Below, in pieces: positions 1 through 64,000 of a stretch of 64,000 bases of DNA. The position numbers and the translations under genes were made by a program. Under the pieces are notes generated by a model. That model saw only the letters and a list, made by a program, of their open reading frames with translations. It did not search any database and was not told the DNA's origin. How positions within the stretch are numbered: position 1 is the first letter of the stretch; every line of letters begins with the position of its first letter. The DNA lies in contig UYJD01000010.1 in the NCBI GenBank assembly GCA_900618795.1, forward strand, positions 1,028,068 to 1,092,067. The letters run 5' to 3'. Origin of the DNA: Cyanodermella asteris (Eukaryota > Ascomycota > Lecanoromycetes > Ostropales > Stictidaceae).

Positions 1-2185
1 AGAGCCTCCTCCCAGTCCATCAAAATATCGAGGCCTATGAGGCCATAATTCCTGAACAGGGTATCTGCCATACTGCAAAGGGAGACCATTGAGCAAACTG
101 TTCAGTCTCTGAATCTCTGCACAGCGAATGAAGCTTTCGAAGGGTCTCATATGAAAATCCCAGCTTGGGTTGAAAAAATTATATTCATCAATCGTTGCGA
201 GGTGGGCGAACGGATCCCGAGCAGACACGTTCAAACCGTCGTCCACGTCGACCAAAAGGTCCGCAACTCTCGCAGAGACAGAAAGGCTCCTGGCGTCCCG
301 CAGTCGACATAAGTATGTAGTATCCGGAGGAGCTGGGCAAATTAGCGTCGGGTTCTTCTAGAAGTAGTTGCACATCCACGGTGAGTAGTAACCAGAAATT
401 TGTTCGCCATTGTTTGCAAACACTTCTCCAATTTACGTGTAGACGCATAGCCAGCGTATTTGCAAGCAGATTCGCTGAACTAGGCATGAGAATGGCTCTA
501 TGGGCCAATTTGAATACCCAATTGAGCGTACAGACAAGAACACGCACGGTGACATTTACAACGAGACTTCGTGCAGTGCATCAAGGATACTATCACGAGT
601 CCATCTTGCTTGTTCATGGCTCATGCTGCATAGAAACGAATCTGAATGGTTTTCTTACCTGGGGAGGAAGCAGCCGGATCGAAAGCCTCTGCTAATGGAG
701 TAGGAAGACCCAACCAGCGGTTTGCGAGGTCTCTGGCCTGGAATGCGATCCGTCGAAGCGTTTTGGCACCTGGCTCTGTTGCTCCATCCGGTCTTCGATA
801 AGTTGTGAGAGAGGGATAAAGATCTGCAAGAGACTGTCGCGGATTGTTGAAGGCCCAATCTGGCGAACCCGACAGACCCTTTGGATCCAAAGAGTCATCC
901 TCCAAGAAAGTGGTGTACGAAGTAAGTATGCGAACACCGAATCCTGCGCATGACAGTTTGAGAATCTCTCTCTCCTTCAGCATTGGAATGTCCAGGATCG
1001 GCTGCCCGAGAACGAGCCTGGTCGTCATCATTGAGTATCCCGTCTCGATGGCTCGGGCACAACGTGGTAGCATCAGAGCCCTAGCACCATCAAAGCCTAT
1101 GGCACATGGATCTAGTGAAATGTCCAGCAATGTAGCCACAGGATTGCGCCAGACTTTCAAGGGAATTTGCACCTCCAGTCCATTCGGGTCCTCTGCAGCT
1201 ATGGTAACACGACTGGCAGTCCTCACGACAGTAGTTGAGCCTCGTCCGTCTGCAATTGCGTTCAGCTGCCAACAGTTTACGATGGCTCGAAGCTTGGCAG
1301 TCGCGTTCGGAGCATCGAGTCCATGTATGCGGAGCTCGAGAGGATATTTGCCTTGGTTCGGAGCACCGCAAAACGCGCCGAGAACATAGACTCCTGTCAA
1401 AATCACGTTGCACCAGCTCAAGCCTCGAAGTGGATCCGAACCAATTCATAAGTTCTGGATGAGTGACCGATCAGAGCCACGCATATGAAGAACATCCGGA
1501 CGTTTCTCATCCAGAAGGGTCATCTGATTTGCGGGAATGGGCTGGCGAGGGCACGAGACATCCGGATCGAGCCTCGTCCGACCATGAACCTCGGAGATAT
1601 CTCCTTCACGAGCGAGAATAGCCTTGAAGTCGTCGATGGTGACCAAGTGGATTCCAGTGGTGTTGTCGGTGTGCCTTATCTCGTCTTCGGTGCTCAACAC
1701 GGCCTCGTCAATGTCACGGAGTTGTGGAACACTTCTCCTGAAATCTTGGAATTTGCTGCTCTTACTACGACTCAGGCAGCTGACTGTGGCGCGAAGGGTC
1801 GTGTAGGGCATCGACCGAAACACATGCTTTGCTAGGGGCTCTTTGTCAACGATCCATTCGAGGAGCGCGGCCAGGTCCGCCTCGAAATCGGGAGACTAAA
1901 TTGGTCAACACTCATACCCATCGTAAGACTGATCGTCTATGATCCGCACACAATGGGAGCCTCACTCACTTCGCGCAGAGCATTATGCAATCTCCTGACA
2001 GCCATGCGCAGCAAGGTATCAGAACCGGTGGGTTTGGCCGGAAGCGAATCACGGAACGACCGCAAATAGTCCTTGAGCAGATGGCTGAATGTGCACGTTC
2101 CAGAGTCCACGAGCGACTCGAGTTGCAGCTTCTGACGGCCATCGAAGGTCCAGTTCTCGCTGAAGACCTCAAAGGCATTCGCCAT
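1..2185 (-). CDS. Uncharacterised fungal multi-exon protein, 3' end outside window
   Basis: I do not know the function. Exon 1 (1970-2185, from ATG) ends at a GTGAGT donor, and a 74-nt intron joins it in phase 0 to exon 2 (about 1481-1895). Exon 3 (659-1423) follows if a 57-nt intron removes an in-frame TGA near 1448. A further open stretch ends at a GTAAAT donor at 437. The last exon visible here (357 to the window edge) is long and clearly coding, with FNPSWDFHMRPFESFIRC. Exon 3 carries CAIGFDGARALMLPRCARAI followed by an ETGYS block, which I recall as typical of an expanded family of unnamed fungal proteins. In that family an acidic SDxDLYIYG-like motif precedes this block; here the matching place reads KYPLELRIHGL. 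The link between exon 3 and the 437 exon is not resolved because the phases do not agree. The gene could therefore be a decaying family member. Confidence 0.5.
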
Positions 2186-3926
2186 ATTTGCTCACATCAG
2201 CAGTCGTTGGTGGTTACAGAAAGAGGCTGTACGGATCAATAGAAGAACACGGCAGTGGGAAAAGGTCGAAAGATATCGTAATGAAGACTGCATGCTGGCT
2301 CTCGCCACTTCCGGTTGGCAGGACTGTTTTCCCTTAAGAAGAGTGTCGCGTGGCGTCAGTGAGTCTGGGCCGCGCCTGCCTGGCCGCTCAAGGCAACGAG
2401 CGGTGTGCCAAGAGCTGGGCCCAAACGGTACAGCACTCCTGGGCCATATTTTGATATCGACGATCGTGCTCAGGGAAGATATTGGGTTGGGTAGATGTAA
2501 TTGGGGGATCCTCAATGCAGCACTGATACCCCAAAGAATGTCAGCGTGTTGTCCTGAAATGCAGACGGACCGGGAACGTTGGTGGGACTTAGCCGTCACT
2601 GCGCGAATTTGGCAAGACTGGGCGAAAGATGCTGCTGGTGCTGAGTTCCTTTCAGCCAAATACTCAGCCAAATACACAGTGTAATACCTAAACGATTAGC
2701 TAGCCAGGCATATAGTAGGTCGTCTAGCTATATCCTTGGCCACGTACCCAGCTCGGCGCCTGGCCAAGTACCTAATCAAGTACCTACCTAGTCAAGTATC
2801 GAGCTAAGTATCTAGCCACGTATCTAGCCGGGTATCTAGCCAAGTACCTAGCTCGGTATATAGCTAATTGTCGACAAGCGTTAGACAATACAGAAAGGAC
2901 GCTGGCAGAAACTTCTTTCTACCCGCTTTGCTAGTCGACCACGAGAACAGCGCTGCGAGTATCAACGACTATCAGTGTGACTTCAGGATGCTAAAGCGCC
3001 TAATCATGAATAGAGTCCAGTCTTTGCCACAGGTCTCTCCGCGCTCATATTTGAGCTCTGATGGCATTTGGAAGTGCTGTTTGCGATGCTCCGATTGACC
3101 TACGGATCTTGCGTGCAGCGGCGCTTGAGTGTACCCGGAGAGACGCCCTCGATATGCGTCGAACGCCGACTAGAATTGAAAATAAACTCTGCACTCCGCG
3201 ACAACAGAGTGAGGACTGAGTGAACTGTAGAAAGCCGAGTATCGGCAGGGCCACAGACTTTGCTTAGAAGCAATGACCTTTCCTCGTCTGCAGTTCTCAA
3301 GCTAACGTGTAGATCTGACTGAGCACGAATGATCTTGAGCTTCCCAGCACCTGCTCAGTTCTGTACTGTCGATGGTAGACAAGGCAGCAGGAATATAGTG
3401 CCGCAGAATTGTCTTCACAACCCTCTCAACTTGCGAAGACAATTTGCGGGTAAATCCCGAATTTAGGTTGTCCAATCATGGCGGTCAAAATGTCAGCCAT
3501 CGTGCCGAAGCGGCGGACGGACCAGATCACACGCTTCGACACTCCTCTCAAAAGTTCTCAAAGTGTAGTAGCGCTCCAATTGCAAGGCCCGATTAAGTTA
3601 CCGTAGCTCGGAAAGAGAGTAGCCAGGACCTGTACATCGACGAAAGCGCTCTAGCTGTACCGGCGAAGATGAACATCTGGCGTTTCTGTCGACATTTCGC
3701 TCCACTCTGGTGATACTCGATGATGCGCGACTCCTCGGCGAACAAACATTCCGCAACGCGCTCACAGAGTCGCATGAGGAGCCGCAGTCTCACCCACTGA
3801 CTACTTACCATCGCCGCCCGCCCGTTCTTCGCACTTGTTGCATTTCTGCATGTAGGCCTCTTTCAACCTTGCACCTTCACAAATCCCACGTCGGCCTCAT
3901 CGTCAAAGAGCCACTCGCACGGCATC
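2186..3926. other. Intergenic, contains a minisatellite
   Basis: No supportable gene. The open frames here are short, lack conserved motifs and mostly begin at non-ATG codons. The only structure I see is the 12-bp array at 2653-2868. The right part presumably holds the promoter of the transporter gene that starts at 3927. Confidence 0.6.
2653..2868. repeat. Degenerate 12-bp tandem array (array 1)
   Basis: About 18 units of roughly 12 bp, consensus TAGCCAAGTACC on the plus strand, opening with two near-identical CAGCCAAATACT units. One 4-bp insertion shifts the register in the middle. On the minus strand the unit reads GGTACTTGGCTA, which shares the GTACTTG core with the array at 52254-52410. 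Unit divergence suggests an old array. Confidence 0.8.
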
Positions 3927-5363
3927 ATGGCGGCTGCTCCTGTCGAGCCCGCTCAGCGGAAGAAGATTCTGCGCGTCATCTTCATCTCTCTACTGCTTGA
4001 CCTTGTACGTACACACACACATGCACGCACACACACACACACACACACACGCGTGTAGCTGTGGGATGACCGACTGACTGTGCAACAGATATCGTTCACG
4101 TTCATTCTTCCCCTGTTCCCCGCGCTGCTCGAGTTCTACCGTTCGCGCGAAGTTCCATCGACATCGCTCACGTCGTCGACCACCGTACTCGCCCGTATAT
4201 TGTCTGCACTCAACGCCTACAAGCATGCTTTTGCGAAGCCAATCTCTTCGCGATATGACATTGTGCTGCTTGGCGGTGCAATGGGCTCCCTATTCTCACT
4301 TTGCCAGGCCATCGCTTCGCCCGTCATTGGTACGCTTTCAGACAGACACGGACGGAGGACGGCGCTTTTGTGGTCGATGGCGGGCAACATCGCTTCTGTT
4401 GCTCTTTGGGTAGCAGCGGTGGACTTTAGAACATTTTTGGCCAGCAGAATCGTAGGTGGACTCAGCGAAGGCAACGTACAGCTGGCTACGGCCATGGCAG
4501 CGGACATCAGTGATGAACAGCAGCGTGGAGCCACAATGGCACTGGTCGGCGCGTGCTTCAGCATTGCCTTCACGTTCGGACCTGCCTTGGGCGCGTACCT
4601 GGCCAAGATTGAGAGCATGAAGGAGAACCCATTCGGGACTGCCGCAGGATTCAGCTTGTTTCTCATTGTGACGGAGACGATATATTTGTGGGCAGCTCTG
4701 CCAGAGACCCTCCCGGTCGCTTCGCGGACGAAAGACACTGGTGACAAAAAAAAGGAGAAGACGGCCGTGACGGAACACACTCGGACGAACAGTCATCTGC
4801 TCCTCAACAGCACCCACTTCTTCTTCATCCTGTTCTTCTCGGGCATGGAGTTCTCCCTCCCTTTCTTGACCTTCGATCTGTTTGGCTTCACAAGCGCTAG
4901 GAACGGTCGTCTCCTTGGCTTCATGGGTTTGATAGCCTCGGTGCTTCAAGGCGGAGTCACACGACGACTGCACCCACTCATGGTCGTGCGCATGGGCGTC
5001 GCCACATGCGCCATCAGCTTCTTCATGCTCGGCAATGTGACAACCGAACGAGGGCTCTGGACGGCTGCCTCGCTCCTGGCGGTCACTACTGCAACAGTGG
5101 TATCCGGTCTGAATGCGCTCAGCAGCTTTGAGGCTGAAGAAAGCGAGAAGGGAGCTCGCTTGGGAGCCCACAGGAGCTTTGGACAGATCGGACGCTCACT
5201 TGGACCGTTGATATTCTGCACCCTGTACTGGTGGGCTGGGCGCGAGACGGCGTATGCGGTGGGAGGAGCGGGCATGCTGGGCGTGTGTGCGCTGGTCTTT
5301 GGCGTCTTGAAGGCCCCGCCGAAATCCTTGATCAAGAAGCAGAAGCAAGCGGTGAAGAAGTAG
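3927..5363 (+). CDS. MFS transporter, MFSD10/TETRAN-like
   Basis: A 12-helix major facilitator membrane protein of 449 aa, presumably a proton-linked exporter of organic anions or drugs as in the animal MFSD10 and bacterial tetracycline-efflux branch; the substrate is unknown. Exon 1 (3927-4004) supplies the start and a leader ending LLLDL. An 84-nt intron (GTACGT...CAACAG) joins in phase 0 to exon 2 (4089-5363). This rebuilds LLDLISFTFILPLFPALLEF, the first helix typical of the family. MFS motif A is clear at about residues 107-116 (GTLSDRHGRR). The ASRIVGGLSEGNVQLATA block and the PETLP end of helix 6 also match MFSD10. A lysine-rich stretch after that is the central loop. The intron is unusual in carrying a CA microsatellite. 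Family is certain, subfamily likely. Confidence 0.9.
4010..4050. repeat. CA microsatellite inside intron
   Basis: A (CA)n tract with one ATGCACGC interruption fills the first half of the transporter's only intron, from just after the GTACGT donor. It leaves the branch region (GACTGAC) and the CAACAG acceptor intact. Length variation here would change intron length but not the protein. Confidence 0.95.
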
Positions 5364-8236
5364 AACAGGACCTGCGAACGATGATCAGTTGAGTAAATAG
5401 GACAGCGAATTACTATCCTGAGCTCGAACTTCATGATTTTATGCAAGGAACGTCAAATTTTCACGATAGCATGGCTGTGAAATAAGCTACAAGAAGCGAA
5501 TTGTGGATCCTCCTGAACTCATGATGAGCTTGAAGTTGAACTGCAGTCAGCACCGCGAGGTATAAATTGCGCGTTGAGAGCCGTGATTGCGATTATTCAG
5601 TCGCGAGCCTTCCCTGGTGGTCGAAGCGCTGTTCCGCTTCCATTGTGGTGTCTCACTTATTCAAGTTTCTTTGGACTGTTCTTGTAAATCCCAGACAGAT
5701 CCAGATACACCACTCTTTTCGGACCTAGAAATGTATTGGATCATGATCTATTATTCGCCGCTTGAGCGTTCAAATCTCTTTTGGTCCGAAAGACAGGCAC
5801 CTGTAAATATACAAGGGACGACCAACGGCAAGTCCCATTTGAGACCAAACGTCTCCAATGACGATGCATCGATGGAACCAAGTGGTGTCTCGGCACGATT
5901 CCCAGGAAGTTGACGAGCTTTCCATGTTACGCAAGCAAGCATCCAACCTCCCGCGAAAGTGTACCAGTGGTTCCCCCGATGGTCTCGACGCCAAAGTCTC
6001 GTTCCACAACCTGGCTCCAAGGGATCGGGCCTCTAGAGATAACGCGCTGATGCGGTGAGCTTGCACATGGATGGTGTCACAACAGTGAGGCAAGTACGTA
6101 ACAAGTCATCGCGGCAGGCTTGACTGTGCATGGCGAAGTGTCCTCCTAGCAGGATTTCATTGGCCTCACTCATGATTAGACAATGCTGCCATGTGCATGA
6201 TACACCATCTCTTGGGCAGAGCATTTCGGAGATGGGACTTCTCTGGTGTATGCTCGTTGTTATTTTCTCCAAACCCTAGAAGCATGCAGCCATATCCAAC
6301 ATTGGCGGCCAGCGCAAAGCCCTCGGAAGAACGTCTCGAAAGTGAAGATTGCGGGGATCGACACAGCAGCCACGCTGTCCATTAACAGGCTATGGATGAC
6401 GAGTGTACGAGTAGTGGTTCTATTGACGCCTCGAAGACAGCGTTGCGAGGTTGCGGAATGCGGGCTCCAATGAGATGCTCCCAGCTGTCAAGTGCAAAGC
6501 CCACCGCAACGGACGATGATCTGGCAATGAATTCTCAATCACACGCTATCTAGTACCTGGTACTGTATTTCGAACGTCGATTGTGACCGTTATTGGACGA
6601 GCAATGTAAAGTGGAAGGACAGTCAGATGATACTGGTGAGGCGGGCTCTGCGGCCTTGTAAGTCGGGTTCCAGCAACGGCCGCCAACGCTCATGCGTCGT
6701 TGACGAGCGGGGCCGGTGAGCGCGTTGACTGCATTTCAGCCGGCGCTTGATGTACTGTACTTGGCTGTACTTGGACACGAGGCTGGTGGCAGTAGCGCGG
6801 TTTCTTCGATTTTCCACACGTCTAGCGTAGCTTCACCGCTTTCATCCACGCATGATGCCATTGCAGAGTGGTGGTCTCTGCCAACCGAGTACCAGAGATC
6901 GATCTGTGTACATGGGACGATGTCGCAATGACGAAAACCAAAGTGGCTTGACAGCCCTTGGCAGAACACGTTAGTAAATAACAACCAGCGTCTCCGTATC
7001 TCAGGCGCTCAGCACGATAGAGCAGCTCCTTTCTTATCTCTGACGAGGCGGAGACACCTTTCGGCCAACAGTGCTTGCGAGGCACGGAAGTTGACTTGCA
7101 AAAGCACTCAACTCATTCGAGGCCAGGTTGCAGACCGCCAGTCCTTATGCAGCGCTACAGTCTCAGTAGGATCGAAAGCAATCTTGGCCGTATATGAACG
7201 AGCATGCTCGAATGAGCCGTGAGACCCTTGTCCTGGATAGGTGATGTCTTCGCCCCGTCTTCGCCCCGTCTTACAAGCGCTTGTCGCTTGGAGAAAGGGG
7301 AGAGCTTCTGCTACTCGCCCCCGCTACCGTGTCAGCGTGCATTGGCAGGACACCACCCTGGAGAAGACATCTGTGACCTTCTGGTCTAGGCAATGGATGT
7401 CCTCTAGACGTCGGAGAGCTGCAGGGAAGCGAACTTGAGTATTTGACAGGGCGGCCGGGATGGCACCGTATTGCGGGAGCAGTTGGTGCTGCGTTGGTGC
7501 TCTGTCGTCCCTCGTCCAGCAAGCCAGCATGTTCTGTACCGCCGTGTACCTGCAGAGAGCATGGAGACTGTCGAGGTGGAGACTGGAGAGAGCTCGGATG
7601 CTCTTCGGCGCTCTCGTACGTGCACCAGCGACCACGGTCACGACAAGCACCGTGCCACGACAAGCATCGCGCCTTGACAGTAGTGCACAGGTCGCCCGGT
7701 ACGTAGTCTGAGACTGTGGAAAAAGTGTGCGGCGCTAGGTGAAGCGGAGATGGTGGTGGTTGCTTGACGTCGCCGTGGTGGTCAAGTTCAGGCCGGCGCT
7801 GTCGCTCTTCTGGTCGGTAACTATGGAGGTAATCGTCCATGGCTGGCCTGCCGATCGCGCCGTACCGCCTTCTGCTGCCGCACTTTTGCCCGCTGCTGCT
7901 CCCGATTATCTATCTGCTTTCTCACCTGCTCTCGACTTGACCTGCACCCGAACTGTCGCCTGCTCTCCATTCGACCTCTCCGTCCCAGATTGTCGATTTT
8001 GCGCCGGCACCTCGGCTGCTTTCCGCTGATTTTGTCCTGAGACTCGACCTCGACCTTAGCTCGACAATAAGGGCGACCTGCAATCGCTCGGACTCAGTAC
8101 CCTCGGACTTCGGTGACACTTCGTCTACTACCCGAGGATCCAATACCATGCTCCAGCTTTCACGAATTATGACGAGATGATAAGAAATACAGATACTACC
8201 TAATTGACCATTTCCCCCGTCGAACGGTTCCTGACA
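5364..8236. other. Intergenic, 2.9 kb
   Basis: Nothing supportable. Overlapping open frames occur on both strands at 7240-8150, but none has an ATG start with splice logic or a recognisable motif. One local duplication of 11 bp (CTTCGCCCCGT twice) sits at about 7250-7272. Confidence 0.55.
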
Positions 8237-9899
8237 ATGGTCAACGCGCTCGAATCTCTCATCCTGCTTCAGGCAGACTTGCCCCAGTGGCTGGAAAAGG
8301 CGGAAAGTCTACGGAATACAGCCCACACTCGGTACAACGAATTTGCGAGACTCTCCGAAAGCCTGGACACACCCTCTTCACTAAGGAGGAAGAAGAAAAA
8401 GGGCTCGACAGAATCTCTCCGTCCGCAAGATGATGGCGAAAAGGTGCCTTCAGTTGGAGGTACTCCCGAAGTGCCGTCCGCCATCCCATTCTCAGCATCT
8501 CTCCAGGCAATGCAATCGGCACAAGTCCAATCAACTGTGCTGACAGCAACGCCCACTAACGGCGGCAAGATCAATATAGATCCACGAAATCGACACCTAT
8601 TCCGCGAAGTCCGAGAGCAGCGTCGGAAGCGCAAGAGCCCGTCATTACTAGAGGGTCATCCTGGGCCTCAAAGGAGCAGGCCTCGGACGTCAGTCGTCAT
8701 ATACTACGATTCGTCCATTCAAGAAGGATTCGAGTCATTGGTGAGAAATATCTCCGGAGCGAGAAGCATCTTGCGGAAAGCCAGAACCGCGGTTTCGCTT
8801 CGTCCAAAGTGGTCCACCATGAAACCAGAACAGAGCCCCTTTGGTCGACAAGGTGACTACGCCTACTACATGCCAACGATCCCTCGAATTGGTCATACCG
8901 AGGGAAACATTCTGTCAGATAGCAAGACTGGCCTCGAGGTCTACGACCAGCTCGACAGAGAGCTTGAAGCTGCTCAGACGTTGTGCGAAGTTGGAGCTCA
9001 TCAGGCACTGAGAGACGGCGATTGCTTCGAGGAACTGGCTGATGTCAAACTCCATTTTTCGGCATGCGCAAGCCTCATCGATGACGAAGTTGGAGAGCTC
9101 AAGCTTCAAAGCCAGCATTCCAGTGCTGCCCGAGACAACATTGACGCAATCACATCGCTCGACAATGACATGGCAATCCAGCCTGAACCATCAGTCTTTC
9201 ACAGCCGGGACCCCTCCGCGATCCCCGTCGACGGACCCATCGAGGTTGATCACGAAGACCACGCCTCTATTGTCGTCGATCTTTCCGAGATTCCAGGCAG
9301 ACATCAGTACAGCTCAAAGCACCAAAAAAATGAGCCGGATATACTCATATAGAGGGGCCGCAGACACGCAGCTCAAATCTTTGACGGAAACGGCACCATC
9401 CGGCAGCGCTTTAGCCGCGCCACGCGCAGCCGAGATTGAAGATACGAATTTGAAGTACACTTTGGCAGGCGAGCATGTTCCACTCGAGCAATCAACAGCC
9501 ATGGCGGCTGCCAGTATCGCTGTTGGCGAGATGTCGGCCGATGCACGCGATTTGGACCTGAGCGAAATGCGAAAGGCCATTCCGCGTCGTAGACCAGAAC
9601 AGTCGCCTATCCCGAGTGCTTCACCAACGCCTCCGGTACCAAACACTGAGGCAGAACCGGCGTTTGACTTCAGTGCTATGCGGAAGATGGCCACCAAGCG
9701 GCGAGGACCACCCGGACCGCGAGCTGAGCCAGTCAGCGTACCTACGTCGACGCAGCCAGCTGTTGATACGTCTGGGATGCCCAATATTGCTATCGACTCG
9801 AGCTTCATAGGCAACCAGAAATCGGAAAGCGAGAAGAGCCTACTGGCCGTAGACACGACCCCGAGCTTGCAGATGCAAAGGTCGCAAGTCAGTACATAA
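8237..9899 (+). CDS. Fungal orphan protein, 538 aa
   Basis: Function unknown. I start at the ATG giving MVNALESLILLQADLPQWL, which looks like a conserved helical N-terminus; the frame is open upstream to a TTG but has no earlier ATG. A basic patch RRKKKKGSTESLRP lies near residue 52. The stretch SVVIYYDSSIQEGFESLVRN near residue 155 resembles a block I recall from other filamentous ascomycetes. Exon 1 (8237-9306) and exon 2 (9353-9899) are joined by a 46-nt intron (GTACAG...ATATAG) in phase 2; the stop of the first frame is the TAG of the acceptor itself. Exon 2 holds two DFSAMRK/LDLSEMRK repeats followed by basic residues and is otherwise disordered. The intron is short and weak, so a frame break is the alternative. 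Confidence 0.65.
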
Positions 9900-10392
9900 A
9901 GCACGGAAATGGAGGAACCTCCGATGTGTCTTTGATTGAGTCGGTCATTCATTAATGACCGCCGATCTTCTATTTAGCGTTTTGTCCAGCGTTTAAGCGT
10001 CCGAGATCCCACCTTCAGCGAAGGACATGAGACGAAATGCCAGGCACTTTCGCCTGTTCCCGACATCTGTTCTACCTTTCTTCGATGTACGCTCTGTTCT
10101 GACATTGACATTGACCGTGAACTCTCACCTGCACTGATGGTCATTTTGTGAAGGGCCCTTTGCGCATGACTTGGCTGAAAGCGATTGAAACATTGATGTG
10201 TCAATCTGAGGTCCTTGGCGGTGTGGCTGACCGGTCGTGCCTTCCCTGGGTTAAACACATCTCACCCACGGCGACGTATGCCGATGTTCTTTCTCGATGA
10301 TGTGATCTGATCCCGTGCTATTTGTGTACGTCTGTATCTACGCCCTTTCGTTGAGTCAAGCAGCGTCTTCCAAGCTTCATTTTGCCGTCCCT
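9900..10392. other. Intergenic
   Basis: No gene seen between two same-strand orphan genes. It presumably contains the terminator of the first and promoter of the second; no clear motif was recognised. Confidence 0.5.
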
Positions 10393-11951
10393 ATGCGGCA
10401 GACTTCGTACTCGAATTTGCAACCAGCCGTGAATGCCTTGCTCGACGCGGCTACCCCGCCGGATTTCAACATGCTAAGTCGGGACCGACTGTCTTCAGCA
10501 CAGAAGGAACGTCATAGGACTGCAGACGACTGTCCAGCATCAGCGAATGTTCGCCAGCCTCGGTCAACGAGGAACAAGGTAAGTCTGTCCTCGAAGTGAC
10601 AAACAGGTCGCTGACGAGCTAGGATGCGTTGTATTCGTCGAAGCTCCATCCAATGGACATAGTAACGAGGCCAAGCAATGCTCGGAAATTGCCTCGGAGC
10701 TTGCAAAGCCCTTTGCAGACAAGAAAGCCCTCAGGACAGGCTCGATATCTTAAGCTTCACGACAAGTCCTTCAGTGACGAGCGCGTTACATCTAGCGCCC
10801 GGTCCTTGTACCCAGAATTGACTGGGACGAGGCAGAGCTCGAGGAGAACGGCCGTGTTGAAGGATGGAGCATATAATCAGAAATATCATCCCATGGACTC
10901 ATCGCTAAGGCCGAAGCGAGCTGCAAAAGTGCTTGACAAGAGCCTTGACGGATTACAGTCACCTTCGTCCATCGGCAAATCACCGCGCCATGAAGCTTCA
11001 AGCCAAGAAAAAATGATCGTCGAAATTTCTTCCGATGGGCTCAGCGAGCTAGAGAGCGATATTGTTATCCCGGAGGGCTGCCCCTCTGACAACGACACAG
11101 ACGAAGATGAGCTGGCAGCAGTCCTGGCGCCACACTTGTTTCCAGCCTCTGCGTCAAGAGTAATCTCTCCAATGACTCCACTTGTCTTTGGTCCGCCATC
11201 ACAACGAGCTTCAACGCCGCCGTCGTTTGTATCCGACGTCGTCCAGAGCTCGCCCCACAAGCGGCTGGCCTCATACGTGACCTCAGAAACTTCTCATGAC
11301 TCGTCGCCTGTTAAAGAAGTGGACATTTCGGGATTCCATGATGGGCCTGAATTACCGCAGCTCCAGGACCCTTTGTCGCTGTTCGACTACAAGGGATACG
11401 AGGCGGATATTGATGCGGCAAAACCATCAATCGAAATGAACGAATCAGTTGAAGAACCCCTTCCCGACCCTCCGGCCAATTATCGCGTTGAGACTGAAAG
11501 CGAAGATGGTGGGTATGAGGGGGACATTGAATTTGGCAAAGCTCGTGACCGAAGTCGCACAGACCAGGCAATGGATGAGGATCTCGACGACGAATTGGTA
11601 TATGACACGATTGTCACCAAAGAATTCGCCATACCTACCGATAATCCCTGGTTGCAACAGCCCAGATTGATATTCAGGCACATGACTGCCCTTGACAGAA
11701 GATTGTACAACTTGCAGCAAGGACAAGTGGACGATGGTGAGGGAGACTCTGACGACGACGAGGGCGCCTTGCCGCTCACGTGGAGAGAGGTGGTAGTCCA
11801 GCTTGTAAGACATGAAAAGCTTTTGACTCTCGAAGACTTTCATCGCTGGGGCGGACTGCCAGCTCTACGAGCGAGATACGATATATTGAGGAATGTCATT
11901 CAAGGACCAACCAGCATATCGTCGAGCACGATAAGCCGACAAAGGGTCTAG
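10393..11951 (+). CDS. Acidic fungal orphan protein, 504 aa
   Basis: Function unknown. Exon 1 (10393-10578) begins at the first ATG of an open frame and encodes 62 residues ending RSTRNK. A 44-nt intron (GTAAGT...CGCTGACGAGCTAG) with a clear branch site joins exon 2 (10623-11951) in phase 0. Two related short motifs, SSKLHPMD and NQKYHPMDSSLRPKRAAK, recur near residues 66 and 148. The middle is low-complexity and acidic (SSDGLSELESDIVIPEG, DNDTDEDEL). The C-terminal 90 residues look folded (WREVVVQLVRHEKLLTLEDF). Nuclear location is a guess from the acidic and basic patches. It sits just downstream of another orphan gene on the same strand, with 493 bp between them, so they are probably independent transcripts. 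Confidence 0.75.
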
Positions 11952-12716
11952 CTTTGCTGCGGCAATGGATTTTGGAATGACTGTAATACTCGCTCTTGGG
12001 GAAAATGTTTCGAACCATAGTAAAACGTCTGGAACGCCTGACTGAGCATTGGCTTGCTGTGCCATCATAGCTTTACACATCTAGCATTCGCTCGTGTGAT
12101 ATTCAAGCTGTTCAAATAAGCTTTTCACATGCCAGGGTAGTTAACAACAGCCGTCTGACAGGAGCTCCCCGTCGCCCCGCCAAATGATCCGCCGAGGAGG
12201 TCCGCTAGCAAAGCCGGGCCGGCGAGGGAAGCACCGTTGACTTGGTTGTCGCAGTGGGCAGAAATGCCTCGGTATGTCGACTCAGTCGGCCGCCATGCCT
12301 CAGACAGCAAAGTCCCATCAAACAGCCTACCTCTCGAGTCGAGCACTGCACATTGCCGCGGAGGCCTTTCTGGATGCGCTCGTCTTAGTCCTCAACTCGT
12401 ATACAAGGTGGAGACTACTGCGAACGACGGTGTAAAACGACTCTGGCAAGGCTGCATGAACCCGGCGAGCACGCGACTTTGGCGCCTTTGATATTTGTCC
12501 GCGATTCCCGCCGCCGTTCGCGTCGTCGCCGGTCTACCTACTCGAGCTCTTTAAACAGTTTCCTTCGAGCCGTGGACGTTGGGATTTGCTCCGGCTACTG
12601 CATTATTAGTCTGCTGTATCTTTGTCCCAAAAGCCGCTGCACTACGAACTCTCTCCTGTCTCGAAAGCGCCCACCGCAGCTAGACTTGGTCCCGAGGGCA
12701 CCATCGGGCACCCAAG
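11952..12716. other. Intergenic
   Basis: No supportable gene. The last 250 bp before 12717 are pyrimidine-rich and probably form the promoter and leader of the acyl-CoA-binding gene. Confidence 0.5.
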
Positions 12717-13871
12717 ATGGCGGACTCAATAGGTACGAGTCACATCAGCACAGATCTACTACTCTACCACATGCGCACATTGTCCCATCATCAAGGCTGA
12801 CTTCTGTGCCATCTAGACCGCGTCTTCGCCCACGCCCTCCAAACCGTCCGCAAACTCCCCCGGACCGGATCCGCCCGCCCCCCAACCCAGGACCGTCTCC
12901 GCCTATACGGCCTCTACAAACAATCCATGGAAGGCGACGTCGAAGGCGTCATGGCCCGACCCGACATAATCACCGACCCATCGCCGGAGACGCGCGCCGA
13001 GCTCGAAAAGTGGGAGGCCTGGAGCGCCTGCGCGGGCCTCTCGCGCACGCAGGCCAAGACGAAATACATTGATACGCTGATCACGACGATGCACGCGTAC
13101 GCGAGCGGCACGGCGGAGAGTCGGGGGCTCGTGCAGGAGTTGGAATTCGTCTGGGATCAGGTCAGGAGCAATGCGGCGGCGGGAGGGCTTGTGGAAGAGG
13201 AGAGGCAAGAGAGGGAACGGGGGCGGAGGAGGGGGAGTGGGCAGGGGAGTAGCAGGAGTAATGGGAATGGAGGGAATGGGAGGGGTAGGCGTATCAGGAC
13301 GGAGAGTGGGTTGAGGGTGTTGAGGCCGATGAGCGAAGCGGATGGAGAGGAGGATTTGAGTATAGACGAGGAGGATGAACGGGACTTTGACGAAGAGGAG
13401 GGGGCGTCAGAGGATGCAGATGCTGAGAGTAGAGAGTACGAAGAAGACCAGCCTTCGACGCGAAGGTGGCAGTCGAGAATGGAGAGCGCGGTTGTGCGAT
13501 TAACGGCCGAGGTCGCGGCAGTCAGGGAACAGCTCGATGGGGCGAATCATTCACTGTGGGCAATGGTCCGCAACGGGAGTCTCGGGGACGGAAGCGGGCG
13601 AACGTGGCTGAGGTGGATATTCTGGAGAGCGTGGACGTTGGCACGTCGCCTGCTGGCCGACGCTTTCGTCGCCGTGGTACTCCTTACCGCGTGGAGGTTG
13701 TGGAAGAGGTGGAAGCGAGGCGAGACGGACCCGCGAAAAGGCATCAAGCAGGAAGTTGGTGCTCTGAGAGAGGGCATCGACATGATCGAGGCGTGGGTCG
13801 GCTTCTGGTGGTCGAGATGGAGGGACGGTATAAGCAGGCGCTTCGGCGGAGGGCAAGGTCGTGTGAGGTGA
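12717..13871 (+). CDS. Membrane acyl-CoA-binding protein, Atg37/ACBD5-like
   Basis: A 356-aa protein with an N-terminal acyl-CoA-binding domain (about residues 5-110), a long acidic and Ser/Gly/Arg-rich linker, and one C-terminal hydrophobic helix (about residues 285-310, ADAFVAVVLLTAW) followed by a basic tail. This layout is that of Atg37 and ACBD4/5, which sit in the peroxisomal membrane, bind long-chain acyl-CoA and take part in pexophagy and peroxisome contacts. The ACB signature YGLYKQSMEGDVEG is intact. Exon 1 is only 16 nt (12717-12732, MADSI plus one base); an 84-nt intron joins exon 2 (12817-13871), rebuilding MADSIDRVFAHALQTVRKLP. Convergent with the WLM protease gene, 164 bp between stops. 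The domain is sure; the peroxisomal role is inferred from architecture. Confidence 0.85.
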
Positions 13872-14035
13872 TAAAAGTTCTCTACGACGCCCCATGAAGA
13901 CCTCTAAGCCATGTGACAAACGACGAGATGCCGGAATAAACTAGATATCGTCACTCTCGGGTTCTAAACGGCTATATCCCCATCAAATCCTTATCATCAA
14001 TGTACTTATTACTGTTGTACATGCGCTTAGGGGTA

Positions 14036-15040
14036 TCACGACTGCCCATCCGGTGACGATCGTTTCTCAACTTCCTTCTGCCTCTTCAAACGTTCTTCTA
14101 CTGCCTGGGCCATTAGCTCGCGCCTCGCCAGCCCAGCAGATGGACCTGCTTGTGCTGATGGACCGCTCCCTCCGAGCACGAATTCCCCACCCGTCCAGCC
14201 GCCGCCGTCAATGTGCTCGTAACCTCCATCGTCCGGATTATAGAATTCCTCCTCGCCGACGCTTCTGCCGCCCCTCGTCCAATCTGCAGCCTCGACCTCC
14301 TTCTCAATCTGATTCGTCAGATCCCAGAAATTTCGATCATGATCCCCCCACACGTTGTGGCTCAGCTCGTGACAAAGTGTTTTCCGAATCGTTTTGTAGT
14401 CTCGATACCCGTCGTATGCGTCTGTCCGTAATCGCAACTCGATGACCTCGCCTTTGTTTCGATTCAACCCTAGTGTCTTCGACTCGTGTGTCGTGTGCAT
14501 CGCGGGATCCATTTCCGTCAAGACGCCTACTTTGAACTTGTGCTTCCGCATCGTCGCCTTGATCCCCGGGTCGTCTCTGAGTCGTTCCAGAAATTTCGCG
14601 CTGCGATCCGGATTCGGCAGGTAAGGAAGAGGTACGATCTTGTTGAAAGTGTATGTGATGTCCGCGTGTGCTTTGGCATGGTTAATTGTCCGCGTCGGTT
14701 TCGCGGACTTGATGGTCGAGACACGAGGCGCCGGCCGTTCCAACGATTTGAGGTCGGCGAGCAAAGGAGCAAGGAGCTGGATCTTCTTGTCCTGGAGCGT
14801 TCGCAGGGGAGTGTCGGGGTCTTTGTACGGTGGTTTGAGCAGGCCGATCTTGGGGCTGATCATAAACTTCTGTAAATCGGCTGTTATTCCTAGTCGATCT
14901 GTAATGGCCGTATTGAGTTGTGTGAGGGTGGCTTCGGTATCGAATGAGAATTCGTGGACATTTCCGTGATGCGTGAGCTTTATGGTGATGGCATCATCGC
15001 TGTCGAGGCCTGCATCATTTTGAAACGGCTGTTCTGCCAT
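14036..15040 (-). CDS. Ubiquitin-like plus WLM-domain metalloprotease
   Basis: A 334-aa intronless protein. Residues about 18-90 form a ubiquitin-like fold (ITIKLTHHGNVHEFSFD start). Residues about 120-260 form the WLM (Wss1p-like metalloprotease) domain with the zinc site HELSHNVWGDHDRNFW, that is HExxH with a third His five residues on. The family includes Wss1, which cleaves DNA-protein crosslinks, and the fission-yeast UBL-WLM protein, which is the closer architecture. The C-terminal 70 residues are low-complexity with a basic helix (LARRELMAQAVEERLKRQ). No signal peptide; nuclear or cytosolic. The ATG at 15040 is the first in frame. Confidence 0.92.
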   Translation of the reverse strand: MAEQPFQNDAGLDSDDAITIKLTHHGNVHEFSFDTEATLTQLNTAITDRLGITADLQKFMISPKIGLLKPPYKDPDTPLRTLQDKKIQLLAPLLADLKSLERPAPRVSTIKSAKPTRTINHAKAHADITYTFNKIVPLPYLPNPDRSAKFLERLRDDPGIKATMRKHKFKVGVLTEMDPAMHTTHESKTLGLNRNKGEVIELRLRTDAYDGYRDYKTIRKTLCHELSHNVWGDHDRNFWDLTNQIEKEVEAADWTRGGRSVGEEEFYNPDDGGYEHIDGGGWTGGEFVLGGSGPSAQAGPSAGLARRELMAQAVEERLKRQKEVEKRSSPDGQS

Positions 15041-15941
15041 TTCGTTTTCAAAGTCAAAGACGAAGTGAAGAGACTAGGAAAGTGAACAGTGAAAGAGTAG
15101 GAAAGGATTTATAGGTATGAAGCTTCAATGCTAAGCGAAGAGAGGAATAAGAATAGGATCCGCGTAGGCGGCGATTCGATGATGTTCCGTCTTGCACGGT
15201 GGCGGCCGGTTTGTCGGCCTGAAACGGCGCACTACGGAGCTGTCATCTTTGACCTCCCTGTATGTCTTGTCCGCCTTTTGCAGCTGCCAGGCGCCTCGCA
15301 AACTTGGTAGAAGACAAGCAGGTTCAAGAATATCCGTTTGTCGCTTCGAAGGTGAGGACGCTGGAGCATCCCGTCACATGCGGTCCGCTGACTCAACGTG
15401 TGGGCTCATCAAGTTCGACTCACCAAACCCTGGCTGCATTTCCTTCAACATGCGCTTGCGCATCAGCAATCGTTTCAACAGCGTTAGGAGCATATATGCG
15501 CATCTCATTCTAGCAGCTCCCGAATATATGCATCAGAACGTATAGGCACTAATGTTTGCATCTGAGCTGTCGCGCTATTGACACAGCCTGCTCCTGTTGC
15601 GCTTTGATCGAAATATGATAGATGATGCCTGCTTAAACTGGCTTTAACATAAATGCAATGTATTGAAGAACATCTTGTGGCTTGCCCAAGAGTTTTGCCA
15701 ATTGCGGCGAGATAGGTGGACCAGATGTGTGGTCTTTGTCCTGCCCAGGTGAGACGAGCGTATCACCTAGCTCTCACATTGCTTTGACCTTCCCCAAATT
15801 CTTGCAAGCTCACCTCGTCGCAAAAAAATATCCTTTTCCTACCCTTCTCACTTCGGATTTTCCCCGATTCCCTTCTTCCCATACCTTGCTGCTGAATACG
15901 AGCCACATTTACACGTCTGCGATAGCAACGCTACTTCCAGG
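15041..15941. other. Divergent intergenic region
   Basis: No gene seen. It separates two divergent genes (WLM protease and the orphan at 15942) and must hold both promoters. The 150 bp before 15942 are pyrimidine-rich. Confidence 0.5.
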
Positions 15942-17717
15942 ATGAACGACCCGTTGCAATCAATCAACGATGAGGATGACTGGAACGATGACGACGATGG
16001 ATCATCCGACGGTTCTGGCTTGCTGGCATCGGCTACATCTCAAGGTTCGACCAGCCGCGCCTTTCGCCAGCCGCCGGTTGAAAACGACGGGCACCTGCTT
16101 TCGGATAGCTTCGACGGACAGAACACGTCCTATCAAGTTCAGACGGGGGCCGCAAGCGGGTCTAGTGATGATCAAATCCAAGAGATGACACAGCTCCTGA
16201 GCAAACTGAAAGCTATCTCAGCCCAGCGCGAGGTCCCCATGGAGTCTATCATCAAAAGCCTCCAAGATATGAATGGTCTGGAAGCAAAGCGACCGGTGAA
16301 GACTGTTGCGGCAGCCACACACGAAGCACGCTCATATCTCCCGGAGTTCGCGCCCACAAAAATCCCTTGGACTCCTTCCGACCCGGTCATCGCAGAGATA
16401 GCCAAAAAGCACAATATTGAGCTCCCCAACTACCGCGACGGACCTCCAGCAGGGCCTCTGCCAATTATAAATCCCAAGTCCTGGAAGCCAGAGGATTTCC
16501 CTGACGAAGATCCGAGCGATTGGCCCCCAGAGAGGCCTCTTCTCAAGAAAGAGCATCTCCATCCACACTACAAACAAAGGCTACGAGGCAAAGACATCAT
16601 AAGTGAAACATGGGAGAGCTCCATCGATGTGGACCTTCTGACAGCATATGTTCGATACCTCGGGAGGGATTACGATGGGTGCATCAAGGCCGCCCAGGAT
16701 GCGATGAAGACCGCCAAGGAGCACTTCAGCAATTACCCACCCTTGACTGCTCGTTGCTGCATGTACATATGTCTTGGCTATTGGAAGCTAGACCAGCATG
16801 AGAAAGCTCGGATGTGGTTCAAGCAGTCCGAGGGCTGTGCCGGCATCTACAAAGAAGGCGAATATCTGAAAGTTTTCGGCCCCAAGATCTTCCCCGAGAC
16901 GAAATCGAAAACCAACGAGAGCGCAGTGAGCAAGCCAGAAGAGAAACAAGCGGCCGCTGCGTGGCCAGGTTCGACTCCTCAGCTGGACAGGCGCCCTGCA
17001 CTTCGATACCAAGACTCGTTTCCCAGGGGCATAAATCTCGGGTTCGATTCACCAACAACGCCAGGCTTCGTCAGCTTCCAGGACCAGTACCAACAGAGCC
17101 GTGCCTCGGTCGAAAGCAACCAGGATCTTTCGTCACCGGCGCTCGGAAACCTGGCTTCGCAGCATAATTCCGTGTCGAACTGGAAAGCCGGTATGCCGAC
17201 CAGTACTCCGTCCTCTTCCTCCCGTCCGCGACGTCCATCCACTGCGGTGGACACACTGGCCGATCTCCGCCGTGGAGGTCTCGACAGCCCGAGCACTGCG
17301 ACAGCGGCCGAGAAACGAGCTAAATTCCCCGGGCTCCACGGTGGGCCGGCATCTCACAGCTCGATGGAACCGCCCCCTGGATGGCCGTCTCCGAGGTCAG
17401 GTCCGGGAAGCGCAATCCCACCACGGCAGAGAAACCCGTTCGTCCTCCCGAATGGCAGCATGCCTCCGCCACCACCCCAACGCACGCGGCCGCGTGCGCC
17501 GAGCACGGCCGCTGGTGACCGGGTCAGAATCTTGCGCGAGCAAGGTCCATCGGGAGGGAGTGCTCCCGAACCCGAACAGATTCGTAAGAGTCTCAACATG
17601 GCATTGAAATCTTCGGTCGAGCCGTTACGTGAGGCCAGTCGGGCTTACAAGACGCATCAAGGATCGACTGGTACTGGTAATGCCAAATCCAGTGAGAGCA
17701 AGAAAAGTAGTGGATGA
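15942..17717 (+). CDS. Fungal orphan with TPR-like core, 591 aa
   Basis: Function unknown. A single uninterrupted frame from ATG. The N-terminal 60 residues are very acidic and Ser-rich. Residues about 65-115 look helical (QIQEMTQLLSKLKAISAQRE). Residues about 225-300 form a compact helical pair with TPR character (DVDLLTAYVRYLGRDYDGCI and ARCCMYICLGYWKLDQHEKA). The rest, about 290 residues, is Pro/Ser/Arg-rich and probably disordered, with poly-Pro (MPPPPPQRTRPR) that could bind SH3 or profilin. No membrane segment or signal. It may be a scaffold, but that is a guess. Confidence 0.85.
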   Translation: MNDPLQSINDEDDWNDDDDGSSDGSGLLASATSQGSTSRAFRQPPVENDGHLLSDSFDGQNTSYQVQTGAASGSSDDQIQEMTQLLSKLKAISAQREVPMESIIKSLQDMNGLEAKRPVKTVAAATHEARSYLPEFAPTKIPWTPSDPVIAEIAKKHNIELPNYRDGPPAGPLPIINPKSWKPEDFPDEDPSDWPPERPLLKKEHLHPHYKQRLRGKDIISETWESSIDVDLLTAYVRYLGRDYDGCIKAAQDAMKTAKEHFSNYPPLTARCCMYICLGYWKLDQHEKARMWFKQSEGCAGIYKEGEYLKVFGPKIFPETKSKTNESAVSKPEEKQAAAAWPGSTPQLDRRPALRYQDSFPRGINLGFDSPTTPGFVSFQDQYQQSRASVESNQDLSSPALGNLASQHNSVSNWKAGMPTSTPSSSSRPRRPSTAVDTLADLRRGGLDSPSTATAAEKRAKFPGLHGGPASHSSMEPPPGWPSPRSGPGSAIPPRQRNPFVLPNGSMPPPPPQRTRPRAPSTAAGDRVRILREQGPSGGSAPEPEQIRKSLNMALKSSVEPLREASRAYKTHQGSTGTGNAKSSESKKSSG

Positions 17718-18463
17718 GGCAATTGGGAGCTACGCCGGTGGGAATTTGACATATGGTCGATGAGAACAGGAGGAGAAAATGAGCTTACCGGCTAACATGT
17801 GTCGCTGGGTTGGAGAACCAAAATGGAGCTGACCGGCGTTCACGTTTATTTCAGGGATCTGATTGCGCAGTCGAATGCTCACGACACGATACCCAAGTCT
17901 CAGAATTGACCTCAGGGACGTTGCGACTGTAGCCCCAAGTAGGTACAATCAATGCGGTCTACGCATGAGAATTCCCCTTTGCATTCGCCACGTGACATCA
18001 GCAGACCTGAGTCGTGAATTTGGCCAGTAAACTCTATATACCTAGAATAGTTTCACGCACAATCATTAAGAGAGTCTAGGTCAGTGTTTCACAATGCCAA
18101 ACGCCTATTACATATCGTCTACCAAGCCATGTTTATCGACAAATTCCAGCTTCATGCAACGCCTCGACCGCATCGTCGCACGTCTCGGACATAGGAAAGA
18201 GGAGGAGAGAACTGCAAGTCAACCAGAGTACATGTGACACAAAGATTTAGAGTACAGCAGTCGTGCCCCACGAGATTCCGCAGCACCCGTCGCAAAATGC
18301 ACAACCCAGCTAACCAGCTGAAAACTTCCCACAGTCCTTTTGCACCCGAGTACCAAACTCTCTTTTTCAATCCGACGCTTCATTCAAGGCCCGACCACAT
18401 TTCGAGTTCCAAGGGGTCGGATGCGTCGCTTTCTCTTAAGAAACAGTCGCGGGGGCGAGTTGT
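17718..18463. other. Convergent intergenic region
   Basis: No gene. It lies between the ends of two convergent genes and should contain both 3' untranslated regions. It is AT-rich around 18030-18090. No terminator motif can be claimed. Confidence 0.5.
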
Positions 18464-19953
18464 TTACTTGAACTTCTTGCCGAACATGAGGAGCTGGACC
18501 TGGTCGTAGATGGACAAGACACCAGCACCGGCGACACCACGGAGAATGTTGGCACCAGCACCCTTGAAGAGAGACTTGACACCCTCAGCGGCGATGATCT
18601 GGCGGGCGGCGTCGAAGGAAGACTTGTACTTGACGGCCTGATTTTTGTGAGTAAATGATTGAGAACTGCGGGTCGCGAACTTCACTTACCTCACCAGAGG
18701 TCATCATCATGCGACGACGGATAGTGTCCAGAGGGTAAGAAGCGACACCAGCACCAGTGGTAACACCCCATCCGAGAAGGAAGGAGGCAAGGAAGTTGCC
18801 CTCAAGGTTACCGACAAGGATGACAGGCTTCAACGAGTCGTACATACCGAAGTACAGACCACGATAGACGATGATACCGGCGACGGAGGGCATGAAACCA
18901 CGGTAGAGACCGGCAATACCATCAGAAGCGAGGGTCTTCTTGTAGACATCGATCAAACCGTTGAACTGACGAGCACCACCAGTCTTGGCGTTCTTGTTGT
19001 CGTTGGCGAGACGGGTACGGGCGTAGTCGAGGGAGTAGACAAAGAGGAGGGAAGTGGCACCAGCAGCACCACCGGAGGCAAGGTTACCGGCCATCCACTT
19101 GGCGTAACCATCACGCTCCTTCTTGAAAGCGAACATCGACTTGTAGGTGTCGCGGAAGGCGAAGTTCAAGGCCTGGGTAGGGAAGTAACGAATGACGTTG
19201 GCAGTGTTTCCTCTCCACAGGGACATGACACCCTCAGCCTTAGCAGTACGGCTGAAGCACTCCACAATGCCATCGTACTTGCGGTCAAGACGACCGGTCT
19301 TCAACATCTCATCCTACAGTCATCGTAAGCAAATGCTCGATTCGGTCACCATGATGAAACCATAATCGCTGTTGGCTCTGGTCTCTCCGGACGGCCTTGG
19401 AGACCAGAGCCAACAGCGATGCGAGTTGTATTTCATCACGATATGCTTGGCTCATTACTGACCTGGTTCTGGATGAGAAGCTTGACACGCTCGATGGGAG
19501 CGGCAGCAGTCTTGGAGACAGCGGCAGAAACACCACCCACTGCGGTCATGTTAGATCATGTGCTTATCGCCCTAGCGTCGAATCTGCCGGTACGCAACGT
19601 GTGCAGCATAAACAACGCCAGACTCTTTCGAAGGAATTCACATACTCAAGAAATCGACGAGGAAACCCTATGAAATTGTCAGCCATATTCCAAGACTTGC
19701 GATGAGACGATAGAGCCCGAGCCTCGGTGCGAGACCAGCTCCAGCTGCGCGACTCCCATTCCATCACCAGCTTATCCAGCAGTCGCAGCGTGCGCGATCA
19801 GGCGGATTGTCCAGTGGAGATGGTTGTCTGATGCTAGAGTGCGCGGCCGGAGCCATTGAGATCAAAAGATAGGGTGTTGGAGCTGAAACGTACGGGCATG
19901 CCCATGAAGGACTTCTCGGCCTGGACGACCTCTCCCTTCTTGCCTGATGACAT
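18464..19953 (-). CDS. Mitochondrial ADP/ATP carrier
   Basis: Exchanges cytosolic ADP for matrix ATP across the inner mitochondrial membrane. The 318-aa protein is rebuilt from five exons: 19894-19953, 19646-19667 (22 nt), 19463-19539, 18690-19313 and 18464-18637; every junction keeps frame. It has three mitochondrial-carrier repeats, the matrix signatures [12 protein letters not shown] and [10 protein letters not shown], and the ADP/ATP-carrier-only signature RRRMMM at about residues 252-257. Codon use is strongly biased to C-ending codons, as in highly expressed fungal genes. The intron between exons 3 and 4 (149 nt) holds a perfect 21-bp inverted repeat. Identity is certain. Confidence 0.97.
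19352..19438. repeat. Long hairpin inside ADP/ATP carrier intron 3
   Basis: Arms 19365-19385 and 19400-19420 are perfect reverse complements (21 bp, GCTGTTGGCTCTGGTCTC core) with a 14-nt loop. Eight more base pairs (19352-19359 with 19431-19438) extend the stem beyond an internal loop. The whole structure lies between the donor (19462) and acceptor (19314), leaving both splice sites free. Confidence 0.95.
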
Positions 19954-21318
19954 TCTGGCGGTTGTATGTGTGTGTGTGTGACGACCAGAGTGGCCTGATT
20001 AAAGGACAAATGCAAGAGCGGAGAGGAGAAAGAGAGTGAGGACTGGTGGCTTGAGGTCGACTAGCGAACAGAAGCAGATGGTGATGGTGAACAAGAAGAA
20101 GCCAGGGAGACTCGTCGAAGAAAAAGCTGCGCTGCTCGCTAGCAACGAAACTGCGCTAGCCCGCTTTTGGCACCCGAATTTCGCCAGCCAGCAGGGTCCG
20201 CGATTGCACAGAGGGCCATATCTGCTGGCCGGCGTTGTGCATCATTCCCGCTTCACCAAAGCTTCATCTTTGCACCGCACTGCTTCGGGAGACTACGGGT
20301 CACCGGCTGCGGCAAATTCTGAGGCAGCTTTTTTCGAACGGCTCAGAGTTGTCGGCTGCACTGCTACTTCTGGTCGTCCAGGTTACTCCCTTTTACTTGT
20401 TCAAATTATTATGCACGGCTCTTCGACTTGGAGGGAGCTAAATGCGTCGCTCAGCACACCCAAAACTACTCTTCTCACTCCTAGAGTGCTGAATGCTTCC
20501 TCCTGAGCTTTTCCAGGTTCACTCGCATGACTGGGGAAATTGAGTTCGACGAGCTCCAGAGAGCCGACCAGTGCTTGCTGTTCTGGACACGCCCATGCTA
20601 GTAATGCACCGGTGGGACCCGGTCGGTCGTGACGGCGTGTTTACTACACTACCTACTCATGCTTTGATTCAGCAGCGCTATGTGAGCATGGTGTCATCGA
20701 TTTTCTTCAAGTTGATTATTATAGCCGATGCTTAGTTCACCATTCTACTGTCGCGTGTCTGCACAGGTGGATCATCTCGACAGCTTCACAGCGTGCAGCT
20801 GAACTTTTTTCAACCTGTCAACATTTTGCAAAGCGACTTCCCGAAAGTGACCACGGCGAGACAATTACGAGCATCAATGTCCGAGCCTCCTTGTTTGTTA
20901 GATAGGTAGCAACGTGGCTGCGAAGACAAATGTGAAATGATACATGGAAGAAACTTGTCACATGCCAGATTCTGCCGCATTACGCTCCTGCGCAGACCAG
21001 AAGCGGCTTTCACAGGTGCGCAAGGTCTAGTTGCCAGAATGTCACCAATTCACCAGTAATTTAACTTGAGCAAAATAATGCGACTGTAGACTTTGATCTT
21101 AGACATGCGCCCCATTCGTTATTGGCACCCGTGTATGTACCGAGTATACCGACTCGGACTTCACGGAGTCGATGTGACTTTGTCTTGGCGCCCAAAGTAA
21201 ACAAATCCCACTTCCGCCAGCCCAAGTCATTCTATCCGGCCGAACCTGCTCAGTCGTTATCATTCTTCTCGCTTCGCCTCTTGCAGCACATCTCGCCAGA
21301 TGAACTTGAAATCCGACA
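19954..21318. other. Divergent intergenic region
   Basis: No supportable gene. A short TG run (about 19965-19980) lies just before the carrier start. The region must contain the carrier promoter at its left and the CENP-W-like promoter at its right. Confidence 0.5.
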
Positions 21319-21712
21319 ATGGCGCGTATTTCGAAGCTCTATCCTCGCGCAACCTTGCGCCGAGCTGTCAAGAAACAATCAGCTCGTTCGCTGAGCAAGA
21401 ATGTTGACATTCTCGTAAGTCGGCCGATACGCCCAGTTCGAAGCCTCCCAGAACTAAGGCGATTTCACACAGCTTTATCTCGATCATGTTCTCTTTATTC
21501 AAGAGTAAGTGACTTTTGATGCTTCAGGAGAACTAACCACTGACCTTCTCCCAGGCTCATGAAGCAAGCCAAGGTGCAAGCCCAGAAGAGGGGCGAGCGA
21601 GGCATCAGCGCACGCGACATAAATCGGGTTACTGAAGTAAGTGAAACTCTCTGAAGATCAGGTTGTTTATGCTAAACTTGCATAGAATTGCCTCCGCAGG
21701 TTCAAGGGTTGA
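21319..21712 (+). CDS. CENP-W/Wip1-like histone-fold kinetochore protein
   Basis: A 78-aa protein spread over four small exons: 21319-21414, 21473-21504, 21555-21636 and 21686-21712, with introns of 58, 50 and 49 nt, all with GTAAGT donors. The joined product starts MARISKLYPRATLRR and contains LYLDHVLFIQ and GERGISARDINRVTENCLRR, the pattern of the CENP-W histone fold (helix 1, helix 2, then KxVT at the C-terminus). CENP-W pairs with CENP-T in the CCAN at the inner kinetochore. Length fits the family (about 80-100 aa). All phases agree and no internal stop remains. Another small histone-fold protein is the alternative. Confidence 0.8.
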
Positions 21713-23916
21713 TGCCGTTCGCCGCCATTCAAGTTGACAGCAGCCCTCGAGCAGTCGTATTCCAGACGCATTATACCGCCCATCATATCACGCCATCGGC
21801 CGCTACGACGCAGCGGTTTTTGATCCTTTCCCCGGCAAAGTAATTGGGAATTGGCTCGGCGAAGTTGAAGTTGGTCAGCAACCGAAGACCAAAGACAGGC
21901 ACGGACAGAGGAGCATTGCACCATCTTTGAGAAGCTACCTTCAGGGACAGAAACCGTCAGAGCGACTGGCCGTTCGATTACTCGCTCACTCTGAGCAGAG
22001 ACATCCTCGTTACGCAGCGTTCTTCCGCAATTTCGGCAACCCCGATGGATACAGTTGCAGGAATCACGAGACCTGATCAAGATATGGAGAACTTTTGTCC
22101 ACTGGGGAGATCTCATGGCACCCAAGGCTCGAAGCTATACTTCACATCCCATGCAATAGCGTCGTTCACTCCGGCTTCATGTCCATGCGATTCATGACTC
22201 TTTTGTTGGATCTGCCATAGACAGAGAGCGAGGCTGCGGCAGACATGTCGCCATGTGCTTGGCAAGCAGAGGCATGTGATATTTTCAAGCGCGCATTACT
22301 GATGCTGCCAAATGACCTCAGCCTTACGCTGCGATTTAGTGGCCCGACGTGGAAGCTCAACTGTTAGCTATCTCCTGCCAAGGCTTTGAAGACACGAGCC
22401 GGTAACGAAGCGCCGTGCTACAGAGGTCATCAGGACTTGCTACCAAGATACCTTTAACCCAACGATCCATGGCCCATTTTTCCCACATTCAAAAGGAGTG
22501 TTCTACTTGTGATTTCCACTCCCGTGGTCAAAGGCCTCGTCATCGAATTAAGCCAACCGGACCGGGATCGCATGCATGGAATGCTCCAATGTTTTTTCAC
22601 CCCAGACCACGACATCCCATAGCATTCGCGAAAACGTTCGTTAGCTCATAGTTTACCTAGCCCCGATTTGCTCTTTGGCTGCTGTACCAGACGCCTGTGT
22701 ACTCCTGAGCTCGTGTCGCACGAACCGTTGTTGCCCTGAGACCCCGAGCAAATGCTCTTTCGCTGAGGCCACATCACCCTGGAGACAATGGCTGTAAAGA
22801 TCTTGTCCAGGACAACCCTTGCATGATGCCAGCCAAAGAACAAAACAAACCCATTGAGCCTGGACCATTGCGGGGTCAGAACAATTTTTTCGACAACTTG
22901 GAATGCGGTCAAGGCAGCCCATCCAACGAAGCCTGAAGCTGCTGCAAGCGCCATGTGCACACACCCCAACAGCAAATGCTAGTTCGCCGCTGTACAATTC
23001 GGGGTCCAATAGATTCGCTTCGGCGTCCAGATCTACGGTTCTTTCGATCCTGGCGGAGTGGTTGAGATAGGCTCCGTCCGATGGTTGGAAGTGAGACATC
23101 AGCTGGTGGGCACATACTCCAGATATCCCGTGACGGTGGCGGTTCTCGCGGGCAAAGTCGTACAGCAGAGAATGTTGTCCGGTGCAACCATTCCGAAACA
23201 AATGGTGGCCGTGGCCAGGTCTGGGAGGAGCTTCGTGACGCCACTTTCCTGCTCCCGTGATTCACAAGTGCGCTGTGTGTCGATAGGTTGACGTTGCTGG
23301 CTGGCCGCCTTCCTGACTCACTCGCTTAATTCCGTTGTCAGGGCACTGAGTGATTCCACTTTCCGCGCAGGGCAAACAAAAATATCAGAGTTCTTGCCCC
23401 ATCTGTGAGCTTTGATTTCTACATCACCAGTCGCTACCCTTCAAGCACCACGCTCCTTCTCTCAGAGCTCTCGAAGCCGCCACTCCTTTGCAAAGGTCAG
23501 TGAAGTCTCTCATTGTGTTTGTGACATTAGCTCCTGCTCGGATTCAAGCCTCGTGTGCGACTGCTTTTTGCTCACGAGAACACTCGGTTCTTATCCATAC
23601 CTCTGCCCAGCATACGGCCTGGGGCAGGCAAGGGGCACGGTCCGGTGTTTGTTACTGCTCATCTACTGCGTGAGACTGAGCTTGATCTCGTGCCCCTTTC
23701 CGGAAGCTGAGTCGGAGCGGCCTTTCCAAGCTACATTATCTCAATCTATGGCTCTGTTCACTAGAAGGAGCGCGTGAGATAGACCTGGCTGACCTATAAA
23801 TTCAGGCTGACCATATTCCTTCACTGCTTTGAAATCAATTCCAACCTGACCCATCTCAATTGACAAGCACGAAAATTGTTGATCGGAGTCGTTGACATTC
23901 ATTCAATCAAGAAACC
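21713..23916. other. Intergenic, 2.2 kb, possible coding remnant
   Basis: No complete gene. On the minus strand between about 22800 and 23130 two frames each look locally coding: one reads RIERTVDLDAEANLLDPELY, the next MALAAASGFVGWAALTAFQV and TPQWSRLNGFVLFFGWHHAR. They cannot be joined with clear splice sites, so I do not call a gene. The right end holds the promoter of the CAP protein gene. Confidence 0.4.
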
Positions 23917-24963
23917 ATGATGACGCTGTCTGCGCTCGTTGCCTTGTTGGCAGCATCTGGCTCGCTCGCGACGCCTCTGAAGGTCCGCTCGCCAAAGGAA
24001 GTCGAGGTCTACGAGTACAACACCGTGGTTGACGTCGTCACTGTGCCGGCTCCAGTCGTTACTGATGTGGTTGTTGCGGATGTGGTCGTCACCGCCCCTC
24101 CCGTGGTCGATGTGATCACTGTCACTGTCACTGCTGGCGCCGAGCCTGAGCCCATCGCGGAGCCGACGACCAGTGTGGGTTATGTCACCAGCGCCATTCA
24201 GAACACCGCCGTGCCCGGCACGCAAGTCCACGAGAATGTAATCGTCACTGCGGCTCCATCTGTTGTGGTGGTTGTCGAGACGATTGAAGCGGCTCCAGCT
24301 CCAATTCCAACCACCAAGCCGGTAGATCCCGTTATCCACAAGATCAAGACATCTTCGGCACCTCAGCCACCACAAACCATCTCCAAGCCTTCTCCAACTG
24401 CCAAAAATTTGCCAACAAACTCCATTGTCTACGATCTTCAGCCAAATGACTCTACATACGCAGATCTCGTGGTATTTTCACACAATGTTCACCGCCAGAA
24501 TCACACAAACACCAACAGTCTTGTCTACAACGACACCCTTGCCGCATATGCTAAAGAAAAGGCCGAATCTTGCATCTGGGACGAGAAACTGCCAGCCGAT
24601 GCAACTGCTGCCAATGTTGGCATGAATATGGCCGAGGGAACTTTCATCGGTGCGGCGAATATCACCTCTATTGTCAGCGACATGTGGTACAATGACGAGC
24701 TCGGACTCTTCCCAGGTTTTGACGAAGCGAGCCCCGACATGTCAAAGTTCGATCTTTGGGGCCACTTCACCCAGGTTGTTTGGCGCGACACCACCAGCGT
24801 TGGATGCTGGAGCTCGAGCTGCTCGAGAAATGATGGTACTGCAAATGAGATTGGATCTGGATTCTTCACCGTTTGCACCTACTGGCCGCCTGCCAACTAT
24901 CCCGGGCAATACGCTGAACAGATTGGTAACCCGGAAGGCCACCCAACTGTGTCCGGCGTCTGA
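23917..24963 (+). CDS. Secreted CAP/SCP (PR-1-like) protein
   Basis: A 348-aa secreted protein in one exon. Residues 1-19 are a signal peptide (MMTLSALVALLAASGSLAT). Residues about 20-175 are a Val/Pro/Thr-rich stalk, probably O-glycosylated. Residues about 185-340 are the CAP domain with HNVHRQNHTN, WGHFTQVVWRDTTSVGCW and CTYWPPANYPGQYAEQIG, all hallmark blocks; the conserved His and Glu of the CAP cavity are present. Yeast Pry proteins of this family bind and export sterols and fatty acids, and several plant-pathogen members act at the host surface. The ligand here is not known. Two adjacent ATGs are possible starts. Confidence 0.92.
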   Translation: MMTLSALVALLAASGSLATPLKVRSPKEVEVYEYNTVVDVVTVPAPVVTDVVVADVVVTAPPVVDVITVTVTAGAEPEPIAEPTTSVGYVTSAIQNTAVPGTQVHENVIVTAAPSVVVVVETIEAAPAPIPTTKPVDPVIHKIKTSSAPQPPQTISKPSPTAKNLPTNSIVYDLQPNDSTYADLVVFSHNVHRQNHTNTNSLVYNDTLAAYAKEKAESCIWDEKLPADATAANVGMNMAEGTFIGAANITSIVSDMWYNDELGLFPGFDEASPDMSKFDLWGHFTQVVWRDTTSVGCWSSSCSRNDGTANEIGSGFFTVCTYWPPANYPGQYAEQIGNPEGHPTVSGV

Positions 24964-25739
24964 AGCGTTCATGGCTTCACATCCGGACCCCCGCGCGACT
25001 GTCTCGTCAGAGCTGGGATGTCGGCGGGCTTATTCAGAGCATCCGTAACTGACGATGCAACGAGACACGACCGTTCGGACTGTACAGAGTGAAAAGGCCT
25101 CGGTTTCCGGAGCACGCTCGACAAACACCAAGTAAAACACTTCATTTCGATTCAAGCATAAACTTTTAAAGGAATAGCTGGTGGAGACAAACCATGGTTG
25201 GGATTGAACTTGAGCTCATCAACTGCCCGCGAAGAAGGTAAAAGAGGCAGGCAACATTCTGCAGCCATGCGCATTTAAGCTGGTGTCACATTCACGACTT
25301 GGGTCTTGACGACGTTTGGATCAGGTCTGGTAGTTGGCGTTGGCTCAAGCTGGAGTGAAGTGCGCCTTCACTGTCTCATTTTGACAATGTATGTAAATCG
25401 AATGAAGGTTTTTTCCCACTTTCAATCAGCCCACAGCGGCAAGTGAATTGTGGCAGAAATCGTGTTCTCGTAGGCCCACGGCTATTTACCACAAGTAAGC
25501 AAGTAGAGAGCCTCGGAACCACGAAAATGAACCGTAACCCTGACAAGCTGATGGCGATCATCACTCTCAAGTGGCAAACTCCGGATCGATTCATGAGTGT
25601 GGAGAATATTAGGCTGCGGCAAGCGTGACGAGCGGTCGGATGCGTGAAAGCGAACCCTTTGCTGCCTCAGCTGCCTGCGAAGCGGTGTTCGTCTCACCTC
25701 ACGACCTCAAACCCGCATTACAAAAGCTGATTCTCCCAG
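24964..25739. other. Intergenic, may hold the first XRCC4 exon
   Basis: No confident gene. The XRCC4 frame downstream has no ATG, so an upstream coding exon probably lies here, but I could not fix one with matching phase. Confidence 0.4.
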
Positions 25740-27312
25740 CACTGTGACCGACCATGCTTGAACGAAGCATACGATCTCTTCTTCGTAACGGCCCAACAAT
25801 ATGTCCATCGAGTCCCACGCGGCGATGGCGGTGAGCCGATCTTGATCAATGTTACGGCGGGCCAGGGCCCGGAGCTCGACTTGGAGATTGAAGGAACAGA
25901 GGGCGAGAATCCATATTACTGTATGCCGCCTCTATCCAATCCCGTGAAATTACAACCTTGTACGGAACGAAGCCGGGACTAAGGCTATCCAAAAGTCGCG
26001 TCGACCCCAGCGGGCTTCCGAATTTAATGGCGATCTATACACTACCTACTCTTCTTAGCTTTTCAAAGCCGCTCCAGCTGACAATCTTGACAGTCCACTT
26101 CACCCACGCCCAACTTCTCTCGGCCCAATCCAAAAACAGTGACCTCCCACCTTCCGACTGGGAACTCATCCTCCGCAGCACCCTCCTCCACGAACGCCCG
26201 CCGTCCACCAATACCTCCTCCAGCTCCACACCCAACCCGTCCCCCCTAGACAATCTCGAGTTGACCGCGACCCTGAACCCAGGCCCCCTGAGCCTCGCCT
26301 TCCGCCACTCCATCTCCGGCATCCACCGACGCCTCGGCGAACTGGCCCTCCCCCTCAACGAGGCCCGAGAACTCGACACGCTCTCCTGGATCGGCATCGC
26401 CACGGACCGGGCCGACGCTTTGGCCGCACAAGTATCGGAGCTGAAGGCGAGGCTCGAAACGAGGGAGAAGGAAGCGGGAGAATTGGAGAGCAGGTTGACG
26501 GGGTTGGTCAAGGCGAAGAGGGAGCACGAGGAGGAGTTGCTGGGCAAGTTTGTGGGGTTGCTGAATGCGAAGAAGAGGAAGGTGAGGGAGTTGATGGGCG
26601 TTTTGGAGGGGGCGAAGGTCGATGAGGGGAAAGGTGAGCTATTTTTTATTTCATTCTTCTCGTTCGATGTCAATTCTTCCCGTGGTTGAGTATTTGCTGG
26701 CTAGACCCGATGGAGACTCTACTGACGTTATGGTCTGGGCGCGTATATTTCTAGACGCGTCATCTGACTCGTGTTTCTCTAGTGGCGGCACTTGCGGACG
26801 CCCGCGGTAAAGGCTCCAAGACCCGCAAATCCGATGCTCGATCCTCAGGCCGAACCCGAAAGCGCAAACAAGGTGCGCAGGAAGCGACCATGTCAGACTC
26901 CGACGAGTTCGAAAGTATGAAAGGCATTCAGAAAGAGAGCGTCAAGGCCAACCGGGATCGGGACAGCGACGACGACGACAGATCTACCGAGGTATCCGAG
27001 CAGTCAGATCTAGATGCCACGACGGACGACGAGGGTAGTGGTGCTGAAGACCTGCCGGAACCAAAGCCACTATCGCGGAACAGCAAGGACGGAGGAGAGG
27101 CTGACGGCGTCAGGGACGAAGAACGGCCCGAGAAAGGTGGCAATGAAACAGCGGTGGGCCAGCAACAGGAAGATGATGAGCCGTTGCCACCGAGGAGAGC
27201 GTTGCCGTTTGTTGCAAGGGATCGGGATGAGACGGTAGGTGCGGACAAGCGCATGGAGTCGCAAGGAATGGACGTTGACGATGACACGGAAACAACGGAT
27301 GATGAGCTGTGA
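25740..27312 (+). CDS. XRCC4/Lif1-like end-joining factor
   Basis: Scaffold for DNA ligase IV in non-homologous end joining, nuclear. Exon A (25740-25920) encodes the start of the XRCC4 head (YVHRVPRGDGGEPILINVTA, ending ENPYY). A 173-nt intron with CTGACAATCTTGACAG end joins exon B (26094-26633): rest of head (WELILRSTLL, ELTATLNPGPLSLAFRHSIS) and a coiled coil ending ELLGKFVGLLNAKKRKVREL, the most conserved XRCC4 block. A 149-nt intron joins exon C (26783-27312): a basic segment (KTRKSDARSSGRTRKRKQ, likely nuclear signal) and a long acidic Ser/Asp tail ending DDDTETTDDEL. Phases agree throughout. Exon A lacks an ATG; it most likely begins at the CTCCCAG acceptor before 25740, with an unresolved 5' exon. 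About 415 aa visible. Confidence 0.78.
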
Positions 27313-27699
27313 GAAGGGTTGCTCTGTCTCAAGGGTATATTGGGCGTTGTCGAGACAGGCGTTGCAGGTTGGGGAGCGGGGCGACGGGTGTCACTGGCCA
27401 GGTCAACTCGGTTAATCGTCTAGGATAGTGCATTGCTCGGGCATGGTCAGTGATAAATGTCAACATGTCACAAATGTGCCATATCAGTGAGAACAACAAA
27501 CAAAATTTGAATGTATCTTTGTATCATCGGAGGCTTGTATTCGAAGAGTGCCAGCAAAAGTCTCAATGTGATCATCATCGCTCAGAAAGCTCGCACTTGA
27601 AATACAATTCGTCGCATCGTTGCAAACCCTCCAACTCGTAGTCTGTATCGTATAGGCTTTCGACGCCACCATGTAAATGGGAGTATGACAACTTCTTCT
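27313..27699. other. Convergent intergenic region
   Basis: Stops of two convergent genes face each other across 387 bp. No gene or clear motif seen. Confidence 0.5.
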
Positions 27700-29099
27700 T
27701 TATGTGTGGATCGACTGTGGGACCGTGCTGCTTTGGCCCTCCATCGGCAACAGCTGCAAGCCGAAGAACTTGGCTTCCAGACCACGAAGGATCTCCTCAT
27801 TGTGCTCCTTGGGCAATCTCTTGACGGGCTCACGAGTACATTCGTCGCATCGTGAGTGTTTGCATGACCGGCAAGTCTTCTCGTTGCTGGCTGGGAATAC
27901 GCTGGAGCAGGCATGGCACCGGTAACGGACTCGGATGCGAGGTTTGCGCCAGACACGTTCGAGAGCTGGATACATGGGCTCAGGTTCCGGTACGTCGCCG
28001 GGATAGCCGACTCCTTTGGGGAACTTCCCAAACTTGCTCCTGCTAGTACGTCAGTAAATGTAACCAGAAACTTAGTGCAAGGGGAAACTTACGGATCGCG
28101 AGGGCAAGCTGGACAACGCTGATGACCACAGCTTTCACAATCCGTCGCTCGGCCTTTGAACGTTGTGGTGCAACGGTGGCAGATCCTCCTGACCCTCTGC
28201 TGCGGTGGTTGGTAGACCACGTCTACTCCGCGACGCTGGTGGACACGGTTCAGGTGCTTTTTTCTCAATTTGTCTGTCTGTTCAACAGGATCGATAAATA
28301 CCAACGGAGCGGTCCCTCCATCGGGAAAAACTGGCGCCTTTTCTTCATCTGGCCCTGACCCTATCACCAAATGATCCCGCTCTTCAGGAGGTCTCAGGAC
28401 ACGGGTGTCGGGAGCATTTGGGACTAGTCCTTCCGTCTGTTGATCAAGAGTCATTACGGCTTCCAGCCGTCTCTCGATATTCTTCTCTCCTTTTGTAGAA
28501 TAAACCGGCGCAGTGGACTCCTTCCTGGGTGGCCAAGGGGGACATGCCTTGCAACGGACGTGGTCGCAGCTGGCACAAACCTTGGAAGAGCCAAAACTAG
28601 TATGACAGTTGTGACATTCTCGATGTACACGCACGCGAACCTTTCGTTCGACCCATTCCACTTTCTCACCAGCCTGGCGGCTTGACCCACTCCAATCACG
28701 ACCCTCCAGCGCGAAGCCGTATTTGGCAAAGAGGGCCTGGGCCTTCTCCCGCTGTTTGGTATGAGCCCGCAGGTCTCTGGCAGAATCTCGCGGAATATCG
28801 ACCTCCTTGGGTTCCGTGGCTCTTGTGGTGTTGAAGCCGAGAGCCGGGATCAGCTTGGTGGACTGCTCAGTCGGAGATGGGCCAATTGGGGGATGAGAGG
28901 CCAAAGGGGCTGCGTGGAATGCAGAGTACGGGGGACCCGTGGGAGTAGTAATCATGGCAGAAGTCGGCGCAGGCTCTATCCCCTCATTGGGCGCATTGAC
29001 CGGCCTCTGGCGTAAAAGTCTGGAAGCACGACGGATAAACTTGGACAGGCTCTTGGGCTGCTCCTGGATCGGGCTTCCTTGGTCAAATGGCGATGCCAT
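27700..29099 (-). CDS. Protein with three repeated Cys-cluster (zinc-ribbon-like) modules
   Basis: Function unknown. Exon 1 (28093-29099) and exon 2 (27700-28042) are joined by a 50-nt intron (GTAAGT...TACTGACGTACTAG) in phase 2, giving 449 aa. Three modules share the plan RVR-x-x-C-x2-C-x(8-11)-C-x2-C-x4-C-x2-C: HRECHNCHTSFGSSKVCASC, RRICHRCTTTFKGRATDCES and RYRCHACSSVFPASNEKTCR, each followed by (H/K)xRCxxC. Six Cys plus a His per module could bind one or two zinc ions. The N-terminal 100 residues are disordered and basic. I recall unnamed Pezizomycotina proteins with this cluster but know no function. The exon 2 start could also be 3 nt later. Confidence 0.85.
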
Positions 29100-32000
29100 G
29101 ACGCGAGTTAGGCAGGATTGCCTGACGGGGAGATCTCAAACGAAACTGATGGTGTACGGAACAAGGGCGGATCCGATATGGTAGACGTACGAGCCGATCC
29201 CTGGTACTGTAGGAGGGAAGTTTGAACCGTCGCGGCGAAATCCCCAGTTGATGATCTGAAGTGAGACAATGATAACAAATCGCTTAGCCTGAAGGCAGGT
29301 GCCGCCGTTATGGCTCCGAAGAGCTGAGATGAAGATTCAACTCAGCTAGTCATTGCAGCTCGTGTTGGTGATGGAAGCCTCGGATCCGATCGATACACAG
29401 CAATCCTATTTACGGCGACCGGTGCACTGAATGTGAGAGCAGGGCAGTTGTATCCAAATTGGAAGTTGGGCTTCTGGCAGCGGTAGCTTCAATCCAGGAA
29501 CTCAGGCGACAAAGCCCAAGGTAGACGGCTGCAGGAGGGAACACGATATTAGTATTTTCGAACCGCGTGGTCCTGAAGGCACAGCAGAGTTAATATGCTA
29601 AGGCCGTTGGACTCAAGTGGCGCTGTTCCAGAAGCGATGAGTGGTCGTCCCAAGTGGTGGCACAGACGGCGATTGTTTTCCTCGGACGCGGCAAAGCCAG
29701 AGCAGAAGGAACCAGCGTAGTGGACGATTGCACGGTCAGGCAGGAGGGCAGCGTCGGGAAGTAATGCGAGCAAGTCCAGGGAGTGTAGTGAAAAGCGTGA
29801 GAGGCCGCCAGCAATGGAAGAGTCTCAGGAGGTGGTGATGTGGGCGGGAAACCCGTCGGTGCGGAAACAGACGTTGACAGGGATTCGGATGGCGGATGAT
29901 GTATGAAGAGAGGAAAAGAGGCGTTTTTGAGAGGACCTGGGTGGTGGCTTCGAATGGGCGCTTTCACCCGGCGCGGCGGCGTGGGTGCTCGCTGGCAGCC
30001 GTGGGTGGGTGTATGAGAAGCGCAGGCGAGCCAGAGACTGGGGCGGCGGGACAGGGAGGAGAGTGCTGATTAGCCGAATCGATTAAAGATGCTGCAGCTG
30101 CTTGGCCCTTTGCGACGGTAATGAGAGGTGTAGGTAAGGTACAGGCCAGGAGACGAGTCTGGGTCTGGGGGTGTGCATACACTACTATGTGGCCATGTGG
30201 GTCAGACAAGGGCAACGCCTATGGTTACTCGACGCTGTCGCACCAGGGTTATAACCGCCTCCAGCGCAGCGAATCTTCTCTTGCCTGTCTGCGCGTGGGC
30301 ACAGGTAGCATGTCCCCGTCTTCGTGCATGGCCACCAAGACAGAAGGCTTATCAGTCCTGGCTCTTCTGCAATGATCAAGCACGTTGTCGCGGGCATGCA
30401 GCCGGCCATGTTCGACGGTTCGTGACGGGTCGCAGGGAGGGAGGAAGTGACGATGTGACATGGCGAGCGGTTCGAGTTGGACGCTTCTCTAGCGGGTGAG
30501 GTCAGTTGTGGTCAGTTGTGGTGGGCCGGTGGAGTTTCTGCTGCTTCCGGCAGCTGCAAAGCCGGTCGATGCGAACCCTGGGCCGGATTCCTGGAAGCGA
30601 TGGAAACGAGTTGCTTCTGCCATGCGAGCAGTAGCGTACCGTCTTGCTGGTGCTGCACGCCGCGTCTGACGTTGTTGCAGTCTCCTCGCAGGCATTCACG
30701 TTGACAGTAAGCATATACTTGATGGTGAGTGTCTGGTGCACAATACATGTACAGCCTGCTTTGTTGGTGCGAAGAACAGGGCAAAGAGCGCCAAGACTTC
30801 TACTTAGTACTCCCTCGTGCCAGCGGCGAAAAGTAATCGACTGCCGTAACTCGCTGCGCCTGTGGCGCTTCCTTGCTTCAGTTTCGGCCCTCTCGACCCT
30901 CGCGTCCATTCTGAAAATCATCCGTCAGAAAGCACGTTATTGTCGCTCCATATCTCCACGGGCGATGCTGACCGGCTGACACTCGCACCGACTGATCTCG
31001 CTCCCGTATAGTCTGTCTATATTATCTTGTCATTGGCGGCATTAGCATTCAAGTGGGTCTCCATTCCTTTCTGCATCGCTGACCCTTCCAGACCTGGACG
31101 ACTCGATACGAGGACATCCACGCCATCCCGTCTGCCACTGTGGTTTTCATAAAATCCGTCAGGGGTCCGGCAGCTGCGCCAGTCCTGTTCATGGATGTTG
31201 GACTTGGATGGCCGGTTCGCATGTGACGGGTAGAACGGCAGCAGGGAAGAGGGAAAAAGCTTCGCAGAAAGCTTCTTCCACCTGGCTCCTCCACAATAGT
31301 TCGACCATGGAAAATGCCCGCCATCACCTCGGGTTGATCAACTTTTCTGGTGCTTCCGTTCCTTTGCGGAGACATCACGCCGCTCGCACGAGTCGGCTAG
31401 CTCCCTGTCAAGCCGCTTTTCGCGAAGAACTGTTCGAAGCCCTCCACTGCCACGCCACGAAGCTCCTGTAACCAACAAGTTCGGCCACACCAGCTTGACT
31501 GATAGCAAAGTACTGTCGTCTACGGTTCACCTGGTCCGGATGTTTCACGGTCCTGCATCCACTCTGAGATGCAGCTTTTGAGACATCTCGAGAACCTTGT
31601 CCGTTTAAAGACGACTCGACCGGCACCGCCCGGATTTTGATTCGCTGTCCGGTTGTCTGGCTCAATCGTTTACTGTTTTGCGGCTTCGATCGACATGCCC
31701 ATGCTCGCAATCGCGGGTCCGCTCCGCATCTGGATCATCATACTCGCTGACTTGTCACAGCAATAATGCGGAACGGCACCGTGGCTCAACACGATTCAAC
31801 TCAGTCCCGCTACGCTTCCACAATGCTATTACATGCGCCGGTCAATACCTCTCACTGACTCCGCTCGGACCACTGATCAACCTAGGCAGGCGCTCGCGTT
31901 TGATCTTGTCGATGAATGTCATCTCGACGTCTCAAATTGGTTTCGGCAACACAGAGACTCTGATCTGTTCATACGTTGGCCTTGCGTGGAATTCGCTAAA

Positions 32001-35000
32001 AGTTGGCAGTCTACCGCGCAGTAACCCACCGAAGTTCAATACGGTCAAAATGTCGTGAGTAACACGAGACAACTTCCAATGGCCATCCAGTGGTCCAGCT
32101 CGAGCCATATCCTTTTGCACGGTGGCCGATGAGAGCTGCAAGCTGAGTTTCTATCACTTCCGATTCTCGCACCGAGCGATTCTTTTTCAGCTTTTTCACA
32201 GTGGGAGCGCACCAAAGTTCAATCACGCCACCACGAGGTTTGCTCAGGAACTTGCATACTCTTCGCCGGCGAGGCTTGTATCCACAATCACACTATTGAC
32301 CGTTATCACGTCTCAACCCTCTGCAGTCTAAATTTACGGACTAAATCCAACCTCAATGTCGGTCCATCGTTACCGAATGAAGCTACCCGTTACCTGAACT
32401 GTGGTTTCAGAGAATTGGTGTAACGGTGATCGTCGACCTGGCGTTTCATTTGCACAAGTCCATACTGCTGTTCACGTCCACGTTACGACTCGTTGTTTCT
32501 GGTTCGTCATTCTGCTGCTCATCTCTGATCTCATACGTATCTGTGCACATACTCGCTTGGCGAGCTAATATGATTACTGCGTGAGTCCACGTTGTTGCAT
32601 CCATCGCCCGGAGCGTTGCATTCGAGCTCATATCTGCTGCAACCTTATCAGTGGCTGGGTCGTCATCCTCTACAGACTTTCCAGCCACCAGCTCCACAGG
32701 CAGTCGCTGAAGGGTTGCACCACATTGAAACGCGATATACGCACTCTTGTACTCCAAAAATCGTTGCTGTTATGATTACTATGATGCACGGTCAAGCGCA
32801 CGGCCTCATTGATTCTGTGCATTCATCATTTGGCTGGAACCAAGAGGACCCAGACAAAGGGGCATGGTTGCAGCGATAGAACATCAGTACTCATACCACG
32901 TGGGCCTCACATGGCGTCAGTTTGCATCAGACTCTTCCTCGGTCGGTGGCCGCCTCTCTTTCCAGCTTGAGGAAGAAGTCCAGTTCCAGATTTCGTTGAT
33001 GAAACCTGGTTCTATCGATCCTTCGAACCCTGCACAAGGCCCGCACATCCTGTGCCTCTCGAGGAGAACGAATGTCTCGAGCTTAAGAGCCGCCTTTCCC
33101 GGCCTTGCAACGCTGTTGTTTGAAGGATCCGGCCTCGACTTCCTGAAGTTGCCTATCGGCCGGAAGCAACAGTCAGAGCGAAGACGTCCCTCTGGCACGT
33201 TTTGGACGGGATGTCAAGCTTCCGTTATCAGCCATCGAGAATCGCAAGATGAAATGCCCGATCCAAGGCGTCAAGCCTGATGAAAGTTGCAGACCTTGTG
33301 AGGGTGGCCTCTTGGTCATGAACAAGAGGATCCGCACGATGTCAAAGGATACAAAGTCAGTGTCAGCATTTGCGTCTTAAACTCTTCCTGTGTGACCACA
33401 GTCCGCCATCCTGGTTCTCAACACGTCTGCCTGGTATGACAAACATGAGGACAGTCGTAAAGACTCGTTGGGCTCATGGACGGCTACTTAAGGGTCGAGC
33501 TTACGCGACAACAACCTTTCCCCTTGACTACACTGCCTCCAAACATGTCGGCAAAGTCGTGAGCTCTGAAAACAAATCGGGGATCAGTGTTGGAGGGATC
33601 CAAACATGCTCAGGAGAAGCCCGCCAAGGCCGTACTGTAATCATGACGAGGACGCATGAGCATAGTGCCGCAAATCAGGCTATAGTCCATCACAATGACA
33701 AAGCTCCATCGGCGTTGGGGTCAGAACAAGCGTCTTCAGCCGCCAGGATCGATGCCGAGATCCTGCATGCCCAAGTGCCTTCCCTGCAGGGATCTCTGTC
33801 CTCCATTGCAAGCTACCCTGATGGCCATCAGCAAGGGGGCCAAAACTACCACCTCGCAGATCCAAGACTCCACACCATGTACAGGTACCTTTGCATGTGT
33901 ACACAATAGTAGTGAAACCCATATGCAGGTGGAGTCTGTGGAGCAGCCGGTTATATTAACTACTCCTCCCGTGTCCGGCACCTGTTCACATTTTCACGCA
34001 ATAAACTCGAAAGGTCAAACCGACCAAATGCCGAAAATCGAAAGTTAAATAAGGTCCTACAGCAGGCACATGCTCTTCAAGCGGAGACGCACCTGCACCA
34101 TCCGATCGCCCTGTAGGAATCTAAGTTCGTGCAATCTTCTCGCGACACGTGATGTGTACAGTAGTAGATCGGGGGCTCCGAGGTGGGTCGCGTGGGTGAT
34201 CACTGGCGCTTTCATCTGAGCGAACTTCTGCAACCAAATCACAGTGGAGCCTAAGCTACGCAATACAATGTCGCAGAGAGCTCCGCTGGTCGAGCACCCG
34301 ATCTGAAGCTGCGAATGATCAAGCATCCTGATAATCGGCAAGTCCATCACTACTGCTTCTAGTAGTATCATCAAGCTTAACTTTTGGCGCCCAAGGCGGA
34401 GGGCCCGAGATTTTCATCAGCTTCTGAATTCATCTTGACTGCGTCGAGTTTCGAAGACGCCTCGGACCAAGCTATAGCTACAGTACTTACATACACACAG
34501 CAGCTGCTCGGAGCCCCCTCCCCTTTTCGATCGATCGTATATGGTATGCGAATCCGACCCTCTCTAAACGGGGTTAGCGTCGTGGCGGGATCCATTTGGC
34601 CAATTGGCCCTCCGAAGAGGCCGAGATTATCATTGTTCGGAGCCGCTCTGCGTTTGCTGGGCGGCCAATAATCCGGCCGGAGCGGCAATCTTGCATGTGC
34701 GGATTTGAAGTTTGGGAAACTCGCTGGGACTTTTTGGCCTGTGGAGCTTGGCGGTTCGTATGCAGAATTTTTCGGCCGTCTGCTGAAGGTCTTGTACGCT
34801 GCCGGGGAGGCCCGAAGCCTTTTCTGAATTAACATGACTGCCATCGCAAGATTAATGGAAGTGGTCAACATCAAAGCTGAAGGCGTGGCAACATGATTAT
34901 CGGGGCCACGACTTCTGTTAGCCGACTTTGTTTGGCGCTGACACCTAGGCACTGAGACCTGTGAATACCCTCGGATCCAACGAAAGGACTTGACGCTGTA

Positions 35001-35164
35001 TCTATGTACACTGCTTTCCTGGTTTCGAAGACCTGTTTAAATGATCTCGATCCCCGAACAAGCTCTGACGGCGAGACCAGATGACACGCGATTCATTCGT
35101 GAATAGAGGGTAAGAGGCAAGAATGTGCTTCCAGCCCGCCTTGTTTTTGTCTTCTCCGCAAGTT
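29100..35164. other. 6-kb region without a supportable gene
   Basis: By far the longest empty stretch. Open frames up to about 190 codons occur (33370-33909 plus, 34377-34952 minus) but have no recognised motif, no convincing ATG and splice set, and overlap others of similar length. Base composition is ordinary, so this does not look like RIP-mutated repeat. It lies upstream of the three-cluster protein gene and downstream of ELP4. A short direct repeat (TCAGTTGTGG twice) sits at about 30502-30522. Confidence 0.5.
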
Positions 35165-36498
35165 TCAAAACTCCAAATCCTTCTTCGCCGGCATCTTCTT
35201 CGTCCCTTCCACCTCCCCCTTTTGCGCCTCCGCATCGCCTTCCAGCGGCGGCAAACTGAATGGCTTGATAACGAACTTCCTTCTACTAACCGTAAAAGCG
35301 AGATCATCGTCCACACCCACACTCCCAACACCTCCACCACCGCGCTCGTGGAACACTGGCAGCTTGTGAACCTTCAACATGCCCTGCGGGCGCTCTTCGT
35401 GCGCTGTCGCAGCTCCCGATGACCCCAACGACATGCTGCTCGTATCGTTGTCGAAGCTATGCGGGAACGGAATCAGTTCCAGCACTCCGTCGGTGAGGAG
35501 TTCGATCCAGCGTGTGAGACCAGAGTCTCGGGGATATAGGGTTAGAGGGAGAGATATGACGAGGGAGACACGCGTGGGGTAGGTTCGGAGAAGGGCACGT
35601 AAGGAGTGTAGGAAGGGGAGGAGGATGGAGGGGGTGCTGGATTGAGGCGGGTAAAGTGCGGGGGACAGTATGGACGGTATGAGGATTCGATGGATTATCG
35701 AGGAATCCGAGGCCTTGATGGAATTGGTGACGGACTGTAGGACTGTGGAGAAGGGGTTCGCGTGTGTCGGATGTATGGGAACGTAGTTGAGGGTGTCCGA
35801 GGAGGGTAGAGCGAGTCGCTTCGTTAGGTCGAAGGCGTGGCAGAATGGCTCCGTCGTTTGAGATGGGTCATTGTTGGAGGCGTCGCTGGTAGGTGATGAT
35901 CTGGCTGTACTCAGTCAGCGTGATCATCTTATGACCGTGCTAGGTAGATGCGCTCGAAAAGAGTGCTTTGCATTTCACCCATTTCAGGAGGTTCTCACCA
36001 CTCACCTCGCGAATTCGCAGCTCCAAACTCGCCCAAACGCTCATACCTCCACGCGATTTTCATTCTCTCAGTCTCCTTCGCCGAACGTCGCGAGCCATTA
36101 TCTCCTCCGGATTGCGCAACCCCAATCGCGGCTGGTAGATCTCGTCCCCATGACTCAGGAAAACCCACTACGTGGACCTTGTGGCCCTGCACAACGCCCT
36201 CGGCGGCAAAATACCGCAGCAGTGTAGACGAATAATCTGTGGTGCCCTGTTCCCCGATCAAGAGGGAATTGCCTAGCGGTAGACCGGCATGACCGGCGAG
36301 CAAGCCATCAAGCGAAAGACATCCTGTTGAGGTGGTGGAGCGTCCGTCCACGGGCGATGGCCGGGTTCCCGGGAGACGCTGGGCTTTGGAAGATGATGTT
36401 GGGACTGCAATCGACTGCGAAGAATTCGAAGCATCCGCCGACGTCGTCAGCCGTTGCGCAGGTGTGCGGATTGCTACATTGCGTCTGGTAAAAGACAT
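35165..36498 (-). CDS. ELP4: Elongator complex subunit 4
   Basis: Part of the Elp4-5-6 RecA-like ring of Elongator, which is needed for wobble-uridine (U34) modification of tRNA. Exon 1 (36006-36498) encodes MSFTRRNVAIRTP, then RPSPVDGRSTTSTGCLSLDG and LLAGHAGLPLGNSLLIGEQG, the ATPase-like core typical of PAXNEB/ELP4, and ends at ERMKIAWRYERLGEF. A 101-nt intron with branch CGCTGACTGAGTACAG joins exon 2 (35165-35904) in phase 1. The C-terminus (MLKVHKLPVFHERGGGG, FVIKPFSLPPLEGD, ending KKDLEF) is the conserved ELP4 end. Total 410 aa. Divergent from RPB8 with 189 bp between start codons. Confidence 0.95.
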
Positions 36499-36687
36499 TT
36501 CGAAAGAGTTTGCCGGATGCGGACAAGCTGCATGAGGATGCGGATTGAATGCTAGATCAGATGTCTTGGCATCGCGGAACGTGAACCTTGCATCAGCAGA
36601 AAAACTTTCTTCGAGACCCTCAAATCAGAAACCATCACCGATCTAGCTCGTCAACTCCAGTTAACCCTCCGGCTCAGTCTTGTCATC
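36499..36687. promoter_or_regulatory. Short shared promoter of ELP4 and RPB8
   Basis: 189 bp separate the two divergent start codons, so both core promoters and leaders must lie here. No TATA box is obvious. Confidence 0.6.
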
Positions 36688-37175
36688 ATGGGTGACGCGA
36701 TTCTCTTCGAGGATGCCTTTACCTGCACCGCCATAAATCACCAAAAGTACGACCGCGTCGCGCGCATTAGCGCGACTTCTGCCAGCGGCGAGATCAGCTT
36801 CGACCTGGATATCAATGTCGAAGTCTACCCCTTCAGCTCCGGTGACAACTTTCAGATGGCCCTTTCATCGACACTGAATGCGGATGGAACCAAGGATGAT
36901 GGCAAGTCGTGGAGACAGGTCCAGACAGGGGAGAGCACGCTGGCAGACCATTATGACTACGTGATGTACGGCAAGATTTACAGGTGGGAGGAAGGCAAAG
37001 GGGAGGAAATGTAAGTTTGAGGCCACATCTACGTTGGGGTAAGTATTTCACTGACGGCTTGGATAGCAAGGCATATCTTTCATTTGGAGGCTTGTTGCTC
37101 TACATGGAGGGCCCATACAAGCGGCTTACACCATTGAGAAGCGACATCGTGTACCTCTTGATGAGGAAGTCATGA
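36688..37175 (+). CDS. RPB8: RNA polymerase I/II/III shared subunit RPB8
   Basis: Small OB-fold subunit (ABC14.5) common to all three nuclear RNA polymerases. Exon 1 (36688-37010) starts MGDAILFEDAFTCTAINHQK and includes FDLDINVEVYPF and HYDYVMYGKIYRWEE. A 56-nt intron (GTAAGT...CACTGACGGCTTGGATAG) joins exon 2 (37067-37175) in phase 2. The end KAYLSFGGLLLYMEGPYKRL then TPLRSDIVYLLMRKS is the conserved RPB8 C-terminus. Total 143 aa, normal for the family. Convergent with the Nudix gene, 133 bp between stops. Confidence 0.97.
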
Positions 37176-37308
37176 GCAGCACAACGCAGCCGTGTCCTGC
37201 AATTTCCCTGTAAGCATTGTGTCTGGTGGTAGTATCCGGCTCGAATGCACAGTCAGCCCCAATATCGCACCAGCTCAACTCGACACAACGGTTCTCTGGC
37301 CACTTATC

Positions 37309-38463
37309 TCACTTACCACGCCGAGCTAAGCCCTGCTTCGTCGACAGCGGAGGAGCAGTGTGTTTCCGGCCAGACCTGAAGCTCAGATCCACCTGAGACG
37401 CATCACTATGAGACCTATCAAATCTCAACCGCCTATGCAGCCGCGGCACGATGTCCATGATATCTCCTTGCTCCGATGAGGGGACCTTTCCGTGCCTTAT
37501 TAGGAAGTCAATCATAACCAGCGCGCAATTGGGTTTGAACTCCTTCCGACGCAGAGCCATCTCAACCTGCTCGAGGCTTAACAGTTCAAAACTTGCGACT
37601 TCCTCGTCGCCAGGTTTCGGAACGACATCCGCTGCTAGTTTAAGGTCATATATGTATTGGCATTCCGGCTGCATCATGCCCACTTCGCCACCCGCACGCG
37701 CGTCGCGCTCGTGCCAGTATGTCACAGTTCCACATGCAGTGATTCGGCTCGTAACTAGATCTCTCGGCAAGGAAGCTTCTTCGCCAGCTTCCCGAATTAC
37801 ACATTCGAGCGGATCTTCGCCAGCAGCCATGCCACCGGCGACAGTATTGTCGAGCATACTCGGGTACGTTTGCTTTGTCGGGCTGCGTCGCGGGACCCAT
37901 ATCTTCATTTCATTCTCAGCCTCTGTGTAAGCTGTGAGATGCACCCCAAACGTGATGATGCCGAAGAGCGGGCTTCCGGAGCGCTCCATTCGGACGTCGA
38001 AGCCTAGCGTGTTCGACACTTCGTATTCTTCGTTGCGCCAGCCTTTGAGTAGAGCGAAAGTGCCTTGCTCACGTGCGGTCTGTAGCTGTTCGCGTATTGC
38101 AGCAGTCCAGCTGCCGGGGCTGTGGCTGCCGTCCGGTTCATCGGCCTTGATAGAGATCGTACGTGTCGCTTCGTCGACGTACCATTTGGAAGTCCAGGGC
38201 ATTTTGCGAACTACGCTGTCCAATACAAAGCCAGCGGTCTCCCATCTGTCTGGGTACTGACCAAGTCCGAAGCGCCAGAGGTAGCTAGATATGAGAGTCT
38301 CGTAGAGCTTCGGGTTGTCATGGTGATAGGGGAAGCTGCTGCTCGTTTAGCACTGCCGTCCATTGATGGCAATGAGTTTGGACTGATTCCATGACAAAAC
38401 GTACTTGTCACAATCGTCGATAAGCTCAAGCCAAGTCAGGCTTGGAGCCGGCTCATTTGACAT
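37309..38463 (-). CDS. Nudix hydrolase with N-terminal DUF4743
   Basis: A 361-aa protein of the family that includes yeast YJR142W and the C-terminal part of some thiamin pyrophosphokinases; members remove phosphate from damaged (oxo/oxy) thiamin diphosphate. Exon 1 (38405-38463) gives MSNEPAPSLTWLELIDDCD; a 69-nt intron joins exon 2 (37309-38335) in phase 2, rebuilding CDNFPYHHDNPKLY, the conserved DUF4743 start. The Nudix box is GGMAAGEDPLECVIREAGEE followed by ASL, with all catalytic Glu residues; Ser replaces the last Gly, as is usual in this branch. The C-terminal 40 residues are basic and Ser-rich. No targeting signal. Substrate is inferred from the family. Confidence 0.92.
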
Positions 38464-38977
38464 TTTGGGTTGTGCTACTATTTGATGGAAGAGTGGAGAA
38501 TTTCTTGCGAAATAAAGTACGATGAGAGAGGGGGAAGTTGCTGGGTTTTGCTTGTGTAAAATTGAATCTCGGTCTTGACAAGATAGGAAGATCTCCGTAT
38601 TCGTAGGTTCAGCTGGCGATGTATGTCCCTTTCCGGCCTTTCATGGCGGTATATTAATTGGTTCAACACCTCGTCTTCGTGTGCATGGCCTCGGACGTCA
38701 GCATCCCCACATGGCGCTGAACGACCACAAACGATCCCACCGCTAACTACGCAGTACACGCAACCAAGCGAGAACATTCAACTCAGTCAAAAGACTACAA
38801 CGTGTACTCTGTGAAAGAGATATTTGACTCTTGATTGATTCTTTACCCGCTGTACCGTATTGATGTTGACCAGAAATGAGACCGAGATCTTTATCTGACA
38901 AGTCGAACACAAGCTACCGATAACCAGCCCAAGGCCGATAACCAATCCAAGGCCGATATCAAGCACTCGAAATCAAA
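38464..38977. other. Divergent intergenic region
   Basis: No gene; promoters of the Nudix and AP-3 genes. It contains the 18-bp direct repeat at 38919-38954. Confidence 0.55.
38919..38954. repeat. 18-bp direct repeat before the AP-3 beta start codon
   Basis: GATAACCAGCCCAAGGCC is followed at once by GATAACCAATCCAAGGCC (two differences) and then a partial third copy, GATATC. It ends about 24 bp before the ATG, so it probably lies in the 5' leader; GATAA is the GATA-factor core, but function is not shown. Confidence 0.9.
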
Positions 38978-41370
38978 ATGGAGACTATATCTGGAGTGTC
39001 TTCTATGCTTGAAACGTGTATGTCAACCGGTTGATCCCGTCAGAGGTCGTCGTACTAACAATACTCTCAGCACGCGACCTGACGCTCGATGCAGTCCAAG
39101 CCGCCGCCGCCCGCACCTTTGGCGGACGAGGCACCCAAACCCAAGAACTATCGGTAAATAGCATCAAGAAGCTCCTCGACAGCCGCTTCGACCAAGAAAT
39201 TCTAGATGGGCTCCGGCGCGTCATAACCATGATGTACCGTGGCCAGCCCTGCCTGCCCTTCTTCAGCAACATCATCAAGAACGTCGCCAGCCCGAACATC
39301 GAGATCAAGAAGCTTGTCTACATTTATTTACTACAGCATGCCGAGCAAGAACCCGATCTAGCACTGCTATCCATCAATACGATTCAGAAGACGCTTTCGG
39401 ACGCCAGCCCTCAGGTGCGGGCTATGGCTCTACGAGTCATGTCTGGGATCAGGGTGCCGATTATCAGCCAGATCGTGAGCCTTGCTATCAAGAAGGGCTG
39501 CGGAGATATGAGTGCGCTTGTGAGGAAGACCGCAGCCGCAGCGATCCCAAAGTGCTACAGGCTGGAGCCGAGCACAGAGCCGCAGTTGGTGGACTACATT
39601 TCCCAGCTTTTGGGAGACAAGCAGTATTATGTGGTGGGCGCTGCGGTAGCTGCTTTTCTCGAGGTCTGCCCGGACAGGATTGACTTGCTGCATAAGCATT
39701 ATCGTGGCTTGATGAAGAAGATGGTAGAGATGGACGAGTGGGGGCAGATAGCCTTGGTCCGGCTTCTGACAGTCTATGCCAGAAAGTGTTTTCCAAGAGC
39801 ATCGTCAGACCGGCCATCTCAGCAAGGGGAGAACCAGCAAGCACCAGAACATGCACCTTCAGAACCGGAGTTGGACGCAGATCTGGTTCTCTTTTTGGAC
39901 TCATGCAAGAAGCTGCTTCAGAGCAGAAACCCGGCCGTCATCATTGCCGTGGTGAGAGCATACCTCTACGTGGGGACGAGCACTTACCTCGAAACCTCCA
40001 TCAAGCCCTTGGTAGGCTTGCTGCGAGGGCCACAAGGTCAACATGCGGCCGTCTTTTACAACATCGTCTCAATATGTCTAGACTATCCGATCTTCTTCGC
40101 ACCGTACGTCGAAAAATTCTGGTTGAGATCCGCCGATACGCCGGAAGTGTGGAGGCTGAAGATTGAAATACTGACATTGATATTCCCCTGCTGTGATGTC
40201 TCCACGAAAGGCCTGATACTGAACGAGCTTGAGCACTTTACCACGACCTCAGACACGGAATTGACGAGGGAAAGTGTACGCGCAATGGGAAGATGTGCAC
40301 AAAGCGATAGCTCGACCACCGCTTGGTGTCTCAACCTTCTGCTGAAGCAGACGTCGAGTCCCGACGACAACCTTGTCGGAGAAGCACTGACAGTGGTGCG
40401 ACATCTGATTCAGCAGAATCCTGGCAAGCATCGAAAGACGATCATTCGGCTCGCAAAGAATCTGGACAGCATATATAATGCACAAGCTAGAGCAACAATT
40501 ATCTGGCTTGTTGGTGAGTATGCCACGTCAGGATCAAATGATGAACTGGTGGCCCCTGACGTCCTTCGAATCTTGTGTCGTGGGTTTGCCCAGGAGGAAG
40601 AGGCGGCCAAGTTTCAGATACTGCTGCTGGCTGCAAAGGTGTATCTGAACTACTTGAATAATGCGACACCTACAGATCAAGTTCCAGGCAAAGCAGAAAA
40701 CCAAGAAGACACAGAACAGGAACCTAAAGATGACGAAGCAGCGAATAACGAGGATGGCAACACAGGTGCAGATCCAGGAGACATTATTCCCAAGCTATGG
40801 GAATACATTCTTCTTCTGATACGATACGACACTTCTTTCGAGTTGCGAGATCGAGCACGGTTGTACCGGAATCTGCTCGCAGACGTGGCCACATTGCAAC
40901 TCGCGAACCTGATCTTGCTCGCGCCAAAGCCGGTCCCTCAGGTGCCAAGTCCTTCCGAAACGCGAAAGAACTTGCTCCTTGGCTCAGCAACTCTGGTTGT
41001 TGGCCAGGATGCAGGCCCGTCAGGTTTGGCGGGATATGAAACGCTTCCAGATTGGGTGAAGCCTGGCGAGGAGCCAGATCACAGTCTCCGCGAAACGGAT
41101 GTCCCGGCGGATGCAGACACCGGGAGAAGACCTGCGGCAGCGATGCTTGATGCGGCGGTTGATTATAAGGCGCCCGAGGGGACAAAGCAGCCAAAGGTGG
41201 CGCAGAAGAGTCTAGATGACTGGCTGGATGAAGATGACGGGCCGGAGCCTGTAGCGGCTGCTTCTCTTGCAGTTGGCACAAGCGAGCAGAGCTCAGATGA
41301 AGAGGATGAGAGTGGTTCTGAGGAGTACTCAGATTCGGAGGAAGAAGACAGCGATGAGGCCTCCGAGTAG
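38978..41370 (+). CDS. APL6: AP-3 adaptor complex beta subunit
   Basis: Large subunit of the AP-3 coat that carries cargo from the late Golgi to the vacuole. Exon 1 (38978-39017) encodes METISGVSSMLET; a 53-nt intron with a near-perfect TACTAAC branch site joins exon 2 (39071-41370) in phase 1. The adaptin trunk (HEAT-like repeats) runs from about residue 20 to 600, with KKLVYIYLLQHAEQEPDLAL and VRKTAAAAIPKCYRL typical of beta-adaptins. The C-terminal hinge is highly acidic and Ser-rich (SSDEEDESGSEEYSDSEEED), as in AP-3 beta rather than AP-1/2 beta; there is no ear domain, which fits fungal Apl6. Total 779 aa. Tail-to-tail with RIO2, only 47 bp between stops. Confidence 0.95.
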
Positions 41371-41417
41371 ACATAGCTTGTCAGACGTATTTCAAGCACC
41401 CATAGACTTGAACTATC

Positions 41418-42823
<1,406 letters not shown>

Positions 42824-43124
42824 GGTGAGGACCGATCCGTTCTTCTGTTTCGGGTCACACAGTTGGACAACAGCTGCTCGATCTAAATGCGAAGACTGCG
42901 CTACAAACGGTTCGCGGATCAAACAAAATTCATGTCGCGGGCAGGCAGGTACGCTGCGTCAGTGCGCACGGCTGCAAGCCGCCGCTCCGTCAGCGAGCTC
43001 GCCGCTGGCGCCAGCACTCGTGCTTCCCTACAACTAGCTTACGCGACTGCCACCAGCATTCTACCTTTCCTCAGCGCTACTGTGGAGGTGTGTCTCTCGT
43101 TCCAGAAACAAGTTTGATGCCAAC
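42824..43124. promoter_or_regulatory. Shared promoter region of RIO2 and RPN1
   Basis: 301 bp separate the two divergent start codons. It must contain both promoters; I see no clear proteasome-associated control element. Confidence 0.55.
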
Positions 43125-45901
43125 ATGGCGCCTCCAAACAGCAACAGCAAGGCGCCTGCCGGCCAAGACAAGGGAAAGGGAAAGGCCAAAGAGGATGTGA
43201 GCAAACCAACACAAGACACGTCAAAGGAGAAGGATGAGAAGGTTGCCGACAAGGACAAGAAGGATGCGGAGCAGGAAGATGAGCTCAGCGAAGAGGACCA
43301 ACAGCTCAAGTCAGAGCTCGAGATGCTTGTTGAGCGCCTGCACGAGTCGGACAAGAAGCTCTACAAGCCGGCGATCGAGGCGATAAAAACTTCCATAAAG
43401 ACGGCAACTTCAAGCATGACAGCAGTTCCTAGACCTCTCAAATTCCTACGACCGCATTACGAAGGCTTGACACAGCTCTACGAAAAGTGGCCTGCCGGAG
43501 CCGACAAGAACTCGTTGGCGGATGTGCTGTCTGTGCTGGGTATGACAGCTGGGAAAGAGGATGAACTGGAGACGTTGAAATACCGTCTGTTAGCACCTTC
43601 AGAAGACCTTGGGTCATGGGGCCACGAATACATTCGCCACCTTGCGCTCGAGATTGGAAAGGATTACCAAAAGCGCGTTTCGGAAGAGGCTGAAACTGAC
43701 GAAATTGTGGAGCTTGGTCTGTCGCTGGTGCCGTTCTTCCTCAAGCACAATGCCGAGGCTGACGCTATCGACATTCTGAGCGAGATTGAGAGGATAAAGG
43801 ACATTGTCAAATACCTTGACGAGAACACCTTCTCAAGAGTATGCCTGTACATGGTCTCGATCGTACCGTTCCTGACATATCCCGACGACAAGGAGTTTCT
43901 TGAGACTGCACACACCATCTACAGACAATTCAAGCGATTACCGCAAGCCATGGACGTTGCTGTGCGGTTGCACGATCATGATCTCGTGTATCAGAACCTA
44001 GAGACCGCAGAAGATCCGTTGGTGAAGAAGCAGTTGGCATTCAACCTCGCTAGACAAGGTGTTGCCTTGATCGAGCTGGATTATGATGATGAAGAAGAGC
44101 TGTCGAATTGTCTGGGCAATGTCAAGCTGTCGGAACACTTCAAGACTTTGGCCAAGGAGTTGAACATTCTCGATCCGAAGTCGCCGGAAGATATCTACAA
44201 ATCGCATCTTGAGAGTCAGCGAACGGCCGGGTTGACGAACGTCGAGACCTCATCACGTCATAACCTTGCCAGTGCGTTTGTCAACGCTTTCGTCAACGCC
44301 GGTTTCGGACAGGACAAGTTGATGCTTACGGAAGAGGAGGGAAAGACCAACTGGATCTTCAAGACCAAGGAGGACGGTATGCTCTCGGCGACTGCGTCGC
44401 TGGGAATGCTCATGCAGTGGGATGTTGAGACTGGTCTCGATAAGATTGACAAGTACCAATATGCTGAGGAGACGGAAATCAAGGCTGGCGCTCTTCTCGG
44501 CTTGGGTATCCTCAACGCTGGCGTCAGGATAGATGCCGATCCGGTCTTGGCGCTTCTAGGAGACACGGATAATCTGTCGAGCGAGAAGCCGCAGATTAAG
44601 ATTGCTTGCATCATGGGTTTGGGAATTGCATATGCCGGAACCAACAAGGGCGAGGTTCTGGACCTACTTCTGCCGCTCGTCGAAGATGCGTCGAACAGTA
44701 TGCAAGTGCAAGCTATGGCAGCTTTGTCCTTGGGTTTGGTGTTTGTCGGTGCTAGCAATGACAAGGTCAGTGAGGCAATCATCGCAACTCTGTTCGACCC
44801 CGAGCGTGAGAAGCAGCTGAAGGACAAGTGGAGCCGATTCTTGACTCTGGGCCTCGCTTTGCTGTACTTTGGCCGACAAGAGGAGGTTGAGGTGATTCTG
44901 GAGACGCTGAAAGCAATCGACCATCCAGTCGCGAAGCCTGCGAGTCTTCTGTGCGAGGTTTGCGCGTGGGCGGGAACAGGCGCTGTGCTCAAGCTTCAGG
45001 AGCTCCTCCACATCTGCAACGATCATATCGAGGAGGGCGATGAGAAGAAAGATGGCGAGTTGCTGCAGTCGTATGCAGTGCTTGGTCTGTCTTTGATTGC
45101 GATGGGCGAGGATGTTGGGCAAGAGATGGTCTTGCGAACGTTTGGCCACTTGATGCACTACGGCGAGGCCAACATTCGCAAGGCAGTTCCTCTGGCCATG
45201 GGTTTGATCTCGCCCTCGAATCCACAGATGAAGGTGTACGACACGCTTTCGAGATACAGTCACGATAACGACAACGACGTTGCCATCAACGCAATCTTCG
45301 CCATGGGTTTGACGGGTGCAGGAACCAACAATGCACGACTTGCTCAGCTATTGCGACAGCTTGCATCTTACTACCACCGCGATGGCAACAGTCTGTTCAT
45401 GGTGCGGATTGCTCAAGGCCTGCTCCATATGGGCAAGGGTACGATGACACTGAATCCGTTCCACTCGGACAGACAGGTGCAATCGCAAGTTGCATCTGCA
45501 GCGTTGTTGACTGTGCTTGTGTCGTTGATCGATACCAAGGACTTTATCTTGAGCGACAGTCACTGGTTGTTGTACTATGTGGTGAATGCCATGTTCCCGC
45601 GGTTCTTGATCACCTTGGACGAGAATCTGGAGCCGTTGCCTGTGAGTGTTCGTGTCGGACAGGCTGTGGATGTTGTTGGTCAAGCTGGAAGGCCGAAGAC
45701 GATTACAGGCTGGCAGACACAGACGACGCCGGTTTTGCTTGCGTATGGTGAGAGGGCGGAGTTGGAGGATGAGAAGTACATTAGCCTTGCCAGCAGCCTG
45801 GAAGGCGTTGTTATCTTGAAGAAGGTAAGTTTAGTGATGAGTGTGAGATGAGTGGTTTGAGTAAGCTGACTTCTTTGCAGAACCCCGAGTGGGAGGAATA
45901 G
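43125..45901 (+). CDS. RPN1: 26S proteasome regulatory subunit RPN1
   Basis: Base subunit of the 19S particle that docks ubiquitin receptors and the deubiquitinase Ubp6. Exon 1 (43125-45824) encodes 900 residues. A 56-nt intron (GTAAGT...GCTGACTTCTTTGCAG) leads to a tiny exon 2 (45881-45901) giving NPEWEE and stop, which matches the conserved C-terminus (VVILKKNPEWEE). The first 60 residues are a charged, Lys/Glu-rich tail. Proteasome/cyclosome repeats run from about residue 400 to 760 (ALLGLGILNAGVRIDADPVL, IACIMGLGIAYAGTNKGEV, NAIFAMGLTGAGTNNARLAQ). Total 906 aa, normal for the family. Confidence 0.98.
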
Positions 45902-46497
45902 ATGGCTGGCATTGACTGCAGTGGATGATTAGAAGCATGGTCGATGCATGGAATGAACAAGTCTCGGCGCATTGCTGGAAGAATTTCAAAAGACTTTGTA
46001 ACGGTAGCATAGAGCATGAAACCATTTCGAAGCCTCATATTAGACTTGACGTAACTTTACTGCAGGAGATTTATCCTTGCAATCGATTGACCGTGGTGCA
46101 TGTCTGAACAAAGTCAACAAACTGGCAGCTAAGGTAGTTGAAGTCCTGGATGTGAGCCCTGCTGGGAGATGCACTGCAGGATCATTGGCGCCTCCCATGA
46201 TGTTGAACTCGCTGTAGACTCGAAAGATGTTTGTGAGACAACGCTGTGGTGTGAGATCACATGTAGCCGATGACGCAAGCTGGAGTGCGATGAGCCCTCT
46301 TCGTGAAGGTCGGCGAAAGGGGCAAGATGCGTCAGTCGCCTCCTGCGGGTCAAAACCCGAGATCGCGACGTCTAGAATATAATGGAAGGCCCGAGCATCT
46401 GGGTAGTCTCGCAGCCAAACAAGCATGCGATGCTCAAATACACGACGACGCTTTTAATCACCAGCAACATACCTGAGAGACCCAAAGTGATAGTGTT
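45902..46497. other. Intergenic
   Basis: No supportable gene. A 128-codon minus frame at 46040-46426 has no motif and is judged spurious. The region carries the Hikeshi promoter. Confidence 0.5.
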
Positions 46498-47163
46498 ATG
46501 GCCAGTCCGTTTGGGTTTCTGATCCCACCAGCAGCCCCCTTGGCACCACCAGAGCTGCAAGTTCAGACAATATCGTCAAACCAGTTGGCGTACACAATCC
46601 CCGCCGCTGCCATCAAATCTCACATTGCAGTCTTCCTCCTACCCGGGCAGAGCCTACCTGATGGATCTGCCGCGGCGCTGTACATTCAATTTCCCGGGCA
46701 AGAGTTTAAATTTCTAGGCGCATTGGGCGAGGGCAAAGCGAGTGCAATCTTCCGCGTCGCGGGCCTGAAAACTGGAGGGGACAATGCTGGACCGACATCC
46801 GCAGCACCGGAGGTGGATATGGATGCAGACGAACCTCAGCCGGGTGCGGTGCAAGGCGACGTGACGATTGGGATTTCACTCGAGGCTGCGGATGAGGTGA
46901 GGTCGAAGCTTGATGCTCAGAATGCTCAGCAGGCACCGACCTCGGCGGCGTTAGTGAGGAGGAATGCTACGGCTGGGCAGGTTGGCTCGCCGCCTGGGAC
47001 GAAGGTGCTTGCACAGAGGATCATTCAGCATGCGTTCAACTTTCTGGCGAGCTTTGACGGCGGAAATGGAATGGTGCCTATCAAGGCGTTTGAGGGCTGG
47101 TGGCAGAAGTTTCAGAACCGTGTGCAGAACGATCCCGGGTTTTTGGAACGTGAGCAGGATTAG
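46498..47163 (+). CDS. OPI10: Hikeshi/OPI10 family Hsp70 nuclear import carrier
   Basis: Hikeshi carries ATP-bound Hsp70 into the nucleus in heat stress; the yeast relative OPI10 affects inositol metabolism genes. The 221-aa protein is a single exon starting MASPFGFLIPP. The DUF775 N-terminal beta domain is recognisable (SHIAVFLLPGQSLPDGSAAA, YIQFPGQEFKFLGALGEGKA, SAIFRVAGL) and the C-terminal helical part too (AFNFLASFDGG, FEGWWQKFQNRVQNDPGFLE). A linker of about 60 residues between them is low complexity. The first residues differ from the usual family start, so an upstream exon cannot be ruled out. Confidence 0.92.
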   Translation: MASPFGFLIPPAAPLAPPELQVQTISSNQLAYTIPAAAIKSHIAVFLLPGQSLPDGSAAALYIQFPGQEFKFLGALGEGKASAIFRVAGLKTGGDNAGPTSAAPEVDMDADEPQPGAVQGDVTIGISLEAADEVRSKLDAQNAQQAPTSAALVRRNATAGQVGSPPGTKVLAQRIIQHAFNFLASFDGGNGMVPIKAFEGWWQKFQNRVQNDPGFLEREQD

Positions 47164-47496
47164 GGGTCCGCGCTTGGGGGACGAGGGCTTTGAAAGCGCG
47201 AAGCAGAAGATTTTCGTTTACTGCCAGGGGCACCATTGTGCTGGACGCGAATGGGAATGGCATTACTTGATTGCTTCACTAGTTAATCCCGATTGTAGCA
47301 AATTGTTCCTTGCGACTGAACGAAGCCAGGTTCGAGCTTCCGGTCTTTGCCAATCTATCCATCAAAAGTGAAGCGTTAGGTTGCGGTATCTTGCGTGAAT
47401 CTGTAAAAAGCGGTGCTGGCGGGCGTTCTCATCCGGGTCGAGGGAGTCTGTGAGGCGGTTGCTGAGCTCGCGAAATGCTGAGACGCGCTGTTGACA
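47164..47496. other. Convergent intergenic region
   Basis: 333 bp between the stops of OPI10 and the small gene at 47497. Nothing else seen. Confidence 0.5.
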
Positions 47497-47964
47497 TCAA
47501 GACTGGCGAGTCCTGCTTCTGCCACGAGAAAGCTCCTCTTTGGCCTCTTCCTGCTTGATCTCCTCAATGCGCTGCTCGATTTCCTCGATGAGCTTGTTTT
47601 GCTCGCGCTGCTGCTGCTCGGTGGGCGAGGTGTCGGAGTACAAGCTCTCGAGGAGTTCCTTTGCGCCGTCGGCCCAAGCCATCGGACGATCGGGACTGTA
47701 GCTCAGGATGCGATACAGGCCGGCCTTGTGGAGATTGTCGGGTTTCGCAGAGCCGAGTAGCATGTGGCAGAGCATGAAGGCATGGCGCTTGGATCCTGCG
47801 TCGAACTGTAGTAATTAGAGACTGTTTGTATGGCGGCGACGAGGACCAACCAGATCGTGGACCTGCTTCCAGTGCTCCTGGTAGATGTTCAGCTGAGAAC
47901 GTGTTCGTGGTGTGGTGAGAGGTACCTTGAAAAGCTCCTTTCTTTTCTGCTCGGGAGACGACAT
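47497..47964 (-). CDS. Small helical fungal protein, paralog A
   Basis: Function unknown; 140 aa. Exon 1 (47851-47964) starts MSSPEQKRKELFKVPL and ends VHDL; a 45-nt intron (GTTGGT...AATTACTACAG) joins exon 2 (47497-47805) in phase 0, giving HDLFDAGSKRHAFMLCHMLL. The core resembles the gene at 50031-50851 on the far side of Rieske: FDAG/FEAG, LHKAGLYRILSY/LYSAGFECLLSY, then a charged coiled coil (EEIEQRIEEIKQEEAKEE versus EEAEERLEEVQLEEAKRP). The intron falls at the same place and phase in both. Both lie on the minus strand. The helical pair may be TPR-like. No signal or membrane segment. Confidence 0.75.
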
Positions 47965-48299
47965 TGCGATGGGGATAGGAGAACGGGGTGAAGGTGCGGA
48001 CGGAGGTCAGGAGGGAGGTCAGGAACGGAGCACAACAATGCAGTGAGTTGGCAAGTGAACGGTCAATAGAAGGCTTGGCGCCGCCCGCCGCACCACCACG
48101 GTCATGTCAAGATATAGGGGTTGAATAAATTTGGGATCCACGAAACGGCTCTGAAATGAATGCTGTCTTGTAAAGGAGTCTGCACGTGTGCGAGACTGTC
48201 GCTGTATGTTGGAAGGCGCTCTATGAAATGGTGTTGTTTTACAATGCCTTTTGCCCGCCCGGACGCTCCACCATCTTTCTTCAACCGTTGTAAACGTAT
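47965..48299. other. Intergenic
   Basis: 335 bp between the Rieske stop and the start of paralog A, both on the minus strand. Nothing else recognised. Confidence 0.5.
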
Positions 48300-49415
48300 C
48301 TAGCCAATGACCAATTTTGTCTCCTCGACGAAATCGTAGGCAGGGACTTCCAAATTGAGGGGAGCTGGCCCGCGACTTGAACTCTGTTAGCATCCTTGAG
48401 CTATGTGGACGTATATGAACTTACCGAATGCGGCCGGAGATGTCTAGAAGAGGTCAGCGCAAATCTTTCATCAACCAAGATTGGACGTACCGTAATGGGA
48501 TCCATGGCAAGGACAGAACCATCCGCCGTAGTCACCAGCCTCGCCGATTGGAACACAACCAAGATGGGTGCAGACACCTGTAATAATTAGCAAGAAGTAG
48601 CGTCTCTTGATCTTTTCTGTTTTTACCACTGTGAAAGTGTTAGCATATGCTTCGTCACAGTAGCAACGAGGAATCGTACAGCATGACCAGCCATTCGGGC
48701 TGCTTCACTCTATCACTGTCGGCCTGAGGATCTCGTAGAGAATCCACTGGCACAGCTTCCGCCTCCTTGATCTCCTCTGGGGTTCGGTGCCTGGCTTGTG
48801 TCAACAATATCTCCGTCAGCCAACACGGCAAACACTGACCTGATGAAGACGGGCTTGCCACGCCTGTTTTACGGTCAGCTTCCATTTCACATAATACAAA
48901 AAGTCCTCAGGCGTTCTCGGACTAGGAAAAGGGAGGCTCGCCATTTCAGGATCACGTTTTTGCCTTGAGGTATAGTTGAGAGGTCCACTTCGATCTTGGC
49001 TTGTGCTAGAACGTCTGCAGATGCGCTCATGTTCACGAGGAAGTCTTAAGGGTTTCCAAATTAGTTATTGTTCCATAGCCTGATGCTCTTGCGTGGAGGA
49101 CGCCAACCTTGGACTGTGTTAGCTGTTGTTCCATATTCTGATGCTCTTGCGTGGAGGGTGCTAACCTTGGACTGTTGCCTTCGCGCCAGCCGCCGAGAGC
49201 GCACCCATTGTTCCGACCATAAAATACTGGAAGACCTTGTTATTTGTAGAGCTGCCTTTGGAGAAGTATTTGCCGAAATTTGGGACCTGCTTCTGTTCAA
49301 AACTGGTGGAGGCGTCGCGGGTTTGTTGGAGGGCGGCCGACGCCACGGGAACCGGGAGCTTCGTGCGGGTGCATTGTCGTAGGAGCACGCGAGAGGTGGT
49401 AGCGAGTGGCGACAT
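48300..49415 (-). CDS. RIP1: Rieske iron-sulphur subunit of the cytochrome bc1 complex
   Basis: Passes electrons from ubiquinol to cytochrome c1 at the inner mitochondrial membrane. The 223-aa precursor is rebuilt from eight exons: 49166-49415, 48942-49044, 48840-48863, 48680-48790, 48627-48628 (2 nt), 48491-48577, 48425-48443 and 48300-48375; they sum to 224 codons with no internal stop. It has a basic mitochondrial presequence, one membrane helix with [16 protein letters not shown], and cluster ligands in CTHLGC (Cys166, His168) and CPCHGSHY (Cys185, His188), with Cys171 and Cys187 for the disulphide. The end is VEETKLVIG. Without the 2-nt exon the frame is lost just before GVCTHLGC. Intron 2 needs a GC donor (ATG/GCGAGC). 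A tandem copy of the first donor lies in intron 1. The gene stands between two paralogous small genes. Confidence 0.93.
49068..49175. repeat. Tandem 50-bp duplication spanning the Rieske exon 1 donor
   Basis: Copies at 49068-49117 and 49126-49175 differ at about five positions; period 58 bp. The right copy contains the last bases of exon 1 and its donor (CCAAG/GTTAGC on the minus strand); the left copy carries a second potential donor (CCAAG/GTTGGC) inside intron 1. Confidence 0.92.
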
Positions 49416-50030
49416 CGTTGCGTCCAAGGAGATGGTGTGTATGTCGATGTCGAAGATGGTGATGCGAACATTGAAGTCGATTGCCGCCAAGAATGTTGGT
49501 GCTTTTACGAGCTTTGTGATTGGTTGCGACGCCGAGTCAGCTTTCGGATGTTCCGAGGTCCATGCTCAGAATTGGCACCGTGCTGCCGCCGGTCATGCAC
49601 AACGTATTGCTCTGCCTCGATGCATAACAATTTGACATTGTCAGATACTTTTACCAGCCCTGACTGTTCAGTCGTGGCTGCAGAGCTTCTTCTGATGCTG
49701 CTGAAACCTCGATCTACGCATTGTCGATAGAACATAGGCCAATACACCCAACGGTCCCCGAGCAACACCTTCAACGATCCTCGAGCCGGTACTTGGAACA
49801 GTACTTCAACAGATACGTAGGACAACACTTGCGCCAAGTTTAAACACCACTCCTAGAAGCACTTGAATTGATTCGTCTGGCAACCTCACAAGCAACACTT
49901 GGCTCAGTACTTCGCCTGTCATCTGCGGCTAGCATCTCGACCACCACGTCTTCACATACACAAACTCAGCCAAAGCTCAGCAAGCGTATTGTTTGCCCAT
50001 TCCTCCGGCACATTCATTGCCGCGTCACCT
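49416..50030. other. Rieske upstream region
   Basis: No gene. It contains the Rieske promoter and the 12-bp array at 49741-49915. Confidence 0.5.
49741..49915. repeat. Degenerate 12-bp tandem array (array 2)
   Basis: Roughly 12-bp periodicity, for example GTACTTGGAACA, GTACTTCAACAG, ATACGTAGGACA, ACACTTGCGCCA, and later AACACTTGGCTCAGTACTTC. The GTACTTG core is shared with the arrays at 2653 and 52254. More diverged than either. It lies 330-500 bp upstream of the Rieske start codon. Confidence 0.6.
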
Positions 50031-50851
50031 TCAACGACGGTCTCGGCTGCTTCCCTGGCCACCATCATCCTCGAATGGCTGATTGCTCCGGTTTGAGTCA
50101 GTGCGGCGATCGCGAATGGTTGACTGGGTCGTCGGTGGGCTGGATCCACGGAGCTCGCTGTCGCGGCGTCCGAAAGGTCGCTGGGACTGGCTGTCGGTGC
50201 GCTGGGTTTGACTGACATCGACGTTCGACCCGATGCTGAGATTGCGCATGTGCTCGGTCGGGGACGTCTGGCGTGGCGAAGTCATCAGTGCAGAGGCCAT
50301 GAATTGACTTGGACCTCCTAGATCGATTGCGTCGGCGGGATCCACCTCCTCGTTGAGCTGGCGCAGCTCCTCTGCTTCCTCTTGATTAAGTCTGTCGGCA
50401 ACGGCATGCAACTGTTGAGTGATCTCGGAATCAGTATACCGTGGTCTCTTTGCCTCTTCGAGTTGAACCTCCTCAAGACGTTCCTCGGCTTCTTTGACGA
50501 GGGCATCCTGGCGTCTCTTTTCTTTGTCATTCGGTAGTTCGATGCCCTCATAATCATACATGCCCTTGAGCAAAGCTAGAGAGCGCTCTGCATGGCCCAA
50601 CTGCTCGCTGTCGCCGTAGCTCAGCAAGCACTCAAAGCCCGCTGAATATAGGTCTCCAAGTTGGGGATCACAAATGAGGCGGAAGGCGATGCTAAAGGCT
50701 TCTTGGTGACGGCCAGCCTCGAACTGCCCTCGTCAGCTCAGTCCCTTTTTTTTATCTCTTTTTTCTGGAGACTTACCAAGTCCCAGGCCTCACTGTACTG
50801 CGCAGTAAAGAACTGCTCCACGTTGCTAGCTGTGTCCTCGTATTTAGCCAT
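50031..50851 (-). CDS. Helical fungal protein, paralog B
   Basis: Function unknown; 255 aa. Exon 1 (50777-50851) starts MAKYEDTASNVEQFFTAQ in a good initiation context (GTCATCATGGCT) and ends EAWDL. A 53-nt intron (GTAAGT...GCTGACGAGGGCAG) joins exon 2 (50031-50723) in phase 0, giving WDLFEAGRHQEAFSIAFRLI, which looks like a TPR-type helical pair. A Glu-rich coiled coil follows (about residues 85-155), then a disordered Ser/Arg/Gln-rich tail (SQSQRPFGRRDSELRGSSPP). Related to paralog A at 47497, with a longer tail and the same intron site. Upstream sequence in frame (SNERLIDPYVVI) looks mildly coding, so a further 5' exon is possible. Confidence 0.78.
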
Positions 50852-51478
50852 GATGACGACGTATGGATCGATTAGACGTTCGTCTAGTTGTTAGTGAGGC
50901 GATCAAGATGTTGTCGGGCTAGCAGCTCACACTTGAGAGGGGCCCGTGCTGAAGCAGCTGTCAATGGATCAACAGTATGACTATTTTAAATGCTGATTCT
51001 GCCAGCACAGCCGCCAAGCCACATCTATTCAGGCAACCTTCTCGTTAGGCTCGCTCCTCTCGAAGCGGTATCGGCAGCAGCTCCTCCGCTTTGCTATTAT
51101 TGCCCGATATCGTCAAACATGTGCAATTGGCAGGATGTCCCAAGTTCTTGCAAAGCAATGGGTATGGCTCGATTCTTCTTTCCTTGACCCACTCCCTCGC
51201 GACACTGAAGCTCCCATTCGACCGATGGGGTGTTAGTCCTTCACAGTTTCAGACACTGAGGCTTGAGAACTTCTCCGTGTGTCCCTCCACTCGTTGCTGG
51301 TTACGGGCCACCTTGTGCCTCTGTCAGACACCATTGCTTAGTCGGCAACCCAGCTGTTCCCCCAGTATTCTCCCCCTTGCCTGCTCTGACTACTCTTTCA
51401 ACAACTCTGCTGCTGTGTGTGGAAATGCGTTCCGAGCTGAGTTTCGAAACACTATTGTAAGCGCAAAGCTTTGATGTC
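50852..51478. other. Intergenic
   Basis: No supportable gene. Possible extra 5' exon of paralog B at its left end (see that entry). Confidence 0.45.
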
Positions 51479-51946
51479 ATGAGCAGTGATGTACCTGAGA
51501 GTCGTGCTGACAGATCGTCAGACCTCATCATGGCACATCGACGAGACGCTTCCTTGAACTTGCCCGGCACTCCACCACCCGTGAGGAGGCAAAGCAAACA
51601 CTCGACAGATCTCCACACACTTGGATGAAGAAAATACGGCCGAACTGGAAAACTGCGGTGAGTTTGAGGATGCATTGAGCCTGAAGAACCCATCGAGGAT
51701 GCACTGCCCGACATCGACGAGGCAGAAGCGCACCAGATGCCTGCTATCAAGCTAGGACAATTGGCTCGCGATCGCGATGTCCACGTGGAGCATTTGCGCA
51801 GCCGCCTGAGGCGGGCCATCGATGACATCTGCATGCAGTATCCTGCGATCGCGAACGATCGAGAGGTGTTGCGGTGCATTATGTTGATGGACAGCTCGGC
51901 GAAGCTGGAGGTTAATGACGAGGCGACGTTCGACATGGCACACTAA
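51479..51946 (+). pseudogene. Possible decayed or unspliced coding region
   Basis: From an ATG at 51479 a frame reads MSSDVPESRADRSSDLIMAH and NLPGTPPPVRRQSKHSTDLH, then stops. The next frame continues LDEENTAELENCGEFEDALS, and a third continues EEPIEDALPDIDEAEAHQMP to CIMLMDSSAKLEVNDEATFD and stop at 51946. Each part looks coding but the switch points (about 51625 and 51680) have no usable intron. Either a host gene broken by two frame shifts, or a gene with errors in the assembly. Function unknown. Confidence 0.35.
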
Positions 51947-52754
51947 GAGCTGGAAGCTCCAATGGAGCGTTACGACCTGTGATATGGTCGACAACGCGCG
52001 GCATGTGGTCGACTTTGGGGGATTAATATGATGTCTGAGCTGTTTTCTGTTTGTGATTTTGTTTGAGACTGATTGTTCGATGTTAGGAACTTGGTGTGAC
52101 GAATGGGCTCTCCCTGACGAGGGTCTAGGAAAGAATTTGCTGCATATCAACTTGCCTGCATAGCTGGGAGAAGAAAATGTTCAACACACACTGTAGTTTT
52201 TACACATGTAGCCAATGAATGGCTTCAAGAACAATGTTCATCAAGCTTGTCCCGTGGATACTTGGCTGGCTATTTGGCTGGCTACTTAACCGAGTACTTG
52301 ACTGAGTACTTGATTGCGTGCTTGACTGAGTACTTGACTGCGTACTTGACCGAGTACTTAGGTAGATATTCAACCGAATCCTTAGGCGGGTATCTAGTTG
52401 GGTATCTAGCTATGCGTTCAGTTGGCACGAACGGAACGCCGCCGGCAATTTTTTTCCTTCCGCATTATATTGGACCTGATCCATCGATATGTCTGTTGTG
52501 AGAAAGCTATTGAACACACAGAAGGACAACCGGCTCAGCTACGAGTTGAGGTCGATGGGTCAAAGCAGCTGGCATGCGAAGATGCGGGAGCTAGGTACAT
52601 CACATCTCCAATCAATTTTGGCTACACTTCGATCACCCTCTTCTTCAGCTCCCGATTCAAGACATGTCCTGTTTCCTCCTCTGCTCCCACCAAGAGCCAC
52701 TGCTTCCCCGTTGACTTGGACTGTCGCTTTGGTCATGCGCCGTAGGCCTGCGAC
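51947..52754. other. Intergenic with minisatellite
   Basis: No gene. The 12-bp array at 52254-52410 is open in one plus frame as Tyr-Leu-x-x repeats, but this is a by-product of a period divisible by three. Confidence 0.55.
52254..52410. repeat. 12-bp tandem array (array 3)
   Basis: Thirteen consecutive 12-bp units with consensus CTGAGTACTTGA, no register shift. It reads in the opposite orientation to array 1 (TAGCCAAGTACC), whose reverse complement shares GTACTTG and the following CT. Best preserved of the three arrays. Confidence 0.92.
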
Positions 52755-53811
52755 CTATCTCGACATCGCCATCATACCCACTGCAACCATCAGGGCCGTC
52801 AGCACCATGGAGGTCCCAGTGAGGGTCAGCTGTCGAAACATTCTTCGGTGTCAGCCCTACACCAGATACAGCATATGGTGCGCAAGTAGCATTCTTGAAG
52901 GCCCAAGTCGCACAGGTTGAGCTTCAAGTCCCGTCAGTGAGCTTCTAACAAACAACAATCAAGGTCTGTAAGGACTAGGATGAGACTTACTTATCGGTGC
53001 AGATGGTCTGCCCAGCGACTGGCCGATAAGTCGCAATCTGACGTTCGGGCGAGCACATTTTGTTGAAGAGATTGTCCATGGCTGTGCCGAACAGGACGCC
53101 GTCGGCTGGGTCCACGCCGGAGCTTACCAGGCTGTCGTAGAGGTTGTGGATGAAGTAGTGCATCTCTGGTCCTTCAATGTCCATGAAGCGATGAACATGG
53201 AACATGGATGCGTCGCCTTCGTAAAGTGGGAACGAGAGCTCGTCGCAGCCGAGAATCACGCCGATGAGCTCGACAAGGTGTGCGATGACTCTAGATACCA
53301 TTCAGTGGGAACTCTCTGACCTTATCTTCCACTGCGTTGGCCTCACTCACGTCTCGAACACCGGTGTCCAGCGAATTTTTAGCCGGCCATCTTCCCACTT
53401 TGTCCCATTACCGTAGACAACCCGAACGGCAGTAGCCTTCTTACCTCGGTTCGCCAACGCCCGAGATCCATCAAAGTACCTGAGCAGGTTGACTTTCGTG
53501 ACGTCTCCGATGGGGTCCCTGTAGTACGCTGAAGCATTCAGGAGGCCTTGGCCTTGGTACATTGTCGGATCGGGGAGAGGCTTGTACTCTCCGGTGAATG
53601 CCGTGTACACGACGTCGTAGAGCCAGCCCCACTGGGAACTCGTTTTGGGCGCCCATTGCTTGCACGCTGTGGTGTTCTCGAGGGTTTGAAGCGGAAGGTA
53701 GATTCGCTTGTTGATGAGCGTGTCGCTCTGGTTTTGGTTGGAGGACTCTTGGACATCAATGCATTGCAGGCAGAGAGAAACAACGAGCGTCAGGATGGCG
53801 AGAGGTCGCAT
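52755..53811 (-). CDS. Secreted or surface-anchored protein of unknown function
   Basis: Start MRPLAILTLVVSLCLQCIDV is a signal peptide (an upstream TTG is not used). Exons 53351-53811, 52991-53290 and 52870-52921 join in frame, then a 40-nt intron (GTATCT...GGCTGAC...CGACAG) leads to 52755-52829, giving a hydrophobic end GTSMVLTALMVAVGMMAMSR that could be a GPI signal or membrane anchor; total 295 aa. If that short intron is retained, the frame runs on into a hydrophilic Ser/Gly/Asp-rich end instead. N-glycosylation sequons are several (NTTA, NASA, NGTK, NSTC, NATC). Motifs such as DGVLFGTAMDNLFNKMCSPE and WGWLYDVVYTAFTGEY remind me of large unnamed fungal membrane proteins, so a longer N-terminus is possible. 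Confidence 0.7.
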
Positions 53812-54887
53812 GTTCGGCAAGACAATCTTACTTGTTCGCTTCTCGAATGTCGTGGACGGATCCTCGCGTGGGAAAGGAGGTGACTAGTGCTCTGAAATAG
53901 CCTCCGCGAGCATCTTCTCCGTTCCCAATACTTACCATCATTCAACTAATGGTTGGTTTTCCAAGCTTTAGCTTCACACCAGTCAAGGGTCGTGTGCACG
54001 GTCTGCGGCGTTCCTGGCAGTTGTCTGCAGGGCGGTCATGGACGTAAATTTCCAGCAGGCATTCCATCTCGGATTTCGGTCAGGAGGCCCTTCCAGTTAG
54101 TCGTCATGAGAATCTCGACCAGTTTGAACACAGAAGTGATGATGGTATGACTGCAAGACAGACTCGATTTGGGAAAAGGTGACTGGAAATGGCCACAGCA
54201 CAAGGCCTGGCACTCGGCGATTAACCGCAGTGTCGCACGACATCACTCGGCGCATGTGTAACGCTCGAAGCTATCATGCAGTCGAGACAGAAAGATCTCC
54301 GTTGCCGATTGAGCAGATCCAAAGCTCGTTTCGCACATGAAATATTTGATAGACACGCGGCATGCAAAATCGAATACAGCGTGCCTGCATGCCGAGTAGG
54401 ACAAAGACTACAGGATCATAATTCAATCGAGCGCTTTCAGATGGGTAAGGTGGTAACCTGACGTGAACAAAGACCATCCTACACGGTGACCTGGAGATTC
54501 GCGACGCTGGCTGGTGGAGGTAGACGTGCAGGTAAACTTCGAATTCGAATTCCTGCATGGAGAAGATCTCGCCAAACAGAGTGTATCAAGGCCAGTGCAT
54601 GGACAAAGAACACCATCACAACAGGTCGGCAACTCCAATTACAGACCGCTGTTGACTACGTGACACCAATGCACTCCTCTAATCATCGTTGCATTGTGTA
54701 GTCTCAAGTTCAGCAATCATCCAAAGCCCTAATTAATGCGATACATCTCCTCCGCTTCGCTGTTTTACAAAGAGCTGTACTTTCGTTGTGGTACGATTAT
54801 ATGACAATTGGGCTCAGTCAATCAGCTTTCCAAATCAGATGCTGCTCCAGCCAAATCTCGACCATCTCAATTCCTGCCACAGTCCGC
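53812..54887. other. Intergenic
   Basis: No gene. Holds the laccase 3' end and the promoter of the secreted protein gene, both on the minus strand. Confidence 0.5.
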
Positions 54888-56754
54888 TCAAAGACCCGAG
54901 TCGATCATATTCACGACAGTTGTGTTCGTGTAAGCTCCCCAGGCCTCACACTCTCCCCACTTCTCCTGCGGCACATTCAAATGACGAATATCATCCGGCC
55001 GTTCCATATATGTGATTTGCAGACTACCAGATACATGCCAAGCTATGTGGCAATGAAAGGGCCAAACTCCTGGATTATCTAGGTCCCATTGCACAACGAG
55101 ATGGCCGTACGCTGGCAGAAGCTGAATGTCACGGCGCATTGGATTGTTGGGATTGACGATGGTTCCGTCCCAGGTCCCTGTACCTGCGGCGAGGACGTAC
55201 ATATTATGGCCGTGCAAATGCATCGGATGTGAGGTTGGCGTGAGGTTGTTGACGACTACTCGTATGGATCCAGAGCTATCGACTTCGTGGATGTTCCATT
55301 GAGGATCGAAGGGGTAGGATGTGTTGCCGGTCTTGGCTAATAGTAACGGAGGGTGGTTGTAGTTTGTGCGGAAGCTCTGATTGTCAAGTGTCCAGACGAG
55401 GTGCCCAGTCTCGTTGACGCCAACATCAACGTCAACGTGTTCTGTGACATCGGGCGTCCCAGGAGTGATGCCAAAAATGGGTCGAGTTTGCTCCAAGGGG
55501 TCGTTCTCACAGGCAGCGGTTGTATCTGCATGAGCGGTTGTTTTTGGAAAAACGTCGACTTTGGTATCCTCATATTGGAGAATAGCCCATGCATTCGGGG
55601 AATTTGCCGGCTCAGTGCAGTTGCCAGATGGGATCTTGGCTCGAATCCAATAGGCCGCGTCAGAATCACCAGTCGCTTCAAGGATAACGTCAGCCCGTTG
55701 TGCGACCTGCTGATGTCAGAAACGTTCTTTCATTAACTTCGCTAAAACTCACACCTAGAGTGATTATCGGGGTCGTAACCGGCTGTATGGCCACAAAGTC
55801 ATATGCAATGACGGTCATGTTGTGGCCGTCGATGCTGAACTTCTGGACTGAGGCCGCGCTCGAGTTGATCAGTCGCATGCGATACTTTTTGCCCTTTTCG
55901 ACCTTGAACGCATGGAGATTTGAGCAAGAAGAGCCAGGCAAGTCGCCATCGCTGGGAACACAGCCAAGACCATTGATCAGGTTGTTGTCTGATGCAGGGC
56001 GAAACTTACTGCTGTCATTGCCAACCACGTCTTTGACAACATCAAAGTAGTTGGCGTGATACAGATCCTGAATCATGACCGGACCAAGGTCATGGTCATA
56101 TGCCAGCTGGCTCGGTCCATTAATCACTATTGGACCCACAAGCCCGTCGGCATACTGCGATGAGTAGTGAGAGTGGTACCATGACGTTCCATACAGTTGT
56201 GCCTGGAAAGTGTAAGTTCGTGTCTGACCAGGCGCAATTGGACATTCCGATATCCCTGGCACACCGTCTGCCCATTGCGAAGTTGATTGTAGGAAGCCAT
56301 GCCAGTGCAAAGCTGTACCCTCCTCTGGGTCTGTGATGTTGTTGTGTATTGTGACCTGAATGGTGTCGCCCCAGTTCGCATCAATCAAAGGACCGGGGAA
56401 CTTGTCGTTGACGACCAGCATTGACTTCGGGGTTCCGTCTGGTGACAATGTCTTCCTGCTGATTGTGAAGTCGTAAGACCTCACTATTCCTGTGTATGGT
56501 GCTGCGGTGTACGGGTTCAGGCTGACGACAGCCTCTGGATCGTAAGCTGCAGGCAACACTGCATTAACAGGGGAGACCCTTTTGGCCAAACGATCTCTAG
56601 CGCTGTAACTTGCTTCTGGGCATTCTCCGCGGCTTTCGTGAGCGAGAGAAGGCTCTTCATCCACTCTGGTGGAAAATCTATCTTGCTGTGGTTGAGAGAT
56701 TGATGTTGCAACTCTGCTGGCCACCAGTAGAGGCAATCCCGTACAAAGCTTCAT
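54888..56754 (-). CDS. Asco-laccase, secreted multicopper oxidase
   Basis: Oxidises phenols while reducing oxygen to water; 606 aa. Exon 1 (55753-56754) starts MKLCTGLPLLVASRVATSIS (signal peptide), followed by a propeptide with a Kex2-like KR site near residue 60. A 46-nt intron (GTGAGT...ATCAGCAG) joins exon 2 (54888-55706) in phase 0. All copper sites are intact: HWHG, WYHSHYSSQYADGLVGP, HPMHLHGH and HCHIAWHVSGSL, with Leu at the type-1 axial place. The protein ends DSGL, the mark of ascomycete laccases, whose last residues are trimmed and plug the solvent channel. Several N-glycosylation sites. Roles could be melanin or phenolic detoxification; substrate not shown. Confidence 0.96.
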
Positions 56755-58482
56755 TCGCGAAAAGATCTGGCTGTCTAGACTTGTGGAAATAGAAACCGAG
56801 AATCGCACAAAAGAGAAGCAAAGCTAGGCGATCCGTGAGAAAAACTGTGAGAACAGGATCGTCCTATACAGGCATTAAACGGCAAATTGGCTCCCGCCAT
56901 AATGCAGGCAGTCTCTGAACGGTCCTGATTTCGTCGTAGACATCATGAGGACAGCTTGGCGGTCAAACCGGACCAATTGCGATAATACAGCTGAGGATCC
57001 ACTTGGTTGATGCGGTTGAGCCGGAAGCACATGTGGCGAACGTGAGCAGCTTCGAGGGCCACGAGTTGGCATGATCAAGGATCATCCATGCCGAGCAGCT
57101 TTGGACATCTAAGAGTATAGGCACAGCTGGACCACGAGAAGCTCTGAATGGCTGGAAGCTAAGCTATACATTGTTGTGGGGTTCTTGGGAGTACGAGCAT
57201 GGATGTCAGACGGGTATTGACATGTGGTCGACAGCTTGTTTTGATCGCCGAAACCGATGGTATCCAATCCCTGGAGTATACTTTTGCCTTGAGGCGAAAT
57301 TCTCGCGATTGTGGCTCGACACTTCTACATCCTTACGTCTTCTCAGCTGAACTTGCGCGGCCGACATACTGTCACGGACNNNNNNNNNNNNNNNNNNNNN
57401 NNNNNNNNNNNNNNNNNNNNNNNNNNNNNNNNNNNNNNNNNNNNNNNNNNNNNNNNNNNNNNNNNNNNNNNNNNNNNNNNNNNNNNNNNNNNNNNNNNNN
57501 NNNNNNNNNNNNNNNNNNNNNNNNNNNNNNNNNNNNNNNNNNNNNNNNNNNNNNNNNNNNNNNNNNNNNNNNNNNNNNNNNNNNNNNNNNNNNNNNNNNN
57601 NNNNNNNNNNNNNNNNNNNNNNNNNNNNNNNNNNNNNNNNNNNNNNNNNNNNNNNNNNNNNNNNNNNNNNNNNNNNNNNNNNNNNNNNNNNNNNNNNNNN
57701 NNNNNNNNNNNNNNNNNNNNNNNNNNNNNNNNNNNNNNNNNNNNNNNNNNNNNNNNNNNNNNNNNNNNNNNNNNNNNNNNNNNNNNNNNNNNNNNNNNNN
57801 NNNNNNNNNNNNNNNNNNNNNNNNNNNNNNNNNNNNNNNNNNNNNNNNNNNNNNNNNNNNNNNNNNNNNNNNNNNNNNNNNNNNNNNNNNNNNNNNNNNN
57901 NNNNNNNNNNNNNNNNNNNNNNNNNNNNNNNNNNNNNNNNNNNNNNNNNNNNNNNNNNNNNNNNNNNNNNNNNNNNNNNNNNNNNNNNNNNNNNNNNNNN
58001 NNNNNNNNNNNNNNNNNNNNNNNNNNNNNNNNNNNCCGTGCCCGCGTTACACATACCACACAGCTTTGGGCAATACTTAGACGAGATTGTAGGCAGCGTC
58101 GATAACAGTGGACTGAATGTTCCGGCGAGCATCGTCAACCAGTATTCATGGAGCTGGCATCGTGATAGTAAGGATTAAATGAACACAATTGATTGCTATA
58201 CACAAACAAAATCTCCTACCGTTTCGAGGACGTGCCGAGCATAAAGTGAGGAAAGCAAAGATGATATGCAAACATGAGCGTGAAGTTTGTCGATGCGGCG
58301 AACCTGTCTAGGCCGTAAAGGGAAGTCAATAAACGAGGCCATGACGTCATTAGCACAAGTTCCACGATTGAGTTTCAACTTGAAGCTGGTTATTGATGAA
58401 CCTCAAAGTACAGAGCATTCGACAACTATATGCAGTTACAGTCCCGTGATAGGTACTATCGGCCTCACGCTCAGCTTCCAAG
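56755..58482. other. Intergenic with assembly gap
   Basis: Laccase promoter on the left, thioredoxin promoter on the right, and 656 unknown bases in between. No gene is visible in the known parts. Confidence 0.6.
57380..58035. other. Assembly gap (run of N)
   Basis: All bases are N. Its true length and content are unknown; translations crossing it mean nothing. Confidence 1.
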
Positions 58483-59104
58483 ATGCGCGTCTCCTTGATG
58501 CGAGCCAGCAATGGCATGCTGTCAATGCGATGCCATGGCCAAACGACCATCCTGTTACCCAACATCTCACCTCGGCATTTCTCAACCACAAAAGCCGCCG
58601 CAGGTCGGAATCGCATATATCAGAGGTATATCACATCTCCTCGATACTTGTTGGCGGAATCAATCAAACTGACTCTGTCCCAGCATCCGCTCACCACAAG
58701 ATCTCGACACCCTCCTCCTCACATCGACCTCCTCCTCCGTCCCCCTCATAACCATGTTCACAGCTTCCTGGTGTCCATCCTGCAAACAAGTCTTACCACT
58801 CGTTCAACGAATGATTGAGACAGACGGTGTCGGCGAAGAGCAAGGTGGCATTGGCTTTGCGGAGATCGAGTACGATGCGCCGGGAAATGAAGAGCTGGGT
58901 CAGCGATATATGGTCCGAAGCCTGCCGACGTTGCTTGCTTTTAGCCGAGGAGAGCCACAGGTTGAGACTAAGATTACGAAGGTGGATGAGATGAGGAATG
59001 AAAAGTTCTTGCAGGAGTGGCTGGAGCGTGAGGCTGCGAGGAGAGGGGACGGTGGTGCTGGTGGTGGAGCGGGCTGGTTGGGCAAGCTGTTTGGTAAAGG
59101 CTGA
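58483..59104 (+). CDS. Mitochondrial thioredoxin-fold protein
   Basis: A 187-aa protein. Exon 1 (58483-58625) gives a basic, Ser-rich presequence with SPRHFSTTKAAAGRNRIYQ, a typical matrix-targeting end. A 58-nt intron (GTATAT...CTGACTCTGTCCCAG) joins exon 2 (58684-59104) in phase 2, rebuilding RNRIYQSIRSPQDLDTLLLT and the thioredoxin fold. The active site is WCPSC (usual WCGPC), after ITMFTASWCPSCKQVLPLV; the cis-Pro is in VRSLPTLLAF. The tail is Gly-rich. Both active-site Cys are present, so it is probably redox-active. Similar mitochondrial thioredoxins occur in other filamentous ascomycetes by my recall. Confidence 0.88.
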
Positions 59105-59547
59105 ATCCCCAAGGATTTGACTTGATAATTCCTGAAAGTCGCTCTTGAAAGCATCTATGCATAATCGATCCAGCCGAGGTGATGGTTGTCACGACATCCG
59201 AGCTGGACACGACCAAACAGTGAACTCGGTGGCCGGCAGAACATGAGTCGTCGACGAGGCATGGAACGAGTCAGGCTGCTTGACATCAAGCCTGTGATGA
59301 GCATGCCAGGTACTCCGTCGATTTTGAAACGGCGTGAGTCTCGCTCAGAAGTTCAGAGCGCGTTGTCCAGCATGGTTCGCAAAGCTCTCGCTGCTCAGAT
59401 TCGTGAATGCTTTACCATGCAGAGCTCGAAAAGTGAGTCTGCAGTGAGAGTACTTGGAACCCGCGTGATCAGGTTAGATCGTCAATTCAGAACAATTAGT
59501 GCCACGTATTTAACGAATGTATTACCATGTTCAATCATATCTAAGAT
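59105..59547. other. Convergent intergenic region
   Basis: Between convergent stops of the thioredoxin and amidohydrolase genes; nothing supportable. Confidence 0.5.
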
Positions 59548-60885
59548 CTATGCACCATTGCGCCAGAAGTTAGCAACAACACCATCTCGCCGGACGTTTA
59601 TAACCGGCAGACAAAGATTTGTTTTATCACCCAGCACCGTCCTAACATCGCCAGAGATCAGCGTGAGGTCCGCCTTCTTTCCCTTCGCAGTTCTTCCCCG
59701 GTCTTCAAACCCAAACCTATTCGCAATCGTCGATGTTGCACCCTTCAAAGCATCCTTAGTCGACAGCCCACACTCGTGAACCAGCAGATAAATTTCCATA
59801 TGCACGCCCATCCCATAGGCTGTACCCCTCGCTTGACCAGACGAATCGGACCCAACAATACTCGGGACTCCCGCGTTGTATAGCGCCCGCGTACACTCGT
59901 ATGCTGTCTGTACTGTCGTATCCGCGGCAGCCATTCCGAGCTGAATCCGCGGGGTAGGGTCAAATAATGCTTTCTGCACTAACGGATCCGCAGCGAAGGC
60001 GTTCTGCATTGCTTCGCCAGTGCGGGTCTGCGAAGCACTGGTCGACAGCGTTGGGTTCACGTGTACGTTCCCCTGCTTGCAAAGGGTGATGTACTCGTCG
60101 GACTTGGGGCTGTCGAGGAAGACGTGAGTTAGACCGTCGACGCCGGCTCGCAGGAGATCGAGTGTGCCGTCGTAACTGAAGGCGTGGCCAACTGCGATCA
60201 GGCCGCGGTCGTGAGCTTCTTGGACGACTGCTTGTTGGAGATCGAGCGGTGGTCGGTGAAGTGATACTGAAAGCCTGAGCGAGTCGCCGAGTTCGTGGAA
60301 ATAGTTTGATGTACGAGGCTCCGGATTCGTCGATATGCTTCGCAAGGAAGGGCCTTGCGTCGACTGGATTCTGCAGCTTTGACCAGGAGTCAATCATGGC
60401 TTTTGTCTAGAATATTGTTAGCTCATCGAGTTTCATACGGAGCTGGCAACTTGGCCTACCTCCGGGCTCTCGCCGTGAAGCCGAACGACCGGTTCAGGCA
60501 ATCCACCTTTGATGATCGCACCTGCGCCAGCGCACTTGAAGTCGCTATATCGGCCCTTGAATTGTGGGTCAAGCGCGAGCATTTTCAGATGTGCAATGCG
60601 ATTGTGCTGATTGTGCATGTCGCAGACGGTCGTGACGCCGAAGCCCAGAGGCTGTTCGATTGCGAGTACATTACCCTTCAAGACATGTATATGTAAGTCT
60701 ATCAGGCCCGGAAGAAGAAGAGTCCCAGGACGTGAGTGAGTGATGACGAAGTTGTCCTGGCTTTCAAAGGGACCATTCTCAACGGCTGCGATCACACTGT
60801 CCTGCACATAAACGTCGCCATTGTCGATGAAAGTATCGTCCGTGACGATACACAGATCGTTAAGAACAAACGGAGTGCTGTACAT
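59548..60885 (-). CDS. Amidohydrolase (imidazolonepropionase-like), one frame break
   Basis: Metal-dependent hydrolase of the amidohydrolase superfamily; substrate unknown. Exon 1 (60460-60885) starts MYSTPFVLNDLCIVTDD and holds LLLPGLIDLHIHVLKGN, with the HxH metal ligands. A 53-nt intron (GTAGGC...GAGCTAACAATATTCTAG) joins exon 2 (from 60406) in phase 0. At about 60300 the frame must shift: GASYIKLF in one frame is followed at once by HELGDSLRLSVSLHRPP in another, one base extra. After this the protein is normal: GLIAVGHAFSYDGTLDL, GVDGLTHVFLDSP, SIVGSDSSGQARGTAYGMGV, ending near WRNGA. Expected length about 428 aa. The break is either a real lesion or an assembly error; flanking sequence shows no decay. 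Confidence 0.8.
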
Positions 60886-61546
60886 TATGGATATAGTACA
60901 GAAATTGCTTCGATTCTTGAAAGATGCTCACGACCTTCAGGCATTCGTATACTTGCAGTCAACCAACAACGCAATGCATTATGACAGCGACGGTCCGTCG
61001 GAAAGCTGCATCGGACCTTGACAAGACGGCGAGAGTCCTCAGGCATACTCTCATCGCACGTTGTGTCCGTATTCGGCCACAGCTGGAGGTGTTGCAGTAA
61101 CGTCTCGTGGCGGCGAGACAGATGACTTCACTCGCGTTCTTGTCCGCGCTCCTAGCCACTTTCAGGCCCCTGAACGACATCCTCATCGAGTCTTCGTTCC
61201 TTGCGAAGTCATAGATGGGTCTGAGTCCTATTTTGAGTCAACAAAGAATACAGAGACAAAGCCCGTATTTGCTGTCGGCCGTTGAGCAGTGTCGCGTTCG
61301 CGAAAGTTCTTGCGGTGTTGACGCGTTACTCGTCTTCAGTGCGAACATGGCTTTCGGGCCCGAAGATCTCGCACGGAAGTCAATGGGTGGATGCGCTCGA
61401 GTGGCGATAAGTTATTAAGGCTTCGGGCAAGTATTGAATAGCCATATCGGGCGAATAGCTGACATCGAGGCCCGAGAAGGCACAACATCGTAGTCATCTG
61501 AATTGTTCTTGCAATTCAAATCCATTCCACGGCTCCTCTTCGCCGG
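60886..61546. other. Intergenic
   Basis: No gene seen; promoter of the amidohydrolase gene and 3' region of the transporter gene. Confidence 0.5.
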
Positions 61547-63720
61547 TTAGTCAATCTCATACAGCCTCTTCCTTGGCTCAACATCCCTCCCCGTCCACTT
61601 CCGCGCATACCAAGGCAGCATCCCCGCATAGTACCTTGCATGGTCCCTCGTCCTAACACTGAAAACCGTATCCAACTCCTCCAAACTTAACGCCTTCGTC
61701 TCCGGCAAGAAAAAGTAACAAGTAACCCAGCCGATGAAGTTCCAGCTCGCGTACCAGTAAAAGGCGCCCTGCACGGTGAAGCTCTCGACGAGCAGCGGCC
61801 AGGTGAAGGAGAGAATGAAGTTGAAGCCCCAGGTTGTGGCGGTGGCGAAAGCCATGCCGTATTCGCGGACGTAGAGCGGGAAGGCTTCGGCGGAGTAGGT
61901 GAAGGGAACGGGGCCCTCGCCCTGTGCAGGAAGTCAGCGAGGACCGCAGCCGTGTTATTGGGGAAAAGGGCGGACTTACGGGAGAGTAGACTACCATGAA
62001 GAGGTAGATACCGACCGCGACGGCTGCTGTGCGAGCAGTCTCGGAGGTGATGTAAAATGCCGAGCCGGTGAAGAAAGGGCACAGCCCCATTAAGGGGAAG
62101 GTTGTCAGGAGTAGGTTTCGGCGACCAAACTACAGAAAGTCAGCATCTGTGAATTGTGTCAAAGCATCGCTCAACCCACCGTATCGATCGTGTATACGGC
62201 TGGCAGAGCAAAAATCCAGTTGACAATGCCAGTGCCTAGCGAGACAAGCAGCGCATTCTGCTCTGAGAACTGCGCGTCCAGGAAGATTTGCGTACTGTAG
62301 TAAGCAATGACCTGACCGTCGTCAGCATGTTGTGAACAGCTAAGAGGGTGGAGTGGGGAAGTTTCAAACTCACATTGACACCACAAAATTGCTGCATGAA
62401 CCTGTTCGCATGGTCAGAATGGTTCGAAGGAGTAGAAGCACAAATTGGTCAAACTCACATGACGAAAAAGCTGGATTGCGCAGCCCGTCGATTTCTAGCA
62501 ACCATGAAGAACTCCCTCCACAAATTCTTGCCACGCTTCTGTTCCTCTTCGACCTCAAGAGCTTTATGAATATAGTATATATCCCTTGCAGCCTGGAGTT
62601 TCGAGGGTCGGAAGCGTTGCAGAGCTTCATACGCTTTGCCGTACCGGTTTTTGGTCATATACCATCTCGGAGACTCGGGTACTAGATACACCATGAAGCA
62701 GACGATCAGTGGTGGAATGCTCGTGCTTCCGAGCATGAGTCGCCAGTTGAGGTAGGGAATGGCTTCAGTTCGGACGTTGTAGAATGCTACGGAGACGATA
62801 AAGCCGAGCATGATACCGAACGCAGTCCCTAATTCAGTCAGCGGCAGGTCACACACAGTCTCAGTTCTTGTAGACTTACACATTTGCCACATCATCGTCA
62901 AAGCACCTCTGATCACCGTCGGCGCACATTCCGCCGCATAAACCGGCGTCGTACTCGACTTGGCACCGACCGCAAAACCTAGAGCGAAGCGGGCGATGAG
63001 CAGATTATACCAGGTATTGGCCACCGCCATCCAGATACCGGCAACGAACGAGATGGCGCAGGAGATGAAGATGCAGCCGCGACGGCCGAAATAGTAGTTG
63101 AGCGGCTTCGTGGTCCAGCAGCCGATCAAGGCGGAGCAGAGATAAGGAGCACCATTGAGGAGGCCTTGCTGGAGGGAGTCGGTGATGTTGAATTCTGCAA
63201 AGTAGAAGACTTGGGCACCGTTGACAGAGGATTGGTCCATGCCTTGGACGATGGCGGATCCGGCACAAAGGACTGCGGAGGATAGTCAGTATGAAGCGGT
63301 GGAATGGAAGTGTTGAGGGGTACACTCACTTGTCATAAAGTACATCATCCACGGTTGGGACCAGCGATGCGTCTTCTCTCTTCTCAGAACCACTTTCTCT
63401 TCTTCATTGAGATCTGGCATATCCTCGAACGCTTTCGGGTTGACAGCGAGCAGGGCGCCTTTCCTTAAATCATCAATCGCGTATTCGAGATCCTTTTCAG
63501 CAGCAAACTTGTCGACATCGGCAAGAACCTCATACCTCGACATTCCGGCCAAAGGGTTCTTGAGCTTGGCATTGATGATGACGGAGCCCCGACGGTCATT
63601 AGAAAGGGAGTCATCTTCCTTGCCGCCCCGGGACGGTGAGGGTGAAGGTGAAGGTGAGGAGGTCGACCCGTGCTCCCTCTCCTCGACGGCACCTTTCTCG
63701 TAGACGTCCGAGCCAGGCAT
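61547..63720 (-). CDS. MFS sugar/polyol transporter
   Basis: Plasma-membrane proton symporter of the sugar porter family, 612 aa. Seven exons: 63330-63720, 62880-63272, 62459-62828, 62374-62401 (28 nt), 62180-62311, 61980-62129 and 61547-61921; all junctions keep frame. The long N-terminal tail has an SPSPSPSPSRGG repeat and the block NPLAGMSRYEVLADVDKFAA, which I recall from fungal inositol/polyol-like transporters. Family marks are FGRRGCIFISCAISF, WQMWTAFGIMLGF (formed across intron 2), PESPRWYM, FMQQFCGVNVIAYYST (formed across introns 3 and 4), GEGPVPFTYSAEAFPLYVRE and PETKALSLEELD. Substrate is not certain. Confidence 0.92.
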
Positions 63721-64000
63721 GGTAGGAGTTTGCCAGCAACTCTTGAATGTAGGGCAAGACTGCGAAATTGCTCGTCAACTTACGATTTGAATGAAACGCA
63801 AAGATCTGAAAACACAGGGTACATCTTGAAGGGGTCTTCTTATACAAATTCAGATCTCTGGCAAATGCATACTTGATTTCCACTTTCGCACACACTCCCC
63901 GGATCATCATCGCCACGCGATTAGTTTTCACTCACTTCATCCCGCCGCCACGGCGACCACACTTGGCAAAAGCATGGCAAAGCAGCTCTCAAAGTCGCTC
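63721..64000. other. Upstream region of the transporter gene
   Basis: 280 bp to the window edge, presumably promoter of the minus-strand transporter. No motif claimed. Confidence 0.5.

Follow-up and report, generated by a model that had tools for sequence, protein, structure and literature searches.

In the genome of the ascomycete Cyanodermella asteris, the gene for the Rieske iron-sulphur subunit of the mitochondrial bc1 complex very probably contains a constitutive exon of only two nucleotides, TG, which would be flanked by two ordinary U2-type introns. The anatomy of this exon, the dependence of the reading frame on it, the splice signals around it, and its uniqueness among the enumerated solutions are observed directly. 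Furthermore, a gene for NAC-beta in the same genome likely contains an exon of one nucleotide.

The Rieske gene and its exon-intron structure

The Rieske gene lies on the minus strand at positions 49415-48300 of the window, i.e., the whole stretch of 64,000 nucleotides that was analyzed, and its model comprises eight exons and seven introns, with a coding sequence of 672 nt that is in frame from ATG to TAG and encodes 223 amino acids. Sequence matches identify the product as the bc1 Rieske subunit: the spliced protein matches solved Rieske subunits in the PDB (best match 8ab6, E 2.5e-93) and is assigned to UCR_TM and Rieske in Pfam. The gene is single copy, all five matches in the genome (E up to 1; 28.5 Mb, 25 contigs) being its own exons, and this argues for function. 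A pseudogene or a redundant copy was considered and rejected, because the gene is single copy and the joints checked in homologs are native. Elsewhere in the window, which belongs to contig C9 of this genome, a WSS1-like protein is approximately 54-64% identical to named relatives, most of them from lichen-forming fungi (Lecanoromycetes), and up to 66% identical to some further rows; this placement is loose, with no close relative among the matches listed. Thirteen of the best 120 of 8000 Rieske homologs are named "hsp70 nucleotide exchange factor fes1"; in Neurospora, fes-1 is the name of the Rieske gene itself, and the name on these proteins is for that reason probably a mislabel propagated through public annotation.

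Exon 1 (49166-49415), placed by the reading of the spliced model and the PDB match, begins with ATG at 49415 and is followed by intron 1 (49045-49165; 121 nt), which carries a 58-bp tandem duplication. The duplication (window positions 49061-49175; copies 87-88% identical) covers the end of exon 1 and much of intron 1 and makes a second AG...GT around TCCAAG, and intron 1 could alternatively comprise a pair of introns enclosing the 6-nt exon TCCAAG (49113-49108), both versions being in frame; ATVQDFL is read in 76 of the best 120 of 8000 homologs by a crude pattern that left the other 44 unparsed. Exon 2 (48942-49044) is followed by intron 2 (48864-48941; 78 nt) of the GC-AG type. Its weak GC donor, GCGAGC, scores below all 98 donors of the reference set described below, yet the joint KWRGKP, present in 120/120 homologs (best 120 of 8000), requires this intron. 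Exon 3 (48840-48863; 24 nt), intron 3 (48791-48839; 49 nt), and exon 4 (48680-48790) precede the microexon and its two introns, and downstream of these are exon 6 (48491-48577), which by homolog comparison encodes VCTHLGC ... CPCHGSHY, intron 6 (48444-48490; 47 nt), exon 7 (48425-48443; 19 nt), intron 7 (48376-48424; 49 nt), and exon 8 (48300-48375), which terminates in TAG. In intron 7 (48424-48376), a CAG directly against the branch site CTAAC is bypassed for the acceptor AAG on its 3' side, the CAG presumably being too close to the branch site for use. The seven introns of the gene compare with an average of 0.98-1.45 introns per gene, by setting, in the output of our gene finder for 264 kb of the same contig.

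On the minus strand, exon 4 ends with WLVM and CT, the first two bases of a leucine codon (...GTCATGCT at 48680). It is followed by intron 4 (48629-48679; 51 nt; GTACGA...TGCTAAC...CACAG), by exon 5, which consists of the two bases TG (48627-48628) and is placed by enumeration and by the gene finder, and by intron 5 (48578-48626; 49 nt; GTAAAA...TGCTAAT...TTACAG), after which the sequence resumes with GTGTCTGCACC; the order is thus CT, 51-nt intron, TG, 49-nt intron, GTGTC. TG supplies the third base of the leucine codon and the first base of a glycine codon, and lies between an AG and a GT (CACAG/TG/GTAAAA); coordinates and letters are as given in the original prediction. The predicted mRNA junction reads CTTGGTGTC with the TG exon and CTGTGTC if TG is skipped. 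Removal of the 102 nt as a single intron shifts the frame, as had been claimed, with a stop at codon 178 and the loss of both cluster motifs, and this reading was rejected on account of the lost frame. Retention of either intron 4 or intron 5 also leads to a stop.

Enumeration of splice solutions and competing readings

Splice solutions between exon 4 and exon 6 were enumerated for a single GT/GC-AG intron and for a pair of them, each no shorter than 30 nt. The native cluster block is produced by no solution with one intron and by exactly one solution with two introns, namely that with the TG exon. The original assertion that the block is read only with TG calls for two provisos: with arbitrary intron ends, at least two single excisions of 100 nt (GT-AC and TA-CA) yield the exact native block, and 28 weak single GT/GC-AG introns leave the frame open and VCTHLGC intact while deleting or inserting neighboring residues. 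Site and intron scores were ranked against a reference set of 98 introns, which our own unvalidated gene finder had called in 264 kb of this genome, so that the percentiles given here are rough.

The GT-AC excision (48679-48580) would join exon 4 to AGGTGTC, giving CTA GGT GTC and the same protein with no microexon (predicted junction CTAGGTGTC), and it is one of the at least two single excisions with any ends, the other being TA-CA, that reproduce the native block exactly. It is nevertheless very unlikely, as its AC end scores -3.6 bits compared with 6.6 bits for the AG two bases further on, its total of 9.0 bits falls below all 98 reference introns, its sites do not look U12-like, and it gives no account of the complete set of branch site, acceptor, and donor inside it. 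The two models differ at the third base of the leucine codon, which lies in CTTGG with the TG exon and in CTAGG with the GT-AC intron. The sites of introns 4 and 5 look U2-type when scored against the 98 reference introns. A genome search for U12 snRNA gave no match, and the control of that search was silent as well. U2 snRNA has three matches above the Rfam cut-off, on C24, C13, and C12 (L007-L009), two of them at 145 and 138 bits and the third, weaker, at 92 bits.

A single in-frame intron might instead alter the protein beside the cluster block, the best example being a 139-nt intron at 48716-48578 that deletes 13 residues. The 28 GT/GC-AG candidates mentioned above belong here, and the donor at 48716 was used in three gene-finder settings, though alongside the TG exon. 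All 28 are, however, at or below the 2nd percentile of the 98 reference introns, with 14.9 bits for the best, and they hit a block in which WL[VI]M-x-G is kept by 120/120 homologs (best 120 of 8000), which makes an altered protein highly improbable. The glycine made at the joint, before V/I-CTHLGC, is likewise found in 120/120 of these best 120 of 8000 homologs.

A sequencing or assembly error could in principle conceal a true genome with a normal single in-frame intron. We regard this as highly implausible: the sequence is native on either side as far as the joint, two missing bases (NG) would be needed exactly there, and the extra splice signals would be left unexplained. The combination AG-NG-GT with signals at least as strong as those of the Rieske site, a motif and thresholds derived from that site itself, arose in none of 20,000 dinucleotide-shuffled versions of the 102-nt interior and was found nowhere else among 528,000 positions (264 kb, both strands).

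The gene finder works from codon usage and splice signals, takes no protein sequence into account, and allows exons of any length. Both introns flanking TG were outside its splice training sets, as their donors do not occur in the donor lists. The finder placed TG in an initial trial and in 6 of the 12 settings, three of these six moving the upstream donor from 48679 to 48716; in the remaining 6 of 12 settings the stretch with TG fell outside any gene, and the 102-nt intron was chosen in none of the 12. Several settings were wrong elsewhere in the Rieske gene. The starting splice matrices were rough, a biased decoy of reversed sequence giving equal numbers of sites at most thresholds; the intron candidates from the coding models were too few or unspecific, and of the rounds of self-training two ran into false introns and one was over-strict.

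Splice signals and predicted removal of the two introns

Introns 4 and 5 each carry their own donor, branch site, and acceptor, i.e., two full sets within 102 nt. Their lengths were described in the original prediction as normal for a fungus, with a branch site about 10 nt before the acceptor, and both statements agree with the reference introns (median 56 nt, central 95% 43-184 nt) and with the 11 nt in intron 4 and 9 nt in intron 5 that follow the branch A. Intron 4 totals 19.1 bits (35th percentile of 98) and intron 5 totals 16.4 bits (9th percentile), the latter combining a weak donor (12th percentile; +5 is A, not G) with a strong acceptor of 6.6 bits (96th percentile), compared with 4.6 bits for the acceptor of intron 4.

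The donor of intron 4 paired with the acceptor of intron 5, which would skip TG, scores 19.2 bits, on a par with intron 4 alone. Skipping of the TG exon to some degree is likely because this pair is as strong as intron 4, and the weak donor of intron 5, together with an acceptor stronger than that of intron 4, also makes it plausible. The skipped transcript would plausibly be a substrate for nonsense-mediated decay, since its stop at codon 178 has two junctions downstream, located 44 and 63 nt from the first base of that codon. This position of the stop and the strength of the skipping pair would also suit a regulated microexon, whose skipped form would be made in quantity and sent to decay, tuning the level of the Rieske protein; such regulation is compatible with constitutive use of TG, as an addition to it. 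We consider it unlikely, as 102 nt is long for this genome, in which 9 of the 98 reference introns reach 100 nt, and no feature specific to regulation was found, although none was specially sought.

In filamentous ascomycetes, splice sites are described as pairing by intron definition (PMC5639578). Short fungal introns would accordingly be recognized as units, each excised on its own signals, and a tiny exon would be tolerated because intron definition needs only that each intron be complete, with no room required for exon-spanning complexes. Only two bases separate the AG of intron 4 from the GT of intron 5, and simultaneous engagement of the two introns is very probably impossible; their removal would thus be sequential, with either intron going first and the same mRNA as the result. 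From the genome sequence, we infer that both introns are actually spliced in this manner and that TG is used constitutively. Inclusion of TG would have to predominate, because skipping leads to a frameshift and an early stop in a single-copy respiratory gene.

The original prediction compared the pair to fungal twin introns and supposed that the first removal creates a new donor context, and neither idea was borne out. In a nested twin intron (stwintron), a splice site of one intron is interrupted by the second intron, and the Rieske pair resembles such an arrangement as two adjacent ascomycete introns removed in sequence. An enumeration of nested GT/GC-AG parses gave none that produces the protein, and both donors, branch sites, and acceptors are intact in the pre-mRNA, with no element interrupted, which renders a stwintron scarcely credible. 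The donor of intron 5 scores 3.67 bits before and 3.56 bits after removal of intron 4, so that a new donor context gives no help. Pezizomycotina stwintrons, as described in PMC5639578, share with the Rieske pair neighboring short U2 introns, presumably sequential removal, and intron definition; in the Rieske pair, by contrast, no splice element is split by the neighboring intron, and each intron is complete before splicing.

A search of the whole genome for a repeat origin of the pair, with a 281-bp query and E up to 0.001, found only the query itself, simple repeats and very common words being left out by this search. Introns 4 and 5 are also unlike each other, with an interior score of 4.0 compared with a null of 6.7 +/- 4.2. 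An introner or repeated intron family was rejected on these two grounds, as there are no near-identical genomic copies and no likeness within the pair. The Rieske joint is intact in 101/101 NCBI-sourced and 19/19 other homologs (best 120 of 8000) and thus bears no footprint of mis-annotation, for which reason the TG exon looks restricted to its lineage. It may have originated when a second intron was gained two bases from an old one; alternatively, a cryptic exon may have made up for bases lost at a junction, the route proposed for CYP621A in PMC12940212.

Ultra-small exons in other genes and in the same genome

Ultra-small exons are already known, and the Rieske TG exon would add an example of 2 nt. 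The original prediction that an exon of this size is near the limit for spliceosomes is right, but the case is not unique: exons of 1 nt have been published (PMC4674806; PMC12940212), and the same genome has a strong candidate of 1 nt in NAC-beta. A close counterpart is the 1-nt exon of CYP621A in Fusarium, which the abstract of PMC12940212 claims as the first in a fungal gene. As presented there, both cases concern an ascomycete and an ultra-small exon within a conserved motif, flanked by GT-AG introns on both sides and breaking the frame when skipped. They differ in exon length (1 nt vs 2 nt), in the type of gene (a rarely expressed P450 vs a single-copy respiratory gene), and in the evidence, CYP621A being backed by 20 orthologs and RNA reads whereas the Rieske exon is predicted from the genome sequence. 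In plants, a 1-nt exon is described for Arabidopsis APC11 (PMC4674806), and 1-nt exons for plant APC11 and VPS55 (PMC8831610). These are likewise ultra-small exons of conserved genes that are absent from annotations; unlike the Rieske exon, they belong to plants, are conserved among land plants, and lie in longer intervening sequence (422 nt surround the APC11 exon). The precedents of 1 nt are reported to rest on cDNA or reads (PMC4674806; PMC12940212; PMC8831610). PMC12940212 also cites exons of 2-5 bp from Arabidopsis, Drosophila, and humans, which fall into the same size class as TG. The Xlr2 microexon of Trichoderma virens is also a functional microexon in a filamentous fungus, but its inclusion is described as glucose-regulated (PMC11121469), unlike the constitutive model for TG. 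In the literature searched, no paper joining Rieske with micro-exon, intron, and fungi was found. If the TG exon is real, the spliceosome must define introns whose acceptor and donor are two bases apart in every productive transcript, and this gene would allow intron definition, and the proximity at which two spliceosomes can operate, to be tested cleanly.

The candidate 1-nt exon of NAC-beta consists of G (L036, G000:C8:125462-125481, minus strand) at the joint RIG/G/KGTPRRK, with ATAGGTGGC as the predicted mRNA junction. The gene, which encodes a ribosome chaperone, is of the BTF3/Egd1 type (PDB BTF3, E 1.2e-47; Pfam NAC), and both of its genome matches are exons of the gene itself. The G exon is flanked by introns of 49 nt (72nd percentile) and 67 nt (50th percentile), is the only GT/GC-AG solution with one or two introns in the enumeration, and was chosen in 4 of 4 gene-finder settings; from this sequence evidence, a 1-nt exon in NAC-beta is likely. 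The block RIGGKGT is also present in solved mammalian BTF3 chains.

Among the best 120 of 3211 NAC-beta homologs, the joint is altered in 50 of 70 NCBI-sourced rows and in 0 of 50 others (Fisher p 1.5e-17, with relatedness ignored). Between VR and GTPRR, the 50 altered rows comprise 39 insertions, 9 deletions, and 1 change of equal length, the remaining row having a different start; the altered forms are RIGTGKGT, RIGKGT, and similar. The 50 rows from other sources are on contigs of approximately 0.6-2.3 kb where a length is shown, and are perhaps transcripts. As a control, an ordinary intron joint of NAC-beta conforms to its pattern in 67/70 NCBI rows and 49/50 others (best 120 of 3211), and two of the three NCBI misfits are substitutions away from the joint. 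The contrast between altered NCBI rows and intact others indirectly suggests a conserved and often mis-annotated 1-nt exon, the simplest reading being that most of these genomes carry it and that gene predictors imposed a wrong join there. No paper linking NAC with a microexon was found in the literature searched. If confirmed, NAC-beta would be a widely conserved fungal example of a 1-nt exon, and it may matter more widely than the Rieske gene, as a warning to annotation pipelines and as a source of ready natural replicates (50/70 altered). Exons of 1-2 nt are probably a standing and conserved feature of filamentous ascomycetes, with the 1-nt exon of NAC-beta shared across several Pezizomycotina classes, which we assigned from row names, and mis-joined in most of the NCBI models listed, and with the Rieske TG exon as an addition in one lineage. 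In that event, there would be no practical lower limit of exon size for the fungal spliceosome, and a whole class of exons would be missed by automated annotation.

The genome was also searched for further exons of 1-2 nt, with reversed patterns as controls; for 1-nt exons the pattern was branch site-CAG-N-GTRAGT over the whole genome. These patterns would miss the Rieske TG site itself, the donor of which is GTAAAA. For 2-nt exons, the strict pattern gave 6 matches vs 18 reversed and the relaxed pattern 18 vs 56; for 1-nt exons, the strict pattern gave 1 match, which is NAC-beta, vs 11 reversed and the relaxed pattern 13 vs 28. There is thus no genome-wide excess of such motifs, and counts below the reversed controls indicate that this genome has few exons of 1-2 nt. 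Inspection of 12 of the 18 relaxed 2-nt matches found none convincing, and one call of 2 nt (L033) appeared at the most lenient setting alone. All 13 relaxed 1-nt matches were run through the gene finder, and one, NAC-beta, was robust. Weaker candidates of 1 nt are L038 and L042, each called at one setting, and L047 (G000:C19:229000-229022, minus strand), which was called at two of four settings.
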